IMG/VR virus record: IMGVR_UViG_3300032334_001433
Location: 124,001 to 188,000 of that record
Reading direction: 5' to 3' (one strand)
Source of the DNA: a virus
Length of the DNA stretch: 64,000 nucleotides
Part shown: in pieces, positions 1 to 64,000 of the stretch
Numbering within the stretch: the first letter of the stretch is position 1
How the letters are laid out: the number at the start of each line of letters is the position of its first letter
Made by a program: the position numbers and the translations under genes
Notes under the pieces: model-generated
Seen by the model: only the letters and a program-made list of their open reading frames with translations
Told to the model about the DNA's origin: nothing
Database searches by the model: none

Positions 1-1
1 G

Positions 2-1021
2 TTATCTAAACAATTGGAAGAGCTACAAGATGTATATGCTGTTCATGAACTAAGTATTTCTGATTCCGACGAACAAACAAAAAAGAAAACAGAATTAAAT
101 ACCCTGTATAAAAATCTTACTGATAGAATTAAAAAAGCTAAAAACGAAATTAATTTCTACGAAGAACATGATAATTGCCCAACCTGTAATCAAAATATTT
201 CTGATGATTTAAAGACGCAAACTGTCGAGAAGCATACTCATAAGATTGAGGAAGTTACATCTGCATTAGATCAGATCAATACAAAAATTACAGAAGTAGA
301 AACTCGTCTTACTGAAATTGAAGATATTAAAAAGGCAATGTCTGAGGTTCAAGTATCAATTTTAAGAGTAAACAATTCAATGATTGCTTCTCAGAATTAT
401 ATTAAAAAGTTGATGGCGGACTTGGAACAAAAGGATGATACTTTAACATCATTAACTAATGAAAAGTTAAATCTAAAGTCAATGGCTAAGGATATCGTTG
501 ATTTAGTTTCTGATAGGTCAAAAATCAATGAGGATAAATTTTATCATGAAGCAGCGGGGTCTTTATTAAAAGACACCGGCATTAAAACTAAGATCATTCG
601 ACAATATCTTCCAGTAATAAATAAGTTGGTAAATAAGTACTTGACGGCAATGGATTTCTTTGTCCACTTTGAACTAGATGAATCGTTTAATGAAACAATT
701 AAATCTAGACATAGAGATGAATTTAGTTATGCATCTTTTAGTGAAGGTGAAAAGCAAAGAATTGATTTGGCGTTATTATTTACATGGCGAACAATTGCAA
801 AGATGAAGAATAGCGCAAGTACTAATCTATTACTATTAGATGAAGTATTTGATTCCTCATTAGATGCAAATGGCACAGATTATGTTATGAATTTGTTGAA
901 TACAATAAGTGATGATACAAATGTGTTTGTAATATCGCACAAAGGCGATCAATTAATTGATAAATTTAAATCAGTAATTAAATTTCAAAAGTATCAAAAT
1001 TTTAGTAGAATAGTAGTATGA
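2..1021 (+). CDS. 46: Recombination endonuclease subunit gp46 (SbcC/Rad50-like), 3' part
   Basis: This is the C-terminal part of a Rad50/SbcC-type ATPase; the frame is open to the window edge, so the N-terminal Walker A half lies outside. In T4, gp46 with gp47 resects DNA ends for recombination-dependent replication. Visible are a coiled coil with a zinc-hook CPTC (near residues 59-62 of the fragment), the ABC signature SFSEGEKQR, and a Walker B/D-loop block LLLLDEVFDSSLD near the end. The stop overlaps the next start (ATGA at 1018). Identification is firm at family level. Confidence 0.9.
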   Translation, partial: LSKQLEELQDVYAVHELSISDSDEQTKKKTELNTLYKNLTDRIKKAKNEINFYEEHDNCPTCNQNISDDLKTQTVEKHTHKIEEVTSALDQINTKITEVETRLTEIEDIKKAMSEVQVSILRVNNSMIASQNYIKKLMADLEQKDDTLTSLTNEKLNLKSMAKDIVDLVSDRSKINEDKFYHEAAGSLLKDTGIKTKIIRQYLPVINKLVNKYLTAMDFFVHFELDESFNETIKSRHRDEFSYASFSEGEKQRIDLALLFTWRTIAKMKNSASTNLLLLDEVFDSSLDANGTDYVMNLLNTISDDTNVFVISHKGDQLIDKFKSVIKFQKYQNFSRIVV

Positions 1022-1593
1022 TTATATTAAGAAAAGACAAATTAACTTTAGTTGAACCTACTGCGGAGGTTATGACAAAAACTCCAAATCTTTTTGATTT
1101 TAAGAAGGATGGCAAAAGTGCTACTAATGTTTCAAATGTTCTATTTGAAAGAATGAAACAATTGGGAGGCGTTGGTCTAAGTGCTAACCAAGTAGGACTT
1201 GATATGCGAGTATTTGTAATGGGTTTAGGTGATACAAAAATTGCAATATTCAATCCAGAAATTGTTGAATATAATGTTAAAGAAGAAAATTATAACGAAG
1301 GCTGTTTATCATATCCAGGTATAATGCTAAATATTAAACGCCCAACAACCGTTAAAGTTAAATATCAAAATGAAAAAGGCGAAGTTGTTGAGAATGAATT
1401 CAAAGGACTAACAGCTAGAATTTTCCAACATGAATTTGATCATATGAATGGAACAGACTTTACACATCGAGTTTCTAAATTTAAATTAGATTTTGCAAAA
1501 AAGAAATTTGAAAATAAACGTAAAAAGATAATTAAAAAATACGCAGTTAAAACAATGGTAGAGGCACTAAATGAGCACAAAGATTCCAACTGA
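1018..1593 (+). CDS. def: Peptide deformylase
   Basis: Removes the N-formyl group from nascent proteins in the cytoplasm. All three family motifs are present: GLSANQVG (53-60), EGCLS (94-98, Cys96 a metal ligand) and QHEFDH (137-142, His138 and His142 metal ligands, Glu139 catalytic). At 191 aa it has bacterial length plus a basic C-terminal tail. It overlaps gp46 by ATGA and the following gene by 23 bp, so it is in the same operon. Phage deformylases are known in marine T4-like phages, where they are thought to speed maturation of phage or host proteins. Confidence 0.95.
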   Translation: MIILRKDKLTLVEPTAEVMTKTPNLFDFKKDGKSATNVSNVLFERMKQLGGVGLSANQVGLDMRVFVMGLGDTKIAIFNPEIVEYNVKEENYNEGCLSYPGIMLNIKRPTTVKVKYQNEKGEVVENEFKGLTARIFQHEFDHMNGTDFTHRVSKFKLDFAKKKFENKRKKIIKKYAVKTMVEALNEHKDSN

Positions 1594-1975
1594 ATATACT
1601 GAAATATTTGATTTTGGGTTTACTGCTGTAGATTCGGAAGAATCCATAGTTGAAAAACCTGTACAAGTAGCTGCTCCTGTTGTAGATACCTCGGGTATTG
1701 AAAATAAAATTGCGGCACTTTTAAATAAGGTTGATAATTTGGAAGAACTTGTAAAAGCTGGTTCTGGTGCAAATTTTGATACCGATGCATATCGACAATT
1801 AATTGAAAAAGATGTTGCTGAAAAATTAAGCAAAGTTGAAGCCTTAATCATGCCCCTTTTGGCAAATCTTTTGAAGAATCCCGATAAAGATTTTATCAAA
1901 TGGCCGAACAGAAAACCCATTATAGAAGCTCAAATATCTAAAATTTTGGCTATCACACGTCCGCCCGCGGCGTAA
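1571..1975 (+). CDS. Conserved phage hypothetical protein
   Basis: A 134-aa protein that I cannot assign to a function. It has an acidic, Val/Ala-rich N-terminus, a predicted helical middle with heptad-like leucines (about residues 43-60) and a C-terminal block around NPDKDFIKWPNR that looks like a conserved interaction motif. The start ATG lies inside the deformylase gene and the stop is followed directly by an early promoter, so this is the last gene of the gp46-def operon. Confidence 0.6.
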   Translation: MSTKIPTEYTEIFDFGFTAVDSEESIVEKPVQVAAPVVDTSGIENKIAALLNKVDNLEELVKAGSGANFDTDAYRQLIEKDVAEKLSKVEALIMPLLANLLKNPDKDFIKWPNRKPIIEAQISKILAITRPPAA

Positions 1976-1982
1976 AAAGTGC

Positions 1983-2011
1983 TTGACTTCTTTACTAAAA
2001 GGTGTTATAAT
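1983..2011 (+). promoter_or_regulatory. Early sigma70-type promoter
   Basis: TTGACT at 1983-1988, a 17-bp spacer, and TATAAT at 2006-2011 preceded by TGT (extended -10). It directs the vWA gene at 2035 with a leader of about 17 nt carrying AAGGA. Confidence 0.85.
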
Positions 2012-2034
2012 ATAGCATCAGTAAGGAAAAAACC

Positions 2035-4203
2035 ATGTCACTAGCAAACTCAAAATCTATTCTTGCAAAGCTGCTTGCACAAGAAAACATCTCTGTGCAA
2101 CATAAGAAAACTTCTACCGCATACTTTGATCCTAAGAACCGAATTCTTGTTCTTCCTATTTGGAAAGAAATGAGCGGTGATCTATATGATCTTCTTGTTG
2201 GGCATGAAGTAGGGCATGCTTGGGAAACTCCTCCCGATGGTTGGCACGATGCGGTGCGTGGCCATACTCCAGGATTCAAATCTTATCTTAACGTAATCGA
2301 AGATGCCCGTATTGAGAAATGCATTAAAGTTCGATACCCTGGTTTACGTTCATCTTTTTATAAAGCATATAAAGATTTAGTTGAAAAAGATTTTTTCGGT
2401 ATCAACGATATTGATGTAAGTACTCTACCATTCATTGATCGTATCAATCTGCATTTTAAGGTAGGTCCTTTTATGGCTGTACCTTTTTCAGATGAGGAAC
2501 AGGTTTACATCAAACGAATTGACTCTCTAAAATCTTGGGACGAGGTTCTAACTATTGCAAAAGAATTGTATAACAATCAAAAGGCAATTAATGAGGATGA
2601 GGTAAAATTAGAACAACGTAAAAAACTTAGAATCAACGGCGACATCGAAGATCTCGATGGAGAATTCTCTGATGACTTTGATATTGAATTTGATTCTGAT
2701 TCTGATGATTTTGGCGATGATGACCAAGACGGCGAAGACGGTGAGACAGGCGAATCTCGAGCAAAAAATAAAAATGCCGGTAAGAACGATCCAAGTTCTA
2801 TTACAGATCAAGAATTTCGCAGCCGAGAAGCAGACTTGTTATCAAATGATGTTCGCCCATATAAGTATTTCAATTTACCAAATGTAAAAATTGAAGATGT
2901 AATTATTCCTCACGATTACCTATATAAGAATACTAATTGGGAATCGCTAGATAATAATGACCGGTACAAAGATGTAAATACTCTCCTTGCAAACTACAAA
3001 CAAACTAATGGTAAGTTTATTCAATATCTTGTTAAAGAGTTTGAATTAAAACGAAACGCAGCTCAATTTGCTCGAGCAAAAGTTTCTAAAACTGGAGAAT
3101 TAAATCTAGATAAAATTTTTAGTTACAAATATAATGAAGATCTTTTTAAACGTGTTACTAAAATTCCAGGTGGTAAGAATCATGGAATGATAATGTTTAT
3201 AGATTGGTCAGGTTCAATGACCGACAATATTACTCAAACAATTGAACAGACGCTAGTGCTTGCAGATTTTTGCAAAAAAGTAAATATTCCTTTCCGAGTA
3301 TTTTCTTTTACAGATTCATCAGGCGGAGTCGTTGAATCATTTATTAAGAATAAGTATGGTCTTCCTGGATATCTTGCAGGTAAACATCATGCAACTTTTT
3401 CAAAGAATCCATTAGATTTGGTAATAAATGGTTACGCTTATAAAAGTTTTGAATTGTTATCCAATAGTATGACAACTGCTCAATATAATTTTGCGCAGAA
3501 AAAATTATTACAATTTGGTGCAATTTATACGAATTCTCGGTATATGAGATATGCTGATATCCCAACCGGATGGGAGCTAAATTCGACTCCTTTAAATGAA
3601 GCGGTTATATTTGCAAATCATTTTATACCCGTGTTTAAAGAAATGTATAAATTGGATATTGTTAATACTATTTTCCTTACAGACGGAGAAGGTAATTATT
3701 TGAATCAAATAGTTACTCCCGAAGGAACCCAAAGAGATGCAAATTCATATTATGGATTAGGTTATCGAGTATCTTCAAATATTGTAGTAACTGATCCAAA
3801 AACAAAAATATCGGGATATGCCGCACCGGGTCAACCTGTTACCGCAGCTCTTCTAGATTTGCTCAAAAAACGTACAGACACAAATCTTGTAGGATATTAT
3901 ATTATGAGCAGATCTTCAAGAGGAGTTGTCCAAAGAATTTTGGATACAAGTGGGCTGCAAAATAAAGAAGATTCTACAAATATTATTGGCAAAATTCGAA
4001 AAGACAAATTTTATTCTTTATCAACATATGCATATGATAAGTATTTTTTGGTTGTTTCGGATGATCTAGTTATTGAAGATGGAGAAATGGTAGTGACCAG
4101 CGATACATCGAAAAAAGATCTTATGAAGGCTTTTATTAAGAATCGTAAATCTAAATTGATGAATCGGATACTTTTGAACAAATTTATTGAAGAAATCGCT
4201 TGA
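2035..4203 (+). CDS. vWA-domain protein with HExxH motif (CobT-like partner of the MoxR ATPase)
   Basis: A 722-aa protein. Near the N-terminus is HEVGH (57-61) followed by a conserved VIEDARIEK segment, the arrangement seen in CobT-like/metallopeptidase-like phage proteins. After an acidic Asp/Glu-rich linker (about residues 215-250) comes a C-terminal von Willebrand A domain with the MIDAS motif DWSGS (390-394) and a downstream TDGEG (549-553). The next gene is a MoxR/CobS-type AAA+ ATPase; such ATPase-vWA pairs act together as remodelling or metal-insertion chaperones. It has its own promoter and SD. Whether the HEVGH site is catalytically active is unknown. Confidence 0.75.
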   Translation: MSLANSKSILAKLLAQENISVQHKKTSTAYFDPKNRILVLPIWKEMSGDLYDLLVGHEVGHAWETPPDGWHDAVRGHTPGFKSYLNVIEDARIEKCIKVRYPGLRSSFYKAYKDLVEKDFFGINDIDVSTLPFIDRINLHFKVGPFMAVPFSDEEQVYIKRIDSLKSWDEVLTIAKELYNNQKAINEDEVKLEQRKKLRINGDIEDLDGEFSDDFDIEFDSDSDDFGDDDQDGEDGETGESRAKNKNAGKNDPSSITDQEFRSREADLLSNDVRPYKYFNLPNVKIEDVIIPHDYLYKNTNWESLDNNDRYKDVNTLLANYKQTNGKFIQYLVKEFELKRNAAQFARAKVSKTGELNLDKIFSYKYNEDLFKRVTKIPGGKNHGMIMFIDWSGSMTDNITQTIEQTLVLADFCKKVNIPFRVFSFTDSSGGVVESFIKNKYGLPGYLAGKHHATFSKNPLDLVINGYAYKSFELLSNSMTTAQYNFAQKKLLQFGAIYTNSRYMRYADIPTGWELNSTPLNEAVIFANHFIPVFKEMYKLDIVNTIFLTDGEGNYLNQIVTPEGTQRDANSYYGLGYRVSSNIVVTDPKTKISGYAAPGQPVTAALLDLLKKRTDTNLVGYYIMSRSSRGVVQRILDTSGLQNKEDSTNIIGKIRKDKFYSLSTYAYDKYFLVVSDDLVIEDGEMVVTSDTSKKDLMKAFIKNRKSKLMNRILLNKFIEEIA

Positions 4204-4228
4204 CACGATCTTCAAAAGATGTTATAAT
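4200..4228 (+). promoter_or_regulatory. Early sigma70-type promoter overlapping the upstream stop codon
   Basis: TTGACA at 4200-4205, 17-bp spacer, TATAAT at 4223-4228 with TGT before it. The TGA stop of the vWA gene (4201-4203) lies inside the -35 hexamer. It drives the MoxR/CobS-like gene. Confidence 0.9.
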
Positions 4229-4262
4229 TATTTTGTGAAATCCCCATCCCTAGGACTATATT

Positions 4263-5459
4263 ATGAAAACCGATATTGATAAAAAACAACTTATTACAGA
4301 TCTAGTAACTAATTTTGGTAAGACGGCATCGCGAAAAGCTGTCATTGCTTATCTTGAACAAAAAGGAATTAAAACTCCTTTTTGGTTAATTAATGGTGCT
4401 AAATACCGAGCAAGTCGCGGTGTATTAAATCTAGATGTATCAGATAACGATATCCCTAAAACTACTACAAATACGAATATTATGAAAGAAGAAATGCCCG
4501 CATTGCATGCACAAGTTGTTCCCCTTCGGCAAAAGCGCTTGGTTACAGAAGTGGAAAATCTAGTACCTATTAAAGATGACAATTATGTTCCTTTCGGATT
4601 TTTCCGAGATCTAGAATCCATCCTTAAATCTAAAGTGTTTTATCCTGTTTTCATTACTGGTCTAACTGGTAATGGTAAAACAACTATGGTTGAACAAGTT
4701 TGTTCTAAACTAAAACGAGAGTGTGTCCGGGTTAATGTTTCTATTGAAACAGATGAGGATGATCTTGTTGGTGGATCTACATTGATTGACGGTAACGTAA
4801 CTTTCCGTGAAGGTCCAGTTATTCTCGCAATGCGACGTGGAGCAGTTTTGCTAATTGACGAAATTGATCGTGGTAGTAATAAACTAATGTGTATTCAAGG
4901 TATTCTTGAAGGCAAACCATATTTCAATAAAAAGAATGGCGACGTAATTTATCCCGCACCCGGTTTTACAGTTGTTGCCACAGCAAACACTAAAGGTCAA
5001 GGCTCTGATAGCGGCAAGTATATTGCAGCTCAAATTCTTGATGAGGCATTCCTTGAGCGTTTTCCTATTACTGTTGAACAAGAATATCCTAATGCTAAAA
5101 TTGAGCATAAGATTGTTATCAACAACATGAAAGAATTGGGATGCGAAGATGTCGAATTTGCAGACAAATTAGTTACTTGGGCAGAAGTTATTCGTAAGAC
5201 ATATCTTGAAGATGCGATTGATGAACTGATTTCTACTCGACGTCTTGTTCACATTGTAAAAGCATTCTCAATGTTTAAAGATCGTCAAAAGGCAATTGAG
5301 CTTTGTATCAATCGCTTTGATGGAGACACGAAGAATTCTTTTATGGATCTCTATAAGAAAATGGAAGCTCCTAAGGAAGAAGAAAAAGTATACGATCAAA
5401 AAATTGATACTCCAACTAGTTCGGCTCCAACCCCTCCCGATGATGAAATTCCATTCTAA
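4263..5459 (+). CDS. cobS: MoxR/CobS-like AAA+ ATPase
   Basis: A 398-aa AAA+ ATPase with Walker A GLTGNGKTT (133-141), Walker B VLLIDEID (Asp199-Glu200) and a later sensor segment (VVATANTKG). The N-terminal about 110 residues look like a separate helical domain, and the tail is Pro/Thr-rich and acidic. Homologues in T4-like cyanophages are usually annotated cobS (cobaltochelatase subunit). The adjacent vWA gene makes a MoxR-vWA pair, and a non-cobalamin chaperone role is equally possible. It has its own early promoter and is followed by a strong terminator, so it is monocistronic. Confidence 0.8.
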   Translation: MKTDIDKKQLITDLVTNFGKTASRKAVIAYLEQKGIKTPFWLINGAKYRASRGVLNLDVSDNDIPKTTTNTNIMKEEMPALHAQVVPLRQKRLVTEVENLVPIKDDNYVPFGFFRDLESILKSKVFYPVFITGLTGNGKTTMVEQVCSKLKRECVRVNVSIETDEDDLVGGSTLIDGNVTFREGPVILAMRRGAVLLIDEIDRGSNKLMCIQGILEGKPYFNKKNGDVIYPAPGFTVVATANTKGQGSDSGKYIAAQILDEAFLERFPITVEQEYPNAKIEHKIVINNMKELGCEDVEFADKLVTWAEVIRKTYLEDAIDELISTRRLVHIVKAFSMFKDRQKAIELCINRFDGDTKNSFMDLYKKMEAPKEEEKVYDQKIDTPTSSAPTPPDDEIPF

Positions 5460-5476
5460 GAATTTTTAATTTAACC

Positions 5477-5500
5477 AAAGGGCGCTTATGCGCCCTTTTA
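5477..5500 (+). terminator. Rho-independent terminator after cobS-like gene
   Basis: A 9-bp perfect stem AAAGGGCGC/GCGCCCTTT (5477-5485 with 5490-5498), loop TTAT, followed by TTTT. Confidence 0.9.
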
Positions 5501-5513
5501 CCTATTTTAGACT

Positions 5514-5521
5514 TATAAATA
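5514..5521 (+). promoter_or_regulatory. T4-type late promoter (TATAAATA) for the sugar-gene island
   Basis: An exact TATAAATA octamer just after the terminator and 35 bp before gmd. It sits within a short dyad (GACTTA at 5510-5515, TAAGTC at 5524-5529). It suggests that the island is expressed late. Confidence 0.7.
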
Positions 5522-5555
5522 TTTAAGTCGTTATTAATTCATTATAAGGTTTGAA

Positions 5556-6566
5556 ATGAAAAAAGCATTGATTACAGGAATCACAGGACAAGATGGTTCC
5601 TATCTAGCAGAACTTCTATTGGAAAAAGGATACGAAGTTCATGGTATTATTAGACGTAGTTCTTCGATTAATACTTCTAGAATTGACCATATATTCAATC
5701 ATCCAAATTTAGAATTACATTATGGAGATGTAACTGATTCATTGTCATTAATGAATGTTCTAAAAAAACATTCTCCAGATGAAATCTATAATTTAGCTGC
5801 CCAAAGTCATGTTAAAGTTTCTTTTGAAACTCCTGAATACACAGGTATGGTTGATGCAATGGGTACGTTAAAAATATTGGAATCTGTAAGATTGCTTAAT
5901 CTAGATAAAAAGACAAAAATTTATCAAGCATCTACTTCTGAACTATTTGGATTGGTTCAAGAAATCCCACAAAAAGAAACAACCCCGTTCTATCCTAGGT
6001 CCCCATACGGCGTTGCAAAAATGTATGCTTATTGGATTGTAAAAAATTACAGAGAGTCGTATAATATGTTTGCTTGCTCGGGCATACTATTTAATCACGA
6101 ATCTCCTCGCCGAGGACATAATTTTGTAACTAAGAAAATTGTAAATGCTTTAAAGGCAATTAGTGAAGGTAAACAAGAGTGTTTGTATCTTGGCAATCTA
6201 AATGCTATGCGAGATTGGGGACATGCTAAAGATTATGTCAACGCAATGTGGATGATGTTGCAACAGGATACACCGGAAGATTATGTTATTGCAACTGGAG
6301 AACAATTCTCAGTAAGAGAATTTGTTGAACATTGTGCCCCATATTTTGGTTTAAAAATTCGTTGGGAAGGTGACGGAGTTAATGAAGTTGGCATTAATAA
6401 AGTATCTAAAAAAGTAATAATCCGAGTAGATAAAAAATATTTCCGACCAGCAGAAGTTGAAACATTATTAGGTGATGCATCGAAGGCAAGAATACAATTA
6501 GGATGGAAACCTACGCAATCATTTGATGATTTGGTTGAAGATATGTGTATGAATTTTGATGAATAA
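5556..6566 (+). CDS. gmd: GDP-mannose 4,6-dehydratase
   Basis: Converts GDP-D-mannose to GDP-4-keto-6-deoxy-D-mannose, the precursor of GDP-fucose, GDP-rhamnose, GDP-colitose and GDP-perosamine. It is an extended SDR with NAD(P)-binding TGITGQDG (7-14), the catalytic STSE segment (126-129) and YGVAK (Tyr151, Lys155). At 336 aa it is full length. It is the first gene of the glycan island and is followed 10 bp later by a GT10 fucosyltransferase-like gene, which fits a fucose-type sugar. No clear GDP-fucose synthase is adjacent. Confidence 0.95.
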
Positions 6567-6575
6567 GAAAGTTAT

Positions 6576-7445
6576 ATGAATAAAAAATTAAGTATAGGGT
6601 TTACTGATACCCATCCGCATCTAGCAACATTCTTTATGGACTTATTGTCTACACGGTATGATGTAGAAATTAACAATGATAATCCTGATTTTTTGTTATT
6701 TGGTGATAGAAATTTTGGTGAGAATAATTTAAAATATTCTAAAGATGTTGTTAAGATTTTCTATACAGGAGAAAATCAAAGACCAGAAGATTATGATTGT
6801 AACTATGCAATAAGTTTTGATCATAACTTTGAACCTTGGCATTATAGATTGCCTTTATATGTTGTCTATATGTGGGCATTAGAACATATACACAAAACAA
6901 AGTATGATTTTAACTATATCTTTAATCCCGAAATTAAAGAGAAAACCGACTTCTGTTCTTTTGTTGTAAGTAATCCTAATTGCCAAGAACGTAACAATTT
7001 CTTTAAAATGTTACACAAAGAAAAGCACGTTGATAGTGCAGGCAAACTATACAAAAATATAGATGTCAATTTGGAAGGCGAAGCTGCTAAAATTGAATTT
7101 TTATCTACACGAAAATTTAATATTTGTTTTGAACCATATTCTCATCCAGGATATGTTACCGAAAAAATACTACACGCATTCTATGCAGGAACAATTCCAA
7201 TATACTGGGGAAGTGAAACAATCAGTTCAGATTTTAATCCAAACGCATTTATTGATGTAAATGATTTTAGTAGTTATGAAGAAGCAATTAAATTTATTAT
7301 GTACTTGGATAGTAACGATGAGTTGTACAATATAATGCTTAATGCGCCAAAATTTAAAAACGGAATTCCTCCGTCATACATCATGCTTGATAATTTCTTA
7401 AATTGGTTTGATGCGGTAGTTTATAATAAAATTTTACAACGATGA
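6576..7445 (+). CDS. GT10-family (alpha-1,3-fucosyltransferase-like) glycosyltransferase
   Basis: A 289-aa protein. The GT10 hallmark lies in the C-terminal half: FNICFEPYSHPGYVTEK (181-197) followed by an AGTIPIYWG segment (204-212). These residues bind the GDP-fucose donor in characterised family members. An N-terminal FCSFVVSN block is also typical. No signal peptide or membrane segment is visible, so it is cytoplasmic. It overlaps the next gene by 4 bp. Together with gmd it suggests phage-directed fucosylation (or a related 6-deoxyhexose) of host surface glycan or phage parts. Confidence 0.85.
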   Translation: MNKKLSIGFTDTHPHLATFFMDLLSTRYDVEINNDNPDFLLFGDRNFGENNLKYSKDVVKIFYTGENQRPEDYDCNYAISFDHNFEPWHYRLPLYVVYMWALEHIHKTKYDFNYIFNPEIKEKTDFCSFVVSNPNCQERNNFFKMLHKEKHVDSAGKLYKNIDVNLEGEAAKIEFLSTRKFNICFEPYSHPGYVTEKILHAFYAGTIPIYWGSETISSDFNPNAFIDVNDFSSYEEAIKFIMYLDSNDELYNIMLNAPKFKNGIPPSYIMLDNFLNWFDAVVYNKILQR

Positions 7446-8155
7446 ATATACAGACATTTATTTTCAATTGGCGCGGACAATATGAAAAGACAAAAGAAAA
7501 GCAAAAGCAACTGAGTGCCATTGGGGTCGTGCCTGTCGTTATTAATAGTGACGACAATCACCGTGAGGACGATCCTAATTGGCACAACATTGGCGAGGAA
7601 AGTTATTTCACTGCACAGTTCTTAAAAGCATTGGAATTATTTACTGGCGATGTAATGTTTCACATACAAGCGGATGCATCATATAGTAATTGGGCAGAAA
7701 TTTATCAAGGAGCAAGAGATTGCTTTGATACTTACAATTGGGGAATTTATGCACCAAATGTGGATTATACATTTTATAATTCTGCAAGAACTGATCTTAC
7801 AAGTTTTGATTTAGATGAACCTAATTTAAAAATGGTTGCAAATACAGATTGTACTTGTTGGTTTATTCATAAAGATATTCTTGAAGATGCAAAAAATAGA
7901 AATATAAATTTTGCGCCATATAAAATGGGTTGGAGTTTTGATATAATTTTTACCGCAATTAGTTATATTAATAAACGACCAGTCATTCGAGATTATTCAT
8001 TTACTATTGACCATCCGCAAGGAACCAATTATAATAAAGATCAGGCCGAGATTGAGATGGTTCAACTATATCAATCACTTACACCCGATGTACAAGAAGC
8101 ATTTAGATATATTAAAGGCGATAAAGAAAAATTAGCGCAATACTATGCAAATTGA
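7442..8155 (+). CDS. Putative GT-A type glycosyltransferase
   Basis: A 237-aa cytoplasmic protein in the glycan operon. The N-terminal fold looks like a GT-A nucleotide-binding half, and a QADAS segment near residue 77 may be a DxD-like metal site. A later C-terminal DIIFTAISYINKRPVIRDYSFTI region resembles the acceptor half of GT2-like enzymes. The call rests on composition and context, not on a complete motif set. It overlaps the preceding and following genes by 4-11 bp. Confidence 0.45.
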   Translation: MNIQTFIFNWRGQYEKTKEKQKQLSAIGVVPVVINSDDNHREDDPNWHNIGEESYFTAQFLKALELFTGDVMFHIQADASYSNWAEIYQGARDCFDTYNWGIYAPNVDYTFYNSARTDLTSFDLDEPNLKMVANTDCTCWFIHKDILEDAKNRNINFAPYKMGWSFDIIFTAISYINKRPVIRDYSFTIDHPQGTNYNKDQAEIEMVQLYQSLTPDVQEAFRYIKGDKEKLAQYYAN

Positions 8156-9047
8156 TTATTATAAAATAAATGATCTATTAATAGAAAAACTGGACAACAA
8201 TGTTCCGTTTTCTTTGTTAAGAATAGACAATACTGCAGGGTATGTTCTTGATTGCATCTCTCGTGGAATTATTCCCGATAGACAACATTACAATGAATAT
8301 ACTTTAGTTGAAGGCGGTGTGCCTGACAATATGGATTACGTATTTAAAAAGTTATGGCCAGATACTTTAAGCGTAATGAAAGAGTGTGATATTTTAGGAT
8401 TTGTTGATGTGTCGGGGGATATTAAACGATCAAACTTTATAAAGCAATTTGAGGATAAGCCAACATTCTTTCATAAAGATACTGCAGTATTAGATCCCGG
8501 AGGATTATTAGGATATTATTCTGAGTATAATAAACTATCTGTACCTTGGACACAGCATCTAAAAGGTAAAAAAGTTCTTGTAGTATCAACGCACGCAGAA
8601 TCTATAAAATATCAATGGAATCACCTTGATAGGATTTGGGGCAAAGACAAAGAAAAAATTGTACCCTTTGAATTAGTAGATTGTATTAAAACACCATATC
8701 ATCCTCTTGCAGATGATAGACAAATTCCTGGCTGTGATACATTCCATAGCATAGTTGAGCATACAAAGAAATTAATTGATAGTTATGACTATGATGTTTT
8801 GCTAACAGGCGTAACAACTCAATCTCCGTTTTATGCTGAGCATGCTAAGCAACAAGGTAAAGTAGGAATACAGACAGGCGGAACAATACAATTATTTTTT
8901 GGTATTGTTGGATCACGTTGGCTAAAATCGCCTTCGTATAAAGAATGGATTCCTATGTTTAATGAATATTGGATATACCCATTGGATGAGGATAAAGCAC
9001 AAAGAGTGGTTCATCCTAACTTAGAAACTAATTACGCATATTGGTAA
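8145..9047 (+). CDS. Possible GT-D-like glycosyltransferase (function uncertain)
   Basis: A 300-aa protein. An N-terminal SLLRIDN motif (24-30) and a C-terminal block ending in GIQTGGTIQLFFGIVGSRW resemble the R-x-D and glycine-rich elements of the DUF1792/GT-D glycosyltransferases. The middle contains LKGKKVLVVSTHAESI, a Rossmann-like strand. It overlaps the preceding gene by 11 bp and is 3 bp from the RfbH-like gene. I am unsure of the family; sugar-transfer or sugar-modification is inferred mainly from its place in the island. Confidence 0.4.
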   Translation: MQIDYYKINDLLIEKLDNNVPFSLLRIDNTAGYVLDCISRGIIPDRQHYNEYTLVEGGVPDNMDYVFKKLWPDTLSVMKECDILGFVDVSGDIKRSNFIKQFEDKPTFFHKDTAVLDPGGLLGYYSEYNKLSVPWTQHLKGKKVLVVSTHAESIKYQWNHLDRIWGKDKEKIVPFELVDCIKTPYHPLADDRQIPGCDTFHSIVEHTKKLIDSYDYDVLLTGVTTQSPFYAEHAKQQGKVGIQTGGTIQLFFGIVGSRWLKSPSYKEWIPMFNEYWIYPLDEDKAQRVVHPNLETNYAYW

Positions 9048-9050
9048 ATT

Positions 9051-10373
9051 ATGAATAAAGATGATATTTTAATTGGCATTGCAGAATTTGTCAGAAATAA
9101 ACGCAATGAAGAAATTTGGATTCCCGGTAAAGATTTTGTTAAGTATGCAGGTCCGTTTTTTGACGAACATGAAATACTTGCAGCAGTAAGTACCTTATTA
9201 AATGGTTGGCTTGTTATGGGCGACCAGTCTGTAAAATTTGAAAAAGAATTCCCAAAACAATTTGGAAAGAATCATGGAATTTTAACAAATTCTGGATCTA
9301 GTTCTAACTTGTTAATGATGTCTACTCTTACATCTAAGCGTGGATATAATTTGCCAAAGGGAACAAAGGTATTGATGCCTATTGCAGGATTTCCTACAAC
9401 ATTAAATCCCACCTTACAACTTGGATTTGAGCCTGTATTTTTAGACATTGAATTAGATACATTAAATCTTGATCTAACAAGAGCAGAAGAACTAATTAAA
9501 AAACATAATATCAGAGTAATTACATTTGCTCATGTATTAGGTAATCCACCTAATATGGATTGGGTGATGGAATTAGTTAAACGGTATGATATGATTCTTT
9601 TGGAAGATTGCTGCGATGCTTTAGGATCTACATATGACGGAAATCCATTAGGATCTTATGGTGAGATGGCATCTTGTTCATTCTATCCTGCCCACCACAT
9701 GACAATGGGCGAAGGTGGGTTTGTTGCCTGCAAGACATATGAAACAGAAGTCATTGCTAGATCATTTAGAGAATGGGGTCGCGGATGTTATTGTGTTGGA
9801 CCTGAAGCAAATAAATTAAAATGCGGTTCTTGTGGCATACGGTTTAAAGAATGGATTCCTGAGATGCCGGGAGAAATTTTTGACCACAAATATGTATACG
9901 ATGAAATCGGTTACAATTTAAAACCAATTGAATTGCAAGGTGCAATGGGGTTAGTTCAATTGGACAAGTTAGAAACAATACACGAGTTGCGAAAACGCAA
10001 TTATAATTTATTGTTTGATATCTATAGTAAGTATGAAGAATATTTCCACTTGCCAAGAGCCCAGGCAAAGAGCGATCCTAGTTGGTTTGCATTTCCGCTA
10101 ACAATTCGCAAGGGTGTTCCTTTTACTCGTAGCGATATTGTGGATTATCTTGAAGAACATCTAATTCAGACACGGCCGTATTTTGCTGGTAATATTATGC
10201 TTCAACCTGCATATAGTCATCTAATGAATCCTGCAGATGCAAGAGATAATTTTCCAATTGCTACAATGACAATGACTAATACTTATTTCCATGGAACAAG
10301 CCCAGTAATTACTCCTGAACAAATTTCATATATAGGTAAAGTAGTTGATGGTTTTATGAGTTTATTTGTATGA
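9051..10373 (+). CDS. rfbH: RfbH-like PLP/[2Fe-2S] sugar 3-dehydratase
   Basis: A 440-aa DegT/DnrJ/EryC1 fold protein. In place of the usual PLP-binding lysine it has His215 in SFYPAHHMTMGEGG, the signature of the E1-type 3-dehydratases (RfbH, ColD). Four cysteines, Cys188, Cys246, Cys248 and Cys258, give C-x57-C-x-C-x9-C, close to the [2Fe-2S] pattern known for RfbH/E1; ColD lacks this. It should therefore remove the 3-OH of a 4-keto-6-deoxy sugar (CDP-linked in characterised RfbH). No E3-type reductase is visible nearby. It ends in an ATGA overlap with the aminotransferase. Confidence 0.85.
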   Translation: MNKDDILIGIAEFVRNKRNEEIWIPGKDFVKYAGPFFDEHEILAAVSTLLNGWLVMGDQSVKFEKEFPKQFGKNHGILTNSGSSSNLLMMSTLTSKRGYNLPKGTKVLMPIAGFPTTLNPTLQLGFEPVFLDIELDTLNLDLTRAEELIKKHNIRVITFAHVLGNPPNMDWVMELVKRYDMILLEDCCDALGSTYDGNPLGSYGEMASCSFYPAHHMTMGEGGFVACKTYETEVIARSFREWGRGCYCVGPEANKLKCGSCGIRFKEWIPEMPGEIFDHKYVYDEIGYNLKPIELQGAMGLVQLDKLETIHELRKRNYNLLFDIYSKYEEYFHLPRAQAKSDPSWFAFPLTIRKGVPFTRSDIVDYLEEHLIQTRPYFAGNIMLQPAYSHLMNPADARDNFPIATMTMTNTYFHGTSPVITPEQISYIGKVVDGFMSLFV

Positions 10374-11539
10374 AAAATTTAAGCAAAGTCGCCTCAAATA
10401 TTGATGGACAGCCAATGTTCAAATATTTGGATAAGGCAAAAAAATTAGAAGCCGATGGAAAATCTATGATCCATATGGAAATAGGTGACCCTGATTTTAA
10501 CACTCCGGATAATATAATTAATGCCGCAATAAATTCATTACAGAATGGCGGCACACATTATTGCAGTAGTTTTGGATTGCCTGATTTTAGACAAACTATT
10601 GTAGATGCTACTAAACGAAGTAGAGGGTTTGCTCCTGATCTAGATCAAGTATTAGTTACACCTGGTGCAAATATAGGAATGTTCTATGCAATTTATTGTT
10701 TAGTTGATCCCGGATATGAAGTGATTGTTCCTGATCCTGGATTTGCAACATATTACAGCACAATTAAAATGTGTGGTGCAATTCCAGTAAGAGTTCCTTT
10801 AAAGGAAGAAAATAAATTTAGAATGAATCCGGAGGATGTTGCAAATGCAATTACAGATAAAACTAGATTAATTATTATAAACAGCCCGCACAACCCAACC
10901 GGTAGTGTAATGACTCCTGAAGAAATTAAAGCAATATATGACTTAGCAAAAGAAAAAGACATATATCTTTATAGCGATGAAATTTATAGTAGAATGAACT
11001 ATAGTACATTTAGTAGTCCAGGAATATACGATCATTGTAAAGAACACGTTATTGTGAGCAATGGTTTTAGTAAGGCATTTGCAATGACTGGATGGCGATT
11101 AGGTACTATGATTGGTCCCAGTGTTGTTATTGAAAGAATGGCTGCATTACTACAAACAACAAGTAGTTGCGTTAGCCCATTTATACAAGCAGCAGGAAAA
11201 GAAGCTATTGACGGCCCGCAAGATTCTGTTTATAATATGATGGAAGAATATAAATCAAGGCGAGATTTATTGGTGGATGGTCTAAATAAAATTCCAGGAT
11301 TTGATTGTTTGACTCCAGGTGGCGCATTTTACGTATTTCCAAATATTACAAAAACAGGATTAACTTCTGAAGAAGTATGCAACGCATTACTTGATGCAGG
11401 AGTAGTAACATTACCTGGAGATTGTTTTGGTGAATATGGTAAAGGATATCTACGTCTTTGTTATGCTACTAGTAAAAACGATATAAATGAAGCATTGAAA
11501 CGTATTAATGATTGGGCAACAAATCATGCGAGTTTGTGA
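10370..11539 (+). CDS. Class I/II PLP aminotransferase
   Basis: A 389-aa fold-type I aminotransferase of the aspartate-aminotransferase superfamily. Visible motifs are NSPHNPTG (PLP-side Asn), YSDEIYS, and SNGFSKAFAMTGWRLG containing the Schiff-base lysine. Length and motif order match free-amino-acid aminotransferases (AspC/AlaT type) rather than sugar aminotransferases. It lies between the RfbH-like dehydratase and the split ThDP enzyme, so it may supply or use a keto acid for the same pathway. The substrate cannot be told from sequence. Confidence 0.85.
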   Translation: MKNLSKVASNIDGQPMFKYLDKAKKLEADGKSMIHMEIGDPDFNTPDNIINAAINSLQNGGTHYCSSFGLPDFRQTIVDATKRSRGFAPDLDQVLVTPGANIGMFYAIYCLVDPGYEVIVPDPGFATYYSTIKMCGAIPVRVPLKEENKFRMNPEDVANAITDKTRLIIINSPHNPTGSVMTPEEIKAIYDLAKEKDIYLYSDEIYSRMNYSTFSSPGIYDHCKEHVIVSNGFSKAFAMTGWRLGTMIGPSVVIERMAALLQTTSSCVSPFIQAAGKEAIDGPQDSVYNMMEEYKSRRDLLVDGLNKIPGFDCLTPGGAFYVFPNITKTGLTSEEVCNALLDAGVVTLPGDCFGEYGKGYLRLCYATSKNDINEALKRINDWATNHASL

Positions 11540-12536
11540 TTGGATAGCAGAATACTTATACAGTATAGGTGTATCTAGAATACATGGATTAATGGGTGGC
11601 GGAGCCAGCGGTCTTAATGATGGTTTTATTAAACATGGAAAAATAAGTTATATTTGTTATCATCATGAACAAGGGGCAGGCCATTCTGCAATAGGTGAAA
11701 GCAAATTTACAGGAAAACTATCTGTAGTAAATCCTACTACTGGATGTGCAGGAACAAATTGTGCAACTAGTGTTTTAAATGCTTGGCAAGACTCTGTTCC
11801 TGTATTATTCATAAGCGGCAATGTCCGTTTGGATACTTGTAGTTCTTGGATAAACCAGCAAAAGAATATTAATATTCGTAAGTATGGTATACAAGAACAT
11901 AATGTTATTGACACGTTTAAATCAATGACAAAAATTGCAACATTTATTACTAGCGTTGAAGATGTTGCTTATCGAATACAAGAAGCAATTCATATTGCTA
12001 CAAGTGGCAGGCCAGGCCCCGTATGGATAGATATTCCTAGTAATATTCAAACTGCAGAAATGCCGGAAAAATATACTAGTTATGTTCCATTAAGTTTAAA
12101 CAAACCAATGTCTGATTTTTCGGAAATTAAACAAAGAATTAATAATGCAGAAAGACCAGTTGTTCTTGCAGGATATGGAATAAGACAAAGTAATACTATA
12201 GAACAATTTGTCAATTTTATTGAGAAATATCAAGTGCCGTATGTAAGTACATATGGTGCAAGAGATTATACTGCAGATAGTCATCCTTTAAGTATTGGTG
12301 CAGTTGGAATTAAAGGTTCAAGAGCAGGAAATTTTGCAATGCAAAATGCTGATCTATTATTAATACTTGGAAGTAGTTTAAATAGCAGCGTTATAGGATA
12401 TGATCCAAAACAATTTAGTCCTATTAGTTATAAGATTGCAATAGATTTAGATATCAATGAATTGAAAAAAGATATTGTTCATATTGATTCTAAATATAAT
12501 GTTAATCTAGAAAAATTTTTTAGAGGTATGTTATGA
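11508..12536 (+). CDS. Acetolactate-synthase-like ThDP enzyme, N-terminal part (PYR and middle domains)
   Basis: A 342-aa protein matching the first two domains of acetolactate-synthase-type enzymes: a PYR domain with the cofactor-activating Glu54 in HHEQGAGHSA, and a middle domain (about 180-340) with RPVVLAGYGI. The PP domain is missing and is encoded by the next ORF through an ATGA overlap (12533). The two together total 588 aa, the usual length of one catalytic chain. The start may instead be ATG 11526. It overlaps the aminotransferase gene. Confidence 0.85.
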   Translation: MIGQQIMRVCDWIAEYLYSIGVSRIHGLMGGGASGLNDGFIKHGKISYICYHHEQGAGHSAIGESKFTGKLSVVNPTTGCAGTNCATSVLNAWQDSVPVLFISGNVRLDTCSSWINQQKNINIRKYGIQEHNVIDTFKSMTKIATFITSVEDVAYRIQEAIHIATSGRPGPVWIDIPSNIQTAEMPEKYTSYVPLSLNKPMSDFSEIKQRINNAERPVVLAGYGIRQSNTIEQFVNFIEKYQVPYVSTYGARDYTADSHPLSIGAVGIKGSRAGNFAMQNADLLLILGSSLNSSVIGYDPKQFSPISYKIAIDLDINELKKDIVHIDSKYNVNLEKFFRGML

Positions 12537-13273
12537 CACGGCAAGAATGGATTGAAAAATGTAATCATTGGAAAAACATTTGGCCGGTAATGCAACCAGA
12601 ATATGCTGCAAATAATAATGATTACGAATTAAATATTTACGCAGTATTAGATGCAATAAACAAATATAGTAAAGCATCTGATATTATTATGGGAGATGCT
12701 GGCAGTATTAGTTATGCTGGCCCAGTAGCATTAAATGCTAAGGAAGGGCAACGATTTATTTTTAGTCCAGCTCAAGCTGATATGGGGTGGGCAGTACCTG
12801 CTGCAATAGGTGTTGCTATGGCAAGCAAACAACAAGTTATTGCAATAACCGGCGATGGTAGTTTTATGAGCAATCTGCAGGAACTTGCTGTAATTAAACA
12901 GCATAACTTAAACATAAAAATTGTTGTACTAAATAATAACGGATATCTAAGTATTAAAAATACTCAATCTAAATATTTTGAAGGCAGGGTGTTTGGAACA
13001 AGTTCTGAAACTGGTTTATGGTTTCCATCTTTTAAAAATGTAGCAACTGCATTTGATATGCATTATCAAGATGTTAGATTAGAAACACAATTAAATGATT
13101 TAAATTATACTTTATCTCTTGTTGGCCCTGCTATTATAGATTGTAAGTGTTTAGAAGACCAAGAAATTTTGCCAGCGCAGGCATTAAAAAATGGAAAACA
13201 GGCTGGATTGCATGATATGCATCCATTCTTATCAGATGACGAACTTAAAAAAGAAATGATTGTTAATATATGA
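12533..13273 (+). CDS. Acetolactate-synthase-like ThDP enzyme, C-terminal part (PP domain)
   Basis: A 246-aa protein carrying the ThDP/Mg-binding motif GDGSF (107-111) with NNN about 25 residues later (134-136), and an upstream FSPAQADMGWAVPAAIG block. It completes the preceding ORF to a full acetolactate-synthase-like chain. Such enzymes are found in some LPS clusters, for example YerE, which adds a two-carbon unit from pyruvate to a 3,6-dideoxy-4-keto sugar. The neighbouring RfbH-like gene makes that comparison attractive but unproven. Confidence 0.85.
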   Translation: MTRQEWIEKCNHWKNIWPVMQPEYAANNNDYELNIYAVLDAINKYSKASDIIMGDAGSISYAGPVALNAKEGQRFIFSPAQADMGWAVPAAIGVAMASKQQVIAITGDGSFMSNLQELAVIKQHNLNIKIVVLNNNGYLSIKNTQSKYFEGRVFGTSSETGLWFPSFKNVATAFDMHYQDVRLETQLNDLNYTLSLVGPAIIDCKCLEDQEILPAQALKNGKQAGLHDMHPFLSDDELKKEMIVNI

Positions 13274-14049
13274 GAATTATAATTATCGGCGCTGGTGGAT
13301 TTATTGGATCCTATCTAACTAAAGAATTGACTTCTGAACATCAAGTTCTTCCTATCTATAAAGATCAGGTAGATTTATTTGACAATGAAACTGTAAAGAA
13401 TTTGTTAACTGCGGTTCAAGCAGATGTTGTTATAAATTGTTTAACATTTGGTGGAAAAGAAAATCTACAAAACAAAGATGCATACGATGTAGCAAGAAAT
13501 TTATCGTTGTTTTATAATTTTCATTCTAACTCAAATTTATTTAAAAATTATATTAATATCGCCTCTGGAATAGAAGGCACAGATGCAAATAATGCATACA
13601 CCTTTTCTAAAAAAGCAATTTATAGTTTTGTTAAAGAGGATCCAAAATATATTAATTTGAGATTGTTTGGATGTTTTGGAAACACAGAAAATGAAACTCG
13701 TTTACTAAAAAGATTTCTTGCATCTACCGAAACTTTTAAAATTATAGATGACCGAAAATTTGACTACATCTCAATACAAGATTTTTATAATATAATTAAA
13801 TTTACCTTATCAAATCTAGACACAATAACATCATTGTATAATACAATAGATTGCGTATATTCCGAAAAAATAAAGCTTAGTCAATTCTTAGATTATTTTT
13901 GTGATATAAATAATTTAGAGAAAAATTTTATTGTAGAATCAATCGGTAATAACGATTATACTGGAAATTCTACTGCTTTAGATAATTTAAAAAAGCACCA
14001 TGCTCTTCGTTTATATGGCTTAGCGCATGGATTGAAAGTATATGTATGA
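13270..14049 (+). CDS. Extended SDR, RmlD/GMER-like NAD-dependent epimerase/reductase
   Basis: A 259-aa Rossmann protein with GAGGFIGSYL at residues 7-16 and an N-terminal layout (DLFDNETVKNLL, VINCLTFGG) typical of dTDP-4-dehydrorhamnose reductase-like enzymes. The usual YxxxK is present as YTFSKKA. It could reduce a 4-keto-6-deoxy sugar made by the Gmd- or RmlB-like enzymes in the same operon. It overlaps both neighbours by ATGA. Substrate uncertain. Confidence 0.7.
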   Translation: MRIIIIGAGGFIGSYLTKELTSEHQVLPIYKDQVDLFDNETVKNLLTAVQADVVINCLTFGGKENLQNKDAYDVARNLSLFYNFHSNSNLFKNYINIASGIEGTDANNAYTFSKKAIYSFVKEDPKYINLRLFGCFGNTENETRLLKRFLASTETFKIIDDRKFDYISIQDFYNIIKFTLSNLDTITSLYNTIDCVYSEKIKLSQFLDYFCDINNLEKNFIVESIGNNDYTGNSTALDNLKKHHALRLYGLAHGLKVYV

Positions 14050-14996
14050 CAAAAATTGTTTATGTGACAGGTTGTTTAGGATTCATGGGTTACCATGTTA
14101 CTAAAAAATGTTTAGATGCTGGATATTATGTTTTTGGTATTGATAAAAAAACGTACGCAAGCAATTTACATTTTTTGCAACTGCTGTTAGATTATCCAAA
14201 ATTTAAATTTTTAAAATCAGATATCAATGATCTAGAAAAAATTTATGATTGCGACTATATCATTAACATGGCTGCAGAAACACACGTTGACAATAGTATT
14301 GTTAGTTCGGATGTTTTCCTTAGAAGCAATGTTAATGGAGTCCATAAATTACTTGAACTAATAAAAGCAATCCCAAAAGCAAGACGCCCCACATTACTTC
14401 ATTTTAGTACAGATGAAGTATATGGAGATATTGTAGATGGATTTCATACCGAAACAGATTTATTAAAACCAAGCAATCCATATTCTGCAACAAAGGCAGC
14501 TGCGGATATGTTAGTACTTGCTTGGGCCAGAACATATGAAGTTCCATATGTTATACTTAGACCTACTAATAATTATGGTATTGGTCAGTATGTAGAAAAA
14601 TTTATACCTAAAGCAATTAAGCATTTGACTCTAGGTAGAAAAATTATTATGCATGATGCTGGTATGCCAAGAAGAACTTGGCTCCATGTATCTGATACTG
14701 CATCTGCGGTTATTGCAATAATTGAATCTGAGACAAAAAACGAAATCTATAACATATCTGGAAACTATGAAGAACAAAATATAGTTATTGCCAAAAAAAT
14801 TATAGATAGATTTCACTTATGTACCGAAGAAGCCTATAGTGATTTTATGGATTTATCTGAAAAACGACAAGGCCAAGATGTTAGATATGCAATAGATGAT
14901 TCTAAATTAAAATCACTTGGATGGAATCCAAAGGCAAATTTTGATAATGAATTGGAAATTATGGTAGATTATTATAAAGAGAATTTTGTATGGTAA
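14046..14996 (+). CDS. NDP-glucose 4,6-dehydratase-like SDR (RmlB/RfbB family)
   Basis: A 316-aa extended SDR with TGCLGFMG (8-15), AAETHVDNSI, STDEVYGD (the TDE catalytic triplet of sugar 4,6-dehydratases), PYSATKAAAD (Tyr/Lys pair) and RPTNNYG. These are the hallmark motifs of dTDP-D-glucose 4,6-dehydratase. It would provide an NDP-4-keto-6-deoxyglucose for downstream reductases, aminotransferases or the RfbH-like 3-dehydratase. It overlaps both neighbouring SDR genes. Confidence 0.85.
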   Translation: MTKIVYVTGCLGFMGYHVTKKCLDAGYYVFGIDKKTYASNLHFLQLLLDYPKFKFLKSDINDLEKIYDCDYIINMAAETHVDNSIVSSDVFLRSNVNGVHKLLELIKAIPKARRPTLLHFSTDEVYGDIVDGFHTETDLLKPSNPYSATKAAADMLVLAWARTYEVPYVILRPTNNYGIGQYVEKFIPKAIKHLTLGRKIIMHDAGMPRRTWLHVSDTASAVIAIIESETKNEIYNISGNYEEQNIVIAKKIIDRFHLCTEEAYSDFMDLSEKRQGQDVRYAIDDSKLKSLGWNPKANFDNELEIMVDYYKENFVW

Positions 14997-15787
14997 TAAT
15001 AACTGGAGCAAATGGATTTATTGGACAAAATGCAATAGACTATTTTGTAAAAAGAAATTATAATGTCGTTGGTCTTGATATTGAGGATGGCCCAATATAT
15101 TCAAAAGACATAACAGGAGTTGTTCATTTAGGAGCAATCTCTAATACATTAGAAAAAGATTGGGGTAGGTTAACAAGATTAAATGTTGATAGTACCAATA
15201 ATTGGTTTGATTATTGTAACGAAAATAATATTCCCTTTATATTTGCAAGTTCTGCTGCAATTTATGGAAATGGAGACGGACCATTAAATCTTTATGCCAA
15301 AAGCAAACTCGATAGCGAAAAATATATTGATAATAGAGCAGTTGTTCTAAGATTCTTTAATGTATATGGACCGCACGAGGAGCATAAAGGCAGAATGGCT
15401 AGTACAATATATCATTGGTATAATCAAATTAAAGATACAGGTAAGGCAAAAATATTTGAGGAATCTGATTCAATTTATAGAGATTTTATCTATGTACAAG
15501 ATGTTATTAAAGTAATAGAATTCTTTTTAAATAACTATGTTCCCGGAACATATGATTTAGGATCAGGTACCCAAAATAATTTTGAGTATGTACTACAATG
15601 CCTATTAGAAAAAATGGGATTAGGTGAAAAGGAATATATAAAATTTCCTGAAGATATAGTTAATCAGTATCAAAAGAATACATCTTCTGATATGACAACA
15701 TTGGAAAAAATTGGATATAATTTATCAAGTATGACTACAATAAAGGAAGGCGTTTCCAATTATGTAGATTACTTGAAACAAGGATAA
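14990..15787 (+). CDS. hldD: ADP-L-glycero-D-manno-heptose 6-epimerase-like (HldD)
   Basis: A 265-aa extended SDR with TGANGFIG (5-12), FASSAAIYGN, YAKSK (Tyr102, Lys106) and FFNVYGPHEEHKGRMAS, which closely follow HldD/RfaD. The C-terminal YQKNTSSDMTTLEKIGY also follows HldD. HldD converts ADP-D-glycero- to ADP-L-glycero-manno-heptose for LPS inner core. It is slightly shorter than bacterial HldD (about 310 aa). A heptose-phosphate kinase gene lies one gene downstream, so this is part of a partial ADP-heptose pathway. Confidence 0.85.
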   Translation: MVIITGANGFIGQNAIDYFVKRNYNVVGLDIEDGPIYSKDITGVVHLGAISNTLEKDWGRLTRLNVDSTNNWFDYCNENNIPFIFASSAAIYGNGDGPLNLYAKSKLDSEKYIDNRAVVLRFFNVYGPHEEHKGRMASTIYHWYNQIKDTGKAKIFEESDSIYRDFIYVQDVIKVIEFFLNNYVPGTYDLGSGTQNNFEYVLQCLLEKMGLGEKEYIKFPEDIVNQYQKNTSSDMTTLEKIGYNLSSMTTIKEGVSNYVDYLKQG

Positions 15788-15791
15788 AATA

Positions 15792-16580
15792 ATGGCAGGC
15801 GATAGATTATTACTACATACTCATACTGGTCTCGGCGATCATATAATTTGTAACGGAATGGTTCACGCATTTGCAGAAGTCTGTGATGTGGTATATGTTC
15901 CTTATAGAAAATTCTTTAGAGAATCTATGCAAACACTATATGAGGGATTTGGTAATATTGAATTATTAGAATTCCCCGATATTGATATTACGCGCAATAG
16001 GCATTTGCTAGAAGATTTTGCAAATAAAAATAATTGCAGTATGTTAAGTGCAGCAGATCCTGAAATACAATATACTAGATTATTGCGTAAACTTCCTAAT
16101 GGTCAACTTGATTATGCAAATCTTGCAATAAGTTCTGATAGACAAATGTATGAAATTGTAGAGGTTCCTTTTTCTGCAAGATATACTAAATGTAGAATTC
16201 CGCAAACTACTAAGAATTCTAAAAAGCTATTTGATTCCTTATATAAAGGAAATGACTATATGTTAGTCCATAGATACAGTAGTAACAAGCCTGACGGGTA
16301 TCCTGTAAATCTGAATGTTTCTGGCAATATAAATAATCTTGATATTATTGAAATTAAAGAAGGTGCTACCAATAATATATTTGATTATATGGATTTAATT
16401 TATAATGCTAAAGAAATTAATGTAGTTCATAGTAGCGTAGGATGTTTGGTTGATAGTGTTGTTGATAGAACCCCTGCTAGATTGTTCTTCCATAACATAA
16501 AAGCAAGCGTGGAGACCCAAGTTAATTGTAGATGGAACAATAATCGTTGGGGAGTTATAGGATATGAGGTAATGTATTGA
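15792..16580 (+). CDS. GLGDHI-type protein, possibly GT-B/heptosyltransferase-like
   Basis: A 262-aa protein that begins with a strand and glycine-rich turn HTGLGDHIICNGMV, like the G-x-GD motif at the start of GT9 heptosyltransferases. A later EINVVHSSVGCLVDS block resembles the donor-side segment of GT-B enzymes. It is shorter than usual GT9 enzymes. A paralogue with the same GLGDHI-NGM motif lies at 34203. Location between hldD and the heptose kinase gene supports a sugar-transfer role, but this is inference. Confidence 0.5.
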   Translation: MAGDRLLLHTHTGLGDHIICNGMVHAFAEVCDVVYVPYRKFFRESMQTLYEGFGNIELLEFPDIDITRNRHLLEDFANKNNCSMLSAADPEIQYTRLLRKLPNGQLDYANLAISSDRQMYEIVEVPFSARYTKCRIPQTTKNSKKLFDSLYKGNDYMLVHRYSSNKPDGYPVNLNVSGNINNLDIIEIKEGATNNIFDYMDLIYNAKEINVVHSSVGCLVDSVVDRTPARLFFHNIKASVETQVNCRWNNNRWGVIGYEVMY

Positions 16581-16581
16581 T

Positions 16582-17523
16582 ATGAAAAGACATTTGATTA
16601 TAGGTGATTTGATCTTTGATAGGTTTATTTATGGTAATGCTACAAGAATCTCTGCAGAAGCACCGACGTTAGTACTGGATACAGAAGATGAAGTTGATAT
16701 GCTCGGCGGAGCATACAATGTTGCTGCACATATATGTTCATTGGGACATAATGTAAATTTCATTTCAGCTGTTGGTAATGATTATGATTCTGTGGTCTCC
16801 ACTTTTAAAGACAACTTTCATCTTAACAGTAACTGTTTTATTACAAAAGAAGCAGGCAGAAAAACTACTGTAAAAACTAGATTGATATCTAAGTATAAAA
16901 ATGCACATTTACTTAGATACGACAACGAATCTACGCATCCATTATTAGAAAATACTGAGAATGAAATTATAGAATATGTTAAGAATAACATATCTTTGTT
17001 CGATGATATACTATTGATTGACTATAAAAAAGGTGTTGTCACAAAGAAAGTTGCAGAATCTATTATAGAAATTGCAAATATGCACAACATCCCAGTATTG
17101 GTAGATACAAAAAGAGATGATCTAAGTATCTTTACTGCGGCAACAGTTATAAAACCAAATAAATACGAATTTGAAAAAATTAGATTGCGATATGCATCTG
17201 ATTTTTCAATGGAAGAGGCGTGTAGAATAATTTGTAATAAATTACGAATTCAGAAAATAGTTATTACTGCAGGCAATGATGGCATATACGCTTATGATAG
17301 CGTGCAGGGTTTAATACACTCAAAGGCAGAGGAAGTAAAGGTAAAAGAGTTAAGTGGCGCAGGAGATTCTGTACTAGCTGTTTTAAGTTTTTGCTTTTTA
17401 GAAGGACATTCTTTTGAGGAAAGTATTGGATATGCAAATAAATTAGCTGCAAAATTTGTATCTTCAGGTATACAATATAGAGCAAAATTGGATGATCTAA
17501 TAAAAGGAAATGAAACTATATGA
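16582..17523 (+). CDS. hldE: D-glycero-beta-D-manno-heptose-7-phosphate kinase domain (HldE N-terminal type)
   Basis: A 313-aa PfkB-family kinase. Evidence: LGGAYNVAAHICSLG near residue 41, DYKKGVVT, VDTKRDD followed by IKPNKYEFE, and the catalytic GAGDS (259-263, Asp262). This order is that of the kinase half of HldE/RfaE. The adenylyltransferase half present in bifunctional HldE is absent here. It would phosphorylate C1 of the heptose 7-phosphate in ADP-heptose synthesis. It overlaps the next gene by ATGA. Confidence 0.85.
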   Translation: MKRHLIIGDLIFDRFIYGNATRISAEAPTLVLDTEDEVDMLGGAYNVAAHICSLGHNVNFISAVGNDYDSVVSTFKDNFHLNSNCFITKEAGRKTTVKTRLISKYKNAHLLRYDNESTHPLLENTENEIIEYVKNNISLFDDILLIDYKKGVVTKKVAESIIEIANMHNIPVLVDTKRDDLSIFTAATVIKPNKYEFEKIRLRYASDFSMEEACRIICNKLRIQKIVITAGNDGIYAYDSVQGLIHSKAEEVKVKELSGAGDSVLAVLSFCFLEGHSFEESIGYANKLAAKFVSSGIQYRAKLDDLIKGNETI

Positions 17524-18551
17524 GCAATTTTTTAGCTGCGGTAATCCGCAAACATTTTGAACCTTTAAGTATTGAAGAATTTGAACATCAAGATCCTACC
17601 GAAGGGCAAGTTCTTGTTGAAATGATTTCTTCTGGTCTTTGCGGCGCTCAAATAAATGAGATAGACGCAGTTAAAGGGTGGGACAAATATATGCCACATT
17701 TTATGGGGCACGAAGGATTTGGTCAAGTAAAACAAATTGGCGACAAGGTTACTAAAGTAAAACCTGGAGACTATGTTGTACTACATTGGAGAAAAGGTAT
17801 TGGCTGTGATTGTTTTGGTGGGAAATATTTTTCCAAATTAGGAATTGTTGGTTCCGGCCCAGTAACAACTTTTGCAGAAAAAACAATCGTTGCAGAAAAC
17901 AGAGTAACTCCTGTAAACTACAAACCAGAATTGACGAATCTTTACCCATTAATGGGATGTGCATTTTCCACAGCATATGGCATTGTAAAGCACGATTTAA
18001 AAATAAAAGATGATGCAAATATTTTAATTACTGGAGCCGGTGGATTAGGATTAACTATTGCATTCTGGCTAAAAGTATTATATAATGTAAATGTTACATT
18101 AGTTGATCGCTACGAAGTTAAACGTCCGTTTGTAGAACAATTTGGTGCAAAGTATTTTTCCTATGAAACAGCACCAGCATTTTTTGCAGAATCTCCTTTA
18201 ATGGATTATTGTATTGACACTTCAGGAAATACAGATGTAATTTCTAAGGCATTTTCTCTTCTTGGCAAACAAGGCTCATTAGTATTAGTCGGGCAACCAA
18301 AGACAGGAGAAAAATTAACATTGGATAATGCGTTAAAAATATTTGATGGTATAAAAATATTTAGTTCAGATGGTGGTAATTTTGTTCCTGAGAATGATTT
18401 GGCCGATATTATTATGCACATCGACAATAATATTGAACTTGCAAATAAACTAGTAACCGATGTAATTGGTTTAGAAGATATAAATAATGGTTTTGCCAAA
18501 ATGAGAAACGGCGAGGCTGGAAGAATTGTTATTAATTTTAAGGAGCACTAA
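17520..18551 (+). CDS. Medium-chain dehydrogenase (zinc-type alcohol dehydrogenase-like)
   Basis: A 343-aa MDR protein: an N-terminal GroES-like domain with CGAQINEID and GHEGFG, and a Rossmann domain with GAGGLGL (about 168-174). CGAQ and GHE match the catalytic-zinc positions of MDR alcohol/polyol dehydrogenases; the structural-zinc cysteine lobe is reduced (GCDCFGG). It likely oxidises a polyol or sugar alcohol, or reduces the matching ketose. Adjacent genes are a heptose kinase and a dehydrogenase E1-like enzyme. Substrate unknown. Confidence 0.8.
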   Translation: MSNFLAAVIRKHFEPLSIEEFEHQDPTEGQVLVEMISSGLCGAQINEIDAVKGWDKYMPHFMGHEGFGQVKQIGDKVTKVKPGDYVVLHWRKGIGCDCFGGKYFSKLGIVGSGPVTTFAEKTIVAENRVTPVNYKPELTNLYPLMGCAFSTAYGIVKHDLKIKDDANILITGAGGLGLTIAFWLKVLYNVNVTLVDRYEVKRPFVEQFGAKYFSYETAPAFFAESPLMDYCIDTSGNTDVISKAFSLLGKQGSLVLVGQPKTGEKLTLDNALKIFDGIKIFSSDGGNFVPENDLADIIMHIDNNIELANKLVTDVIGLEDINNGFAKMRNGEAGRIVINFKEH

Positions 18552-19754
18552 ATGAAAAGAGATTGGACACCAGAAGAGCTAATTGCCTTTGAGGACAGGA
18601 TTGGCGAGCTATATTTAGATAATAAATTACCATTTTTATTCCATCTATCTGGTGGTAATGAAACACAACTAATTGATATCTTTAAAGATATTAAAGAAGG
18701 CGACTATGTTATTTCTAATCACAGAAGCCATTATCATGCATTGCTACATGGCATTCCACCAGAAGTAGTTGAAGATCGTATTCTAAATGGTCGTAGTATG
18801 TTTATTTACGACAAGGCTAGAAACTTCTTCTGTTCTGCAATTATTGGCGGAACTCCTGCAATTGCAGCAGGTCTTGCATGGGCATTGAAACGTAAAGGAT
18901 CTACACAAAAGGTATGGTGCTTTATTGGAGATGGAACAGAAGATAACGGCCACACTTATGAAGCAATTCGCTATGTAGATGGATGGGACTTGCCTTGCAA
19001 GTTTGTTATTGAGAACAACAACCGTTCAGTAGAAGCAACCAACGAACAACGTTGGGGCAAAGCTGCGGATTATGTTTGGAATTCCCCTTCTGTTATTAAA
19101 TACAAATATGAAATTACATATCCTCATGCTAGAAAACCCGGCATGATTGATTTGTCAAAAGCTGTTAAGAAAACAGATGATGAATATTTCCCGCCTTTAA
19201 AGGAAATCGAATATCCAGAATTTACAGTTGACGAATTAAAATATAAAGATGCTGCATTTAAGGCAATGACCGAATTGGGCAACGAAGGCGCAATCTTTAT
19301 TGGATATAATGTTAACAATGCTCCAGGCGGTAACGCAATGGGAACATTGAAAGGCGTATCCGATGAACAAAAATTAGAAACTCCTGTTGCAGAAAATCTA
19401 ATGGCTGGATTGGCAATTGGTATGGGATTTGAAGGATTTATTCCAGTTCTATATTTTGAACGTCATGACTTTATGTTAGTTGCAATGGATGCGATTGTTA
19501 ATCATATTGACAAGATTGAAAGAATTTCTCATGGAGAGTATACTGTTCCTGTAATTATCAGAGCAGTTACTGCAGATGGCGGTCCTTTCTATTCAGGAAT
19601 TACTCACTCGCAAGACTTTACCAATATGCTTAGAACCGCAGTAAGTTTCCCAGTATATGATCCTGTATCTGGTGCAGATTTAGAACTTGCATTTAAGAAA
19701 GCTAGATATAGTGGGCGTCCGGCAATTATTGTTGAAAGAAAATCTAGATATTAA
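18552..19754 (+). CDS. Dehydrogenase E1/transketolase-like ThDP enzyme, compact single chain
   Basis: A 400-aa ThDP enzyme. The N-terminal half is E1-alpha-like, with GDGTEDNGHTYEA then VIENNN (Mg-ThDP site). After a linker (about 200-270) the C-terminal half resembles E1-beta/transketolase PYR domains, with ETPVAENLMAGLAIGMGFEG carrying the likely activating Glu. The usual C-terminal transketolase domain is missing, so the chain is much shorter than E1 or transketolase. Part of the glycan operon, it may make or cleave a keto sugar; substrate not assignable. Confidence 0.75.
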   Translation: MKRDWTPEELIAFEDRIGELYLDNKLPFLFHLSGGNETQLIDIFKDIKEGDYVISNHRSHYHALLHGIPPEVVEDRILNGRSMFIYDKARNFFCSAIIGGTPAIAAGLAWALKRKGSTQKVWCFIGDGTEDNGHTYEAIRYVDGWDLPCKFVIENNNRSVEATNEQRWGKAADYVWNSPSVIKYKYEITYPHARKPGMIDLSKAVKKTDDEYFPPLKEIEYPEFTVDELKYKDAAFKAMTELGNEGAIFIGYNVNNAPGGNAMGTLKGVSDEQKLETPVAENLMAGLAIGMGFEGFIPVLYFERHDFMLVAMDAIVNHIDKIERISHGEYTVPVIIRAVTADGGPFYSGITHSQDFTNMLRTAVSFPVYDPVSGADLELAFKKARYSGRPAIIVERKSRY

Positions 19755-19755
19755 A

Positions 19756-20454
19756 ATGAGAAAGATTATATCTATATCTGTGTGGGGCGATTCGCCCCGC
19801 TACATTGTTGGTGCTCATCGACAATATGAATTGGCAAAAGAATTTTACCCTGATTGGGAATTTAGAATTTATACTGACGACAAACGAAAGTTTGAAAATC
19901 TAACTGATGCTAATATTATAGAAGTAACAGATGACAGTTATGGCATGTTCTGGAGATTTAAAGCTTTATTTGAATCAGATGATAATGTTGTAATTGTCCG
20001 AGATTCCGATAGCAGAATAACTATCAGAGAACAACGAGCAGTTAATGAATGGTTAAACTCTGATAAGAAATTCCATACATTTCAAGATCATGAAGCTCAT
20101 TACGAATTCCCTATCATAGGATGTGCTTTTGGATATAAAGGTAGATTTAATAATCCAATGTATAATCTAATGTATTATTATATGAAAAATTTTGCATATT
20201 ATCTAGGCGATCAAATATTCTTAAAAGAAGTTATATGGCCTATGGTTAGAGATAGTGCAATGATACATTCTATGAATGCAGGTTGGTTTGGAGAAACAAG
20301 AAAACAATTAGTTAATCCTTACGACTTTTGTGGCAATGGATATAATGAAGATGATATGCCATTATATCCACCAACACTTAAAGAATGTAATGGATATAAT
20401 CCAGAAAATACTCCTAAAGAATTTAAATTTAGTAATGGTATTCTTATAAATTAA
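19756..20454 (+). CDS. Putative glycosyltransferase with DxD-like motif
   Basis: A 232-aa protein. The start ATG 19756 is just after the previous stop; an upstream in-frame start would lie inside that gene. It contains VVIVRDSDSRIT (a DSD metal-binding type motif near residue 80) after an N-terminal beta-alpha segment, as in GT-A enzymes reading host or phage sugar nucleotides. The later HSMNAGWFG segment may be part of an acceptor site. Family not firmly recognised; context is the glycan island. Confidence 0.5.
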   Translation: MRKIISISVWGDSPRYIVGAHRQYELAKEFYPDWEFRIYTDDKRKFENLTDANIIEVTDDSYGMFWRFKALFESDDNVVIVRDSDSRITIREQRAVNEWLNSDKKFHTFQDHEAHYEFPIIGCAFGYKGRFNNPMYNLMYYYMKNFAYYLGDQIFLKEVIWPMVRDSAMIHSMNAGWFGETRKQLVNPYDFCGNGYNEDDMPLYPPTLKECNGYNPENTPKEFKFSNGILIN

Positions 20455-20465
20455 AGGCAAATTAT

Positions 20466-21113
20466 ATGGCACAATATTATGGCTCTTCTGAAGAAGATAA
20501 ATTCATTGAGGAATATTTTCCAAAAGGATACGTTGGTAAATGTATCGAGGTTGGCGGCAGTGATGGCATTACTCATTCAAACACATACTATTTTGAGAAA
20601 TCATTGGGATGGGATTGTTTAGTAATAGAGCCCCAACCAGGTCCTCGATTCTTTGATTCTTGTGAAGAAAAAAGAAAACAAGCATTAAATTGTGCAGTGT
20701 CTACTGAGAATACAAATGATGCAGAATTTACAATAGTATATTGTAACTATCAAAACCAAGGGCACCAACCTTGGGGCGGTATGAGTGGGTTGCAGGTAGA
20801 TCAAAAATTAGTTGAGGCACATAAAGAAATGGGACTTGATCCTCAGGAACTTAAAATTAATGTGCCTTCAAGACGTTTAGATTGGATTATTGAAAATTAT
20901 TTTGAGCATCCTGTTATTGACTTTATTACTATTGATACCGAAGGAACAGAACTAGATGTTTTGAAATCTTTTGATACTACAAAATATAAAACCAAACTAT
21001 TAGTTATCGAAAACAATTGGAAGAATGCTGAAATTGAAGATTATTTATCTCAATTTGGTTGGACTAAAGATAAAGTTATTGAGCAGAATGAATTCTATGT
21101 GAGAGACGTATGA
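20466..21113 (+). CDS. FkbM-family methyltransferase
   Basis: A 215-aa SAM-dependent methyltransferase. Motif I is CIEVGGSDG (about 27-35), and the FkbM hallmark IDTEGTELDVLKSF is near residue 158. Such enzymes O-methylate sugars of surface glycans or natural products. The SD is AAAGG. It overlaps the next glycosyltransferase gene by ATGA, suggesting a modified sugar followed by transfer. Confidence 0.85.
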   Translation: MAQYYGSSEEDKFIEEYFPKGYVGKCIEVGGSDGITHSNTYYFEKSLGWDCLVIEPQPGPRFFDSCEEKRKQALNCAVSTENTNDAEFTIVYCNYQNQGHQPWGGMSGLQVDQKLVEAHKEMGLDPQELKINVPSRRLDWIIENYFEHPVIDFITIDTEGTELDVLKSFDTTKYKTKLLVIENNWKNAEIEDYLSQFGWTKDKVIEQNEFYVRDV

Positions 21114-21835
21114 CAGACGTTACTATTGTTACGGCAACAACTGGTTCTAAATATTTAAGAAAGAATATAGAATCAGTTGCAAAACAAACCTATAAAAACA
21201 TACAACATCTAGTTGTTGTAGATGGTGAACACAGATCATTTGATGCAACAAAACAAATATTAAATTTTAACCATCCAAATCTTGATTATATGGTATTACC
21301 ATATGCAACGGGACTTGAACAATATAATGGCCATAGAATTTATGGCGCAAGTACATATCTTGCTAAAGGCGACTATATCTGCTACTTGGATGAGGATAAT
21401 TGGTTAGAACCAGATCACATTGAAAATCTAATGAATGCAATTGGAGATAAACAATGGGCATACTCATTAAGAAAGATTGTGGATTCGGATGGCAAATTTA
21501 TTTGCAACGATGACTGTGAAAGTCTAGGAGACTATAAATCAGTTATAAACGATTACTTTGTCGATGTTAATTGTTTCTTTTTTGCTAAACCATTGGCATT
21601 ACAATTGTCTCCTATTTGGTATAGACGCGCAAGACATCCCGACGATCAACCTGAAGTTGATCGAGCATTGACATATACACTAAAAGACAATACAATTGAG
21701 GCTGCAGCAACCGGTAAGTATACTGTTAACTATAGAGCAGGAAACAGATCAGATTCGGTGCAAGCGGAGTTCTTTCTGAGAGGAAATGAACATATGAATA
21801 AATTATATAATGGAAATTTACCATGGCGGAAATAA
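21110..21835 (+). CDS. GT2-family glycosyltransferase
   Basis: A 241-aa GT-A enzyme. It has VTIVTATTGSKYLRKNIESV at the N-terminus, VVVDG, and the metal-binding DEDN (LDEDNWLEPDH, about residue 95), as in GT2 enzymes. No membrane segments are visible. It is the last sugar gene of the island and overlaps the DUF3310 gene by 13 bp, so the island reads into the replication block. Confidence 0.85.
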   Translation: MTDVTIVTATTGSKYLRKNIESVAKQTYKNIQHLVVVDGEHRSFDATKQILNFNHPNLDYMVLPYATGLEQYNGHRIYGASTYLAKGDYICYLDEDNWLEPDHIENLMNAIGDKQWAYSLRKIVDSDGKFICNDDCESLGDYKSVINDYFVDVNCFFFAKPLALQLSPIWYRRARHPDDQPEVDRALTYTLKDNTIEAAATGKYTVNYRAGNRSDSVQAEFFLRGNEHMNKLYNGNLPWRK

Positions 21836-22131
21836 ATTATAAGTACAACGAAGGCGAGCTTATTCAGGAATTTAAAGACTATATTGATAAAACATATGGT
21901 CAACACTATTCAATGAATAAATTTCAAGCAACGGAATTTATTATTGATAATGGACATGGCGTTGGATTCACCGCAGGGAACGTCATGAAATATGTCCAAA
22001 GGTACGGAAAAAAAGCAGGAAGGAATAGACAAGACCTTCTAAAGGTGTTACACTACGCATTGATGCTTTTATATGTACATGATATCGAAGTCAACGATAC
22101 AGATAAAACTATTGACCACCACCCTGTTTGA
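21823..22131 (+). CDS. DUF3310 (SaV-like) protein
   Basis: A 102-aa protein. The segment FTAGNVMKYVQRYGKKAGRN and the following DLLKVLHYALMLL match the DUF3310 core (GN-x-x-KY-x-x-R followed by DL-x-K). Function is not established; the family is common in phages of many kinds next to nucleotide metabolism or replication genes. It lies directly upstream of the sliding clamp gene. Confidence 0.8.
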   Translation: MAEINYKYNEGELIQEFKDYIDKTYGQHYSMNKFQATEFIIDNGHGVGFTAGNVMKYVQRYGKKAGRNRQDLLKVLHYALMLLYVHDIEVNDTDKTIDHHPV

Positions 22132-22150
22132 AAATTGAAAAGGAAATATT

Positions 22151-22807
22151 ATGCAAATTAGTAATGAAACAATCCAACTATTAAAGAATTTCGCTGCGAT
22201 CAACAGTAACATTTTGATTCGTAAAGGAAAGACTTTGTCCACAATCAGTACAGCAAAAAACATTTTTGCTAAAGCAACTGTGGCTGAAGACTTTCCTGTT
22301 GAAGTTCCTGTCTATGATCTAAACTCTTTGTTGGCTTTGCTAACATTGATGGAAAATCAAGATGTTGAATTCGGTGAAAAGTCTTTGACCATTTCTAAGA
22401 ACAATGGCAAGTTTGAATACTTCTATTCTAACGCAAGCGTTATTGTTTCGGCTCCAGATAAATCTATTGAAATTGATTCTCACTTCAAGTTCAGCTTGAC
22501 CGCAGAAGATATTAATATGATTATTAAAGCAGCAAATATTACAGCTGCTCCAACAATCTCAGTAACATCTAAGGATGGCAATGTTGTCCTTACTGTAGGG
22601 GATAAGAAAAATGATACAGCAAATACGTATAAACGTACAATTGGTTCAAGCAAAGATGCATTTGAATGCCATATGTCTGTAGATAATTTTAAAGTAATTC
22701 CTGATGCTTATGAAATTACAATCTCTAAAAAGAAATTGTTTCACTTTAAACACGCTACAAAATCTGTAGAATATTTTATTGCAATGGAACCGGATTCTGT
22801 AGTATGA
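22151..22807 (+). CDS. 45: Sliding clamp gp45
   Basis: A 218-aa T4 gp45-type clamp: it trimerises around DNA and tethers polymerase gp43, and in T4 also activates late transcription. Recognised from overall pattern (MQISNETIQLLKNFAAIN, then VYDLNSLLALL) and from its position upstream of gp44, gp62 and regA, the standard T4 order. SD AAAAGGA precedes the ATG. It overlaps the small 22804 gene by ATGA. Given TATAAATA late promoters here, a clamp-dependent late transcription system is expected. Confidence 0.92.
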   Translation: MQISNETIQLLKNFAAINSNILIRKGKTLSTISTAKNIFAKATVAEDFPVEVPVYDLNSLLALLTLMENQDVEFGEKSLTISKNNGKFEYFYSNASVIVSAPDKSIEIDSHFKFSLTAEDINMIIKAANITAAPTISVTSKDGNVVLTVGDKKNDTANTYKRTIGSSKDAFECHMSVDNFKVIPDAYEITISKKKLFHFKHATKSVEYFIAMEPDSVV

Positions 22808-22998
22808 AAATCTTCCATACATCAAATGAAGAATATATCGCAGTTCTAGAAACAGAAGCAGAAACTTTGCGTAGGTATTATTTTGACCGTTTGAAAGAAG
22901 GGACGGGTCATTATAATACAGCAATTTCTGTTTTGGAAGAAAGAATTGCAGCATTGAAAAAAGAATTAGAAGATACAATTATTGTTTCTAATAATTAA
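22804..22998 (+). CDS. Small coiled-coil protein between clamp and clamp loader
   Basis: A 64-aa protein with no recognised family. The C-terminal two thirds are a likely helix or coiled coil (ISVLEERIAALKKELEDTI). ATGA overlap with gp45 argues that it is a translated operon member. Confidence 0.6.
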   Translation: MKIFHTSNEEYIAVLETEAETLRRYYFDRLKEGTGHYNTAISVLEERIAALKKELEDTIIVSNN

Positions 22999-23045
22999 TT
23001 TGTGCCTTACAAAATTTAATTAGTATTAGAAGGTGAAAATATATC

Positions 23046-23987
23046 ATGGAAAGAAAAGACGGAGAATTTCTCTGGGTTGAGGCGTACCGACCAAGAACAT
23101 TAGAAGATTGTATTCTTCCTGCAGATCAAAAGAAGGTCTTTCAGGAAATGCTCTCCAAAGGAGAGATTCAAAATATGCTATTGTGCGGCGGTGCTGGTAT
23201 GGGTAAGACTACTATTGCCCGAGCATTATGTGAAGAGTTACAAACTGATTATATCATCATTAACGGTTCAGAAGAATCTGGTATTGATGTTCTAAGAACA
23301 AAGATTAAACAGTTTGCATCTACTGTATCATTTAGCGGTAAAGCAAAAGTAGTTATTCTAGATGAAGCGGATTATTTGAATCCAAATTCTACACAACCGG
23401 CACTTCGTGCTTTTATGGAAGAATTCTCATCGAATTGCAGGTTCATCTTTACTTGTAATTTTAAGAATCGTATTATTCCTCCGCTTCATTCTAGAACAAC
23501 TGTTATAGAATTTAAATTACCTAAGAGCGAAAAGCCTAAGATTGCTGGCGCATTCTTTAAACGAGTATGCGAAATTCTTAAGCATGAGAATGTTGACTTC
23601 GATCAAAAGGTTGCAGCAAAAGTAATTGAAAAGCATTTCCCTGATTATCGTCGTATTCTAAATGAAATGCAGCGTTATAGTTCTTCAGGTAAAATTGACG
23701 AAGGCATTCTTGTTAATATGGGCGAAGCCAATATGCAGGAATTGGTTTCTTCTCTTAAAGATAAAGACTGGAAGAAAATGCGTACATGGGTTGTTAATAA
23801 CATTGACAATGATCCGCAAACTCTATTTAGAAAATTCTATGATACATTCTGTGATAGTGTAGTACAGGTTCCGCAATTAATTTTATTGCTTGCCGACTAC
23901 CAATATAAGTCTGCATTTTGTGCAGATCAAGAAATTAATTTGGTTGCATGCTTAACTGAGATTATGGCTTCTGTTGAATTTAAATAA
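23046..23987 (+). CDS. 44: Clamp loader ATPase gp44
   Basis: A 313-aa AAA+ clamp-loader large subunit. Walker A is GGAGMGKTT (48-56), Walker B ILDEAD (104-109), and an SRTTV segment (about 150) stands where the SRC arginine finger motif lies. In T4, four gp44 and one gp62 load gp45 onto primer-template. SD AGAAGG precedes the start. Typical length. Confidence 0.95.
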   Translation: MERKDGEFLWVEAYRPRTLEDCILPADQKKVFQEMLSKGEIQNMLLCGGAGMGKTTIARALCEELQTDYIIINGSEESGIDVLRTKIKQFASTVSFSGKAKVVILDEADYLNPNSTQPALRAFMEEFSSNCRFIFTCNFKNRIIPPLHSRTTVIEFKLPKSEKPKIAGAFFKRVCEILKHENVDFDQKVAAKVIEKHFPDYRRILNEMQRYSSSGKIDEGILVNMGEANMQELVSSLKDKDWKKMRTWVVNNIDNDPQTLFRKFYDTFCDSVVQVPQLILLLADYQYKSAFCADQEINLVACLTEIMASVEFK

Positions 23988-23998
23988 CAGTAAATGCT

Positions 23999-24445
23999 AT
24001 GAGTTTAGATTTTTTAGGTAAGCCAAAAGAAGAAATAACAGTAACGCCCTATAAGGCGCCAGCAATATCGCCTTTCGATTTTATTAATGCTATTCATTAT
24101 TCTAAGGATAATTTAATAGTTGACGATTGGTCTGAGAAACAATATAACCCTTTTATAATTAATAAAGGACTTTCATACGGTCACGACACAGTAATTCCTG
24201 CAAATGAGATGAATTCTCGTCCACACCTCGATAAAAAGCTACAAAATTCGTTTTTAATAAATATAATTAGGCCTAAAAAAAGATTCAATAAATGGATTAA
24301 GGCTGAGAAAATTGAAGCGATCGAGGTGATTAAGGAATACTATGGATATAGCACAGATAAAGCACGCCAAGTACTCCCACTTTTCGATAAAAATAAATTA
24401 GATTATTTAAGAATAAAACTAATAAAAGGTGGTAGGAATGGCTGA
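23999..24445 (+). CDS. 62: Clamp loader small subunit gp62
   Basis: A 148-aa protein in the gp62 position between gp44 and regA. The segment SPFDFINAIHYSKDNLI, followed by YNPFIINKGLS, is typical of the gp62 family. It is shorter than T4 gp62 (187 aa), as in many marine T4-like phages. It overlaps regA by a few bases. Confidence 0.88.
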   Translation: MSLDFLGKPKEEITVTPYKAPAISPFDFINAIHYSKDNLIVDDWSEKQYNPFIINKGLSYGHDTVIPANEMNSRPHLDKKLQNSFLINIIRPKKRFNKWIKAEKIEAIEVIKEYYGYSTDKARQVLPLFDKNKLDYLRIKLIKGGRNG

Positions 24446-24866
24446 AGATATTTTTCACATTGATTTTCCTGGTTATAATCCATTAGAAGTAACCTTGACA
24501 CAACCGGACGACTTTTTGAAAGTCCGAGAAACACTAACACGCATAGGTGTAGCATCACGAAAAGATAAGGTGCTATATCAATCTTGTCATATTCTGCACA
24601 AGCAGGGTAGATATTTTATTGTACACTTTAAAGAATTGTTTGCGTTAGATGGCAAATCTGCAGATTTAACGGATAATGATCTAGAACGACGAAACACTAT
24701 TGCTAAATTGCTAATAGATTGGGGTTTAGTAAAAGTCGTAAAACCAGAATTGTTTCAAGAGCTTGCTCCATTGTCGCAGATTAAAGTAATTGCGTTTAAA
24801 GATAAACATGATTGGTCTTTGCAAACAAAATATAATATTGGTAAGAAAAAGCAAACAACAGACTAA
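24438..24866 (+). CDS. regA: Translational repressor RegA
   Basis: A 142-aa RNA-binding protein that in T4 represses translation of several early mRNAs, including gp45 and gp44, by covering their start sites. The core (DDFLKVRETLTRIGVA, KVLYQSCHILHKQGRYFIVHF) follows T4 RegA closely. The start is set at ATG 24438, after an AAAGG SD, rather than at the GTG at 24429. It is followed by a long non-coding leader. Confidence 0.95.
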   Translation: MAEDIFHIDFPGYNPLEVTLTQPDDFLKVRETLTRIGVASRKDKVLYQSCHILHKQGRYFIVHFKELFALDGKSADLTDNDLERRNTIAKLLIDWGLVKVVKPELFQELAPLSQIKVIAFKDKHDWSLQTKYNIGKKKQTTD

Positions 24867-24873
24867 TAATCTG

Positions 24874-24881
24874 TATAAATA
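24874..24881 (+). promoter_or_regulatory. T4-type late promoter before the hsp20 leader
   Basis: Exact TATAAATA, 246 bp upstream of the Hsp20 start. A transcript from here would carry a long structured leader. Confidence 0.6.
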
Positions 24882-24887
24882 ATTTTA

Positions 24888-25126
24888 TCCCCGGGATGGG
24901 ATGGCAGGGGGTGCGACCTACGCCATAAGTTAAAACGCACACTAATAACACGGCGGATGCCCTGGCGTATCCGTTCTTCAATCCCACCTTAGGGCTGTTT
25001 GATGCTACGGTATAAGGCGTCCGAGAAATTTCACTGCCACTCGTTAGTTGGCCCTGTATAAAGTAAGCAGGAATAACCGCTATGCCTTCGGGGTAGCAAT
25101 TTTAACTCGCTTTTAAGGAGAAAACT
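24888..25126 (+). ncRNA. Structured non-coding leader (or separate RNA) upstream of hsp20
   Basis: About 240 bases without a credible ORF and visibly GC-richer than the surroundings. Local hairpins include GTGCG/CGCAC (24910-24914 and 24944-24948), CGGAT/ATCCG and a UUCG-capped hairpin (GCTATGCC, TTCG, GGGGTAGC at 25079-25097) just upstream of the hsp20 SD (TTTAAGGAG). It could be a 5' regulatory leader of hsp20 or an independent RNA. I do not recognise a known family. Confidence 0.5.
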
Positions 25127-25636
25127 ATGACACATCTGTCAGTATTCGGTCCTGGCTTTAAGGACTTTGATAAATTTTTTGTTGGTTTTGATAATCAATT
25201 TACTCGCATGGCTAAGATGCATGATGATCTAACGAAAAACATTCCAAGCTATCCTCCATACAACATTAAGAAAACAGACGAAAACAAGTATGTTATTGAA
25301 ATGGCTGTCGCTGGATTTTCCAAGCAGGAAATTGAAATTGAATTTGTAGACGACAAGCTCGTTATCAAAGGCAATGCAGCAGAGGATAACGACGCACTAG
25401 AGTGGTTGTACAAAGGAATCGCTTCACGTAATTTCACAAGAACATTTGCTCTTAACGATCAAATTGAAATTAAAGATGCTGCTCTTATTAATGGTATGCT
25501 AAAGATTGCTCTTGAGCGTATTATTCCTGAGCACAAGAAGCCAAAGAAAATTGATGTGAAGGATGATGCTGAAGTTGCAGCAAAACCTGCAAAAAAATCT
25601 AGTAAGCCTCAGTATCTTACAGAAGATGATTTGTGA
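25127..25636 (+). CDS. hsp20: Hsp20/IbpA-type small heat-shock protein
   Basis: A 169-aa alpha-crystallin-domain chaperone. YPPYNIKKTDENKY followed by MAVAGFSKQEIEIE is the IbpA-type start of the domain; LKIALERIIPE near the end is the conserved I-x-I region. The C-terminal extension is Lys-rich. It should hold aggregating proteins in the cytoplasm. Hsp20 genes are frequent in marine T4-like phages. A strong SD precedes it, behind the structured leader. Confidence 0.93.
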   Translation: MTHLSVFGPGFKDFDKFFVGFDNQFTRMAKMHDDLTKNIPSYPPYNIKKTDENKYVIEMAVAGFSKQEIEIEFVDDKLVIKGNAAEDNDALEWLYKGIASRNFTRTFALNDQIEIKDAALINGMLKIALERIIPEHKKPKKIDVKDDAEVAAKPAKKSSKPQYLTEDDL

Positions 25637-25644
25637 GATATAGA

Positions 25645-25779
25645 ATGCAAAAAATTTGGAAACAAATCGTCAAATCACTGACACCTAAAAAAGACGTAGA
25701 AATATATTTGGCAAAAGCAACAGATCATTTTGATCTAGAGCGCAGAATTGTATTTCTAAATCGCAAAGGTATTCTATAA
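25645..25779 (+). CDS. Small DUF3563-like protein
   Basis: A 44-aa protein nine bases after hsp20. The segment EIYLAKATDHFDLERRI resembles the DUF3563 core (Y-L-x-x-A-x-D-x-x-D-L-E-R-R), a short family of unknown function seen mainly in proteobacteria. If correct, it hints at a proteobacterial host. Confidence 0.6.
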   Translation: MQKIWKQIVKSLTPKKDVEIYLAKATDHFDLERRIVFLNRKGIL

Positions 25780-25880
25780 TATTCTTTTGTGAAAAATAAC
25801 TTTTGTACTTTAGGTGCAGTTAAACTAGGTGTTGGCATGTAAAGGTCAGCACCCTAGTTGATCAAATACTTATAATTTGC

Positions 25881-25909
25881 TTGAATATAAATACTAATGA
25901 CATTATAAT
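25881..25909 (+). promoter_or_regulatory. Candidate promoter region (early-like with a nested late motif)
   Basis: TTGAAT (25881-25886), 17 bp, TATAAT (25904-25909); the spacer contains TATAAATA (25886-25893), the late octamer. A stem AACTAGG-TG/CACCCTAGTT lies upstream (25823-25859). It drives the gene at 25958. Confidence 0.45.
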
Positions 25910-25957
25910 TAAGATGTTTTATAATGAGATTGAAGCTTTTGAATTTATGGAAACAAT

Positions 25958-26296
25958 ATGATTAAAATTTTAAAAACAATTACCGGCGAAGAATTGGTCG
26001 GCGACGTTACTAGATTGCAGAGTACGTTAACTATAAATAAACCTTTTATGGTAACAATGGCCAGAGATCCTGCAAACCCGGGCGGCGATATGCAGTTGGC
26101 ATTATTTCCCTATGTTCCGTATGTAAAAGATCATACATTGTTATTGGATGAAAAAAGTGTAGTGTGGATGACTGACCTAGTTGATTCTATGGTTAAAGAC
26201 TATAATAATGCACTTGAATCATTAAAGATTACTGAAGTTGTTCCTGAAAAGAAAGAACAATTTACAACCTTTGCGAATATAACAAAGACTATATGA
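25958..26296 (+). CDS. Small Sm-like (LSM-type) phage protein
   Basis: A 112-aa protein whose start, IKILKTITGEELVGDVTRL, followed by a short beta-rich segment, resembles the Sm-like fold proteins common in T4-like marine phages. Function unknown; RNA binding would be a guess. A possible 15-codon ORF (25914-25961) ends in ATGA over its start. The stop overlaps the next gene. Confidence 0.5.
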   Translation: MIKILKTITGEELVGDVTRLQSTLTINKPFMVTMARDPANPGGDMQLALFPYVPYVKDHTLLLDEKSVVWMTDLVDSMVKDYNNALESLKITEVVPEKKEQFTTFANITKTI

Positions 26297-26583
26297 AAAA
26301 ACAATTGAACGGGCCTGTTGTTTTTATAGACCCAGTAACAGGAAAAGCATTATGTGACTCTGTTCAATGTAAGAATAAATTCAAAGACATTAAATATAAT
26401 GTAAAAGAAACAAATTATAAATGGGTCGGCGGACCTGTTATACATAAACAATACTATGCAATATGTAATGAATGTGGTAGATCTCATTCTACAAGTAAAG
26501 CAAAAGCTTTAACTGGGCAAAGCTTTAGACGTGGAACCGAAAACGCAGGAAAAGATCCTGAAATTAATGAAAGTGAATTATGA
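26293..26583 (+). CDS. Small putative zinc-ribbon protein
   Basis: A 96-aa protein with two cysteine pairs, ALCDSVQCKN and ICNECGRS (C-x4-C ... C-x2-C), spaced like a zinc ribbon. The C-terminus is polar. No family recognised. It sits in a run of ATGA-overlapping small genes (25958-26699). Confidence 0.5.
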   Translation: MKKQLNGPVVFIDPVTGKALCDSVQCKNKFKDIKYNVKETNYKWVGGPVIHKQYYAICNECGRSHSTSKAKALTGQSFRRGTENAGKDPEINESEL

Positions 26584-26699
26584 GCAAAAAAATTGAAAGC
26601 GTTAAAAAGCGCACCCGACAAGGCGGACGAGTAAAAACATCGTCTATGAATAAGACACAAAAAGTGTCACATAAAAAATATCGAGGCCAAGGCCGTTAA
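26580..26699 (+). CDS. Small very basic protein
   Basis: A 39-aa protein rich in Lys and Arg, ending in KKYRGQGR. The ATGA overlap with the upstream gene supports translation. Similar short basic proteins occur in T4-like marine phages; nucleic-acid binding is plausible but not shown. Confidence 0.55.
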   Translation: MSKKIESVKKRTRQGGRVKTSSMNKTQKVSHKKYRGQGR

Positions 26700-26708
26700 T
26701 AAATATAT

Positions 26709-26783
26709 TGCGGGTTGGCGCAGTAGTAGCGCGCTGGACTCATAATCCAGAGGTCGGTGGTGCGAATCCATCACCCGCATCCA
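26709..26783 (+). tRNA. tRNA-Met (CAT), initiator-like
   Basis: The cloverleaf closes with acceptor TGCGGGT/ACCCGCA, D stem GCGC/GCGC, anticodon stem CTGGA/TCCAG with loop CTCATAA, and encoded CCA. The D arm and GGTCGG variable region resemble bacterial initiator tRNA, but the acceptor is T1-A72 paired and the anticodon stem lacks the three G:C pairs, so 'initiator' is tentative. The T-loop reads TGCGAAT. Confidence 0.85.
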
Positions 26784-26789
26784 TCATCT

Positions 26790-27047
26790 ATGTTAGAATA
26801 CATAACAACCTTTTTTGCGATGTTTATCGTTGATATATTTTACGCATATTATATCAAAGCGATTCAAGACGAAGAAGCATTAAAGGCAGGTCTTTGGGCA
26901 GGCACAGTATATGCAATCGCAAGTGTCTCCGTAATTAACTTTACTATAAATCATTGGCTAATTATTCCCGCTGCATTAGGAGCAGCATTAGGAACATATT
27001 TTGGAATAAGATTGCGTCAAGATGACGGGCCAGATGAACCTATGTAA
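26790..27047 (+). CDS. Small membrane protein
   Basis: An 85-aa protein with hydrophobic segments at about residues 5-22 (ITTFFAMFIVDIFYAYY), 35-50 and 55-72, then a charged tail. The ATG lies 6 bp after the tRNA. Likely inner-membrane; function unknown. It overlaps the S11 peptidase gene. Confidence 0.6.
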   Translation: MLEYITTFFAMFIVDIFYAYYIKAIQDEEALKAGLWAGTVYAIASVSVINFTINHWLIIPAALGAALGTYFGIRLRQDDGPDEPM

Positions 27048-27765
27048 TTGGATTAAAGTGAAATTTATATTATGTTTACTTGCTCTTATATCGAGCAATG
27101 TTTTTGCTATGGACATTACTGCTACAAGTTGGTTAGTAGCAGACGGCGAAGGTAAAGTACTTCAAAGCGAAAATGTCAATGCTTCTAGATCAATTGCAAG
27201 CATAACAAAACTTATGACTGTAATGGTAGTACTAGATAAGAAACTACCATTAGACGCAAAGATAAATCAATACACCCGAAAAGAACTAATTCAACTAGCA
27301 ATGGTTAAATCGGATAATAAGGCCGCAATTGCTTTATGTGATAGTTATCCTGGCGGAAAATTAATGTGCGTCAGGGCAATGAATCAAAAAGCATTTGATT
27401 TGAAGATGTTTGATACAAAATATGTAGAAGCATCTGGGCTTGATATAATGAATATTAGTACTGCACTTGATCTTATTAAATTGGTTCAAGCTGCAAAAGA
27501 TTATCCCGCAATTGTGGAAGCCAGCAATACTTCTAGAATTTCAATAAAGTTAAAAAAGAAATGGTTATTCTTTAATAACACAAATCCTATAATTGGCAAA
27601 AGATATAATTTTATTGTTAGTAAAACAGGATATATAAAAGCATCCGGTGGCTGCATTGTTATGATGTTAGATACAGATGTTGGCCGCCGGATTGTAGTTG
27701 TTCTTGGAAGTAAAAATACTCACACAAGAATACCAGAAGCAGAGTTTATTGCAACTCACGAATAG
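27022..27765 (+). CDS. Exported S11-family penicillin-binding-protein-like peptidase
   Basis: A 247-aa D-Ala-D-Ala carboxypeptidase/endopeptidase-type protein of the serine S11 family. The N-terminus is a signal peptide (FILCLLALISSNVFA). The full active site is present: SITK (60-63), SDN (97-99) and KTG (201-203). It should act on peptidoglycan cross-links in the periplasm; size and motifs are closest to PBP7-type endopeptidases. The start may be the ATG at 27034. It ends one base before a convergent minus-strand gene. Confidence 0.88.
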   Translation: MTGQMNLCNWIKVKFILCLLALISSNVFAMDITATSWLVADGEGKVLQSENVNASRSIASITKLMTVMVVLDKKLPLDAKINQYTRKELIQLAMVKSDNKAAIALCDSYPGGKLMCVRAMNQKAFDLKMFDTKYVEASGLDIMNISTALDLIKLVQAAKDYPAIVEASNTSRISIKLKKKWLFFNNTNPIIGKRYNFIVSKTGYIKASGGCIVMMLDTDVGRRIVVVLGSKNTHTRIPEAEFIATHE

Positions 27766-28476
27766 TTAATTCCAATATTTGTTATGGTTTAAACTATCCC
27801 AATATGATTTGTTATTGCGATTCATAAAACTTTTCATTAGGTATTTGCCCATACCAAAATATCCCATCTTTTTAAACCTACGACTATCTTGTCCGCAGTA
27901 ATGTTTTATAATCCTAAACTTTTTAGGACTATAATTTTTTGATAAGAAATAGTCTTCGGCTGTTAATAAGTTTTCGGGAAATCCGCCATATTCATCAAAT
28001 TTATCTTTGCGCGTTAGCATAAATGCTCCAACGGCGAATGGTGAGAAATATTTTAATGCGTTATTAATAGTATTAAAAATAGCAAATCCAAGTGTTGCTC
28101 TTAAGTCTTTGTCATAGCATTTGATATTCAAACCAACTAAATCTAAATTATTTGATTCAAGTTTATCGACCGCATCACGTATTACATCATACTTAAAGAA
28201 ACGAACATCGGCGTCAATGAATAGTATGCAGGGTGTAGTGACAAGTCTAGCACCGTTGTTCTTGGCAACACTAACAGGCCCACCATCAATAATTTCAACA
28301 TTCAATTCAAAACTATTATTACGTATTACTTGCCTGGTGTTGTCAGTAGAACAATCCGCAATTATAATTTTAGTATCACCGATGTTCTGTGACCGCAACG
28401 AATCTAATAAATGATGAATATAATTTTCTTCATTTTTACAAGGCACAACTATAGTAATTTTATCACTTAGTTTCAT
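27766..28476 (-). CDS. GT2-family glycosyltransferase
   Basis: A 236-aa GT-A glycosyltransferase. It has ITIVVPCKNEENYIHHLLDS at the start, IIIADCSTDNT, and a DAD metal motif in LFIDADVRFF (about residue 90). No clear membrane helix. It follows the LpxH-like gene with a 14-bp overlap, so both are one minus-strand unit that may modify host envelope lipid or glycan. Confidence 0.85.
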   Translation of the reverse strand: MKLSDKITIVVPCKNEENYIHHLLDSLRSQNIGDTKIIIADCSTDNTRQVIRNNSFELNVEIIDGGPVSVAKNNGARLVTTPCILFIDADVRFFKYDVIRDAVDKLESNNLDLVGLNIKCYDKDLRATLGFAIFNTINNALKYFSPFAVGAFMLTRKDKFDEYGGFPENLLTAEDYFLSKNYSPKKFRIIKHYCGQDSRRFKKMGYFGMGKYLMKSFMNRNNKSYWDSLNHNKYWN

Positions 28477-29230
28477 TGTCTTTCTCCTTAGTCCAAGTAA
28501 CTATTTCCCATCTACCGTCCCAATGTTCAACTAAAGCGGTACATGACTCAACCCAGTCTCCGTCATTCATATAGATGACGCCTTCTATTTCTTTTATTTC
28601 AGCATGGTGTATATGACCACAGATGACACCATCATACCCACGTTTTTTACAATAATTCGCTAAGTTTTTCTCAAAATGAAATATAAAGTCTACTGCTTTC
28701 TTTACTCTTGCTTTGAGATATTTACTAAGACTAAAGTACCCAAAACCAAAGCGATGACGTAACCAATTGTATTTGCTATTAACCGATAAAATGAAATCAT
28801 ATGCTTTATCTCCTAAAAAACTTAACCAGGGCGCTAATCTGGTTATACCGTCAAACATATCTCCATGTACTACAAGATAGTGTTTACCGTCTGCGCCTAT
28901 ATGTTCTATTTGATTATGTATTTCAACAAGTCCAAAACTAAACCCGTATGGTATCATCGGGCGCAAGAATTCGTCATGATTTCCTGCAATATACACGACA
29001 CGAGTGCCACGTTTAGCATGACCGAGAACACGACGGACCACATTAGTGTGGCTTTGTTTCCATCTCCATTTGTTTTGTTGGATTCGCCAGGCATCGATTA
29101 TATCTCCTATTAAGTATAATGTGTTACAAGAATTATTTTTAAGAAAATTATTTAGCTTTTCTGCCTTACAATCATTTGTACCTAAATGTACATCGCTTAT
29201 AAAAATACTACGATATTTTTGTTCTGACAT
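28463..29230 (-). CDS. LpxH-like metallophosphoesterase
   Basis: A 255-aa calcineurin-type phosphoesterase with all metal motifs: SDVHLG, GDIIDAW, GNHDE, VHGDMFD and GHIHHA. The layout matches the LpxH-type (COG2908-like) UDP-2,3-diacylglucosamine pyrophosphohydrolase relatives, which often pair with glycosyltransferases in bacteria. The substrate is uncertain. It overlaps the GT2 gene. Confidence 0.85.
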   Translation of the reverse strand: MSEQKYRSIFISDVHLGTNDCKAEKLNNFLKNNSCNTLYLIGDIIDAWRIQQNKWRWKQSHTNVVRRVLGHAKRGTRVVYIAGNHDEFLRPMIPYGFSFGLVEIHNQIEHIGADGKHYLVVHGDMFDGITRLAPWLSFLGDKAYDFILSVNSKYNWLRHRFGFGYFSLSKYLKARVKKAVDFIFHFEKNLANYCKKRGYDGVICGHIHHAEIKEIEGVIYMNDGDWVESCTALVEHWDGRWEIVTWTKEKDNETK

Positions 29231-29259
29231 ATCTAATCTTTTATTTTAATAAATATTTG

Positions 29260-29373
29260 ATGCATTTTAATATAATAATTACTTTCAACGATTTATTGTT
29301 CCTACTTGGATGCCTGCCATTAGTTATGATATTTTGGGAAATGTTTAAAGACTGGAAAAAAGATAAACATTAG
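29260..29373 (+). CDS. Possible small single-pass membrane peptide
   Basis: A 37-codon ORF on the plus strand in an otherwise minus-strand block. It has one hydrophobic segment (about residues 11-25, LLFLLGCLPLVMIFW) and a charged KDWKKDKH tail. It has no clear SD and overlaps the end of the convergent gene by 4 bp, so support is moderate. Confidence 0.35.
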   Translation: MHFNIIITFNDLLFLLGCLPLVMIFWEMFKDWKKDKH

Positions 29374-29981
29374 TCTCCAGCTGCTGCCTTGGCTAATTCT
29401 TTTTTCTGTTCTTGTTCTCTCAACCATTGATTTTGTCTACGAATTTGCAATGCCTTGGCTTGTTTAGCTTCAAGTTCTTTTTGTTCTTCGGCCATACTAT
29501 AAAACTGAACACCCAACATAACAAAAGCAGAAATAACAATTCCGAATCCTATAGTATACATTGTTATCATCATATACTTAGCCATCTTTTCTTTATGTGC
29601 TTGTTTGGCTTTTGCTACTGCTTCTTCACCTTCACGTTTTTCTTTTAATAATCTAGTGCGTTCGGCAATCATCTCTTCCCAAATTTGTGGCTTACCCAAT
29701 TGCCAATAAATCATGTCTTTTAATGCTCTTTCATCTTCGCGCAACTTATTGCTATGCATAGCAAACTCAAGTGCTTGGCGCCCAAGTTGAGCATCAGTTT
29801 TGCCCATAGCACCATGTTTAGCTTTGATGCTAGCTAAATGAACTTGATCCGCAGCCTCAAAGAAATGCCCCACTTGTCCGATAATACTATTGATATCTTT
29901 ACCCATAGCAATGGCCTGCTTAATTCCACCAATTGCGGATTGAGCGGCACTAAATGCAAGACTTATTGTAATTGGATCCAT
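29370..29981 (-). CDS. Conserved phage protein with transmembrane segment and coiled coil
   Basis: A 203-aa protein. The N-terminus has a small hydrophobic stretch (ISLAFSAAQSAIGG), the middle is charged helix, one clear membrane segment lies at about 137-160 (MITMYTIGFGIVISAFVMLG), and the C-terminus is Gln/Lys/Glu-rich coiled coil. Similar proteins beginning MDPITI occur in marine T4-like phages. Function unknown. It abuts the 74-aa gene upstream. Confidence 0.65.
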   Translation of the reverse strand: MDPITISLAFSAAQSAIGGIKQAIAMGKDINSIIGQVGHFFEAADQVHLASIKAKHGAMGKTDAQLGRQALEFAMHSNKLREDERALKDMIYWQLGKPQIWEEMIAERTRLLKEKREGEEAVAKAKQAHKEKMAKYMMITMYTIGFGIVISAFVMLGVQFYSMAEEQKELEAKQAKALQIRRQNQWLREQEQKKELAKAAAGD

Positions 29982-30205
29982 TACTTTTCTTTCTTATCAG
30001 TCCAGTATGGAACAAAAGTCCAGCGGCAAATTTTACCGTTTTCCACAAATTCATTAACACCATAATTCTTTTTGTTTTCCTCACACACCTTTTCTAGCTT
30101 TTGCCAGTGTTTGTAATTTTTTGGAGGAGAGATTAATTGGTCGGAACTAGATGCAGTTAATAAAAATGTTATCAGTAAAATTGCCGAGAACTTTATAAGT
30201 TTCAT
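29981..30205 (-). CDS. Small putatively exported protein
   Basis: A 74-aa protein with an N-terminal signal-peptide-like segment (KFSAILLITFLLTASSS) and a short soluble part with two cysteines. The next two genes in this unit encode membrane proteins, so an envelope role is likely. No family recognised. Confidence 0.55.
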   Translation of the reverse strand: MKLIKFSAILLITFLLTASSSDQLISPPKNYKHWQKLEKVCEENKKNYGVNEFVENGKICRWTFVPYWTDKKEK

Positions 30206-30206
30206 A

Positions 30207-30743
30207 CTACATCCATAGCCAATAGCCTTGCGACATTAAGATTAATCCTAATCCGCCAACTACCCAACTAGCTCTATACATATTGTTATTGACAGCTAAT
30301 ATAGCAGCCGATAATAATACAATTGCAAGTTGGAATAACATACCTGAGAATGTTAGCCAAGGTGCGTGCAATCTTGCTTCTTCACGAGCAGCATCCTGTG
30401 CCTGTGCTTTGGCCAGTAATTCTTTCTTGCCTTCGCCTTTTTCTGGTTCACTTTCGTAACGAGCAATTTTGGCTTCTAATTTTTCAATACGAGCTTTATC
30501 TTTTGCTTGTTTAGCGTCTTCTAATTGTCCCTCAGCAATAGCTTGTTTTATACTTTTGGATTGATAAAATCCATATGTGTTGCTGGCCTTTAGTAAGTTA
30601 GTTTGTGCTATGCCGCTAAAATTATTAGCAAGGTAAGTATTGCCTGCTAAAAATAATGCCATAAAGACAATAACTAATCCAGATTTATCTTTAATTTGCG
30701 CCTCACGCTCGCTGCGTGATAAAGGTTTCTTTTCATCTGCCAT
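30207..30743 (-). CDS. DUF4337-like membrane protein
   Basis: A 178-aa protein with a membrane segment at about 23-42, a coiled-coil stretch rich in Lys/Glu (about 75-115), and two C-terminal membrane segments. ASNTYGFYQSKSIKQ after the first helix matches the DUF4337 core. Function unknown in that family. It is the first gene of the minus-strand envelope unit, divergent from gp43. Confidence 0.65.
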   Translation of the reverse strand: MADEKKPLSRSEREAQIKDKSGLVIVFMALFLAGNTYLANNFSGIAQTNLLKASNTYGFYQSKSIKQAIAEGQLEDAKQAKDKARIEKLEAKIARYESEPEKGEGKKELLAKAQAQDAAREEARLHAPWLTFSGMLFQLAIVLLSAAILAVNNNMYRASWVVGGLGLILMSQGYWLWM

Positions 30744-30809
30744 TCTATCCTCCTTTATGTTTTAATTTTACAAAAAGGTCAAAAGCACATTGCATGCTTG
30801 GATATAGTC

Positions 30810-30849
30810 ATAGATATCTATAGACAAATTACTAAATTTGCTATATAAT
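30810..30849 (+). promoter_or_regulatory. gp43 promoter with palindromic operator-like site
   Basis: TAGACA (30821-30826), 17-bp spacer, TATAAT (30844-30849). A perfect 12-bp palindrome ATAGATATCTAT (30810-30821) abuts the -35 box. Confidence 0.75.
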
Positions 30850-30882
30850 GATACAATTATTTATACCCTTAGGATTTACTGA

Positions 30883-33375
30883 ATGAAGTTTTACACTAGT
30901 GTCAATCAATATGGTAACAAGATTCTTGTTCGCGGAATCAACAATGGCAAATCTGTGCAGGACAAGATCGAATTTAAACCTAGTTTATTCTTAAAATCCA
31001 AAACTCCTACCAAATATAAGTCATTATTTGGCGAAAATCTAGATGAAATTGTTTTTGAAAGTATTAACGAAGCAAAAGATTACGTTAAACGATACAGCGA
31101 TGTAGACAATTTTGAGGTTTTTGGCAATACGAACTATGCCTATCAGTACATCACAAAAACATTCCCCGACGAAGTAGATTTTGACATTTCTCAGTTAAAA
31201 ATATGGTCTCTTGATATTGAGACTTCTGCAGAACTTGGATTCCCTGATGTTAGGAATCCGATGGAAGAAGTTCTGTTAATTACTACTCAAGATTATAACA
31301 CTAAAGAAATCGTTACATTTGGTACGAAAAACTTTAAAGTTACGAAACCAAACCACAAGTATGTGCAATGTAGTAATGAGCAAGATCTCCTGAAGAGATT
31401 TATTTGGTCTATGGTTGACGATGGATATCCTCATATCATTACAGGTTGGAATATTGACTTCTTCGACATTCCTTATTTGTGCAGTCGAATTTCCAAAATA
31501 CTTGGAGATGAATTCCTTCGACAATTGTCTCCTTGGAATGTAGTGAATTCAAAAGAATTTACTCGAATGAATAAGACAGAATTGACATACGATATTCTTG
31601 GCGTAGCTGCATTGGACTATCTTGATCTGTATAAGAAGTTTACTTATGGTGCCCAAGAATCATATAAACTAGATCACATTGCTAAGGTAGAACTTGGTAA
31701 AGAAAAATTGTCATACGAGGAATATTCTTCATTCCGAGATTTCTATAAAAATGATTGGCAAAAGTTCGTAGAATACAACGTAGTTGATACGGAACTAATT
31801 GACCAATTGGAAAATAAGATGCGACTTATTGAGTTGATCTTAACAATGGCATATGATGCAAAGTGTAATTATGTAGATGTATTCTCGGCAGTTAGAACAT
31901 GGGATTGTATTCTTTGGAATCATCTTTATAAGAAGAACATCATTGTTCATCAGCGTGAGGGTAAGCCTGCTCGACAAATTGTAGGAGCGTATGTCCAAGA
32001 ACCGAAGCCCGGACAATATGATTGGGTTGTATCTTTTGATGCGACAAGTCTGTATCCAAGTATTATTATGCAGTATAATCTATCTCCCGAGACGCAGGTT
32101 ATTCAAGCAACAAAGGATACAACTGTTGATAAGTTAATGAAAAAGGAATACAATCTGCAGGATCTAAAAGACAACAATTATTGTATGTCTGCAAATGGTT
32201 ATTCTTATACAAGAGAAAAGCAAGGATTGTTTCCTGAGATTGTGCAGAAATTGTTTGATGATCGTCAGCGTTATAAAAAATTGATGTTGGCTTCGCAAGC
32301 AAAGTATGAAGAAACAAAGGATAAGTCTTATCAGAATGAGATTTCCAAGTATAACAATTTTCAGATGGCTCGTAAGATTCAATTGAATTCTTTGTTCGGG
32401 GCATGGGGTAATGAATTTTTTAGATTCTATGATTCTAATATTGCGGAAGGTATTACACTTACAGGTCAGTATATTATTCAGACAGTCGGTGCAGCTTTGA
32501 ATGAATACTTAAATAAAGTCTGTGGAACAAAAGACTTTATGTATTCTTTTTATTCAGACACAGATGCTTGTTATATTACATTGGATCCATTAGTACAAAA
32601 GTATTATAAAGATCAACCGAAAGAAAAGATTGTAGAAATCTTGGATAAGATTTGTAATGAGAAAATTGAAAAAGCAATTAATAAAGCATGCGATGGTTTG
32701 GCTGATTATACCAATGCGTTTGATACAAAGATTTACTTTAAACGAGAAGTTATTGCAGACCGTGGCATTTGGGTTGCTAAGAAACGATATGCTTTGAATG
32801 TTTATAACAATGAAGGCGTTCAATATAAAGAGCCGAAATTGAAAGTCATGGGATTGGAGATTGTTAGATCGTCTACTCCTGAGCCTATTCGTGAGGCACT
32901 TCGAGATGCCGTTAAATTGGCATTGACTGGAACGGAACAACAGATTCAAGATTATATCCGAGAATTTGAATATAAGTATAGAAAAATGTCTCCAGAACTA
33001 ATTGCTTTCCCTAGAGGCGTTAACGGAGTCGATAAATATACAGATAGGAGTTCAATTTATAGGCAAGGAACTCCTATGCACGTCCGAGGCGCATTGTTGT
33101 ATAATTTCTATTTAAAGGAAAAACAACTAACCGGTAAGTATGAACTTATAAATGAAGGCGACAAAATTAAATTCATTTACTTAAAAGAACCAAATTTGAT
33201 TAAAGAAAATTGTATTGCGTTTATTAATCAGATGCCCGACGAGTTTAATTTGAAACAATACGTAGATTATGATACGATGTTTGAGAAATCATTTCTTGAA
33301 CCATTAACAACAATTTTAAATGGTGTGGGGTGGACTGCGAAACCACAGGCAACATTAGAGGGATTATTCTCATGA
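30883..33375 (+). CDS. 43: DNA polymerase gp43 (family B)
   Basis: An 830-aa replicative polymerase with an intact 3'-5' exonuclease (DIETS with Asp111 and Glu113, GWNIDFFDIPYL, YNVVDTEL) and polymerase motifs A (Asp386, SLYPS 389-393), B (KIQLNSLFG, 498-506) and C (YSDTD, Asp559 and Asp561). It is a little shorter than T4 gp43 (898 aa), as in marine relatives. No intein or intron is seen. It uses the TAGACA-type promoter and overlaps the nuclease gene by ATGA. Confidence 0.97.
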   Translation: MKFYTSVNQYGNKILVRGINNGKSVQDKIEFKPSLFLKSKTPTKYKSLFGENLDEIVFESINEAKDYVKRYSDVDNFEVFGNTNYAYQYITKTFPDEVDFDISQLKIWSLDIETSAELGFPDVRNPMEEVLLITTQDYNTKEIVTFGTKNFKVTKPNHKYVQCSNEQDLLKRFIWSMVDDGYPHIITGWNIDFFDIPYLCSRISKILGDEFLRQLSPWNVVNSKEFTRMNKTELTYDILGVAALDYLDLYKKFTYGAQESYKLDHIAKVELGKEKLSYEEYSSFRDFYKNDWQKFVEYNVVDTELIDQLENKMRLIELILTMAYDAKCNYVDVFSAVRTWDCILWNHLYKKNIIVHQREGKPARQIVGAYVQEPKPGQYDWVVSFDATSLYPSIIMQYNLSPETQVIQATKDTTVDKLMKKEYNLQDLKDNNYCMSANGYSYTREKQGLFPEIVQKLFDDRQRYKKLMLASQAKYEETKDKSYQNEISKYNNFQMARKIQLNSLFGAWGNEFFRFYDSNIAEGITLTGQYIIQTVGAALNEYLNKVCGTKDFMYSFYSDTDACYITLDPLVQKYYKDQPKEKIVEILDKICNEKIEKAINKACDGLADYTNAFDTKIYFKREVIADRGIWVAKKRYALNVYNNEGVQYKEPKLKVMGLEIVRSSTPEPIREALRDAVKLALTGTEQQIQDYIREFEYKYRKMSPELIAFPRGVNGVDKYTDRSSIYRQGTPMHVRGALLYNFYLKEKQLTGKYELINEGDKIKFIYLKEPNLIKENCIAFINQMPDEFNLKQYVDYDTMFEKSFLEPLTTILNGVGWTAKPQATLEGLFS

Positions 33376-34187
33376 AAAAGATTATATTTACATTACTAGC
33401 ATTATTAAGTTTACATTCATATGGTTGGGATCAACGTCAACCATTGCCGGTACAAGCATGTCAAGTTCATGCACCATATGGATTCCCTGTCACACAAGGA
33501 GTTCAACCTATTTGTCGACAAGGTTATCTTGTAGGGTATGATGCCACCGCAAAACTTCCGAAATTTGTGACCTATGAATTGCTTCCGCAAAATGCACTGG
33601 GATGCTGGCCAAGAACAAATGCCTTTGTAGCAGATGCGTCTATTCAAAACGGACCCAGGGTAGATGATTATGTTGGAACTGGATATGATAAAGGTCATAT
33701 GAGTCCTGATGGAGATTTAAGTTGGGATCAGCAAGTTGAATATGAATCATTCTTGATGACAAACATGGCACCTCAAGCAGGAAGTTTAAATAGAGGGATT
33801 TGGAAACTATTAGAAACATCTGTTCGCGGATGGGCAGTTCAACGTAATCAAAGTTACACAATTTATGTCGGCGGCATTTATAATGCACAGGATAAAAAGA
33901 TTGGTAGTGGTGTAGTTGTTCCTCATGGTTTTTATAAAATTGTAATTAACAATCAAACAAATGAAGTTGCTGGATGGGGGTTTCCTCACGTTCCTCCATA
34001 TCCTAATTTAGGAAATGATTTGACAAAGTTTCGCATGCCAATTGCAGACATTGAAAATGCTTCAAATGTAGATTTTAAACTACCTCCTAATCACAAAGAA
34101 CTTGCTCCTGGCACAGAATGGCCTGTAGACTTTGGTGCATTGACTAAAGCAAAACGTGCAAAGTGCGGAGCAAACGCAACAGAATAA
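33372..34187 (+). CDS. Exported DNA/RNA non-specific endonuclease
   Basis: A 271-aa NUC-family (ββα-metal) nuclease. ATG 33372 gives an N-terminal signal peptide (KKIIFTLLALLSLHSYG). The active-site motif is DKGHMSPD (Asp106-His109) with a metal-binding Asn in NMAPQ. Cysteines could form disulfides after export. Such enzymes digest DNA or RNA in the periplasm or outside; for a phage this could degrade competing DNA or scavenge nucleotides. It overlaps gp43 by ATGA. Confidence 0.88.
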   Translation: MKKIIFTLLALLSLHSYGWDQRQPLPVQACQVHAPYGFPVTQGVQPICRQGYLVGYDATAKLPKFVTYELLPQNALGCWPRTNAFVADASIQNGPRVDDYVGTGYDKGHMSPDGDLSWDQQVEYESFLMTNMAPQAGSLNRGIWKLLETSVRGWAVQRNQSYTIYVGGIYNAQDKKIGSGVVVPHGFYKIVINNQTNEVAGWGFPHVPPYPNLGNDLTKFRMPIADIENASNVDFKLPPNHKELAPGTEWPVDFGALTKAKRAKCGANATE

Positions 34188-34202
34188 GCTTGCAATTTTA
34201 TT

Positions 34203-35036
34203 ATGACTATCCGTGAAAATCAAAAAATTGGTATGTTATATACCATGCAAGGACTCGGCGACCATATCATGTTCAATGGTATGGCTCGTCGTTTATTAAT
34301 AGAACATTCATTAACAACAATCTATGTTGTATCATGGAGACATTATTCTCACATTGTAGAATTTATGTATAGGGATGATCCGAGAATAAAAGTATTGTTA
34401 ATTGATTCTGGTAATGAACATAACGGTATGATAGAACATATAAAAGCAATTATACCAGATTGCATATATCTACTTGGGCATGAAATACAAAGAGGTGTTC
34501 CTGGTAAATCTTTTGATGAATTTCTACATTCCGAAACACATCAGTATCAGGCTTCTTGGTCAGAACTATCTACAAAATCTATCTACGGAAATCAAGCATA
34601 TTATGATTTTATGGAAATAGATTGGAAACATCGTTTTATGAGTTTCTACTATGAACGAGATATGAGAGCAGAAGAAGAACTCTTCAATATGGTTAACCCA
34701 AATCATGAGGAGTATATTTTTATACACCATGATCCTACAAGAGGATTAACTATGGATGCCAATAAGTTATTGGACATTGTAGGAAAGAACATTAAAATTA
34801 TTTCTGCACCAACAGCACAAAATTCTAATATGAACATCCTACATTTTGGTATGATATTACAGAATGCAAAACAGTTTCATACAATGTCATCATCGTTTGC
34901 TTGTTTGGTTGAAGGACTCGATATGGATTATGTTGATTTGTATATGCACCAATATATTAGAAATGCCGGAAGGTTTATTCGAGATGGAAAAACTTGTCCA
35001 AGCGAAACAAGAAAGTCGTGGACGGTGATCTTTTAA
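34203..35036 (+). CDS. GLGDHI-type protein, paralogue of 15792
   Basis: A 277-aa protein starting with a strand then MQGLGDHIMFNGMARRL, the same motif as the 262-aa protein at 15792. The middle and end differ. As there, a GT-B or nucleotide-sugar binding role is only suggested by the glycine-rich turn. It is isolated from the sugar island, between the nuclease and uvsX. Confidence 0.5.
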   Translation: MTIRENQKIGMLYTMQGLGDHIMFNGMARRLLIEHSLTTIYVVSWRHYSHIVEFMYRDDPRIKVLLIDSGNEHNGMIEHIKAIIPDCIYLLGHEIQRGVPGKSFDEFLHSETHQYQASWSELSTKSIYGNQAYYDFMEIDWKHRFMSFYYERDMRAEEELFNMVNPNHEEYIFIHHDPTRGLTMDANKLLDIVGKNIKIISAPTAQNSNMNILHFGMILQNAKQFHTMSSSFACLVEGLDMDYVDLYMHQYIRNAGRFIRDGKTCPSETRKSWTVIF

Positions 35037-35044
35037 TTTAAAAA

Positions 35045-35076
35045 GCATAGACAACTATGCACAAATACTATATAAT
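35045..35076 (+). promoter_or_regulatory. uvsX promoter with inverted repeat over the -35 box
   Basis: TAGACA (35048-35053), 17 bp, TATAAT (35071-35076). The inverted repeat GCATAG/CTATGC (35045-35050, 35055-35060) covers the -35 box. Confidence 0.8.
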
Positions 35077-35102
35077 ATTATTTTATTACTTAAGGAATAG
35101 AT

Positions 35103-36182
35103 ATGTCATTACTAGAACGGTTGAAGAAAAATTCAACAATTAAAGAATCAGAAATTCTAAACAAATCCAAATTCTTCGCAAAGAAGGATATGATTCAAAC
35201 ATCTGTGCCTATGATGAATGTTGCATTGTCTGGAAGTCTTGAAGGAGGATTTACTCCTGGACTAACAGTATTTGCAGGCCCATCTAAGCATTTTAAAACT
35301 GCATTCTCATTACTGCTTACTAAAGCATATATTGATAAGTATCCAGAAGCAGTTGTTTTATTTTATGATTCGGAGTTTGGTTCCCCTCAAGCATACTTTG
35401 ATAACTTTGGAATTGATACTACTCGAATCCTACATACTCCGATTACAGATATTGAACAATTGAAGTTTGATATTATGACTCAGATTAATAACATTAATCG
35501 AGGTGAGCAAGTAATCATTATTATTGACTCTGTAGGAAATCTTGCTTCCAAGAAAGAAGTTGACGATGCACTAGAAGGTAAATCTGTTGCAGATATGACC
35601 CGTGCGAAACAGATGAAATCTTTGTTTAGAATGGTTACTCCTCACTTGACAATTAAAGATATTCCTATGGTTGTTGTTAATCATACTTATTCTGAAATTG
35701 GATTGTATCCTAAACAGATTGTATCTGGCGGAACAGGATTGTATTATTCTGCAGATAATATCTTTATTATTGGGCGCCAACAAGAAAAAGAAGGTAGCGA
35801 TGTTATTGGATATAACTTTGTTATGAACGTAGAGAAATCTAGGTTTGTTCGTGAGAAATCTAAGATTCCAATTGAAGTTACATTTGAAGGCGGAATTAGT
35901 AAATGGTCTGGTCTATTGGATGTGGCATTAGAGGGCGGGTATGTTGTTAAGCCATCTAATGGTTGGTATTCTAAAGTAGATAAAGAAACAGGTGAAATTG
36001 ATGCTAAGAAATATCGCCTTAAAGATACATATACTAAAGAATTCTGGATGCCAATTTTAACAACTAAATCTTTTAAAGAATATATTGAAAGCAATTATCG
36101 TATTGCAGGAAGTGATATGTTAGGTAAGAGTTTTGATGAAACAGACATCGAAGAGGAATTTGAAAATGCCAGTGAAGTATAG
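35103..36182 (+). CDS. uvsX: RecA-like recombinase UvsX
   Basis: A 359-aa strand-exchange protein of the T4 UvsX type. Walker A is GPSKHFKT (59-66); IIIIDSVGNLASK is the Walker B region. The N-terminal SLLERLKKNSTIKESEIL is typical of UvsX. SD AAGGA precedes it. It overlaps the next gene by 17 bp and heads the uvsX-hyp-gp41 operon, as in T4-like phages. Confidence 0.96.
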   Translation: MSLLERLKKNSTIKESEILNKSKFFAKKDMIQTSVPMMNVALSGSLEGGFTPGLTVFAGPSKHFKTAFSLLLTKAYIDKYPEAVVLFYDSEFGSPQAYFDNFGIDTTRILHTPITDIEQLKFDIMTQINNINRGEQVIIIIDSVGNLASKKEVDDALEGKSVADMTRAKQMKSLFRMVTPHLTIKDIPMVVVNHTYSEIGLYPKQIVSGGTGLYYSADNIFIIGRQQEKEGSDVIGYNFVMNVEKSRFVREKSKIPIEVTFEGGISKWSGLLDVALEGGYVVKPSNGWYSKVDKETGEIDAKKYRLKDTYTKEFWMPILTTKSFKEYIESNYRIAGSDMLGKSFDETDIEEEFENASEV

Positions 36183-36456
36183 TCCGTGGGCTTTAAAAAA
36201 TGAAGATAAAGATTTATGGGGCGTCAAACTTTTGGAAGGTGAGTTTGCCGGAACAATCGTCAGTATTGCTTCCATCGCGTTGGAAGATAATAGTGACGGA
36301 CAACTTGCCGTAGATTTTACTATAATTGAAAAGCCGCCTCATAAAGATGAGAACGATATGAAATCCGAAAAATTCAATACTGCGTTTTCCGGCATTTTAA
36401 ACAATATGATAGAACAGGCAATGCATGACTACGAAAATCGAGACAGTAATTCTTGA
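36166..36456 (+). CDS. Conserved small protein between uvsX and gp41
   Basis: A 96-aa protein; start ATG 36166 with GAGG upstream is preferred over the earlier in-frame ATG at 36133. It has no recognised family. It holds the position of T4 gene 40, but similarity is not evident. It overlaps both neighbours, so it is translated with them. Confidence 0.65.
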   Translation: MPVKYSPWALKNEDKDLWGVKLLEGEFAGTIVSIASIALEDNSDGQLAVDFTIIEKPPHKDENDMKSEKFNTAFSGILNNMIEQAMHDYENRDSNS

Positions 36457-37837
36457 GAATTTAATAAGTGATGACGATTATATGAGAAAGGTAATCCCGT
36501 TTCTAAAGCGGGATTATTTTATAGACAATAACGAAAAAATAATTTATGATCGAATAAAAGATTTTATTGACCATTATAATTCACTACCAAACAAAGATGC
36601 ATTGGTAATTGCAGTACAAAACGATAAAAGCCTTACCGAAGATCAGTACAAAGAAATTGTTGACATTGTTAATTTATTTGAAAAAACAGAACACAATCGA
36701 GATTGGTTGTATAAGGAAACAGAAAAGTTCTGTAAAGATAAAGCAATCTATAATGCTATTCTAAGTTCAATTGCAATTATTGATGGGCGGGATAAAGGTA
36801 AATCTGAGGATGGTATTCCTCAATTGTTGCAAGAAGCACTTGGTGTTTGCTTTGACAATAATGTTGGTCATGACTATATTCAGAATGCAGAAAGTCGATA
36901 TGAATTCTATCATCGTGTAGAATCTCGTGTACCTTTTGATTTAGATTATTTTAACAAAATTACTAACGGCGGTATGCCTAATAAGACATTGAATGTTTGT
37001 CTTGCAGGTACTGGTGTTGGTAAATCGTTGTTTATGTGTCACGTTGCTGCATCTGTTTTAAGTCAGAATAAAAATGTTTTGTACATTACTTTAGAAATGG
37101 CAGAAGAAAGAATTGCAGAACGTATTGATGCAAATCTAATGAATATTACTATGGATCAACTTAAAGATTTGCCTAAGTCTTTATTTGATAGTAGGATTGA
37201 AAAGATTCGTAACAAGACAGAAGGCAATCTGATTATTAAAGAGTATCCAACGGCAGGTGCCCATACAGGACACTTTAAGGCATTGTTAAATGAATTGCAG
37301 TTGAAGCGACAGTTTAAACCTGATATCATTATTATTGATTACTTAAATATTTGTGCAAGTTCTAGATTCAAGTCTGGTTCAAATATTAATTCATATACTT
37401 TAATTAAGTCTATTGCCGAAGAACTTCGTGGATTGGCAGTAGAAGAAAATGTACCTATTCTAAGTGCAACGCAGACGACACGAGGCGGATATGGTAACAC
37501 AGATGTTGAATTGACAGATACTTCTGAATCGTTTGGTTTGCCTGCGACAGTTGATTTTATGTTTGCTTTAATTTCTACAGAAGAGCTAGAGCAATTGAAT
37601 CAACTAATGGTCAAGCAATTAAAGAATAGATATAATGATCCTACATCAAATAAAAGATTTATGATTGGGATTGATAGAGCAAAGATGAAACTATATGATC
37701 TAGAGCCATCAGCACAAAAAGGATTGACTGATGCTAATTTGGATATTGATAGGGTTGACAACTCAGCAAAAAGCAATTATAATTTAGGAGATGTGTTCAA
37801 CAGGACACGTAGAGATTTTTCGGCAATTAAAATTTAA
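36425..37837 (+). CDS. 41: Replicative DNA helicase gp41 (DnaB-like)
   Basis: A 470-aa RecA-fold hexameric helicase. The N-terminal helical domain (about 1-150) is followed by the ATPase core with Walker A GTGVGKS (195-201), Walker B IIIIDYLNI, and a QTTRGG segment. In T4 it unwinds the fork with primase gp61. Length matches T4 gp41 (475 aa). Confidence 0.95.
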   Translation: MTTKIETVILENLISDDDYMRKVIPFLKRDYFIDNNEKIIYDRIKDFIDHYNSLPNKDALVIAVQNDKSLTEDQYKEIVDIVNLFEKTEHNRDWLYKETEKFCKDKAIYNAILSSIAIIDGRDKGKSEDGIPQLLQEALGVCFDNNVGHDYIQNAESRYEFYHRVESRVPFDLDYFNKITNGGMPNKTLNVCLAGTGVGKSLFMCHVAASVLSQNKNVLYITLEMAEERIAERIDANLMNITMDQLKDLPKSLFDSRIEKIRNKTEGNLIIKEYPTAGAHTGHFKALLNELQLKRQFKPDIIIIDYLNICASSRFKSGSNINSYTLIKSIAEELRGLAVEENVPILSATQTTRGGYGNTDVELTDTSESFGLPATVDFMFALISTEELEQLNQLMVKQLKNRYNDPTSNKRFMIGIDRAKMKLYDLEPSAQKGLTDANLDIDRVDNSAKSNYNLGDVFNRTRRDFSAIKI

Positions 37838-37846
37838 GGAAATAAA

Positions 37847-38041
37847 ATGAACGCACATAACGATATTAAAACAAACTTGGCAGCATACGAAGCCGAAAAT
37901 GAAAAGTTTGAAAAAGGAAACAATGCAGCAGGTACACGTGCTCGCAAAGCTTTACAAGAACTAGGCAAAGCAATTAAAGCTCGTCGAACAGAAATTACTG
38001 AAGTTCGTACAGCTCGCGCGGAAGCAAAAACTAAGGCATAA
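37847..38041 (+). CDS. Small Lys/Arg/Ala-rich protein, histone H1 (Hc1)-like
   Basis: A 64-aa protein. The segment KFEKGNNAAGTRARKALQEL, followed by alternating basic and alanine residues, resembles the start of chlamydial histone-like Hc1 domains. It probably binds nucleic acid. It is 9 bp after gp41 with AAGGA upstream. Confidence 0.6.
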   Translation: MNAHNDIKTNLAAYEAENEKFEKGNNAAGTRARKALQELGKAIKARRTEITEVRTARAEAKTKA

Positions 38042-38043
38042 CT

Positions 38044-38220
38044 ATGGCAACTCGCAAACCAAAAAATACGACTATTGAAACCTGGCCCAAGATTGTTAAA
38101 GGCACCCATCTAACGGTTACAAAGCATGAAGATGGTCGTGTTGAATTGGTTTGGGATGATGAACAACTTACTAAAGAAGTACTTGCAGCAATTGCTAGCG
38201 TAACTAAAAATAAGGCATAA
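38044..38220 (+). CDS. Small conserved phage protein
   Basis: A 58-aa protein with an N-terminal basic stretch (ATRKPKN) and a beta-rich segment VKGTHLTVTKHEDGRVELVW. Short proteins of this kind are common in marine T4-like phages. Two bases separate it from the Hc1-like gene. Confidence 0.55.
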   Translation: MATRKPKNTTIETWPKIVKGTHLTVTKHEDGRVELVWDDEQLTKEVLAAIASVTKNKA

Positions 38221-38224
38221 TTAT

Positions 38225-38659
38225 ATGGCAACCTGGTCAATTACTAATCAGTATAAAAAAAGTGCAATTGAAAAACAATATTGGTACAAAGATGGTAAAG
38301 AAATTATCCGCATTGAAGGATATCGCTGGGGCGTTTGGACTTGCGATAGCGATGAAAAGCCTGAAATTGATCTAGCTAATGAAGATGAATATCGTATTGG
38401 CAGCGACGACTATGAATGGGAAATGGAAGAGATGCTTGATGGCTGTTGGGCAGATTGGGTATTTCCTGAAGATATGGATGACGACGAACAAGAAGATATT
38501 GAAGATGCTTGGAATGAAGACTTCTTTGAAGGGCTAGAAGAATTGGGTTGGTCTCTCGATGAAACCGAATATATTATTGAAGGCCCTATTGCATTAACTA
38601 ATACAGATACAAACGAAAAATTCTTTGGTGAAGAGCCTAATAATTTTGGAGAAGATTGA
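38225..38659 (+). CDS. Acidic conserved phage protein
   Basis: A 144-aa protein, strongly acidic from residue 45 on (Asp/Glu-rich, Trp-containing), starting MATWSITNQYKKSA. No enzymatic motif is seen; it may be a DNA-mimic or a protein-binding factor, which is speculative. Its stop touches the next ATG (TGATG). Confidence 0.55.
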   Translation: MATWSITNQYKKSAIEKQYWYKDGKEIIRIEGYRWGVWTCDSDEKPEIDLANEDEYRIGSDDYEWEMEEMLDGCWADWVFPEDMDDDEQEDIEDAWNEDFFEGLEELGWSLDETEYIIEGPIALTNTDTNEKFFGEEPNNFGED

Positions 38660-39480
38660 TGACAAATTATTGGTCAAATAGCCATTTTGCAGATTGGATT
38701 CGAGGTACCAATAAATTAAAAATGGGTACTTCTGAAGAATGGGATACTTGGATTAAGCAATCAAAAGCATCTTATCCAATTCGTTATTGGATTGCCGAAG
38801 AAGGTCTTGATTCACTACAAAAATTTATCTATCTGCCTGTTAATACAATCTATAATATTAAATACTACATTAATAATCGTTTCGTTACTCGTAGTCATGC
38901 TCTTACTGCGCATCCGCGGGATATTAAACCTGGTCAATGGCAAGATTTAGGGTATCGTTTTTTACCTTGTCTCTTTAACGAATTAGTTAATTTTGTTGAA
39001 ATAGAACAAGCGTGGCATTATATTGCATGGGATGAGGAAGCTCGTAAAAAATACAAAGCACCTTTTTGGTCTTGGGGTTGGTGGCGGTGGCGTACATGGC
39101 GTAGTCGTGATGCAGGCCTAGCATACCTTGATTGGGCATCTAGTCAGGTAATGGATGAAGGTTGGGGTGTTGAAAAAGATTCTCCCAATTATGGCAAGCC
39201 AACCAATCAAGCAGAAACCGCAAAAGAAATAAAAGCATTATATTTGTGGTGGACTACTGTTTATCGCTATAGATTAGATCCATTAGAAGCAAGCGGGTGG
39301 TCTGCATATTGCGATAAAATACGAAATGAAACTGGTAGTCTTTTTGGCTCAATTGAAAAAGAAGATGAAGAAGGTTCGCGCATATTAAAATTATATGATG
39401 AGATTGAAAAATCTTACGAAAAAGAAGATGAAGAAATGTTAATTCGTCTAATTAAAGTTAGAAATTCTCTTTGGACCTAA
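38659..39480 (+). CDS. Conserved phage hypothetical protein, Trp-rich
   Basis: A 273-aa protein. ATG 38659 is preferred over an upstream in-frame TTG. It is notable for tryptophan clusters (FWSWGWWRWRTWRSR near 140-154) and an acidic C-terminus. No family function known to me. It ends just before a late promoter. Confidence 0.55.
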   Translation: MTNYWSNSHFADWIRGTNKLKMGTSEEWDTWIKQSKASYPIRYWIAEEGLDSLQKFIYLPVNTIYNIKYYINNRFVTRSHALTAHPRDIKPGQWQDLGYRFLPCLFNELVNFVEIEQAWHYIAWDEEARKKYKAPFWSWGWWRWRTWRSRDAGLAYLDWASSQVMDEGWGVEKDSPNYGKPTNQAETAKEIKALYLWWTTVYRYRLDPLEASGWSAYCDKIRNETGSLFGSIEKEDEEGSRILKLYDEIEKSYEKEDEEMLIRLIKVRNSLWT

Positions 39481-39489
39481 CCCAACCAT

Positions 39490-39497
39490 TATAAATA
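39490..39497 (+). promoter_or_regulatory. T4-type late promoter
   Basis: Exact TATAAATA 17 bp before the metallopeptidase-like gene, with SD GGGAGGG between. Confidence 0.65.
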
Positions 39498-39513
39498 AAA
39501 TGGGAGGGCAAAA

Positions 39514-39999
39514 ATGTACGTCACCGTCAGAAACGCGAAAGATAAAACTCTCGTAAAACTACTTAAATTGGCGGCGCATTCCTATGCAGGAAATTTGCTC
39601 TCACCTCAAATGTCAAAAAATATTACTGTTAAAATTACAGTAAAAGACGACATAGATGCTGGGGGATATTGTAATTATGAATTTAGTGATACAGGAAATC
39701 CTCGAGAATTTACAATTGATATACTTCGTACTAAAAGAACAATTCTTATGTTTAAAATTCTCGCACATGAAATGGTGCATCTAAAACAAATAGCCAAAGG
39801 AGAAATGAAGGATAGACTTAGTAAAAGTAAGTATATTACATCATGGTTTGGTGTGAAATATGATGACGATGTTTCTTATTGGGATCAACCTTGGGAAATA
39901 GAAGCATATGGTTTAGAGAATGGTCTTGTTGCAAAATTTATAATAGAACATGATCAATTTAAAAATTTAAAACAAAGGCAAGCTGATTGGTTTTTGTGA
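39514..39999 (+). CDS. Zinc-metallopeptidase-like protein (HEMVH)
   Basis: A 161-aa protein with HEMVH (about 89-93) followed later by WEIEAYG, giving HExxH plus a downstream Glu as in gluzincin-like or SprT-like folds. Short proteins like this are conserved in T4-like marine phages. It has a late promoter. Activity is unproven. Confidence 0.65.
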   Translation: MYVTVRNAKDKTLVKLLKLAAHSYAGNLLSPQMSKNITVKITVKDDIDAGGYCNYEFSDTGNPREFTIDILRTKRTILMFKILAHEMVHLKQIAKGEMKDRLSKSKYITSWFGVKYDDDVSYWDQPWEIEAYGLENGLVAKFIIEHDQFKNLKQRQADWFL

Positions 40000-40026
40000 T
40001 ACGAAAATAACTATAAGGAGCGAAAT

Positions 40027-40179
40027 ATGAATTATACATTTACGCTATATGATATGATACAAATAGCCCTACTGCTTGCAGCATGCTATTCATGCTTTAA
40101 ATGGGGCCACAACAAAGGAGTCGAAGATACTTTGGACTATTTAGAATCAGAAGGAGTAATCGAGAAGGAAAATGCTTAA
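40027..40179 (+). CDS. Small membrane-anchored protein
   Basis: A 50-aa protein with an N-terminal membrane segment (MIQIALLLAACYSCF) and a polar acidic tail. AAGGAG SD at -7. Function unknown. Confidence 0.55.
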   Translation: MNYTFTLYDMIQIALLLAACYSCFKWGHNKGVEDTLDYLESEGVIEKENA

Positions 40180-40200
40180 AAATTAAGCAAAAAACGACCC

Positions 40201-40248
40201 TGTTGTTAAAAAACAACACCTAGAACCCGAGCATTTGACTCGGGTTCT
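40201..40248 (+). terminator. Terminator region with two hairpins, overlapping a promoter
   Basis: Hairpin 1 is TGTTGTT/AACAACA (40201-40218). Hairpin 2 is GAACCCGAG/CTCGGGTTC (40223-40231, 40239-40247), loop 7 nt, then a TTTTTT run. The 3' arm contains part of the next promoter's -35. Confidence 0.85.
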
Positions 40249-40263
40249 TTTTTCTGTTATAAT
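40235..40263 (+). promoter_or_regulatory. Early sigma70-type promoter, leaderless gene
   Basis: TTGACT (40235-40240), 17 bp, TATAAT (40258-40263) with TGT before it. The predicted +1 is near 40270, the A of the next ATG. Confidence 0.85.
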
Positions 40264-40269
40264 ATGGTT

Positions 40270-40659
40270 ATGAAATTAGAAATAGGTCAAACCGTAGAGC
40301 TGCACGCTAGATTCAAGTCCAATCTACTTAATGTAGAATACGACGATGTAGTGTTCAAGGGTAAAGTTGTTAGCAATCCTAAGTGGTTGGATAACGATTA
40401 CGTTTCTGTATATACAGGAACAAAAGAATACCCTACTTCTTATATCCATAAGAGGTTCATTGTTGGTTTTGAGTTTTCCAAACAGCGCTCTGATACACGA
40501 GTGTTCAAGGTAAAGGCCAAACTAAAAGGTTCGGTCTATAACGTAATTTCTGGAAATGGCAAGGTCTCATGTGATTGCGTGGGGTTCCAGTTCCGTAGAG
40601 ATTGCAAGCACGTCAAAAAGATTAAGGAATTTTTGCTTTTGGACACAAAAAGTGCTTGA
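40270..40659 (+). CDS. SWIM-type zinc-finger protein
   Basis: A 129-aa protein. The C-terminal half contains VSCDCVGFQFRRDCKHV, which is C-x-C-x(7)-C-x-H, the SWIM zinc-finger pattern for DNA or protein binding. The preceding part is a small beta-rich domain. ATG 40270 is chosen because the upstream ATG 40264 lies before the expected transcription start. It ends with GCT TGA inside the next promoter. Confidence 0.75.
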   Translation: MKLEIGQTVELHARFKSNLLNVEYDDVVFKGKVVSNPKWLDNDYVSVYTGTKEYPTSYIHKRFIVGFEFSKQRSDTRVFKVKAKLKGSVYNVISGNGKVSCDCVGFQFRRDCKHVKKIKEFLLLDTKSA

Positions 40660-40684
40660 CAAGCCGCCCGAAAGGGTATATAAT
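40656..40684 (+). promoter_or_regulatory. Early promoter overlapping the upstream stop codon
   Basis: TTGACA (40656-40661), 17 bp, TATAAT (40679-40684). The TGA stop 40657-40659 is inside the -35. Confidence 0.85.
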
Positions 40685-40732
40685 ATGAAATGTGAAGTCG
40701 TTAATTTATTAATTTTTTGAAAGGTCTATATT

Positions 40733-41134
40733 ATGAGTACATTCACAGTTGCAGGTGTTTCCACCCATGCCGAGCAAGGCACCAAGGTTCGTTTTGCCAA
40801 TGATCTGGCATCTCGTGTTAAGCTGTTGTCCAAAGGCGGACACGCTCCCCTTGAACTCGTCGAGTTGCCTAAGCCGATGACTAAAGCAGAAGCTTGCCAG
40901 TATCTTCTAGATGCAGGTGGAGTTTTTGAACAATGGACTTCTGTTATTACAGAGACCATGGGCAAGAAACAAGGTGCTAAGATTAGCACGCCGAAAGTAG
41001 TTAAGGCAAAAGCAGTTAAAGCAACAACGGCTAAGGCTCCTGTTGTTAAAGCAAAGCCAGTTAAAGTTGTGAAAGCTAAGGAAGAAGATTTCGATATTGA
41101 AGAAATCAAAGAACTTGCAGACGCAACTTTTTAA
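40733..41134 (+). CDS. Conserved phage protein with Lys/Ala-rich repetitive tail
   Basis: A 133-aa protein. Residues 1-78 form a compact domain of unknown function. The tail (about 85-115) repeats K-A-K/P-V-K motifs like bacterial histone-like tails, then ends acidic (EEDFDIEEIKEL). DNA binding is plausible. SD AAAGG, own early promoter. Confidence 0.6.
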   Translation: MSTFTVAGVSTHAEQGTKVRFANDLASRVKLLSKGGHAPLELVELPKPMTKAEACQYLLDAGGVFEQWTSVITETMGKKQGAKISTPKVVKAKAVKATTAKAPVVKAKPVKVVKAKEEDFDIEEIKELADATF

Positions 41135-41175
41135 AAATAAAGTTTAAAAAGTACCGATAGATTGATGTTCTAGAC

Positions 41176-41183
41176 TATAAATA
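41176..41183 (+). promoter_or_regulatory. T4-type late promoter before leader peptide ORF
   Basis: Exact TATAAATA, 22 bp before a 31-codon ORF that ends in an attenuator-like structure. Confidence 0.6.
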
Positions 41184-41204
41184 ATTTATAGCAAGGAAAA
41201 AGTA

Positions 41205-41300
41205 ATGTTAAGTAAACTAATAGCCCACGGAAAAGACATTTATGGCACACAGCCAGAATGCTTTGCGCGTCCAAATTCATGGAGAGTGCATCGAGGGTAA
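41205..41300 (+). CDS. Short leader-peptide ORF upstream of the tRNA operon
   Basis: A 31-aa ORF with SD AAGGA at -9. It has no family resemblance. Its last codons (CGA GGG TAA, 41292-41300) contain the strand CGAGGGT that can pair with the 5' arm of the following terminator, so it may be a regulatory leader peptide. Confidence 0.45.
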   Translation: MLSKLIAHGKDIYGTQPECFARPNSWRVHRG

Positions 41301-41327
41301 GTTTACAGAACATTTCTGAAATCTAAC

Positions 41328-41362
41328 AAACCCTCGGTACCCGCAAAGTCCGAGGGTTTTTT
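41328..41362 (+). terminator. Terminator with possible antiterminator alternative
   Basis: A 10-bp stem AAACCCTCGG/CCGAGGGTTT (41328-41337, 41350-41359) followed by T-rich sequence. The arm ACCCTCG (41330-41336) can instead pair with CGAGGGT at 41292-41298. Confidence 0.85.
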
Positions 41363-41405
41363 ATTTTAAGTATCCTAGCAAAGCAAAGGGTCTTTAAAAT
41401 AAGAG

Positions 41406-41434
41406 TTGACAAGGTGTCAAGAGTGTGCTATAAT
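41406..41434 (+). promoter_or_regulatory. Early promoter of the tRNA operon
   Basis: TTGACA (41406-41411), 17 bp, TATAAT (41429-41434) with extended TGC. It is placed to transcribe 41441 onward through the tRNA genes. Confidence 0.92.
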
Positions 41435-41507
41435 AGACACATAAACAGCAACAGAATGATAGAGTTAGTTGCTTAGTTCTTTTAAAATTTGTATACCATT
41501 TTTAAGT

Positions 41508-41581
41508 GTTCGGTTAGCTCAATAGTAGAGCATACGACTGATAATCGTAAGACAGAGGAGCGTTACCTCTACCGAATACCA
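41508..41581 (+). tRNA. tRNA-Ile (GAT)
   Basis: Acceptor GTTCGGT/ACCGAAT, D stem GCTC/GAGC, anticodon stem TACGA/TCGTA with loop CTGATAA. CCA encoded. T stem AGAGG/CCTCT encloses a non-standard loop AGCGTTA (A54 and T58 instead of T54 and A58). Confidence 0.9.
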
Positions 41582-41586
41582 TATGT

Positions 41587-41662
41587 GTCCTGTTCATCTA
41601 GCGGCCTAGGATAGTACCCTTTCACGGTATTCACACGGGTTCAAATCCCGTACAGGACTCCA
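41587..41662 (+). tRNA. tRNA-Glu (TTC)
   Basis: Acceptor GTCCTGT/ACAGGAC, anticodon loop CTTTCAC, encoded CCA. Normal T-loop. Confidence 0.95.
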
Positions 41663-41891
41663 TATTAAAATGTATTAGGTTACCAACCCAGTAGGTGATC
41701 TAGGAGAGGATTAATCTGTGGCCGCACAGACTCTGCCTAGACACATGAAAGATAGAGATCGACTTTGAATTGATCTTGGCGTCGCGCTGGAGTAAGTTGG
41801 ATGGTAATGTGAATGACGACCAGTCGCATGACGAATGCGTGGTTAGTCCCAGTGGGATTGTTGTCGGACATCCTAGTACATTTTAATATGG
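41663..41891 (+). ncRNA. Structured stable-RNA candidate inside the tRNA operon
   Basis: About 225 nt between tRNA-Glu and tRNA-Cys without an ORF. The ends pair (AAAATGTA..AGG with CCT..TACATTTT, around 41667-41679 and 41874-41888). Inside is a tiered hairpin: TCTAGG, AGAG, TCTGTG, loop GCCG, CACAGA, CTCT, CCTAGA (41704-41745). Further hairpins are AGATC/GATCT, GACGAC/GTTGTC, CGCAT/ATGCG and TCCC/GGGA. Strongly structured; no known family recognised. T4 encodes stable RNAs C and D in its tRNA cluster, a possible analogy. Confidence 0.7.
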
Positions 41892-41897
41892 ATATAT

Positions 41898-41973
41898 GTG
41901 CGCGTGACCCGAACGGTTAGGGAGCGGATTGCAAATCCGTATCATGCAGGTTCGACTCCTGTCGCGCACTCCA
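41898..41973 (+). tRNA. tRNA-Cys (GCA)
   Basis: Acceptor GTGCGCG/CGCGCAC, anticodon stem GCGGA/TCCGT with loop TTGCAAA, normal T-loop, encoded CCA. A 70-nt gap follows (41974-42043) with a small hairpin CAGG/CCTG only. Confidence 0.95.
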
Positions 41974-42043
41974 AGTGATGATTTAGATGTTAAACTGAAT
42001 GCGCTAGCAAACGTCCAATCAGGTGCGAAGCCTGTCCTAATTT

Positions 42044-42119
42044 GGTCTTAAAGTGTTCATGGACGCACGACGGCTTGTCACGCCGTAAGAGCGGGGATCG
42101 TTACCCCCTAAGACCGCCA
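42044..42119 (+). tRNA. tRNA-Asp (GTC)
   Basis: Acceptor GGTCTTA/TAAGACC, G73 and encoded CCA, anticodon stem ACGGC/GCCGT with loop TTGTCAC. T-loop ATCGTTA has the same swapped 54/58 bases as tRNA-Ile; T stem has one C-C mismatch. D-loop short. Confidence 0.88.
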
Positions 42120-42130
42120 AATTTTATTAT

Positions 42131-42207
42131 GCCCTGGTGACGGAATTGGTATACGTACTGGTCTTAGAAACCAGGTTCTGGGAGTTCAAGTCTCCCCTAG
42201 GGCACCA
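42131..42207 (+). tRNA. tRNA-Leu (TAG)
   Basis: Acceptor GCCCTGG/CTAGGGC, anticodon stem CTGGT/ACCAG with loop CTTAGAA, encoded CCA. The variable arm is very short for Leu (class I-like), which is unusual. Confidence 0.88.
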
Positions 42208-42258
42208 AATACTCGCTTTGACTTATGGCGTATAATAGGCTAAGTAATAAGTCACCTT

Positions 42259-42334
42259 GGGGGATTAGCTCATTTGGTAGAGCATCTGCTTTGCAAGCAG
42301 GGGGCGATCAGTTCGAATCTGATATTCTCCACCA
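42259..42334 (+). tRNA. tRNA-Ala (TGC)
   Basis: Acceptor GGGGGAT/ATTCTCC, anticodon loop TTTGCAA, T-loop TTCGAAT, encoded CCA. The acceptor has several G-U pairs. Confidence 0.95.
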
Positions 42335-42344
42335 GAATTTTTTT

Positions 42345-42420
42345 GCCGGTTTAGCTCATTTGGTAGAGCAGGCGCCTTGTAAGCGTCAGGTGGTCAGTTC
42401 GAAACCGACAACCGGCACCA
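42345..42420 (+). tRNA. tRNA-Thr (TGT)
   Basis: Acceptor GCCGGTT/AACCGGC, anticodon stem GGCGC/GCGTC with loop CTTGTAA, encoded CCA. Confidence 0.95.
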
Positions 42421-42426
42421 GTATTT

Positions 42427-42500
42427 GCGGGGTTCATTTAATGGTAGGATTTCAGCCTTCCAAGCTGATAGCGCGAGTTCGATTCTCGCACCCCGCTCCA
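42427..42500 (+). tRNA. tRNA-Gly (TCC)
   Basis: Acceptor GCGGGGT/ACCCCGC, anticodon loop CTTCCAA, encoded CCA. Confidence 0.95.
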
Positions 42501-42506
42501 ATTTTT

Positions 42507-42584
42507 CCGTGTGTAGCGCAGTCTGGTTAGCGCATCTGCTTTGGGAGCAGAGGGTCGGGAGTTCGAATCTCTCTACACGGACCA
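42507..42584 (+). tRNA. tRNA-Pro (TGG)
   Basis: Acceptor CCGTGTG/TACACGG, anticodon loop TTTGGGA, T-loop TTCGAAT, encoded CCA. Confidence 0.95.
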
Positions 42585-42590
42585 TTTTAT

Positions 42591-42665
42591 TCCTCGATAG
42601 CTCAGAGGTAGAGCAGCAGACTGTTAATCTGTTGGTCCGTGGTTCGACCCCACGTCGAGGAGCCA
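42591..42665 (+). tRNA. tRNA-Asn (GTT)
   Basis: Acceptor TCCTCGA/TCGAGGA, G73, encoded CCA, anticodon loop CTGTTAA. Confidence 0.95.
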
Positions 42666-42671
42666 GTTTTA

Positions 42672-42758
42672 GGATGCGTGTGCCGAATGGTGAAGGCAGC
42701 TGACTGTAAATCAGTGACATAAGAAACGTTGGTGGTTCGAGTCCATCCGCATCCACCA
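42672..42758 (+). tRNA. tRNA-Tyr (GTA)
   Basis: Acceptor GGATGCG/CGCATCC, anticodon loop CTGTAAA, long variable arm as expected for bacterial tRNA-Tyr, encoded CCA. Confidence 0.95.
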
Positions 42759-42762
42759 AAAC

Positions 42763-42837
42763 GCCTTGTTAGCTCAGCGGTAGAGCAGCGCCCTTACAAG
42801 GCGACGGTCGGCAGTTCAATCCTGTCACAAGGTACCA
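42763..42837 (+). tRNA. tRNA-Val (TAC)
   Basis: Acceptor GCCTTGT/ACAAGGT with a G1-T72 pair, anticodon loop CTTACAA, encoded CCA. Confidence 0.95.
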
Positions 42838-42858
42838 TTTTTATTTTAAGGAAATTTT

Positions 42859-43128
42859 ATGAACTATATCCCATTGCAGAACAAAGTTCTGGTCATTGAG
42901 AATGAAAAGAAAAAAGTTACAGATAGCGGAATCTATTTAGGTGAAGCTAATGGAGACAGCAATACTCGAGCAGGTACAGTTCTTGCTATTGGGCCGGATG
43001 TTAAAGAAGTAAAGGTTGGAGATATTGTTTATCCTATGTGGACAAAATCAAAAGTAGTTAAAGACGGAGACTTGTATATTGGAATTATATCTGAAGAAGA
43101 TATTCTTGCAGTTGTAGAAGCTGAATAA
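42859..43128 (+). CDS. GroES-like co-chaperonin
   Basis: An 89-aa protein inside the tRNA operon. The start (YIPLQNKVLVIENEKKKVTDSGIYL) and AGTVLAIGPDVKEVKVGDIVY match the GroES beta-barrel; the intervening mobile loop is short (EANGDSNTRA). T4 encodes its own co-chaperonin (gp31) to fold capsid protein with host GroEL; this would be the counterpart, though it looks more like bacterial GroES. SD AAGGA. tRNAs flank it on both sides. Confidence 0.85.
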   Translation: MNYIPLQNKVLVIENEKKKVTDSGIYLGEANGDSNTRAGTVLAIGPDVKEVKVGDIVYPMWTKSKVVKDGDLYIGIISEEDILAVVEAE

Positions 43129-43135
43129 GATTTTT

Positions 43136-43210
43136 CTGCCGATAGTTCAACGGATAGAACAGTAGCCTTCTAAGCTATTAATAGAGGTTCGATTCCTCTT
43201 CGGCGGACCA
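43136..43210 (+). tRNA. tRNA-Arg (TCT)
   Basis: Acceptor CTGCCGA/TCGGCGG (one T-G pair), D stem GTTC/GAAC, anticodon loop CTTCTAA, encoded CCA. Confidence 0.95.
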
Positions 43211-43217
43211 TTTTTGT

Positions 43218-43291
43218 TGGGGGTTAGTGTAGCGGTAACACTACAGACTTTGACTCTGTCATCACTGGTTCGATCCCAGTACCCTCTGCCA
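43218..43291 (+). tRNA. tRNA-Gln (TTG)
   Basis: Anticodon loop CTTTGAC; D stem GTGT/ACAC; T-loop TTCGATC. Acceptor TGGGGGT/ACCCTCT leaves T1-T72 unpaired, compatible with the weak first pair of tRNA-Gln. Encoded CCA. Confidence 0.92.
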
Positions 43292-43315
43292 AATTTTTTA
43301 AAAAGGAGATCTGTC

Positions 43316-43375
43316 ATGAATAGTGACAAGAGTGATAAGATATACGGGACGTTAGCTCAGTTGGTAGAGCAGTAG
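43316..43375 (+). CDS. Possible 19-codon peptide overlapping tRNA-Lys
   Basis: A short ORF (MNSDKSDKIYGTLAQLVEQ) with an unusually strong SD, AAAAGGAG, at a good distance from the ATG. It reads 30 bases into tRNA-Lys before a TAG. It may be a decayed gene or a leader peptide. Low support for a product. Confidence 0.3.
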   Translation: MNSDKSDKIYGTLAQLVEQ

Positions 43376-43421
43376 ACTTTTAATCTATTGGCCATTGGTT
43401 CGAATCCAATACGTCCTACCA
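43346..43421 (+). tRNA. tRNA-Lys (TTT)
   Basis: Acceptor GGGACGT/ACGTCCT (one G-T pair), anticodon loop CTTTTAA, T-loop TTCGAAT, encoded CCA. Confidence 0.95.
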
Positions 43422-43436
43422 TAAAACTTTTTAGGT

Positions 43437-43509
43437 GTGGCCTTAGTGTTAGCGGTTAGCACCTCGGATTGTGATTCCGATAGGATGGATTCGAATTCCA
43501 TAGGCCACC
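43437..43509 (+). tRNA. tRNA-His (GTG)
   Basis: Acceptor GTGGCCT/AGGCCAC, anticodon loop TTGTGAT, C73. CCA is not encoded (CCT follows), unlike all other tRNAs here. The flanks AAAACTTTTTAGG (43423-43435) and CCTAAAAAGTTTT (43510-43522) extend the acceptor helix by 13 bp after a T/C mismatch. Confidence 0.92.
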
Positions 43510-43526
43510 CCTAAAAAGTTTTTATT

Positions 43527-43602
43527 GCCGCGGTAGCTCATCAGGTAGAGCAGCAGACTGAAAATCTGTGTGTGGATGGTTCGAGTCCATCTCGTGGCAC
43601 CA
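43527..43602 (+). tRNA. tRNA-Phe (GAA)
   Basis: Acceptor GCCGCGG/TCGTGGC, anticodon loop CTGAAAA, encoded CCA. Confidence 0.95.
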
Positions 43603-43616
43603 ATTTAGAAAAATAT

Positions 43617-43693
43617 GTCTCGGTAGCTCAATTAGGCAGAGCAGTGGCCTCCAAAGCCAAAGGTTGTAAGTTCGATTCTTACCCGGGATGCCA
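43617..43693 (+). tRNA. tRNA-Trp (CCA)
   Basis: Acceptor GTCTCGG/CCGGGAT, G73, anticodon loop CTCCAAA, encoded CCA. Confidence 0.95.
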
Positions 43694-43702
43694 AAGAATA
43701 AC

Positions 43703-43790
43703 GGAAGATTGGCAGAGTGGCCGATTGCATCAGTCTTGAAAACTGAAGGCTCGAAAGGGTCCGTGAGTTCGAATCTCACATCTTCCTCCA
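43703..43790 (+). tRNA. tRNA-Ser (TGA)
   Basis: Acceptor GGAAGAT/ATCTTCC, anticodon loop CTTGAAA, long variable arm, encoded CCA. Confidence 0.95.
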
Positions 43791-43795
43791 AATAA

Positions 43796-43885
43796 GGAGA
43801 GCGGGCAGGATGGTAATGCAGCAGATTGCTAATCTGTAGACTATAGTAATATGGTCACAGGGTTCGACTCCCTGGCTCTCCACCA
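43796..43885 (+). tRNA. tRNA-Ser (GCT)
   Basis: Acceptor GGAGAGC/GCTCTCC, anticodon loop TTGCTAA, long variable arm, encoded CCA. Confidence 0.93.
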
Positions 43886-43890
43886 ATTAA

Positions 43891-43925
43891 GGACAGATGC
43901 AAGCACTAGCTTGTTGAGTCCACCA
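43891..43925 (+). other. Mini tRNA-like hairpin ending in ACCA
   Basis: 35 nt between tRNA-Ser and tRNA-Arg folding as GGAC/GTCC and CAAGC/GCTTG with loop ACTA, then ACCA at the 3' end. It looks like an acceptor-arm relic of a deleted tRNA or a CCA-ended small RNA. Confidence 0.4.
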
Positions 43926-43930
43926 ATTTA

Positions 43931-44007
43931 CGGCCCTTAATTCAACTGGATAGAAAGCAAGTCTTCGAAACTTGAGGTTGGGAGTTCGAATCTCTCAGGG
44001 CCGGCCA
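43931..44007 (+). tRNA. tRNA-Arg (TCG)
   Basis: Acceptor CGGCCCT/AGGGCCG, G73, anticodon stem CAAGT/ACTTG with loop CTTCGAA, encoded CCA. Confidence 0.93.
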
Positions 44008-44014
44008 TATATAT

Positions 44015-44090
44015 GGTAACGTAGCATAGTGGCTAATGCACCACCTTCATACGGTGTTTATCGTCGGTTCGAGTCCGACCGTTACTACCA
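44015..44090 (+). tRNA. tRNA-Met (CAT), elongator-like
   Basis: Acceptor GGTAACG/CGTTACT similar to elongator tRNA-Met; anticodon stem CCACC/GGTGT with loop TTCATAC; encoded CCA. Elongator assignment is by resemblance. Confidence 0.88.
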
Positions 44091-44096
44091 AATAAT

Positions 44097-44170
44097 GCGG
44101 GTATGATGTAATGGTAGCTTATGACCTTGCCAAGGTTAATGTGAGAGTTCGATTCTCTCTACCCGCTCCA
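44097..44170 (+). tRNA. tRNA-Gly (GCC)
   Basis: Acceptor GCGGGTA/TACCCGC, anticodon loop TTGCCAA, encoded CCA. Last tRNA of the main cluster. Confidence 0.95.
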
Positions 44171-44191
44171 TGTTTTTAAATGAGGTGAATT

Positions 44192-44674
44192 ATGAGAAAG
44201 ATAAATATTGCTGAAGTAAAAGCTTTTATTGAAGCTCAAAGTCTAGAAACCAAAATTTACATTGGTGCGGATTCTGAAAGATATAAACGCGACGGTAAAT
44301 GGTATGCAGATTATACTCTCGCAATTGTAGTTCACATCGATGGACGACATGGTTGTAAGATTTTTGGTGAAGTACAAACTGAGATTGACTATGATTCTAA
44401 GGCTCAAAGGCCTTCGATGCGTCTAATGACAGAAGTGCACAAAGTTGCAGATTTGTATCACTTGATAGAAGATTGCATTGGAGAACGGGAAGTTGAAATC
44501 CATTTGGATATTAACCCTGATCTAAGGCATAACAGTTCTATAGTGATTCAACAAGCAGTTGGTTATATCAAAGGTACTTGTAATGTTGTACCAATGGTTA
44601 AGCCAAACGCATTTGCGGCTTCTTATTGTGCAGACCGTTTGAAGGAAATTTTAGCATATCAACAAGCAGCATAA
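44192..44674 (+). CDS. YkuK-like RNase H-fold protein (DUF458)
   Basis: A 160-aa protein. IYIGADSE near residue 22 (first catalytic-type Asp), then TLAIVVHIDGRHG, EIHLDINPD, and a C-terminal VPMVKPNAFAASYCADR fit the predicted RNase H-like YkuK/DUF458 family. The exact role is unknown; RNA or hybrid cleavage is possible. It follows the tRNA operon with SD GAGGTG. Confidence 0.7.
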   Translation: MRKINIAEVKAFIEAQSLETKIYIGADSERYKRDGKWYADYTLAIVVHIDGRHGCKIFGEVQTEIDYDSKAQRPSMRLMTEVHKVADLYHLIEDCIGEREVEIHLDINPDLRHNSSIVIQQAVGYIKGTCNVVPMVKPNAFAASYCADRLKEILAYQQAA

Positions 44675-44685
44675 TTGGGGGCACT

Positions 44686-45285
44686 ATGAATATCAGCGAA
44701 GAAGACGCATGGCTTAATTGCGAATTAAATGATCTTTGGTTATTTGATAAATTAATTTTATCTCGCAAATTGGGATACGTCTGCGGACCTGCAGGTGTAC
44801 CTGTTCCGAAACCTGGTAATTACATAGTGCGTCCGGTTACTAATATAATTGGTATGGGTAAAGGTGCTTCTTTTAAATACATCGAGCACGATACTACAGA
44901 TTTGCCTGCAGGTTCTTTCTGGTGCGAAATATTTGAAGGTCGGCACATTAGTGTTGATTACATTTATGGCGCGCCAGTACTTGCAGTTGAGGGATTTAGA
45001 AATCCCGGCGATCCTTTATGGAAATTCTCAAAGTGGCAGAAGTGTGCCGATACCCTTTATATGCCTATAGAACTTTCCGTACTACGTAAGTTTGATTATG
45101 CTAATATAGAGTTCATAGGTAAAAAAGTCATCGAAGTACATCTAAGAGGAAATCCAGATTTTGTCCATGGCAACGCTGTGGCAATTCCTGTTTGGAACGA
45201 TGACGATGTTGACCAACCAGTATCCGACGAATTAAGATATATAGATGCCCCCGACTATATGAGGAAAGGCTTCTTAATAGATTAA
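44686..45285 (+). CDS. Conserved phage hypothetical protein
   Basis: A 199-aa protein; ATG 44686 with GGGGG upstream is preferred to an earlier in-frame start inside the previous gene. The VPVPKPGNYIVRPVTNIIGMG segment is faintly ATP-grasp-like, but the rest gives no support. I do not recognise it. Confidence 0.55.
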   Translation: MNISEEDAWLNCELNDLWLFDKLILSRKLGYVCGPAGVPVPKPGNYIVRPVTNIIGMGKGASFKYIEHDTTDLPAGSFWCEIFEGRHISVDYIYGAPVLAVEGFRNPGDPLWKFSKWQKCADTLYMPIELSVLRKFDYANIEFIGKKVIEVHLRGNPDFVHGNAVAIPVWNDDDVDQPVSDELRYIDAPDYMRKGFLID

Positions 45286-45324
45286 ATATATTTTCAGTAG
45301 ATGAAAAAATTTGTTGGTTTTTTG

Positions 45325-45332
45325 TATAAATA
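45325..45332 (+). promoter_or_regulatory. T4-type late promoter
   Basis: Exact TATAAATA, 38 bp before the GNAT gene. A TATAAT (45337-45342) follows without a clear -35. Confidence 0.6.
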
Positions 45333-45370
45333 AATGTATAATGTAAAATCTATTTTTCAGGTGCAAAATT

Positions 45371-45802
45371 ATGCTATATAAGCCGACAGAGTTGTCTGAT
45401 CCAATATTGAATCTAATTAAGGACGATCCTGTCCGCCCTGAGATACCTGTAGAATTTAGAATCTCTGAAAACAGAGAAGTGCTTGTTTTATTAAAAGACA
45501 ATAAACCTCAAGCAGTAGTATGCGTTGCATATATGGATGACATTCCAAGTTCATGCATTGAATTACTAAAACCATCCTCAGAACCATCTACAGTAATCTT
45601 CTATACAATTTGGAGTTACATTCCTGGCGCTGGACGTGATTTGATTTTCAAAGCAAGAGACGAAATAATCAGCACAAAACCACACATCAAACGATTTGTT
45701 ACGTTGAGTCCAACGACAGAAATGGCTCGTAGATTCCACCTCAAGAACGGGGCAAAGGAATTTCGGAAGAATTTGGACACAATTAATTACGAATATGCTT
45801 GA
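45371..45802 (+). CDS. GNAT-family acetyltransferase-like protein
   Basis: A 143-aa protein. IPGAGRDLIFKARDEI resembles the acetyl-CoA loop and helix of GNAT enzymes, and TEMARRFHLKNGAKEF the C-terminal GNAT strand-helix. Similar short proteins are conserved in T4-like marine phages. It ends with GCT TGA inside the next promoter. Confidence 0.6.
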   Translation: MLYKPTELSDPILNLIKDDPVRPEIPVEFRISENREVLVLLKDNKPQAVVCVAYMDDIPSSCIELLKPSSEPSTVIFYTIWSYIPGAGRDLIFKARDEIISTKPHIKRFVTLSPTTEMARRFHLKNGAKEFRKNLDTINYEYA

Positions 45803-45827
45803 CAGATAGTCAAAAAGATGTTATAAT
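45799..45827 (+). promoter_or_regulatory. Early promoter overlapping the upstream stop codon
   Basis: TTGACA (45799-45804), 17 bp, TATAAT (45822-45827) with TGT before it. The TGA stop 45800-45802 is inside the -35. Leader to the MazG-like gene is short (SD AAGGTG). Confidence 0.9.
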
Positions 45828-45846
45828 ATGTTTTTAAGGTGATAGT

Positions 45847-46122
45847 ATGAACGAACAAACAATGGAAACACTTCGAATTCTACAAGAAGAATGCGCTGAA
45901 GTAATCCAAGCAATCAGTAAAGTATTTCGGTTTGGTCTAGAAGCGACACATCCAGATACGCCAAATCAAACAAATCTTTATCGTCTACAGGAAGAACTTG
46001 GAGATCTATTGGCAATGATTGAATTGCTAGATAAACAAGGTGTAGTTGATAGTAATATTTTATTGCAGTGCAAATTAGACAAATTCATTAAGTTGAAAAA
46101 ATGGTCTAATATTGACACTTAA
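45847..46122 (+). CDS. mazG: MazG-like nucleotide pyrophosphohydrolase
   Basis: A 91-aa all-alpha NTP pyrophosphatase-like protein with EECAEV (14-19) and EELGD (50-54), the metal-binding E-x-x-E ... E-x-x-D pattern. Phage MazG homologues are thought to act on dNTPs or (p)ppGpp-related pools. A tRNA-Leu follows 7 bp later. Confidence 0.85.
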   Translation: MNEQTMETLRILQEECAEVIQAISKVFRFGLEATHPDTPNQTNLYRLQEELGDLLAMIELLDKQGVVDSNILLQCKLDKFIKLKKWSNIDT

Positions 46123-46129
46123 ATTATTT

Positions 46130-46212
46130 GCCCGAGTGGTGGAATGGTAGACACAGGAGACTTAAAATCTCCCGCCTAGTGCGTGCTGGTTCGAGTCCGG
46201 TCTCGGGTACCA
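46130..46212 (+). tRNA. tRNA-Leu (TAA)
   Basis: Acceptor GCCCGAG/TCTCGGGT region, anticodon stem GGAGA/TCTCC with loop CTTAAAA, variable arm, encoded CCA. Confidence 0.95.
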
Positions 46213-46233
46213 ATTTTTATTATAGGAGTTAGT

Positions 46234-46683
46234 ATGTCAGTTACAATTAAAAACTTAGAAAGTGCTTTGGCGGGCGAAAGCCAAGCACACGTTAAGTATC
46301 GGTATTTCGCAAAGATTGCCCGAGCAGAGGGATACGAAGAAATCGCCAAACACTTTGAGCATACAGCAGACCAAGAATTGCTACACGCTTGGGGTCACTT
46401 GGAATTGTTGATCGGTAAACCGTCAACTAAAGAATGTTTGGAAAAAGCCATTGAAGGCGAAACATACGAATTCACAGTGATGTATCCAGAGTTTAAGACT
46501 CAGGCAATACTTGAAGGTGCAACACCTGCTGTTTATATTGCAGAAGAACAGATTCAAGAATCTAAAGAACACGCTGAACAATTCAAAGAAGTATTAGCAA
46601 AAGCACAGAAACGATTTGCAGCATTGACTAACGTTGAGAAACGTCATGCCGCAGCATATCAACAAAAATTGGAGGCACTATAA
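46234..46683 (+). CDS. Rubrerythrin-like diiron protein
   Basis: A 149-aa ferritin-like protein: ESQAHVKYRYFAKIA near residue 13, EHTADQELLHAWGH, and a second E-x-x-Y / E-x-x-E-H set (ETYEF, EEQIQESKEHAEQF) give the diiron ligands of rubrerythrin. It lacks the C-terminal rubredoxin domain; that is encoded by the next ORF. Role: peroxide reduction in the cytoplasm. ATG 46234 with SD AGGAG is chosen over an upstream in-frame start. Confidence 0.88.
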   Translation: MSVTIKNLESALAGESQAHVKYRYFAKIARAEGYEEIAKHFEHTADQELLHAWGHLELLIGKPSTKECLEKAIEGETYEFTVMYPEFKTQAILEGATPAVYIAEEQIQESKEHAEQFKEVLAKAQKRFAALTNVEKRHAAAYQQKLEAL

Positions 46684-46817
46684 TGGAACACGTTTGTGTA
46701 GTGTGTGGCCATGTCCACGATGAAACTGTAGAAGGTAAATGGGAACAGCTTCCCGACGATCATGTCTGCCCTGAGTGCGGATGTGGTAAAGAAGACTACG
46801 AAAACGTAGCCAATTAA
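46683..46817 (+). CDS. Rubredoxin
   Basis: A 44-aa protein with CVVCGH (5-10) and CPECGCGK (29-36), the two C-x-x-C-G iron ligands of rubredoxin, and LPDDHVCP between. It starts on the last base of the rubrerythrin stop (TAATG), so the two are coupled and probably supply electrons to each other as in fused rubrerythrin. Confidence 0.88.
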   Translation: MEHVCVVCGHVHDETVEGKWEQLPDDHVCPECGCGKEDYENVAN

Positions 46818-46823
46818 AATTTT

Positions 46824-46898
46824 GCCTAGGTAGCTTAATGGTAAAGCAGGCGACTCATAATCGCTTGAGTGGGAGTTCAATTCTCTCTCTAGGCACCA
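46824..46898 (+). tRNA. tRNA (CAT), Ile2-like
   Basis: Acceptor GCCTAGG/TCTAGGC, anticodon stem GGCGA/TCGCT with loop CTCATAA, encoded CCA. The anticodon arm GCAGGCGACTCATAATCGCT is the same as in bacterial tRNA-Ile2, which reads ATA after lysidine modification; so an Ile identity is likely but needs a modification enzyme. Confidence 0.88.
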
Positions 46899-46913
46899 AC
46901 AACAAAGGAAAAT

Positions 46914-47129
46914 ATGACAGCACGATATACGTCAGAAGAAGCAACCAATATGATTGGTAATAGATACAATTTAGTTCTTATTGCATCTATTCGAGCAAGA
47001 GAACTTAAACGTGGACATAAGCCAAAGATTATATCTGAAGATGGCGCAATTGTAACTGCTCTAAATGAGATTGAGCAAGGTCATATTGGTATAGAATATT
47101 TACAAAAGGTCAAAAAGCCTGGTAAATAA
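46914..47129 (+). CDS. rpoZ: RNA polymerase omega-subunit (RpoZ) homologue
   Basis: A 71-aa protein. NRYNLVLIASIRARELKRG (about 17-35) followed by VTALNEIEQGHIG (48-60) matches the conserved core of bacterial omega (NRFDLVLVAARRAR ... ALREIEEG). Omega helps assembly and stability of RNA polymerase and, in bacteria, ppGpp sensing. The C-terminal tail of host omega is absent. SD AAAGGA. A phage copy could replace the host subunit in phage-modified polymerase. Confidence 0.85.
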   Translation: MTARYTSEEATNMIGNRYNLVLIASIRARELKRGHKPKIISEDGAIVTALNEIEQGHIGIEYLQKVKKPGK

Positions 47130-47132
47130 TGC

Positions 47133-47161
47133 TTGACAGAAATTCATTTTTCTGTTATAAT
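47133..47161 (+). promoter_or_regulatory. Early promoter before the HTH gene
   Basis: TTGACA (47133-47138), 17 bp, TATAAT (47156-47161) with TGT. The predicted +1 is near 47168. Confidence 0.92.
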
Positions 47162-47168
47162 AGCAAGA

Positions 47169-47198
47169 TACAGTAACGAATCAACCGCCGTTACTGTA
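47169..47198 (+). repeat. Perfect inverted repeat at the transcript start
   Basis: TACAGTAACG (47169-47178) and CGTTACTGTA (47189-47198), 10-bp arms, 10-nt spacer. It could be a 5' mRNA stem or an operator for the downstream HTH protein. Confidence 0.75.
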
Positions 47199-47237
47199 AA
47201 ATTTTTGAAGCGGTTATTTTGTTTAATGGAGATATAT

Positions 47238-47480
47238 ATGCTTAAATCGCGTATTTTGAATGTACTTAAGTCTGGGCGTCAATTCACCCCAGCACAATTG
47301 GCTGGTTTGACACAAAGCAAAGAGGATAGCGTACGTCCTCGTATTAGCGAACTTCGCGCCGAAGGTTATGCTGTTTATACTAACACCACAAAGAACGGTA
47401 AGCAAGCATACCGTCTTGGCACACCTTCACGTGCAATGGTAGCAGCAGCTTACGCAGCACAAGGCAACGCAGCATTCTAA
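47238..47480 (+). CDS. Winged-helix HTH protein
   Basis: An 80-aa protein; ATG 47238 with SD GGAGA is used, since the upstream in-frame ATG lies at the promoter. RILNVLKSGRQFTPAQLAGL, RPRISELRAEGY and a wing (TNTTKNGKQAYRLG) fit a small wHTH domain of a phage regulator. It may bind the inverted repeat in its own leader. The C-terminus is Ala-rich. Confidence 0.75.
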   Translation: MLKSRILNVLKSGRQFTPAQLAGLTQSKEDSVRPRISELRAEGYAVYTNTTKNGKQAYRLGTPSRAMVAAAYAAQGNAAF

Positions 47481-47525
47481 ATTAATTTAGAACGAACACT
47501 TCTGCCCGTTTTTTATAGACAAAGT

Positions 47526-47556
47526 GTTTCCGTAAGGCGTAAGCGGAATTTTTAGG
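47526..47556 (+). terminator. Weak terminator-like stem
   Basis: TTCCG/CGGAA with an 11-nt loop followed by TTTTT, between the HTH gene and 47565. The stem is short. Confidence 0.4.
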
Positions 47557-47564
47557 ATTATATT

Positions 47565-47858
47565 ATGGCTTTATATCTAGTTGAAACCGTTACAATGTTC
47601 CGTCACTATTACGTAGTTGACGCTAAAGAAGCTGACCACGCTGGCGACACAGTTGCTATGCAAGAAGCTGAAGAATTTGACCAACAATATCTTGGTGAAA
47701 CGATTGTTTCTACACGAGAAATTACTAAGAAAGAATTTTTTCAGATGGCAGATACCGCTACCAACGGTCATCTGGGCGAAAACAATATCTGCAAAGTAGA
47801 TTATGCTTCGCAAGAACGTCCAAATTATTCTTCAAACGTAGAAGGCATTGGTATCTAA
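47565..47858 (+). CDS. Conserved phage hypothetical protein
   Basis: A 97-aa protein (start [20 protein letters not shown]) with a beta-rich N-terminus and polar C-terminus. Proteins of this pattern are common in T4-like marine phages; no function known. Confidence 0.55.
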
Positions 47859-47859
47859 T

Positions 47860-48426
47860 ATGGTATACAATTTTGAAGATGCAGCGCTTCGCAAACAAGC
47901 AAAGCGTTTGCATCTAATCCGTCGCATTGATGCACGTCCATTGACTGCAGAAGAAACTGAGATGGTTAATTCCTTTGGTAAGTGGGATTATCAAAAGAAG
48001 AAAAAAGAATTAACCCCAGAGCAAAAAGAAAAGTTGCGAATTAAAACTCGCGCTGCAAATAGAGCAAAGAAAGCTTCCCCTGAAAAATTTGGTGTAACCG
48101 AATATACTGCTCTTAAGAATCGAGTTGCTGCTCATGAAAAGAAAGGTCGTAAGATGTTATTCAATCTTACTCCCGAGTATATTCAAAGTAAATTCAACGC
48201 ATGCGAAGGTAAATGTGCTATTACTAAAATTCCATTCAAGATGGAATTGGGAACAAAGGGAAACCGAAACCCTTTTCGACCTAGTGTAGATCGTATCAAT
48301 TCAAAGAAAGGATACGTCAAAGGCAATATACAGATTATTCTAGCTGTTGTCAATACCATGAAAATGGACTACACAGACGATGTTTTACACCCAGTAATAG
48401 AAGCCTGGTATAAAAATATCAAATAA
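47860..48426 (+). CDS. HNH-type endonuclease-like protein
   Basis: A 188-aa protein. The N-terminal about 80 residues are Lys-rich. The C-terminal half contains CAITKIPFK, then [25 protein letters not shown], the pattern of phage HNH-like nucleases (PSIDRID-x-x-KGY-x-x-x-N). ATG 47860 follows the previous stop by one base. It may be a homing-type endonuclease or a repair nuclease. Confidence 0.6.
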
Positions 48427-48432
48427 TCCTAC

Positions 48433-48458
48433 AAACCGGCGAGCAATTCGCCGGTTTT
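48433..48458 (+). terminator. Rho-independent terminator
   Basis: A 10-bp stem AAACCGGCGA/TCGCCGGTTT (48433-48442, 48448-48457), loop GCAAT, T-rich 3' side. Confidence 0.9.
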
Positions 48459-48484
48459 CTACGTGTTTCGTAAATTTGATTTAA

Positions 48485-48492
48485 TATAAATA
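48485..48492 (+). promoter_or_regulatory. T4-type late promoter for the head/virion block
   Basis: Exact TATAAATA, 33 bp before the gene at 48526. Confidence 0.75.
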
Positions 48493-48525
48493 ATATTAGT
48501 ATCAATTCATTTAAATGGAAGAAAC

Positions 48526-49620
48526 ATGAAACAATTCAAAGAACTTAGAGAATCCGCTGCAATCGTCGCAAAAACATTAGCAGAAGAATTAGAAATTCTC
48601 GAGGAAGCCGCAGGGTCTACTGCAGCACATATGGGCCCAGCATTTGAAACGAGTTTCATGCAACACGCCCATCCAAATAAAGAACATCCTCCAAAATTTT
48701 CCAATGAGGAAAATATGTCTCCCGCGGAAGCACATACACATCATCACGGAAATCTAACACCGGAACATAGTGCACATATTCATGCCGGTGCAGAACAAAC
48801 TTATGCTGCAGTTCACAAACACTTAGAACAGCATCATGGCATAGGTAAAAATGAAACATTGCACGCAACTTGGACATCTAGACCAGGGCAACTATCAAAA
48901 GTATCGGGGCATGCTGGAGATAAAAATAATCCAGGCGACGCGTTATTAAGTACATCAAAAGGTAAGCATTTTGCTATTAGTTTGAAGGTAGGCGAAAAGC
49001 CTGGTTTAAGATCTCCTGGTCTTAAAGACTTAAACAAAATGGCAAAGATTCCCGAGCATCACGCCGCAGAATCTCAGCGTAATATTGATACACATAAAGA
49101 ACATCTAGTTGCAATGACAAACAGAGGTTCTGGTAAAAGCAAATTAATTACTGGATCGAATCAAAACGAACGCAATACTCAATTTAGGGCTTTAGAAAAA
49201 AGTCCTCAGCATGCGGATAGAGTTGCAAAAGTTAAAAAAGCTAGCTCGGATTTTAGATCTGGTTTAGCATCTCATTATGCAACACACTTTAATAATCTAA
49301 GCCATGAAGATAAAGCTCATGCAGTTAAGAGATTAATGAATGCAGAAGAGACTCCAACGCCGGTAATCAAAGCACATTATGATACTAAGAAGAACAAGGT
49401 AAATATTTCAAGTCCGCACGAAGAATTTAATACAATGCATTCTAAAGTAAAGCATTATAACTTCTCAAGTAAGGGAACATATATGCACGTTCATGCTGAG
49501 GATCAAAGTGGTAAACAACATCATATTGCTAAGATCTCTTTTAAAGATAAAAGTTCTCCGATGACAAATATTGTCGGTGCAGTATCACATGGTAAAGATT
49601 ATGAAAAGTTGGCAAAATGA
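48526..49620 (+). CDS. Head-content/virion-type protein with CTS-like N-terminus
   Basis: A 364-aa His-rich protein starting MKQFKELRESAA, similar to the capsid-targeting N-termini of T4 internal head proteins. Residues 14-28 are Glu-rich helix; the rest is low in motifs, with many His and Lys. Late promoter upstream and ATGA overlap downstream place it in a late operon. Function unknown; enzyme not recognised. Confidence 0.55.
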   Translation: MKQFKELRESAAIVAKTLAEELEILEEAAGSTAAHMGPAFETSFMQHAHPNKEHPPKFSNEENMSPAEAHTHHHGNLTPEHSAHIHAGAEQTYAAVHKHLEQHHGIGKNETLHATWTSRPGQLSKVSGHAGDKNNPGDALLSTSKGKHFAISLKVGEKPGLRSPGLKDLNKMAKIPEHHAAESQRNIDTHKEHLVAMTNRGSGKSKLITGSNQNERNTQFRALEKSPQHADRVAKVKKASSDFRSGLASHYATHFNNLSHEDKAHAVKRLMNAEETPTPVIKAHYDTKKNKVNISSPHEEFNTMHSKVKHYNFSSKGTYMHVHAEDQSGKQHHIAKISFKDKSSPMTNIVGAVSHGKDYEKLAK

Positions 49621-50813
49621 TTTCCTTTTCATCATTCCTAAATGAATCTGCAAATGAGGAAAAATTAACTCATTTAGAACACGCAGAAGACCATCCTATT
49701 AATGCAGGTGAAGAAGGTTTTAAACATTCATTCAACACTATGCATGAAACGCACAGAGCGTTACAAGGCAAGAAATCATCTGTATCTTTGTCAACAAAAT
49801 ATGATGGTTCTCCTTCAGTTGTTTTTGGACATCATCCAGAATCAGGTAGATTCTTTGTTGCATCTAAATCTGCATTCAATAAAAATCCAAAATTAAATTA
49901 TACTGAATCGGACATACAAAAGCATCACGGCCATGCACCTGGGCTTGTGCATAAGTTAACCGCAGCATTGCATCATTTGCCAAAAGTTACTCCAAACCGA
50001 GGAGTGTTTCAGGGCGACATAATGCATTCAGGTGTAAAGAGTAAATCAAATCCACATGGAGATGTAGAATCTTCTGCAGGATCAGTACACTTTAAGCCAA
50101 ACACTATAACTTATTCTGCAAAGAATAATACGCCAGAAGCAGCAAAAGCAAAAGAATCTAAAATAGGTGTTGCTGTTCATACTGCATATCATGGTAATAG
50201 TATGGAACATATGAAAGCACATTATAATGCAGATGTTTCGCATTTTAATAAGCATCCAGATGTCCATGTAATTGATACTTCATTCAAACATTCTTCAGCA
50301 CAATATACTCCTGAAGCACAGAAAGCTTTTGAAGGACATATGAAGAAGGCAGTTGAGGCACACAATAAATTAAAAGATTATAGTCACCTTGAAGGCCAGC
50401 ATGAAGCACATAAAGAGCATTTAAAAACCTATATTAATTCTACAGTTAGAGAAGGTAGTACTCCTACAGTTGCAGGATATAGAGCCCACTTAAAAGGTAG
50501 ATTGCAGAAAGAAGTTGATAAGGTTAAAACACCTAAAGCAAAAGAAGCAAAGACTGCAACTTTAAACGCAGCAATGGCACATATAGATAAGCATGAGCCT
50601 GCATTTAAATCTACATTAGAAGTTCATAAACATTTACAAAATGCAAAGAATGTCTTGGTACATACACTTGCAGGATCACATTATGATTACCATCATTCTA
50701 TTAACGGCAAAGCAACTAAACCTGAAGGACACGTTGCAGTAATAAACAACCGCCCAACAAAATTAGTAGATAGATCAGACTTTAGCAGAGAAAATTTTTC
50801 GAGGCAATCATGA
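49617..50813 (+). CDS. Ligase-like nucleotidyltransferase-fold protein with CTS-like N-terminus
   Basis: A 398-aa protein. After an N-terminal MISFSSFLNES motif, KYDGSPSVVFG (about 62-72) matches motif I (K-x-D-G) of the covalent nucleotidyltransferase (DNA/RNA ligase) superfamily, followed by SKSAFNKNPK and GVFQGDIM, seen in phage DUF6267-type proteins. If it uses the lysine, it would adenylate itself. The C-terminal half is helical and Lys/His-rich. ATGA overlaps on both sides. Confidence 0.65.
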   Translation: MISFSSFLNESANEEKLTHLEHAEDHPINAGEEGFKHSFNTMHETHRALQGKKSSVSLSTKYDGSPSVVFGHHPESGRFFVASKSAFNKNPKLNYTESDIQKHHGHAPGLVHKLTAALHHLPKVTPNRGVFQGDIMHSGVKSKSNPHGDVESSAGSVHFKPNTITYSAKNNTPEAAKAKESKIGVAVHTAYHGNSMEHMKAHYNADVSHFNKHPDVHVIDTSFKHSSAQYTPEAQKAFEGHMKKAVEAHNKLKDYSHLEGQHEAHKEHLKTYINSTVREGSTPTVAGYRAHLKGRLQKEVDKVKTPKAKEAKTATLNAAMAHIDKHEPAFKSTLEVHKHLQNAKNVLVHTLAGSHYDYHHSINGKATKPEGHVAVINNRPTKLVDRSDFSRENFSRQS

Positions 50814-51247
50814 AAAACTTTAAAGAATTCATAGACGAACAAGAAGTTTGGGATGAGCCAAATCCTAAGAAGTCACACGGACATATGACACCTGCACAAA
50901 AGGCAAATGCTAAAGCAAGAGCAAAGGCTGCTGGTAGACCATATCCTAATTTAGTAGACAATATGGCTGCGATGAAAGAGGACTGGCAAGATACAAAATA
51001 CAAAAATCCTGAAGGCGGCTTAACTAAATCTGGAGTAATGGCATACAGAAGAGAACATCCTGGTAGCCATTTACAAACAGCAGTGACTACTAAACCGTCT
51101 AAATTAAAACCCGGAAGTAAAGCAGCAAATAGACGTAAATCATTTTGTGCTCGTATGAGTGGTATGAAAGACAAATTAACTTCTGCTGAAACAGCGCATG
51201 ATCCAAAGTCAAGAATCAATCTTGCTTTGAAGAAGTGGAATTGTTAA
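50810..51247 (+). CDS. DUF6321-like late protein with CTS-like N-terminus
   Basis: A 145-aa protein starting MKNFKEFIDEQEVWDE. The C-terminal part KNPEGGLTKSGVMAYRREHPGS, RRKSFCARMSGM and a terminal LKKWNC match the conserved pattern that I associate with DUF6321. Function unknown. It overlaps the ligase-like gene by ATGA. Confidence 0.65.
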   Translation: MKNFKEFIDEQEVWDEPNPKKSHGHMTPAQKANAKARAKAAGRPYPNLVDNMAAMKEDWQDTKYKNPEGGLTKSGVMAYRREHPGSHLQTAVTTKPSKLKPGSKAANRRKSFCARMSGMKDKLTSAETAHDPKSRINLALKKWNC

Positions 51248-51302
51248 GACTCTTATTACCCAGGCTCATAGCGAATAATAACATCATGTCAATAGTTTGT
51301 CA

Positions 51303-52169
51303 ATGAAGAATATAAAAGAAAAGGAACTTTTGGTTAACTTTGCCCGATCAATGGGCCAGGCAGCAGATCCTGGTTTGGTTGAGGAAGTTGAACGAATTAA
51401 AAGCATAAAAGCTAGTGTCCGAAAGTCCGCAACTGAAAATATCTTCAAAGATTTAAGTGAAGCATTTAAACAAGCTAAATTGGTTCCTGTTAGTGAACCA
51501 GAAATAATTAAAGAAACAGTAGCAATAGAATATCCTAAACCTCCGAGTTTAGATGATCTAATGTTATTGCTAAATGAGAAGACGGAGACTGTAAATGAGT
51601 TGGTTCAGCCACAAGCCCCCGAAATACCCATCGCAGCAGCCTCCCCCTCCGCCCCCGAAGAAGTCGCCGAGGAAGAAACCAAAGCCGAAGAACCCGCAAT
51701 CGTAGAGAAAACACTTGCTGATAGAACATCAGATTTTATTAGTAAATCTAAAGATAGCTACCAGCAACCCGATCCATTAATTGTTGCATCTGATATGGAT
51801 GCTGTTACTAAGAAGTTAAGATTCTTAGAACAATGGATTAGTAAAATATCAATGGCAGGTCCTGGAGGCGGAGCAGGTGATTCTGTTTCGTTAACTAACT
51901 ATACAACACTTGTAACAGATCCTACTTATGTAGTAAGAAGAAAAGATTATTACATAGGTGTTAATTATGCAGGTGCAGTTAGAATCACTATGCCTACATT
52001 CGATGTAGTAGCTGGCAGGAAATTAATTATTAAAGATGAATCTGGGCATTGTTCTTCAAATCCAATTACAGTGGATGGAACAGTTGATAATGATGCAGGC
52101 GGATTTATTCTCCAAATGGATAATGGTGCAATACAAATGATTTATAGAAATGGTTGGAGAATAATATGA
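51303..52169 (+). CDS. Virion structural protein
   Basis: A 288-aa protein (ATG 51303; an upstream TTG is possible). The middle is Pro/Glu/Ala-rich linker (about 88-145); the C-terminal domain starts at GPGGGAGDSVSLTNY, a Gly-rich junction typical of fibre or neck proteins of marine T4-like phages. No enzyme motifs. It overlaps the next gene by ATGA. Confidence 0.6.
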   Translation: MKNIKEKELLVNFARSMGQAADPGLVEEVERIKSIKASVRKSATENIFKDLSEAFKQAKLVPVSEPEIIKETVAIEYPKPPSLDDLMLLLNEKTETVNELVQPQAPEIPIAAASPSAPEEVAEEETKAEEPAIVEKTLADRTSDFISKSKDSYQQPDPLIVASDMDAVTKKLRFLEQWISKISMAGPGGGAGDSVSLTNYTTLVTDPTYVVRRKDYYIGVNYAGAVRITMPTFDVVAGRKLIIKDESGHCSSNPITVDGTVDNDAGGFILQMDNGAIQMIYRNGWRII

Positions 52170-53050
52170 CATATCTTTTTAATAGTAATACAAATGCAAC
52201 CATCTCCAATGAAATTGAGATTAAGAATGATGTTGGTAATTCAATACCTGTTATTGCAACAGTAAAGAACGGAAACGCTGTAGTATCATTATTCAATCCT
52301 TTACCAGTCACACTTGGTAGCGGCAACATACAAATATTTGGAAATACTAATATAATTGATACTGTTACTGTTTCATCAACTCCTCAAAATCCAGTCCATG
52401 TACACTTGACGGAAATAGGTACTGCAAATTTGATGACAATGGATTATATGCGAGTAGCAGGTAATGTTTATTTAAACAATAATTCATCCGTAGTATCCAT
52501 ATCAAATCCATTGCCAGTTACCATATCAAATATAGTTACTGTAATTGCAGAAGAAGCCGATGGAAATCTATTTTCCATTAATAATCATTTAATCAATACA
52601 AATCGTGGATGGACGATGGATGATACTATGCGTCCAGTTATAAGTTTTCGCGTATCAAATGTTAGATCAATATCTGAATTGACTAAAATTATAGAATATG
52701 AAATTGGTAATAATAATGCAAATCAAAGCACTATTATCTATGAATGGTATGAGGGAGAAATTAATTTATCGGGTGCAGCTGTTTCTGCATGGACTTCTGT
52801 TGGAAATAAAACTCAGTATAGAATTTATCAAGACAAATATAGTAGTAATCAAGGTAATACTTTTACACCAAACAGTTCAATTTTGAGACATTCTGGTATT
52901 ATTATTGGAAAAAATACTTCTGGAGACGAAGGACCGGCAACAATGTATGGAGGGTCAACACCTAATATGTTGACTCTTTGTATGCGTAGAGTTGATAATT
53001 CTACAAAACTTGATGTTTGGTTTGCATTTACTTTTAAAGAATTAATTTAA
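52166..53050 (+). CDS. Virion structural / fibre-like protein
   Basis: A 294-aa protein rich in Asn, Ser, Thr and Val with short beta-repeat-like stretches (NPLPVTLGSGNIQIFGN, NPLPVTISNIVTVI). This composition is typical of tail or neck fibres. ATGA overlap with the previous gene; it ends before a late promoter. Confidence 0.6.
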   Translation: MTYLFNSNTNATISNEIEIKNDVGNSIPVIATVKNGNAVVSLFNPLPVTLGSGNIQIFGNTNIIDTVTVSSTPQNPVHVHLTEIGTANLMTMDYMRVAGNVYLNNNSSVVSISNPLPVTISNIVTVIAEEADGNLFSINNHLINTNRGWTMDDTMRPVISFRVSNVRSISELTKIIEYEIGNNNANQSTIIYEWYEGEINLSGAAVSAWTSVGNKTQYRIYQDKYSSNQGNTFTPNSSILRHSGIIIGKNTSGDEGPATMYGGSTPNMLTLCMRRVDNSTKLDVWFAFTFKELI

Positions 53051-53066
53051 CCAAACATTCTTATCT

Positions 53067-53074
53067 TATAAATA
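53067..53074 (+). promoter_or_regulatory. T4-type late promoter
   Basis: Exact TATAAATA, 31 bp before the gene at 53106. Confidence 0.75.
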
Positions 53075-53105
53075 AACAGTATCAACTATATTCTAATGGA
53101 AAACA

Positions 53106-55013
53106 ATGGACTTTAAAGAATTCATCACAGAAGCGCCAGAAAGAACGGCCGCTTTTGCCTTTGGGAGATTCAATCCTCCCACCGTAGGGCACGAAAAACT
53201 AATAAACAAAGTTAAAGATACCGCTAAGGAACATGGCGCAACTGCGCACATCGTCACATCGCATTCTGAAGGTTCTTCAAAAGATCCGTTACCTCAGAAA
53301 GCTAAAATTGGATATCTTAAAAAAGTATCGGGCAAAGGCCTTAAGGTTTCTGGTTCGTCTAAAGAAGCACCTAGTGTACTAGATGCAGCAACAAATCTAC
53401 ATAAACAAGGTTACAAACATTTGGTTATGGTAGCTGGTTCTGATCGTGTAGATGAGTATCACAAACTATTACACAAATATAATAATGTACCAAGTAAACA
53501 CGGGCATTATAACTTTAAATCAATTAAAGTAGTTTCTGCAGGACAAAGAGATCCTGATGCAGAAGGTGTAGAAGGTATGTCTGGCACAAAAATGCGAGCA
53601 CATGCTAGAGCAGGTAATATGGACAAGTTTAAATCTGGTCTACCTGCAGCCCTGCATCCGCACGCTGAAGAAATTGCAAATCATATTAGATCAGTAAAAG
53701 AAGATTTTGAGAATCCGTATCGTCATGATTGGGGTACTCCTGAAGGAACTCTGTATATGCAGAAGATGACTCCTGGCGAAGATAAAAAGATGTGTCCATC
53801 CGGGTCAGTTTGGAGCACAACTAAATCAAAATGCGTTCCAATTAGAGAAGCATACCATGCATCTGAAATATTCAATATTGGTACAGTTGTAGAATCTAAA
53901 ACAGGTGATCTTGGAGAAATTGTTTATCGCGGTTCTTCTTATGTTACATTAGTATTAGAATCTGGAAATACTAAAAAATATTGGATTAATGATATACGCG
54001 AAAGCAATAAAGTATTGAAGATTAAAGAATTTGTTAGAAAATATGATGTTGTAGAGACTAAAGATTTAAGAAGAATTCCTGCTTTATTAATGTCTAAAGA
54101 ACAATTAGTTGAGAGAAATAATCAATCTATGGAAGTTGAGTATAATGGATATCATACTAAAAACCTTCATATGTGCGAAGGTGCATCTAAACAATTAAAA
54201 GATTTAATTGCAACATCTACGGCGAATTCAAAATACATATTACAAGCAATTCAAGCAACAGATAGTTATCTTGGCATAGAAAAAGAAGCAACTAAAACAG
54301 GATTTGCCGATGATAAGATGGTTCACGATTTTAATATGTACATGGCAATTGCCCATGATACCTTAAATATGCTTGGATACGGAGATGAGACATTGCTGTA
54401 TATGAAAAAACACGTAGCAGAAATTGGCAAATTAAGCCTACACAAGGATGGTACTATGGCAAACGAAACAGGATCAACTGTTCCTGTATTTGGACAGGGA
54501 GATGTTGCGGAAGGCGTAAATGCTGCAAACTTTAGAATGGTTTCTAGAGCAGGCCCTGATGGTAAAGAAAAATGGGTTAAACAAAGAAATACCCCAATTA
54601 TTAGAGACAAAAAGGTAGACCAAATGAACGATACAGATAAAGACGGAATTCCTAACGGTTCAGAAGGACAATTGCCGTCTACAAAGAAAGCACTTTCTTC
54701 ACTAAGAAGATCGCTAGGAATCCCGGTTAAAGAAACCTATGTCCCAGATCCTCCAACAGCAACAAGAGATATTAATGCCTCTCCTAACAAAGAAGTTTAT
54801 CATGGTATAGATATGCCAATTGCGGACCAGGGTTACCCGGATAAACCATTGGGATTGGCTTCATTCAAATCTTATTTGTCTACTCCACAAACAAAGAAAA
54901 TTGAAGCAGATAAGAGCAAGGAAATGCAAGCAGTTCATAGAGACAAGGCAGAACTTGGCACATCTAGTACTGCATATAAACAAATGATTAAAGCTCACTC
55001 TCAGGATAATTAA
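53106..55013 (+). CDS. HxGH-type nucleotidyltransferase fused to a large C-terminal region, CTS-like N-terminus
   Basis: A 635-aa protein. After MDFKEFITEAPERT comes FGRFNPPTVGH (20-30; the T-x-G-H motif of cytidylyl/adenylyltransferases) and MSGTKMRAHA (about 160-169; the ISSTxxR-like motif), so residues 15-200 are a nucleotidyltransferase domain. The rest has no known fold, with an EF-hand-like loop at 509-520 (DTDKDGIPNGSE). Late promoter. The substrate is unknown; NMN- or phosphopantetheine-type adenylyl transfer are possibilities. Confidence 0.75.
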   Translation: MDFKEFITEAPERTAAFAFGRFNPPTVGHEKLINKVKDTAKEHGATAHIVTSHSEGSSKDPLPQKAKIGYLKKVSGKGLKVSGSSKEAPSVLDAATNLHKQGYKHLVMVAGSDRVDEYHKLLHKYNNVPSKHGHYNFKSIKVVSAGQRDPDAEGVEGMSGTKMRAHARAGNMDKFKSGLPAALHPHAEEIANHIRSVKEDFENPYRHDWGTPEGTLYMQKMTPGEDKKMCPSGSVWSTTKSKCVPIREAYHASEIFNIGTVVESKTGDLGEIVYRGSSYVTLVLESGNTKKYWINDIRESNKVLKIKEFVRKYDVVETKDLRRIPALLMSKEQLVERNNQSMEVEYNGYHTKNLHMCEGASKQLKDLIATSTANSKYILQAIQATDSYLGIEKEATKTGFADDKMVHDFNMYMAIAHDTLNMLGYGDETLLYMKKHVAEIGKLSLHKDGTMANETGSTVPVFGQGDVAEGVNAANFRMVSRAGPDGKEKWVKQRNTPIIRDKKVDQMNDTDKDGIPNGSEGQLPSTKKALSSLRRSLGIPVKETYVPDPPTATRDINASPNKEVYHGIDMPIADQGYPDKPLGLASFKSYLSTPQTKKIEADKSKEMQAVHRDKAELGTSSTAYKQMIKAHSQDN

Positions 55014-55014
55014 A

Positions 55015-55452
55015 ATGAATGAAGAATTGGTCCAATCTCTCAATAAGGTATTAGGCAATACCTTTGTAATGTATTATAAGACACATAGTTATCATTGGAA
55101 TATTACCGGTGCAGATTTCTATGAGTATCATACATTCTTGCAAAGCATATACGAAGAAGTATATGAAGCAATAGATACAACTGCAGAACATATTCGAGCA
55201 TTGGATGCGTTTGCTCCTACATCGTTAATGAAATTGAAGAATTTTGCATCTGTTCCTGAAGATGATACGGTTGTTCCTCCAATGCAAATGATAGCAAATT
55301 TAATAACTGCAAATGATATTGTTATCTTATCATTAATGCAAGGTTATAAGATTGCAGAAGCTGCCGGAGAAATTGGTGTATCTAATTTTCTACAGGATAG
55401 AGTTATAGCACATCAGAAACACGCTTGGATGCTTAAATCTACATTAAAATGA
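55015..55452 (+). CDS. Dps-like ferritin-fold protein
   Basis: A 145-aa protein. YYKTHSYHWNITGADFYEYH followed by YEEVYEAIDTTAEHIRAL has the His and acidic ligands of the Dps ferroxidase site between subunits. Dps oxidises iron and protects DNA. It lies between two CTS-type late genes, so it may be a head-content or late stress protein. It overlaps the next gene by ATGA. Confidence 0.82.
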   Translation: MNEELVQSLNKVLGNTFVMYYKTHSYHWNITGADFYEYHTFLQSIYEEVYEAIDTTAEHIRALDAFAPTSLMKLKNFASVPEDDTVVPPMQMIANLITANDIVILSLMQGYKIAEAAGEIGVSNFLQDRVIAHQKHAWMLKSTLK

Positions 55453-55904
55453 TTTCTTTTATTGAATTCATAGACGAAGAACTTTCCGAAAGGGAAATGG
55501 ACGAAATAGCAGACCGTTTAAAATGGGAAGATATTGCCGACCTATATTCGCCAGATGAATTCATAATAGAAGAATTGGAAGAGTCGTTAACAGCTTCTTC
55601 TAGATTAAGAAAAGGCCAGCGCTTTAAGTCTAGAAAAACAGCTGTTGGTCAAGCTAGAAAGATGAAGTTAAAAAGAGCTTCTTCATTAGAAATATTAAAA
55701 AGAAGAGCAAATGCGGCAGCTCATAGAGTTTTACAGAAAAGAATATTGAGAAGTAGAAATAAAAAACAATTATCTGCTCAACAAAAAGATGCATTGGAAA
55801 AACAAGTCAAGACAATGATGGCATCGCAAGGAAATTTGGCTCAGAAATTATTACCAAAAATAAGAGCTTTAGAACGATCTAGATTGTCTGTTAAGAAAAA
55901 GTAA
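55449..55904 (+). CDS. Small basic late protein with CTS-like N-terminus
   Basis: A 151-aa protein starting MISFIEFIDEELSE. The N-terminal third is acidic; the rest is strongly basic (Lys/Arg-rich helices). It resembles internal head proteins that bind packaged DNA. No enzyme motif. Confidence 0.6.
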   Translation: MISFIEFIDEELSEREMDEIADRLKWEDIADLYSPDEFIIEELEESLTASSRLRKGQRFKSRKTAVGQARKMKLKRASSLEILKRRANAAAHRVLQKRILRSRNKKQLSAQQKDALEKQVKTMMASQGNLAQKLLPKIRALERSRLSVKKK

Positions 55905-55954
55905 CAGATTAATTTTAATAAATAATAAAAGAACAATTAATAAAGGAATCCAAA

Positions 55955-57391
55955 ATGCAAAGAATCTCAAACGATTTATTTGAAGCAATCAGAGCTGTCA
56001 CACACCCTGTTTTAACTGAAGCAAAACTTGACCCAGTTGGTAAAGAAGATGCAGATGTTGACAACGATGGTAAAGTAGGTAAGTCGGACGACTATTTAAA
56101 GAATCGTCGCAAGGCAATTTCCGCTTCTATTAAAAAAGAAGAAGTTGAACAACAAAACGAAGCTAAATCAGAGTCCAAAAAAGATTTCCAGGCGCGTCAA
56201 GAAAGATTAGCTGCAGCTGCTGCTCAAACTGCAAAAGATCCAGCACGTTTAAAAAGAATGATGAATATTCCTGGATACTCAGCGGCAATGGATTTAGCTA
56301 AAAAAACAACTACAAAAGAAGAAGTTGAACAAGCCGACGAAGCTGCTGCCTTTGATCCAATGAAACATATTACTGATCCGCAAAAGAAAAAAGAACTTGC
56401 ACCGTATGCTAAACTTGTAAAGCGTAGTAGCTATGCTGATCGTGCAGCAATGCTTAAGGCCGGCGGAGTTAAAGAAGAAGTTGAAGAATTAGATGAAGGT
56501 AAAATGGATCATATGTCGTTGTCGAGTTTATGGCATCAGCATGCTAGACATAATTATTCATCGGATCAAGGCTATGGGCATGGTGAAGGTAGCATGAAGA
56601 ATGGTGCTCATGCCGCCACAGCAATTGAAAATCATGTTCGTAAGCATTATGGAAATAAAGTTGCTGATGATATGGTATCACATTCAGATATGGCAACTGC
56701 TGATGCTGAATATGCCGGTCCAGCAGAATCCAAGAAAATTCAGAAAGAAGCTGGTCAATTAAGAGCGAAGCATAAGATTGAAGGTAGTCTTCACGGACAC
56801 CATGCAATGCCCGTTGCCGAAAATACTCTTTCAGCAAAAGCTGGTCGTATGGGTGCAGACTTAGGCAAGCCAGGTAAAAATTTCTCAAAGATCTCTAAAG
56901 CAGCGGCAAAAAGATATGGTAGCGAGGCAGCTGGAGAACGTGTTGCTGGAGCAGTTCTAGCAAAAATGAGAAAAGAAGAAGCTGATCTAGAAGAAAGTGT
57001 AGCAGAAACAATTGTTAAGCATAATGACTTTACAATTGAAATTACTGATAATCCTACATTCGGAGATTTCCTAAGAGCAGTTCAATCTATTGTTAGAACA
57101 GACGAAGAAGCGGCCCAGGCAGAACTTATTTCAATTGCTGAGCAAGCATATAAAGAAAATAATGATGATATTATTATTGAATCCTTCACAAGAATGGAAA
57201 TTCAAGATAAGATCAATGCACATCGTAAAGCAGGCAATACTGTAAGCGATGATAAATATAGTACAAAAAGCGGACAACCTTATGCTGAATATGTCGTAAC
57301 TGATGGTGACGGTGGCCGTAAGAAATACATACACCATGGTTCGGTACGTCGTTTGGAATCACTTCCACCGGCTAAAAAAGCTAAAGAATAA
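55955..57391 (+). CDS. Late protein with EF-hand-like loop and repeated KEEVE motifs
   Basis: A 478-aa protein. Near the N-terminus an EF-hand-like loop (Asp34, Asp36, Asp38, Gly39, Asp45) follows a short hydrophobic start. Three KEEVEQ/KEEVEE motifs, each followed by a D/N-E-A or D-E-G, separate low-complexity Lys/Ala blocks. The C-terminal part (about 345-400) looks like a small folded domain. Possibly a processed head protein; function unknown. Confidence 0.55.
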   Translation: MQRISNDLFEAIRAVTHPVLTEAKLDPVGKEDADVDNDGKVGKSDDYLKNRRKAISASIKKEEVEQQNEAKSESKKDFQARQERLAAAAAQTAKDPARLKRMMNIPGYSAAMDLAKKTTTKEEVEQADEAAAFDPMKHITDPQKKKELAPYAKLVKRSSYADRAAMLKAGGVKEEVEELDEGKMDHMSLSSLWHQHARHNYSSDQGYGHGEGSMKNGAHAATAIENHVRKHYGNKVADDMVSHSDMATADAEYAGPAESKKIQKEAGQLRAKHKIEGSLHGHHAMPVAENTLSAKAGRMGADLGKPGKNFSKISKAAAKRYGSEAAGERVAGAVLAKMRKEEADLEESVAETIVKHNDFTIEITDNPTFGDFLRAVQSIVRTDEEAAQAELISIAEQAYKENNDDIIIESFTRMEIQDKINAHRKAGNTVSDDKYSTKSGQPYAEYVVTDGDGGRKKYIHHGSVRRLESLPPAKKAKE

Positions 57392-57434
57392 TTTGCATAA
57401 TTGCAATTATTAACAAACAAACAGGAGACTAAAA

Positions 57435-57980
57435 ATGTCAGCATGGGGAAAATTAGATAGATTAGAATTTGTTAGTGGTACATCATTTACTGCTAACTTA
57501 GGCAGCAATACCGTTGTGCTTTCAGCACCATATTTTACAGCAGCAAACGTAGATCCAGGCGATTCGTTAGTTCTTGGTAATGTAAATTACCGAGTAGGAT
57601 ACGTAGTTTCTTCAAATACGGTATACTTGGAAACAGGATATGAAAAAGCGAATACTGTAGGTAATGTGCAAATTGCAGTTCAACAATCTCCAAAATGGTT
57701 AAATACTAAAGGTTGGGGAAATACTGCAGGCCGTTATGCTAATACAGTTAGCAAGCGCACTGTATATGGTTTTGACCGTGTAGAAGCAAACGTCGCAGGC
57801 AACAAAGCAAATGGCTTCCTAAGTCCAGGTTGGGTTGAGTATCACACATATACTACAACACAAGGTAGCTTACGTCGCAAAGTTAATACATTGGTTGCAA
57901 TGTCTAAGAACTTTAATGCAAATGCTACCGGCACACTACAGACAGATGCTAACGATGATTCTATAATGTCTGAATCCTAA
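57435..57980 (+). CDS. Virion structural protein (beta-rich)
   Basis: A 181-aa protein, Thr/Asn/Gly/Val-rich, starting MSAWGKLDRLEFVSGTSF. The composition and position before the long fibre gene indicate a tail or neck component. SD AGGAG. Confidence 0.6.
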   Translation: MSAWGKLDRLEFVSGTSFTANLGSNTVVLSAPYFTAANVDPGDSLVLGNVNYRVGYVVSSNTVYLETGYEKANTVGNVQIAVQQSPKWLNTKGWGNTAGRYANTVSKRTVYGFDRVEANVAGNKANGFLSPGWVEYHTYTTTQGSLRRKVNTLVAMSKNFNANATGTLQTDANDDSIMSES

Positions 57981-58030
57981 AACACTTCTTGATTATGAGC
58001 ACATTCAATTAGTAACCTTTTGGTGGTTTA

Positions 58031-61000
58031 ATGGCAGATTTAAAGATATCGCAGCTTGTCCAAGCTAATGTAGTAAATAAAGATGACCTAATATATCTTA
58101 TTCAGGATGGTCAAAGCGAAAATGTATCGGCAGGTACACTATTCGCTTCGATCACCGATCCTACATTATCTGGGAACATAATTCTTGGCGGCCCCGCTCA
58201 ATCTCTGTATACGTCGGGTACTATTAGTACAGCAACTACTAGAACCGATTTATATGGAGGAGTTTCCGCTGATGCAAATGCCGTTGCAAACGGCTCGGTA
58301 TTACCTACCTCATTATTCTTTTATACTGAAGGAAAATCTGCTACTGGACGCGGCATATCTTTTGCAAACGGTTCGCCGTTTACAAAGACGTTATATGTTA
58401 GAGCCCAAAATAATAAAATATATTTGGGCGCTGCTCAAGGGTCTACTTTTTCTTATCCTCCAGATGATTGGGTAGGCCCTACGGGGCTTAGACCTTTTCC
58501 TACAGGGTTAACCTTTACAAAGGGCGCAACCTATATATTTGATGTTAGTGATTCTACAAATGCTGGCAATGTAATTGGATTGTCAACATCAATTGATGGT
58601 ACTAATACTTTAGGAAGTAGATATACTGCAAATATTGTTGTAAATGGTACTCCTGGTAGTCCTGGTGCAAATATTGTTTTCACGGTTCCAAATGTTGGTG
58701 AAGATGCGGGCGGTAAAAAATATTTAGATCTTCCGCAAGGTGTTGATGGCCAATTAAAAGTTATTAACTTAGTATCTACTCAAGGTGGTAGATATACAAT
58801 ATCTAGCAATATTAGAAATAATCTTGCTATCGAATTATCAAAGACCGGAGATTCTGCATTCCTGATGTACTCAGGAAATGCTTGGTTATTAATTGGTTCA
58901 AATCCTGGATTAATAACTACATTCTCTGGCACTTCTGACGATATCGCAGAAGGACAAAAATTATATTTTACGAATGCAAGAGCCAGAGCAGCTATTAGCG
59001 CCGGCGATGCAAGTATAACTTACGATCCTATTACAGGAACAATTAGGGCAAATGTTTCTGGTGCTAGTGCAGTAAGTCTTGCAAATGCAGATTTAAATCT
59101 TGGTAATCTTACATTATCAGGACAATTCCGCGGCAATTTAAATGTCACGGGCTATGTAAAAGCAAACGGATTAACAATACAAGGTATTGATGTAACAAAC
59201 ACCGTACTTGCTGCAAATATTGTATCGCAAGTATCTACATCAAATGTATTCACTACAAATACTGCAACAATATATGGCAATATATTAGTTGGCGGCAATC
59301 TAAGTGTAAATAATACTATTCTTGCAAATGGCATTGTTATTGCAGGCAATGCAAGTGCATTAAATATCTTAACAACAAGCATCACTGCAAATGTTTGGAA
59401 TAATTTATACACCGCAAACGTAATTGAATCTGCAAGTAATTTATATTACACCAATGCTAGAGTTTATGCAAATGTATCTCCACTATTAGTAACTAAAGCC
59501 AATGTATCGGATTTAACTACTGCAAACGTAATTGAATCTGCAAGCAATCTTTACTATACTAATGCTCGTGTTTACGCTAACGTATTTCCATTATTATCAA
59601 ATAAGGCAAATGTTGCAGATTTAACAACAGCAAATGTAAGAGAATCTGCAAGCAATCTATATTACACAAATGCAAGAGTTTATGCTAATGTATTACCATT
59701 ATTAGCAACCAAAGCAAATATATCGGATTTAACAACCGCAAATGTTAACGAGTTTGGGTCAAACTTATACTATACTAATGCTAGAGTTTATGCTAATGTA
59801 TCTCCATTACTAGCAACTAAAGCAAATGTATCAGATTTAACTACTGCAAATGTTAATGAGTATGGAGCAAACTTATATTTCAGTAATGCTAGAGTTTACG
59901 CTAACGTATCTCCATTACTAGCATTAAAGGCAAATGTTGTTGATTTAACAACTGCCAATGTTGTTGAATATGGGGCAAACTTATATTTCAGTAATGCAAG
60001 AGTATTTGCAAATTTATCTCAGGCAAGCATAAATGCTTTAGCCGATGTTGATACCTCAACTGTTGCACCAACATTAGGCCAAGGATTAATTTGGAATGGT
60101 ACAATTTGGGCACCTGCTGCAATAACCGTTTCTGGTACAGAAGCATCAAATATTGCTAATGTAGTATTATCAATTGGTAATTTTACAACTGCAAATATTA
60201 GAGAGGCTTCAAGCAATCTTTATTATACTAATGCCCGTGTCTACGCTAACGTATCTCCATTATTAGTATTGAAGGCAAATGTTTCCGATCTAACGACAGC
60301 AAATGTTAACGAGTTTGGTTCTAATTTATATTTTACAAATGCTAGAGTAATTTCTGCAGTTGCAAACTCTACAATAAGTAATTTAACTGTTCTTGGAAAT
60401 ATAGTTTCCAGCGGAAATGTTTCTGCAAGTTATTTTATAGGTAATGGTTATCTATTAACTGGAATTGTAGCAAATATAAATTCTGTAAATGGTAATTTAA
60501 CTGTTTCAGGAAATGTAATTGCAAATACATTAATTATTGGATCTACATCTGGCGGTAGTTTAACAGGTGCCAATTTAGTACAAACAAATTATATTTCTGC
60601 TAATATATGGCAAGGAATATACACAGCCAATGTACTTGAATCTACAAGCAATTTATATTTTACTAATGCTCGTGTCTACGCTAATGTATCTCCATTACTA
60701 GCATTGAAGGCAAATGTTGTTGATTTAACAACTGCTAATGTAATTGAATCGGCAAGTAATCTATATTACACAAATGCAAGAGTTTATGCAAATGTGGCTC
60801 CTTTGTTAGTAGGAAAAGCTAATGTAGTAGATTTAACAACTGCTAATGTAATTGAAATAGGATCTAATTTATATCTAACTAATTCTAGAGTTAGATTGGC
60901 ATTGTCTGGTGGAACAGGTGTTATTTATAGTAACATTACAGGTATTATATCAATTGGACAAAATGTTGCTACAAACGCAAACGTAACATTCGGACAATTA

Positions 61001-64000
61001 AATGTTACAGGGCCAGTTAATTTTTACGGCAATGTAACAACGCACGCATCAAATAATCTGTCCATATCGGACAATATGATTTATTTGAATTCAGGTTCGG
61101 AAGCATCTAATCCTGACCTAGGATTTGCCGGCAATTATAATGATGGATCATATCATCATACTGGTTTCTTCCGCGACGCAAGAAATAATGGTACATGGAA
61201 AGTATTTGAAAACTATTCTCCAGAACCAGATGCTAATATCTACATTGATACTTCGCACCCCTCATTTAGATTAGCAAATCTTGCAGCAAATTATTTGTTT
61301 GGTAATCTAATTGGTACAATTAGTTCTTTAGATAACTTTACCACAAGTAATCTAAGAGAAGGTGCAAACTTATATTATACAAATGCTAGAATAGAAAGTT
61401 ATTTCTCTAATATTACAACTAGCTTATTGCCAATTGTTGGCAATGCACTTGATATTGGATCTAGTGATAGACCATTTAGAGATTTATGGTTATATGGTAA
61501 CTCAATTAAATTCTCTAATTCTGGCTCTATAAGTTCAACGGGCAACACCTTCGTAATGACGGATTCTAGTAATACCATCATTATGAGTGCGAATGCCAAC
61601 GCATTAGTAATTACTTCTCCATCAGGTAAAATTGACGGAAGCTTAATTTCTTCATCTGGATTATCAAGCGCAAATATTCCTGAAGGCGGAGCAAACTTAT
61701 ATTATTCTAATACAAGAGTTTTAGCAAATATAATTCCGCTATTAAATTTGAAAGCAAACGTAACAGATTTAACGACTGCAAATATTGTTGAAGTTGGAAA
61801 TAATTTATATTTCTCTAATGTTAAAGCCGTTAATGCTATTACTCAAACTGCTTTGAGTAATTTAACGATATCTGGAAATATAGCATCGCCGACTGGTAAT
61901 CTAGTTATAGATACAATTACAACAAATAGAATTGTTGCTAATACTTGGTCGGGTATAACTACTGCAAAGGTTCCTGAAGCAGTTGATAATCTGTATTTTA
62001 CTAATACAAGAGCTCAATTGGCATTACAGCCAACAATTGCAGAATTAAGAGCATCAATAACTGCTCCTGTTGCAAATGTAATTTATGTTGCTAAGAACGG
62101 AAACGATAATAATACAGGCAATACCGCAAGTAATGCTTTGGCAAATATCCATATCGCATTGGCAAGAGCAACAGAATGGACTACTGTTTTTGTTAAGAGC
62201 GGAGACTATACCTTATACAACCAACCAGTAACAATTGGTCGTCGTGTTGGTTTAGTGGGTGACAATTTAAGAACAACTACAATTAGGCCATCTCAGCCAG
62301 CAGTTGATATGTTCTATGTTAACAATGCTTGCTACGTAACAGGATTTACATTCAGAGACCATATTGCTCCTTCGGCAGTATTCTCATACAATCCGGATGG
62401 ATCTGCAGGTACAATTGTTACCAGCCCATATATTCAAAATTCCAGCTCAATTACAACTACCGGTACAGGTATGCGTGTAGATGGCAGATATGTTTCTGGT
62501 CTACGTTCAATGGTTTGTGATTCTTATACACAAACTAATGAAGGTGGTATTGGTATCCATATGTTGTATAGAGGCTACACTCAGTTAGTTTCTGTGTTTA
62601 CAATTTGTTGCCATATTGCTATCAAATGTGAAACGGGCGGCTTCTGTTCCATAACAAACTCTAACGCATCGTTTGGTACATACGCATTGTATGCTGACGG
62701 CGTTAGCGAGGCATTATATTATGGTAAATTAAGAGATGACACATTGGGTCAAGAATTTGTATTTACAAATCTATCACAAAGACCAAATTATGGAGACTCT
62801 GTTTTATTTGCAACATACAATCAAGATAAATGTGCAAGAGACTCTGGTTTAATTGTAGATTCATTGGCATTTGATTTGGCGTACGGCGGCAATACTCAAG
62901 CAACCTTTGCAGGTCTACAATATTGGGCACAGACAGAATCGGCAATTCCAAATCAATCAGTTGAAACATTGGCGGCAATTAATTATGCTAAAGATTTAGC
63001 ATTAAACGTAATAGCAAATGTTAGAGTATCTTATACATATCAAGGATCTAATGTTCAACAGTATGCATCTGCACCAACATTAATTGCAGATCCCACATCG
63101 AATGTTAAGGTTGCTTCGGAGTTTGATATTATAACAGGTATTATTACCAATGGTACAGTTGGCGTAACAGATTTAATAATTCCTAATTCATATCCTGCAA
63201 ATACTAATGCATATGTAAATCATGCATCGAATTTATTATATAGAAATAATACATTCATTGCATCAGAAGTTGTAGCATTTGTAAATTCTACATATCCAGG
63301 ATTTACATATAATGCAAATACTTGCGCTAGAGATGTTGGATTTATTTTAGATACAATTAGATTTGATTTATTGCACGGCGGTAATAAGCAAGCAGTCCAA
63401 GCAGGTACTTACTACTACAATTATAACGCATCGACTACACAAATTAATGACCAGGTTGTACAAACAGGTGCAGCATATAATTATATTGGTCAAATTATAA
63501 CCAATGTTATAACAAAGAAAAAGAATGCGGCGTATAATCAAGATAAATGCGAAAGAGATACTGGTCTAATTGTTGACTCGGTGTTAATGGATCTTGCGTA
63601 TGGAAGCAATTCGCAATCCATATTTGCTGGTCTGCAATATTGGTCACAGACAGATTCTGCAATACCTACACAGTCCGATGAAACCGTTGCAGCAATAAAT
63701 TATGCTAAAACTTTAGCAGTTAATATCGCAAGTGATACTGTAATTTCTTCTCCTTATCAAGGAACAGTTACTCAAGTTAGAGGAACTGCAGGAACTGCTG
63801 CAGGCAAAGTTACAGATGAATTTAATTTAATTGTTGACATAATTAATAACGGAACAGTTGGTGTAACAGATAGAATTGTACCAAATTCATTCCCAGCAAA
63901 TACAAATGTTGGATTAAATAATTCTGCAAATCTAATTTATTTAAACAAATCATTTATTCAAGCAGAAGTAATTGCATATGTTAACACTACATATCCAGGA
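58031..64000 (+). CDS. Very long tail-fibre-type protein, 5' part (3' end outside window)
   Basis: The frame opens at ATG 58031 and stays open to the window end (at least 1,990 codons; no stop inside). The N-terminal part is ordinary phage fibre sequence. It is followed by imperfect 36-residue repeats (motif SNLYYTNARVYANVSPLL) and then by a region with YVAKNGNDNN, typical of beta-helix/pectate-lyase-like fibre domains. After that comes a two-copy segment of about 239 residues starting NQDKC-x-RD. It is likely a long tail fibre or adhesin that contacts the host surface. Confidence 0.85.
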   Translation, partial: MADLKISQLVQANVVNKDDLIYLIQDGQSENVSAGTLFASITDPTLSGNIILGGPAQSLYTSGTISTATTRTDLYGGVSADANAVANGSVLPTSLFFYTEGKSATGRGISFANGSPFTKTLYVRAQNNKIYLGAAQGSTFSYPPDDWVGPTGLRPFPTGLTFTKGATYIFDVSDSTNAGNVIGLSTSIDGTNTLGSRYTANIVVNGTPGSPGANIVFTVPNVGEDAGGKKYLDLPQGVDGQLKVINLVSTQGGRYTISSNIRNNLAIELSKTGDSAFLMYSGNAWLLIGSNPGLITTFSGTSDDIAEGQKLYFTNARARAAISAGDASITYDPITGTIRANVSGASAVSLANADLNLGNLTLSGQFRGNLNVTGYVKANGLTIQGIDVTNTVLAANIVSQVSTSNVFTTNTATIYGNILVGGNLSVNNTILANGIVIAGNASALNILTTSITANVWNNLYTANVIESASNLYYTNARVYANVSPLLVTKANVSDLTTANVIESASNLYYTNARVYANVFPLLSNKANVADLTTANVRESASNLYYTNARVYANVLPLLATKANISDLTTANVNEFGSNLYYTNARVYANVSPLLATKANVSDLTTANVNEYGANLYFSNARVYANVSPLLALKANVVDLTTANVVEYGANLYFSNARVFANLSQASINALADVDTSTVAPTLGQGLIWNGTIWAPAAITVSGTEASNIANVVLSIGNFTTANIREASSNLYYTNARVYANVSPLLVLKANVSDLTTANVNEFGSNLYFTNARVISAVANSTISNLTVLGNIVSSGNVSASYFIGNGYLLTGIVANINSVNGNLTVSGNVIANTLIIGSTSGGSLTGANLVQTNYISANIWQGIYTANVLESTSNLYFTNARVYANVSPLLALKANVVDLTTANVIESASNLYYTNARVYANVAPLLVGKANVVDLTTANVIEIGSNLYLTNSRVRLALSGGTGVIYSNITGIISIGQNVATNANVTFGQLNVTGPVNFYGNVTTHASNNLSISDNMIYLNSGSEASNPDLGFAGNYNDGSYHHTGFFRDARNNGTWKVFENYSPEPDANIYIDTSHPSFRLANLAANYLFGNLIGTISSLDNFTTSNLREGANLYYTNARIESYFSNITTSLLPIVGNALDIGSSDRPFRDLWLYGNSIKFSNSGSISSTGNTFVMTDSSNTIIMSANANALVITSPSGKIDGSLISSSGLSSANIPEGGANLYYSNTRVLANIIPLLNLKANVTDLTTANIVEVGNNLYFSNVKAVNAITQTALSNLTISGNIASPTGNLVIDTITTNRIVANTWSGITTAKVPEAVDNLYFTNTRAQLALQPTIAELRASITAPVANVIYVAKNGNDNNTGNTASNALANIHIALARATEWTTVFVKSGDYTLYNQPVTIGRRVGLVGDNLRTTTIRPSQPAVDMFYVNNACYVTGFTFRDHIAPSAVFSYNPDGSAGTIVTSPYIQNSSSITTTGTGMRVDGRYVSGLRSMVCDSYTQTNEGGIGIHMLYRGYTQLVSVFTICCHIAIKCETGGFCSITNSNASFGTYALYADGVSEALYYGKLRDDTLGQEFVFTNLSQRPNYGDSVLFATYNQDKCARDSGLIVDSLAFDLAYGGNTQATFAGLQYWAQTESAIPNQSVETLAAINYAKDLALNVIANVRVSYTYQGSNVQQYASAPTLIADPTSNVKVASEFDIITGIITNGTVGVTDLIIPNSYPANTNAYVNHASNLLYRNNTFIASEVVAFVNSTYPGFTYNANTCARDVGFILDTIRFDLLHGGNKQAVQAGTYYYNYNASTTQINDQVVQTGAAYNYIGQIITNVITKKKNAAYNQDKCERDTGLIVDSVLMDLAYGSNSQSIFAGLQYWSQTDSAIPTQSDETVAAINYAKTLAVNIASDTVISSPYQGTVTQVRGTAGTAAGKVTDEFNLIVDIINNGTVGVTDRIVPNSFPANTNVGLNNSANLIYLNKSFIQAEVIAYVNTTYPG
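59414..60013 (+). repeat. Tandem 108-bp (36-residue) repeats in the fibre gene
   Basis: Six imperfect units begin at 59414, 59522, 59630, 59738, 59846 and 59954, exactly 108 bp apart. Related units recur at 60191 and 60299 and at 60626, 60734 and 60842. Confidence 0.9.
62822..64000 (+). repeat. Long two-copy repeat in the fibre gene
   Basis: Copy 1 starts at 62822 and copy 2 at 63539 (NQDKCARDSGLIVDS and NQDKCERDTGLIVDS), 717 bp apart. A shared TYPG block lies at 63301 and 64000, so a small length difference exists. Confidence 0.85.

Follow-up and report, generated by a model that had tools for sequence, protein, structure and literature searches.

A probable T4-like capsid-targeting tag shared by neighbouring phage genes, including two probable enzymes

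Five neighbouring genes of a T4-like virus, two of them encoding probable enzymes, begin with the same short N-terminal tag that phage T4 uses to load proteins into its head and inject them with its DNA. The same tag marks enzymes already detected in particles of related marine phages, which would explain how those enzymes get there. The stretch analysed here (the window) comprises 64,000 nucleotides, bases 124,001-188,000 of the 202,665-bp record IMGVR_UViG_3300032334_001433. An earlier note, made from these letters alone, had likened the N-termini of five late proteins to the T4 internal-protein sequence MKTYQEFIAE, cut by gp21 after the Glu, and had proposed that enzymes (a nucleotidyltransferase and a ligase-like protein) are packaged in the head and injected with the DNA. 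The note was right about what is there: all five open reading frames (ORFs) and their N-termini are exactly as it described. Its interpretation is also supported, although the two enzyme assignments hold at different strengths, and packaging, cleavage after Glu and injection in this virus remain inferred.

The N-terminal tag and its genomic setting

The features of the locus are as follows, in window coordinates, with a slash marking the presumed cleavage point.

48485..48492 (+), T4-type late promoter TATAAATA, 41 nt upstream of the 48526 start
48526..49620 (+), tagged protein 1 (364 aa), MKQFKELRE/SA; His-rich, no known family; likely second site EELEILEE/A at residues 20-28
49617..50813 (+), tagged protein 2 (398 aa), MISFSSFLNE/S; DUF6267, ligase-like KYDG motif; leader predicted disordered, folded domain predicted from about residue 20
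50810..51247 (+), tagged protein 3 (145 aa), MKNFKEFIDE/Q; C-terminal DUF6321
51297..52169 (+), untagged neighbour, no family (start uncertain)
52166..53050 (+), untagged neighbour, no family
53067..53074 (+), T4-type late promoter TATAAATA, 39 nt upstream of the 53106 start
53106..55013 (+), tagged protein 4 (635 aa), MDFKEFITE/A; cytidylyltransferase/NMNAT-like domain (GRFNPPTVGH, MSGTKMR)
55015..55452 (+), Dps/ferritin-like protein, untagged (internal negative control)
55449..55904 (+), tagged protein 5 (151 aa), MISFIEFIDE/E; phrog_23027
55955..57391 (+), possible further head-core protein (478 aa), MQRISNDLFE/A; a weaker candidate

To evaluate whether the shared N-termini exceed chance, the pattern ^M.{1,2}[FY]..[FL].{1,2}E was applied to the 262 ORFs called across the whole record, which was read as overlapping stretches. 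Six real ORFs matched, against 0.64-0.76 expected from shuffles and random positions, and five of these lie within eight consecutive genes (simulated P about 1e-5). The sixth (MKKFNQFRED, 277 aa), at positions 106437-107270 of the whole record (G000), lies between the gp20 portal and gp21 protease genes, where T4 has its core genes, and contains EEVEELDE-type repeats. We then trained a position-specific matrix on N-termini of DUF6267 and DUF6321 homologues from other viruses, leaving out two near-identical loci, although one near-identical N-terminus probably remained through a second locus of the same contig. The same six proteins ranked first to sixth of 262 (scores 9.4-19.1; next 5.9; 0.3 expected above 8). 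Proteins 49617 and 50810 are not independent of this matrix, whereas 48526, 53106, 55449 and 106437 belong to other families that were not used in training. Motif thresholds were set after looking at the data, such that the P values given here and below are guides rather than pre-planned tests. The weaker candidate at 55955 ranked 8th; its NDLFE/A resembles the capsid-protein site NALFE/A, and it carries KKEEVEQ.DEA-type repeats, making it a possible extra protease substrate.

The conserved columns of the matrix (F4, F/Y7, L/I8 and E10) are those identified by mutagenesis of T4 IPIII, in which positions 4 and 7 govern targeting and positions 8 and 10 govern processing (PMC9026906). Proteins 49617, 50810 and 55449 conform fully to this leader of about 10 residues, and 53106 is one residue shorter. 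Protein 48526 conforms only partly, with Glu at position 9 and Arg at position 8, and is the weakest in the window; the tag of 106437 is likewise imperfect. However, a homologue of 48526 in two related viral loci (L052/L053) has the full form, MKNFKSFIKE. T4 gp23, which is cleaved after E65, has FGSFLTE/A at that point, close to MKNFSSFLTE/A of cyanophage S-CREM2 gp154.

The note had named a gp21-type protease in the same genome as a check on its reading, and this protease is present at G000 107773-108216 (PF03420, S77 type, E=1e-36), with the T4 catalytic triad residues H85, S140 and D168 conserved. A gp23 capsid protein (PF07068, E=3e-144) is encoded in the same record. Late promoters TATAAATA lie 41 and 39 nt upstream of 48526 and 53106, the first genes of the two operons. 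The count of TATAAATA in the window alone is not above chance, but its placement is: 14 of 35 such sites in the record lie 20-70 nt upstream of a start, against 1.6 expected, and others precede the scaffold and tail genes. The tagged genes are therefore probably late genes, on sequence evidence only and without transcript data. Elsewhere in the record, fifteen large proteins (G000 1-20603 and 198824-201810) share another N-terminus, roughly MFTFQNLxxxGxF, in one region and are probably tail-fibre or adhesin paralogues, while a 2,719-codon ORF running off the window end (window 58031 to G000 190190) probably encodes a giant tail-fibre protein.

Occurrence in related viruses and in published virions

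Across 94 related viral loci, 214 ORFs carry the tag, 212 of them on the coding-sense strand, and these fall into 19 non-homologous sequence clusters. DUF6321 proteins keep the tag and the C-terminal domain while the middle varies, and the cytidylyltransferases keep F..F..EA before a linker of 0 to about 90 residues. One search pattern contained MDFKEFIT itself, which biases the transferase loci, but the GenBank phages in the linker comparison were found without it. The residue at P3 is L or I in 101 of 117 distinct tagged proteins, in keeping with the L/I-x-E processing rule; no N-terminal peptides were available, and removal of the leader was not measured here. In DUF6267, M1 and E10 are invariant over 34 sequences. 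In contrast, the neighbouring Dps carries the tag in 0 of 26 cases. In two phages in which no S77 protease was detected (HTVC035P and MinM2), the DUF6321 protein lacks the tag and starts directly at its domain. The tag is also absent from DUF6267 in P-SSM4, S-SM1, S-CRM01 and HTVC008M, from the cytidylyltransferase of several viral contigs, and from those of GAP32 and Deifobo, which do have S77; such proteins may be unpackaged or carried by a tagged partner. Two further tagged proteins in related loci stood out: L034:1865-2539 has a PDSS...SLEIKK stretch resembling a PD-(D/E)xK nuclease motif, and L045:8976-11084 is a cytidylyltransferase fused to a P-loop domain (GGPNSGKD), reminiscent of NadR.

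To probe whether the tag corresponds to presence in particles, which the note had proposed as a test, we turned to published virion proteomes of relatives; no proteomics exists for this virus, and the matter is left undecided for its own heads. In S-CREM2 (PMC10665884, Table 3), the strict pattern marks SAM hydrolase gp6, kinase gp14, gp15, gp136 and cytidylyltransferase gp154, that is, 5 of 28 virion-detected non-structural or unknown proteins against 1 of 167 undetected (P=2.4e-4). The four top-scoring non-structural proteins by the matrix (cytidylyltransferase, kinase, SAM lyase and gp136) are all in the virion (P=3.5e-4), and gp6 matches the S-AdoMet lyase family (E=2e-19). Ranking all S-CREM2 non-structural proteins by the motif gives an AUC of only 0.56, as expected when most virion proteins are tagless, indicating that the motif is specific but not sensitive. 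Virion detection could partly reflect CsCl carry-over, as the S-CREM2 authors note. The S-SM1 cytidylyltransferase reported in virions (PMC3037559) starts MKKFSAFLNEA, and the S-CRM01 kinase, reported in virions according to PMC10665884, starts MISFDQFLSEK and has tagged neighbours. In S-SCSM1, the virion NMNAT (PMC9602691) starts MKSFLQFLKEA, but it is the only one of 19 virion proteins of other or unknown function that matches the strict pattern, against 3 of 234 undetected ones; the enrichment was not reproduced in this phage beyond NMNAT. Pooled over S-CREM2 and S-SCSM1, P=1.5e-4. The terminase small subunit also matches the regular expression in two cyanophages. The S-CREM2 protein annotated as Cas9 (gp12; OR473000 7704-10313) has no Pfam match and we do not call it Cas9; it and homologues in S-H34, S-B68 and S-CRM01 carry a conserved tag-like FxSFxxEA about 17-25 residues in rather than at the start.

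Proposed enzyme-like cargo

Protein 53106 is a cytidylyltransferase/NMNAT-like protein of the HIGH superfamily (phrog_3041, E=2e-65). Both the (T/H)xGH motif (GRFNPPTVGH) and the C-terminal S/T-rich motif (GMSGTKMR) are conserved with the virion homologues, although Pfam PF01467 reaches only 18.7 bits, under the cut-off of 21, a sequence search of the transferase domain against solved structures found nothing, and the substrate is not known. Protein 49617 is DUF6267, with a confident structural model (pLDDT 88.8) in which residues 1-14 are predicted disordered. It possesses the KxDG motif I and other ligase-type motifs of covalent nucleotidyltransferases (DNA/RNA ligases) in order: K61, D63, G64, E370, G371 and K382 are invariant in 34 sequences, with the assignment of the last three to motifs IV and V being our reading. 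The best PDB fold matches are ligase adenylation domains but are not significant (E=0.18 and above), and viral RNA ligases reach E=0.014, such that the comparison neither establishes nor excludes a ligase adenylation-domain fold. In S-PM2, DUF6267 and the transferase appear fused. For 48526, the AlphaFold model was unusable (pLDDT 36), and a possible PD-(D/E)xK-like nuclease reading (residues around SLK) is no more than a guess. Nearby genes in relatives include a tagged HAD protein matching a polynucleotide-kinase family (phrog_415, E=3e-7) and a P-loop ATPase in HTVC008M matching polynucleotide kinase (phrog_505, E=9e-8). An injected nucleic-acid end-repair or NAD+ kit is therefore plausible, albeit by inference.

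Interpretation and comparison with known systems

We favour, with high confidence, the explanation that the shared N-termini are T4-type capsid-targeting sequences. In this view, the tagged proteins are made late in infection from two operons, their first roughly 10 residues dock them to the prohead core, the gp21-type protease cuts after the Glu, and the freed enzymes stay in the head and enter the next host with the DNA. The cargo would be an NMNAT/cytidylyltransferase-like enzyme, a ligase-like DUF6267 protein, a DUF6321 protein and two proteins of unknown function, and its likely purpose immediate protection or takeover of the host, such as NAD+ or nucleic-acid-end repair or anti-defence. 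The analysis itself demonstrates the tag, its conservation and modularity, the protease, the late promoters and the co-occurrence of the tag with virion detection in relatives, whereas docking, cleavage, injection and function are inferred, ejection into the host not having been examined.

An alternative, which we consider unlikely, is that the tag binds the proteins to the prohead core as scaffold or core components (like T4 gp67/gp68), with cleavage merely disassembling them, such that they are structural rather than injected effectors. The position of 106437 between gp20 and gp21 is consistent with this, as is the fact that T4 gp22, gp67, gp68 and gp24 are also gp21 substrates (PMC5694885), several having similar sites. 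However, the cargo includes enzyme families with conserved catalytic motifs (cytidylyltransferase, kinase, SAM lyase), and its composition varies widely between related viruses, unlike core scaffold. It is still less likely that the N-termini serve another localisation or interaction role, for example complex assembly or membrane docking, and resemble the T4 sequence by convergence: the pattern is short and amphipathic, some homologues lack it and the terminase small subunit also has FxxLxE, but the match falls at exactly the four T4-critical positions and is accompanied by the L/I-x-E rule, virion co-detection and coexistence with the S77 protease. Chance, or a common ancestral N-terminus of duplicated genes, is rejected: although the genes are adjacent and one sequence cluster links the DUF6321, cytidylyltransferase and 55449 families in relatives, it is disfavoured by the shuffles, the untagged Dps neighbour, the 19 unrelated clusters, the otherwise non-homologous tagged proteins with their variable linkers and the independent S-CREM2 result.

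A broader possibility, which we judge somewhat more likely than not, is that marine and freshwater T4-like phages share a modular head-loading tag that delivers a swappable enzyme kit with the genome, comprising NMNAT-like transferase, ligase-like DUF6267, polynucleotide-kinase-like phosphatase, nuclease-like proteins, SAM lyase and protein kinases. This would be the mechanism behind the unexplained enzymes in cyanophage virions, where cytidylyltransferases, kinases and a SAM-degrading enzyme have been reported and authors could not tell packaging from contamination, and would let cargo be read directly from genome sequence, turning proteins of unknown function into testable injected effectors across abundant marine phages. 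It also suggests that enzymes, not only small restriction inhibitors, are routine T4-type head cargo. A search of open-licence literature found no paper linking capsid targeting with cyanophages beyond one T4 review that cites a cyanophage paper. The targeting mechanism is already known from T4; what is new is its evident use for enzyme cargo in T4-like environmental phages, and its match to unexplained virion enzymes.

The closest known system is that of the T4 internal proteins IpI, IpII, IpIII and Alt, which share the leader of about 10 residues with aromatic or hydrophobic residues at 4 and 7, L/I at 8 and Glu at 10, its presence on otherwise unrelated proteins, the S77 protease in the genome and late-type promoters. 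Here, however, the cargo is mostly enzyme-like rather than small GmrSD inhibitors, the genes form one cluster far from the head genes, and some tags have Glu at 9. The virion-associated cytidylyltransferase/NMNAT and kinases of S-SM1, S-CREM2, S-SCSM1 and S-CRM01 include the same cytidylyltransferase family with the same tag, also in T4-like phages with S77, but the passages of those papers that we consulted do not mention a targeting tag and leave carry-over open, and in S-SM1 and S-CRM01 the DUF6267 neighbour is untagged. The P1 DarB capsid-targeting N-terminus and the phiKZ/SPN3US ejection-protein propeptides likewise provide an N-terminal packaging signal on delivered proteins alongside a prohead protease, but with different sequences and proteases (S80 type in phiKZ); the DarB signal is longer than 9 residues, and no shared motif was found among P1 Dar proteins (PMC9024508). 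Finally, head-packaged ARTs, Nudix, MuF-fused and polyvalent proteins (PMC9503650) are also effector enzymes predicted to be injected from the head, but are recognised by fusion to head proteins or by gene context rather than by a short shared leader.
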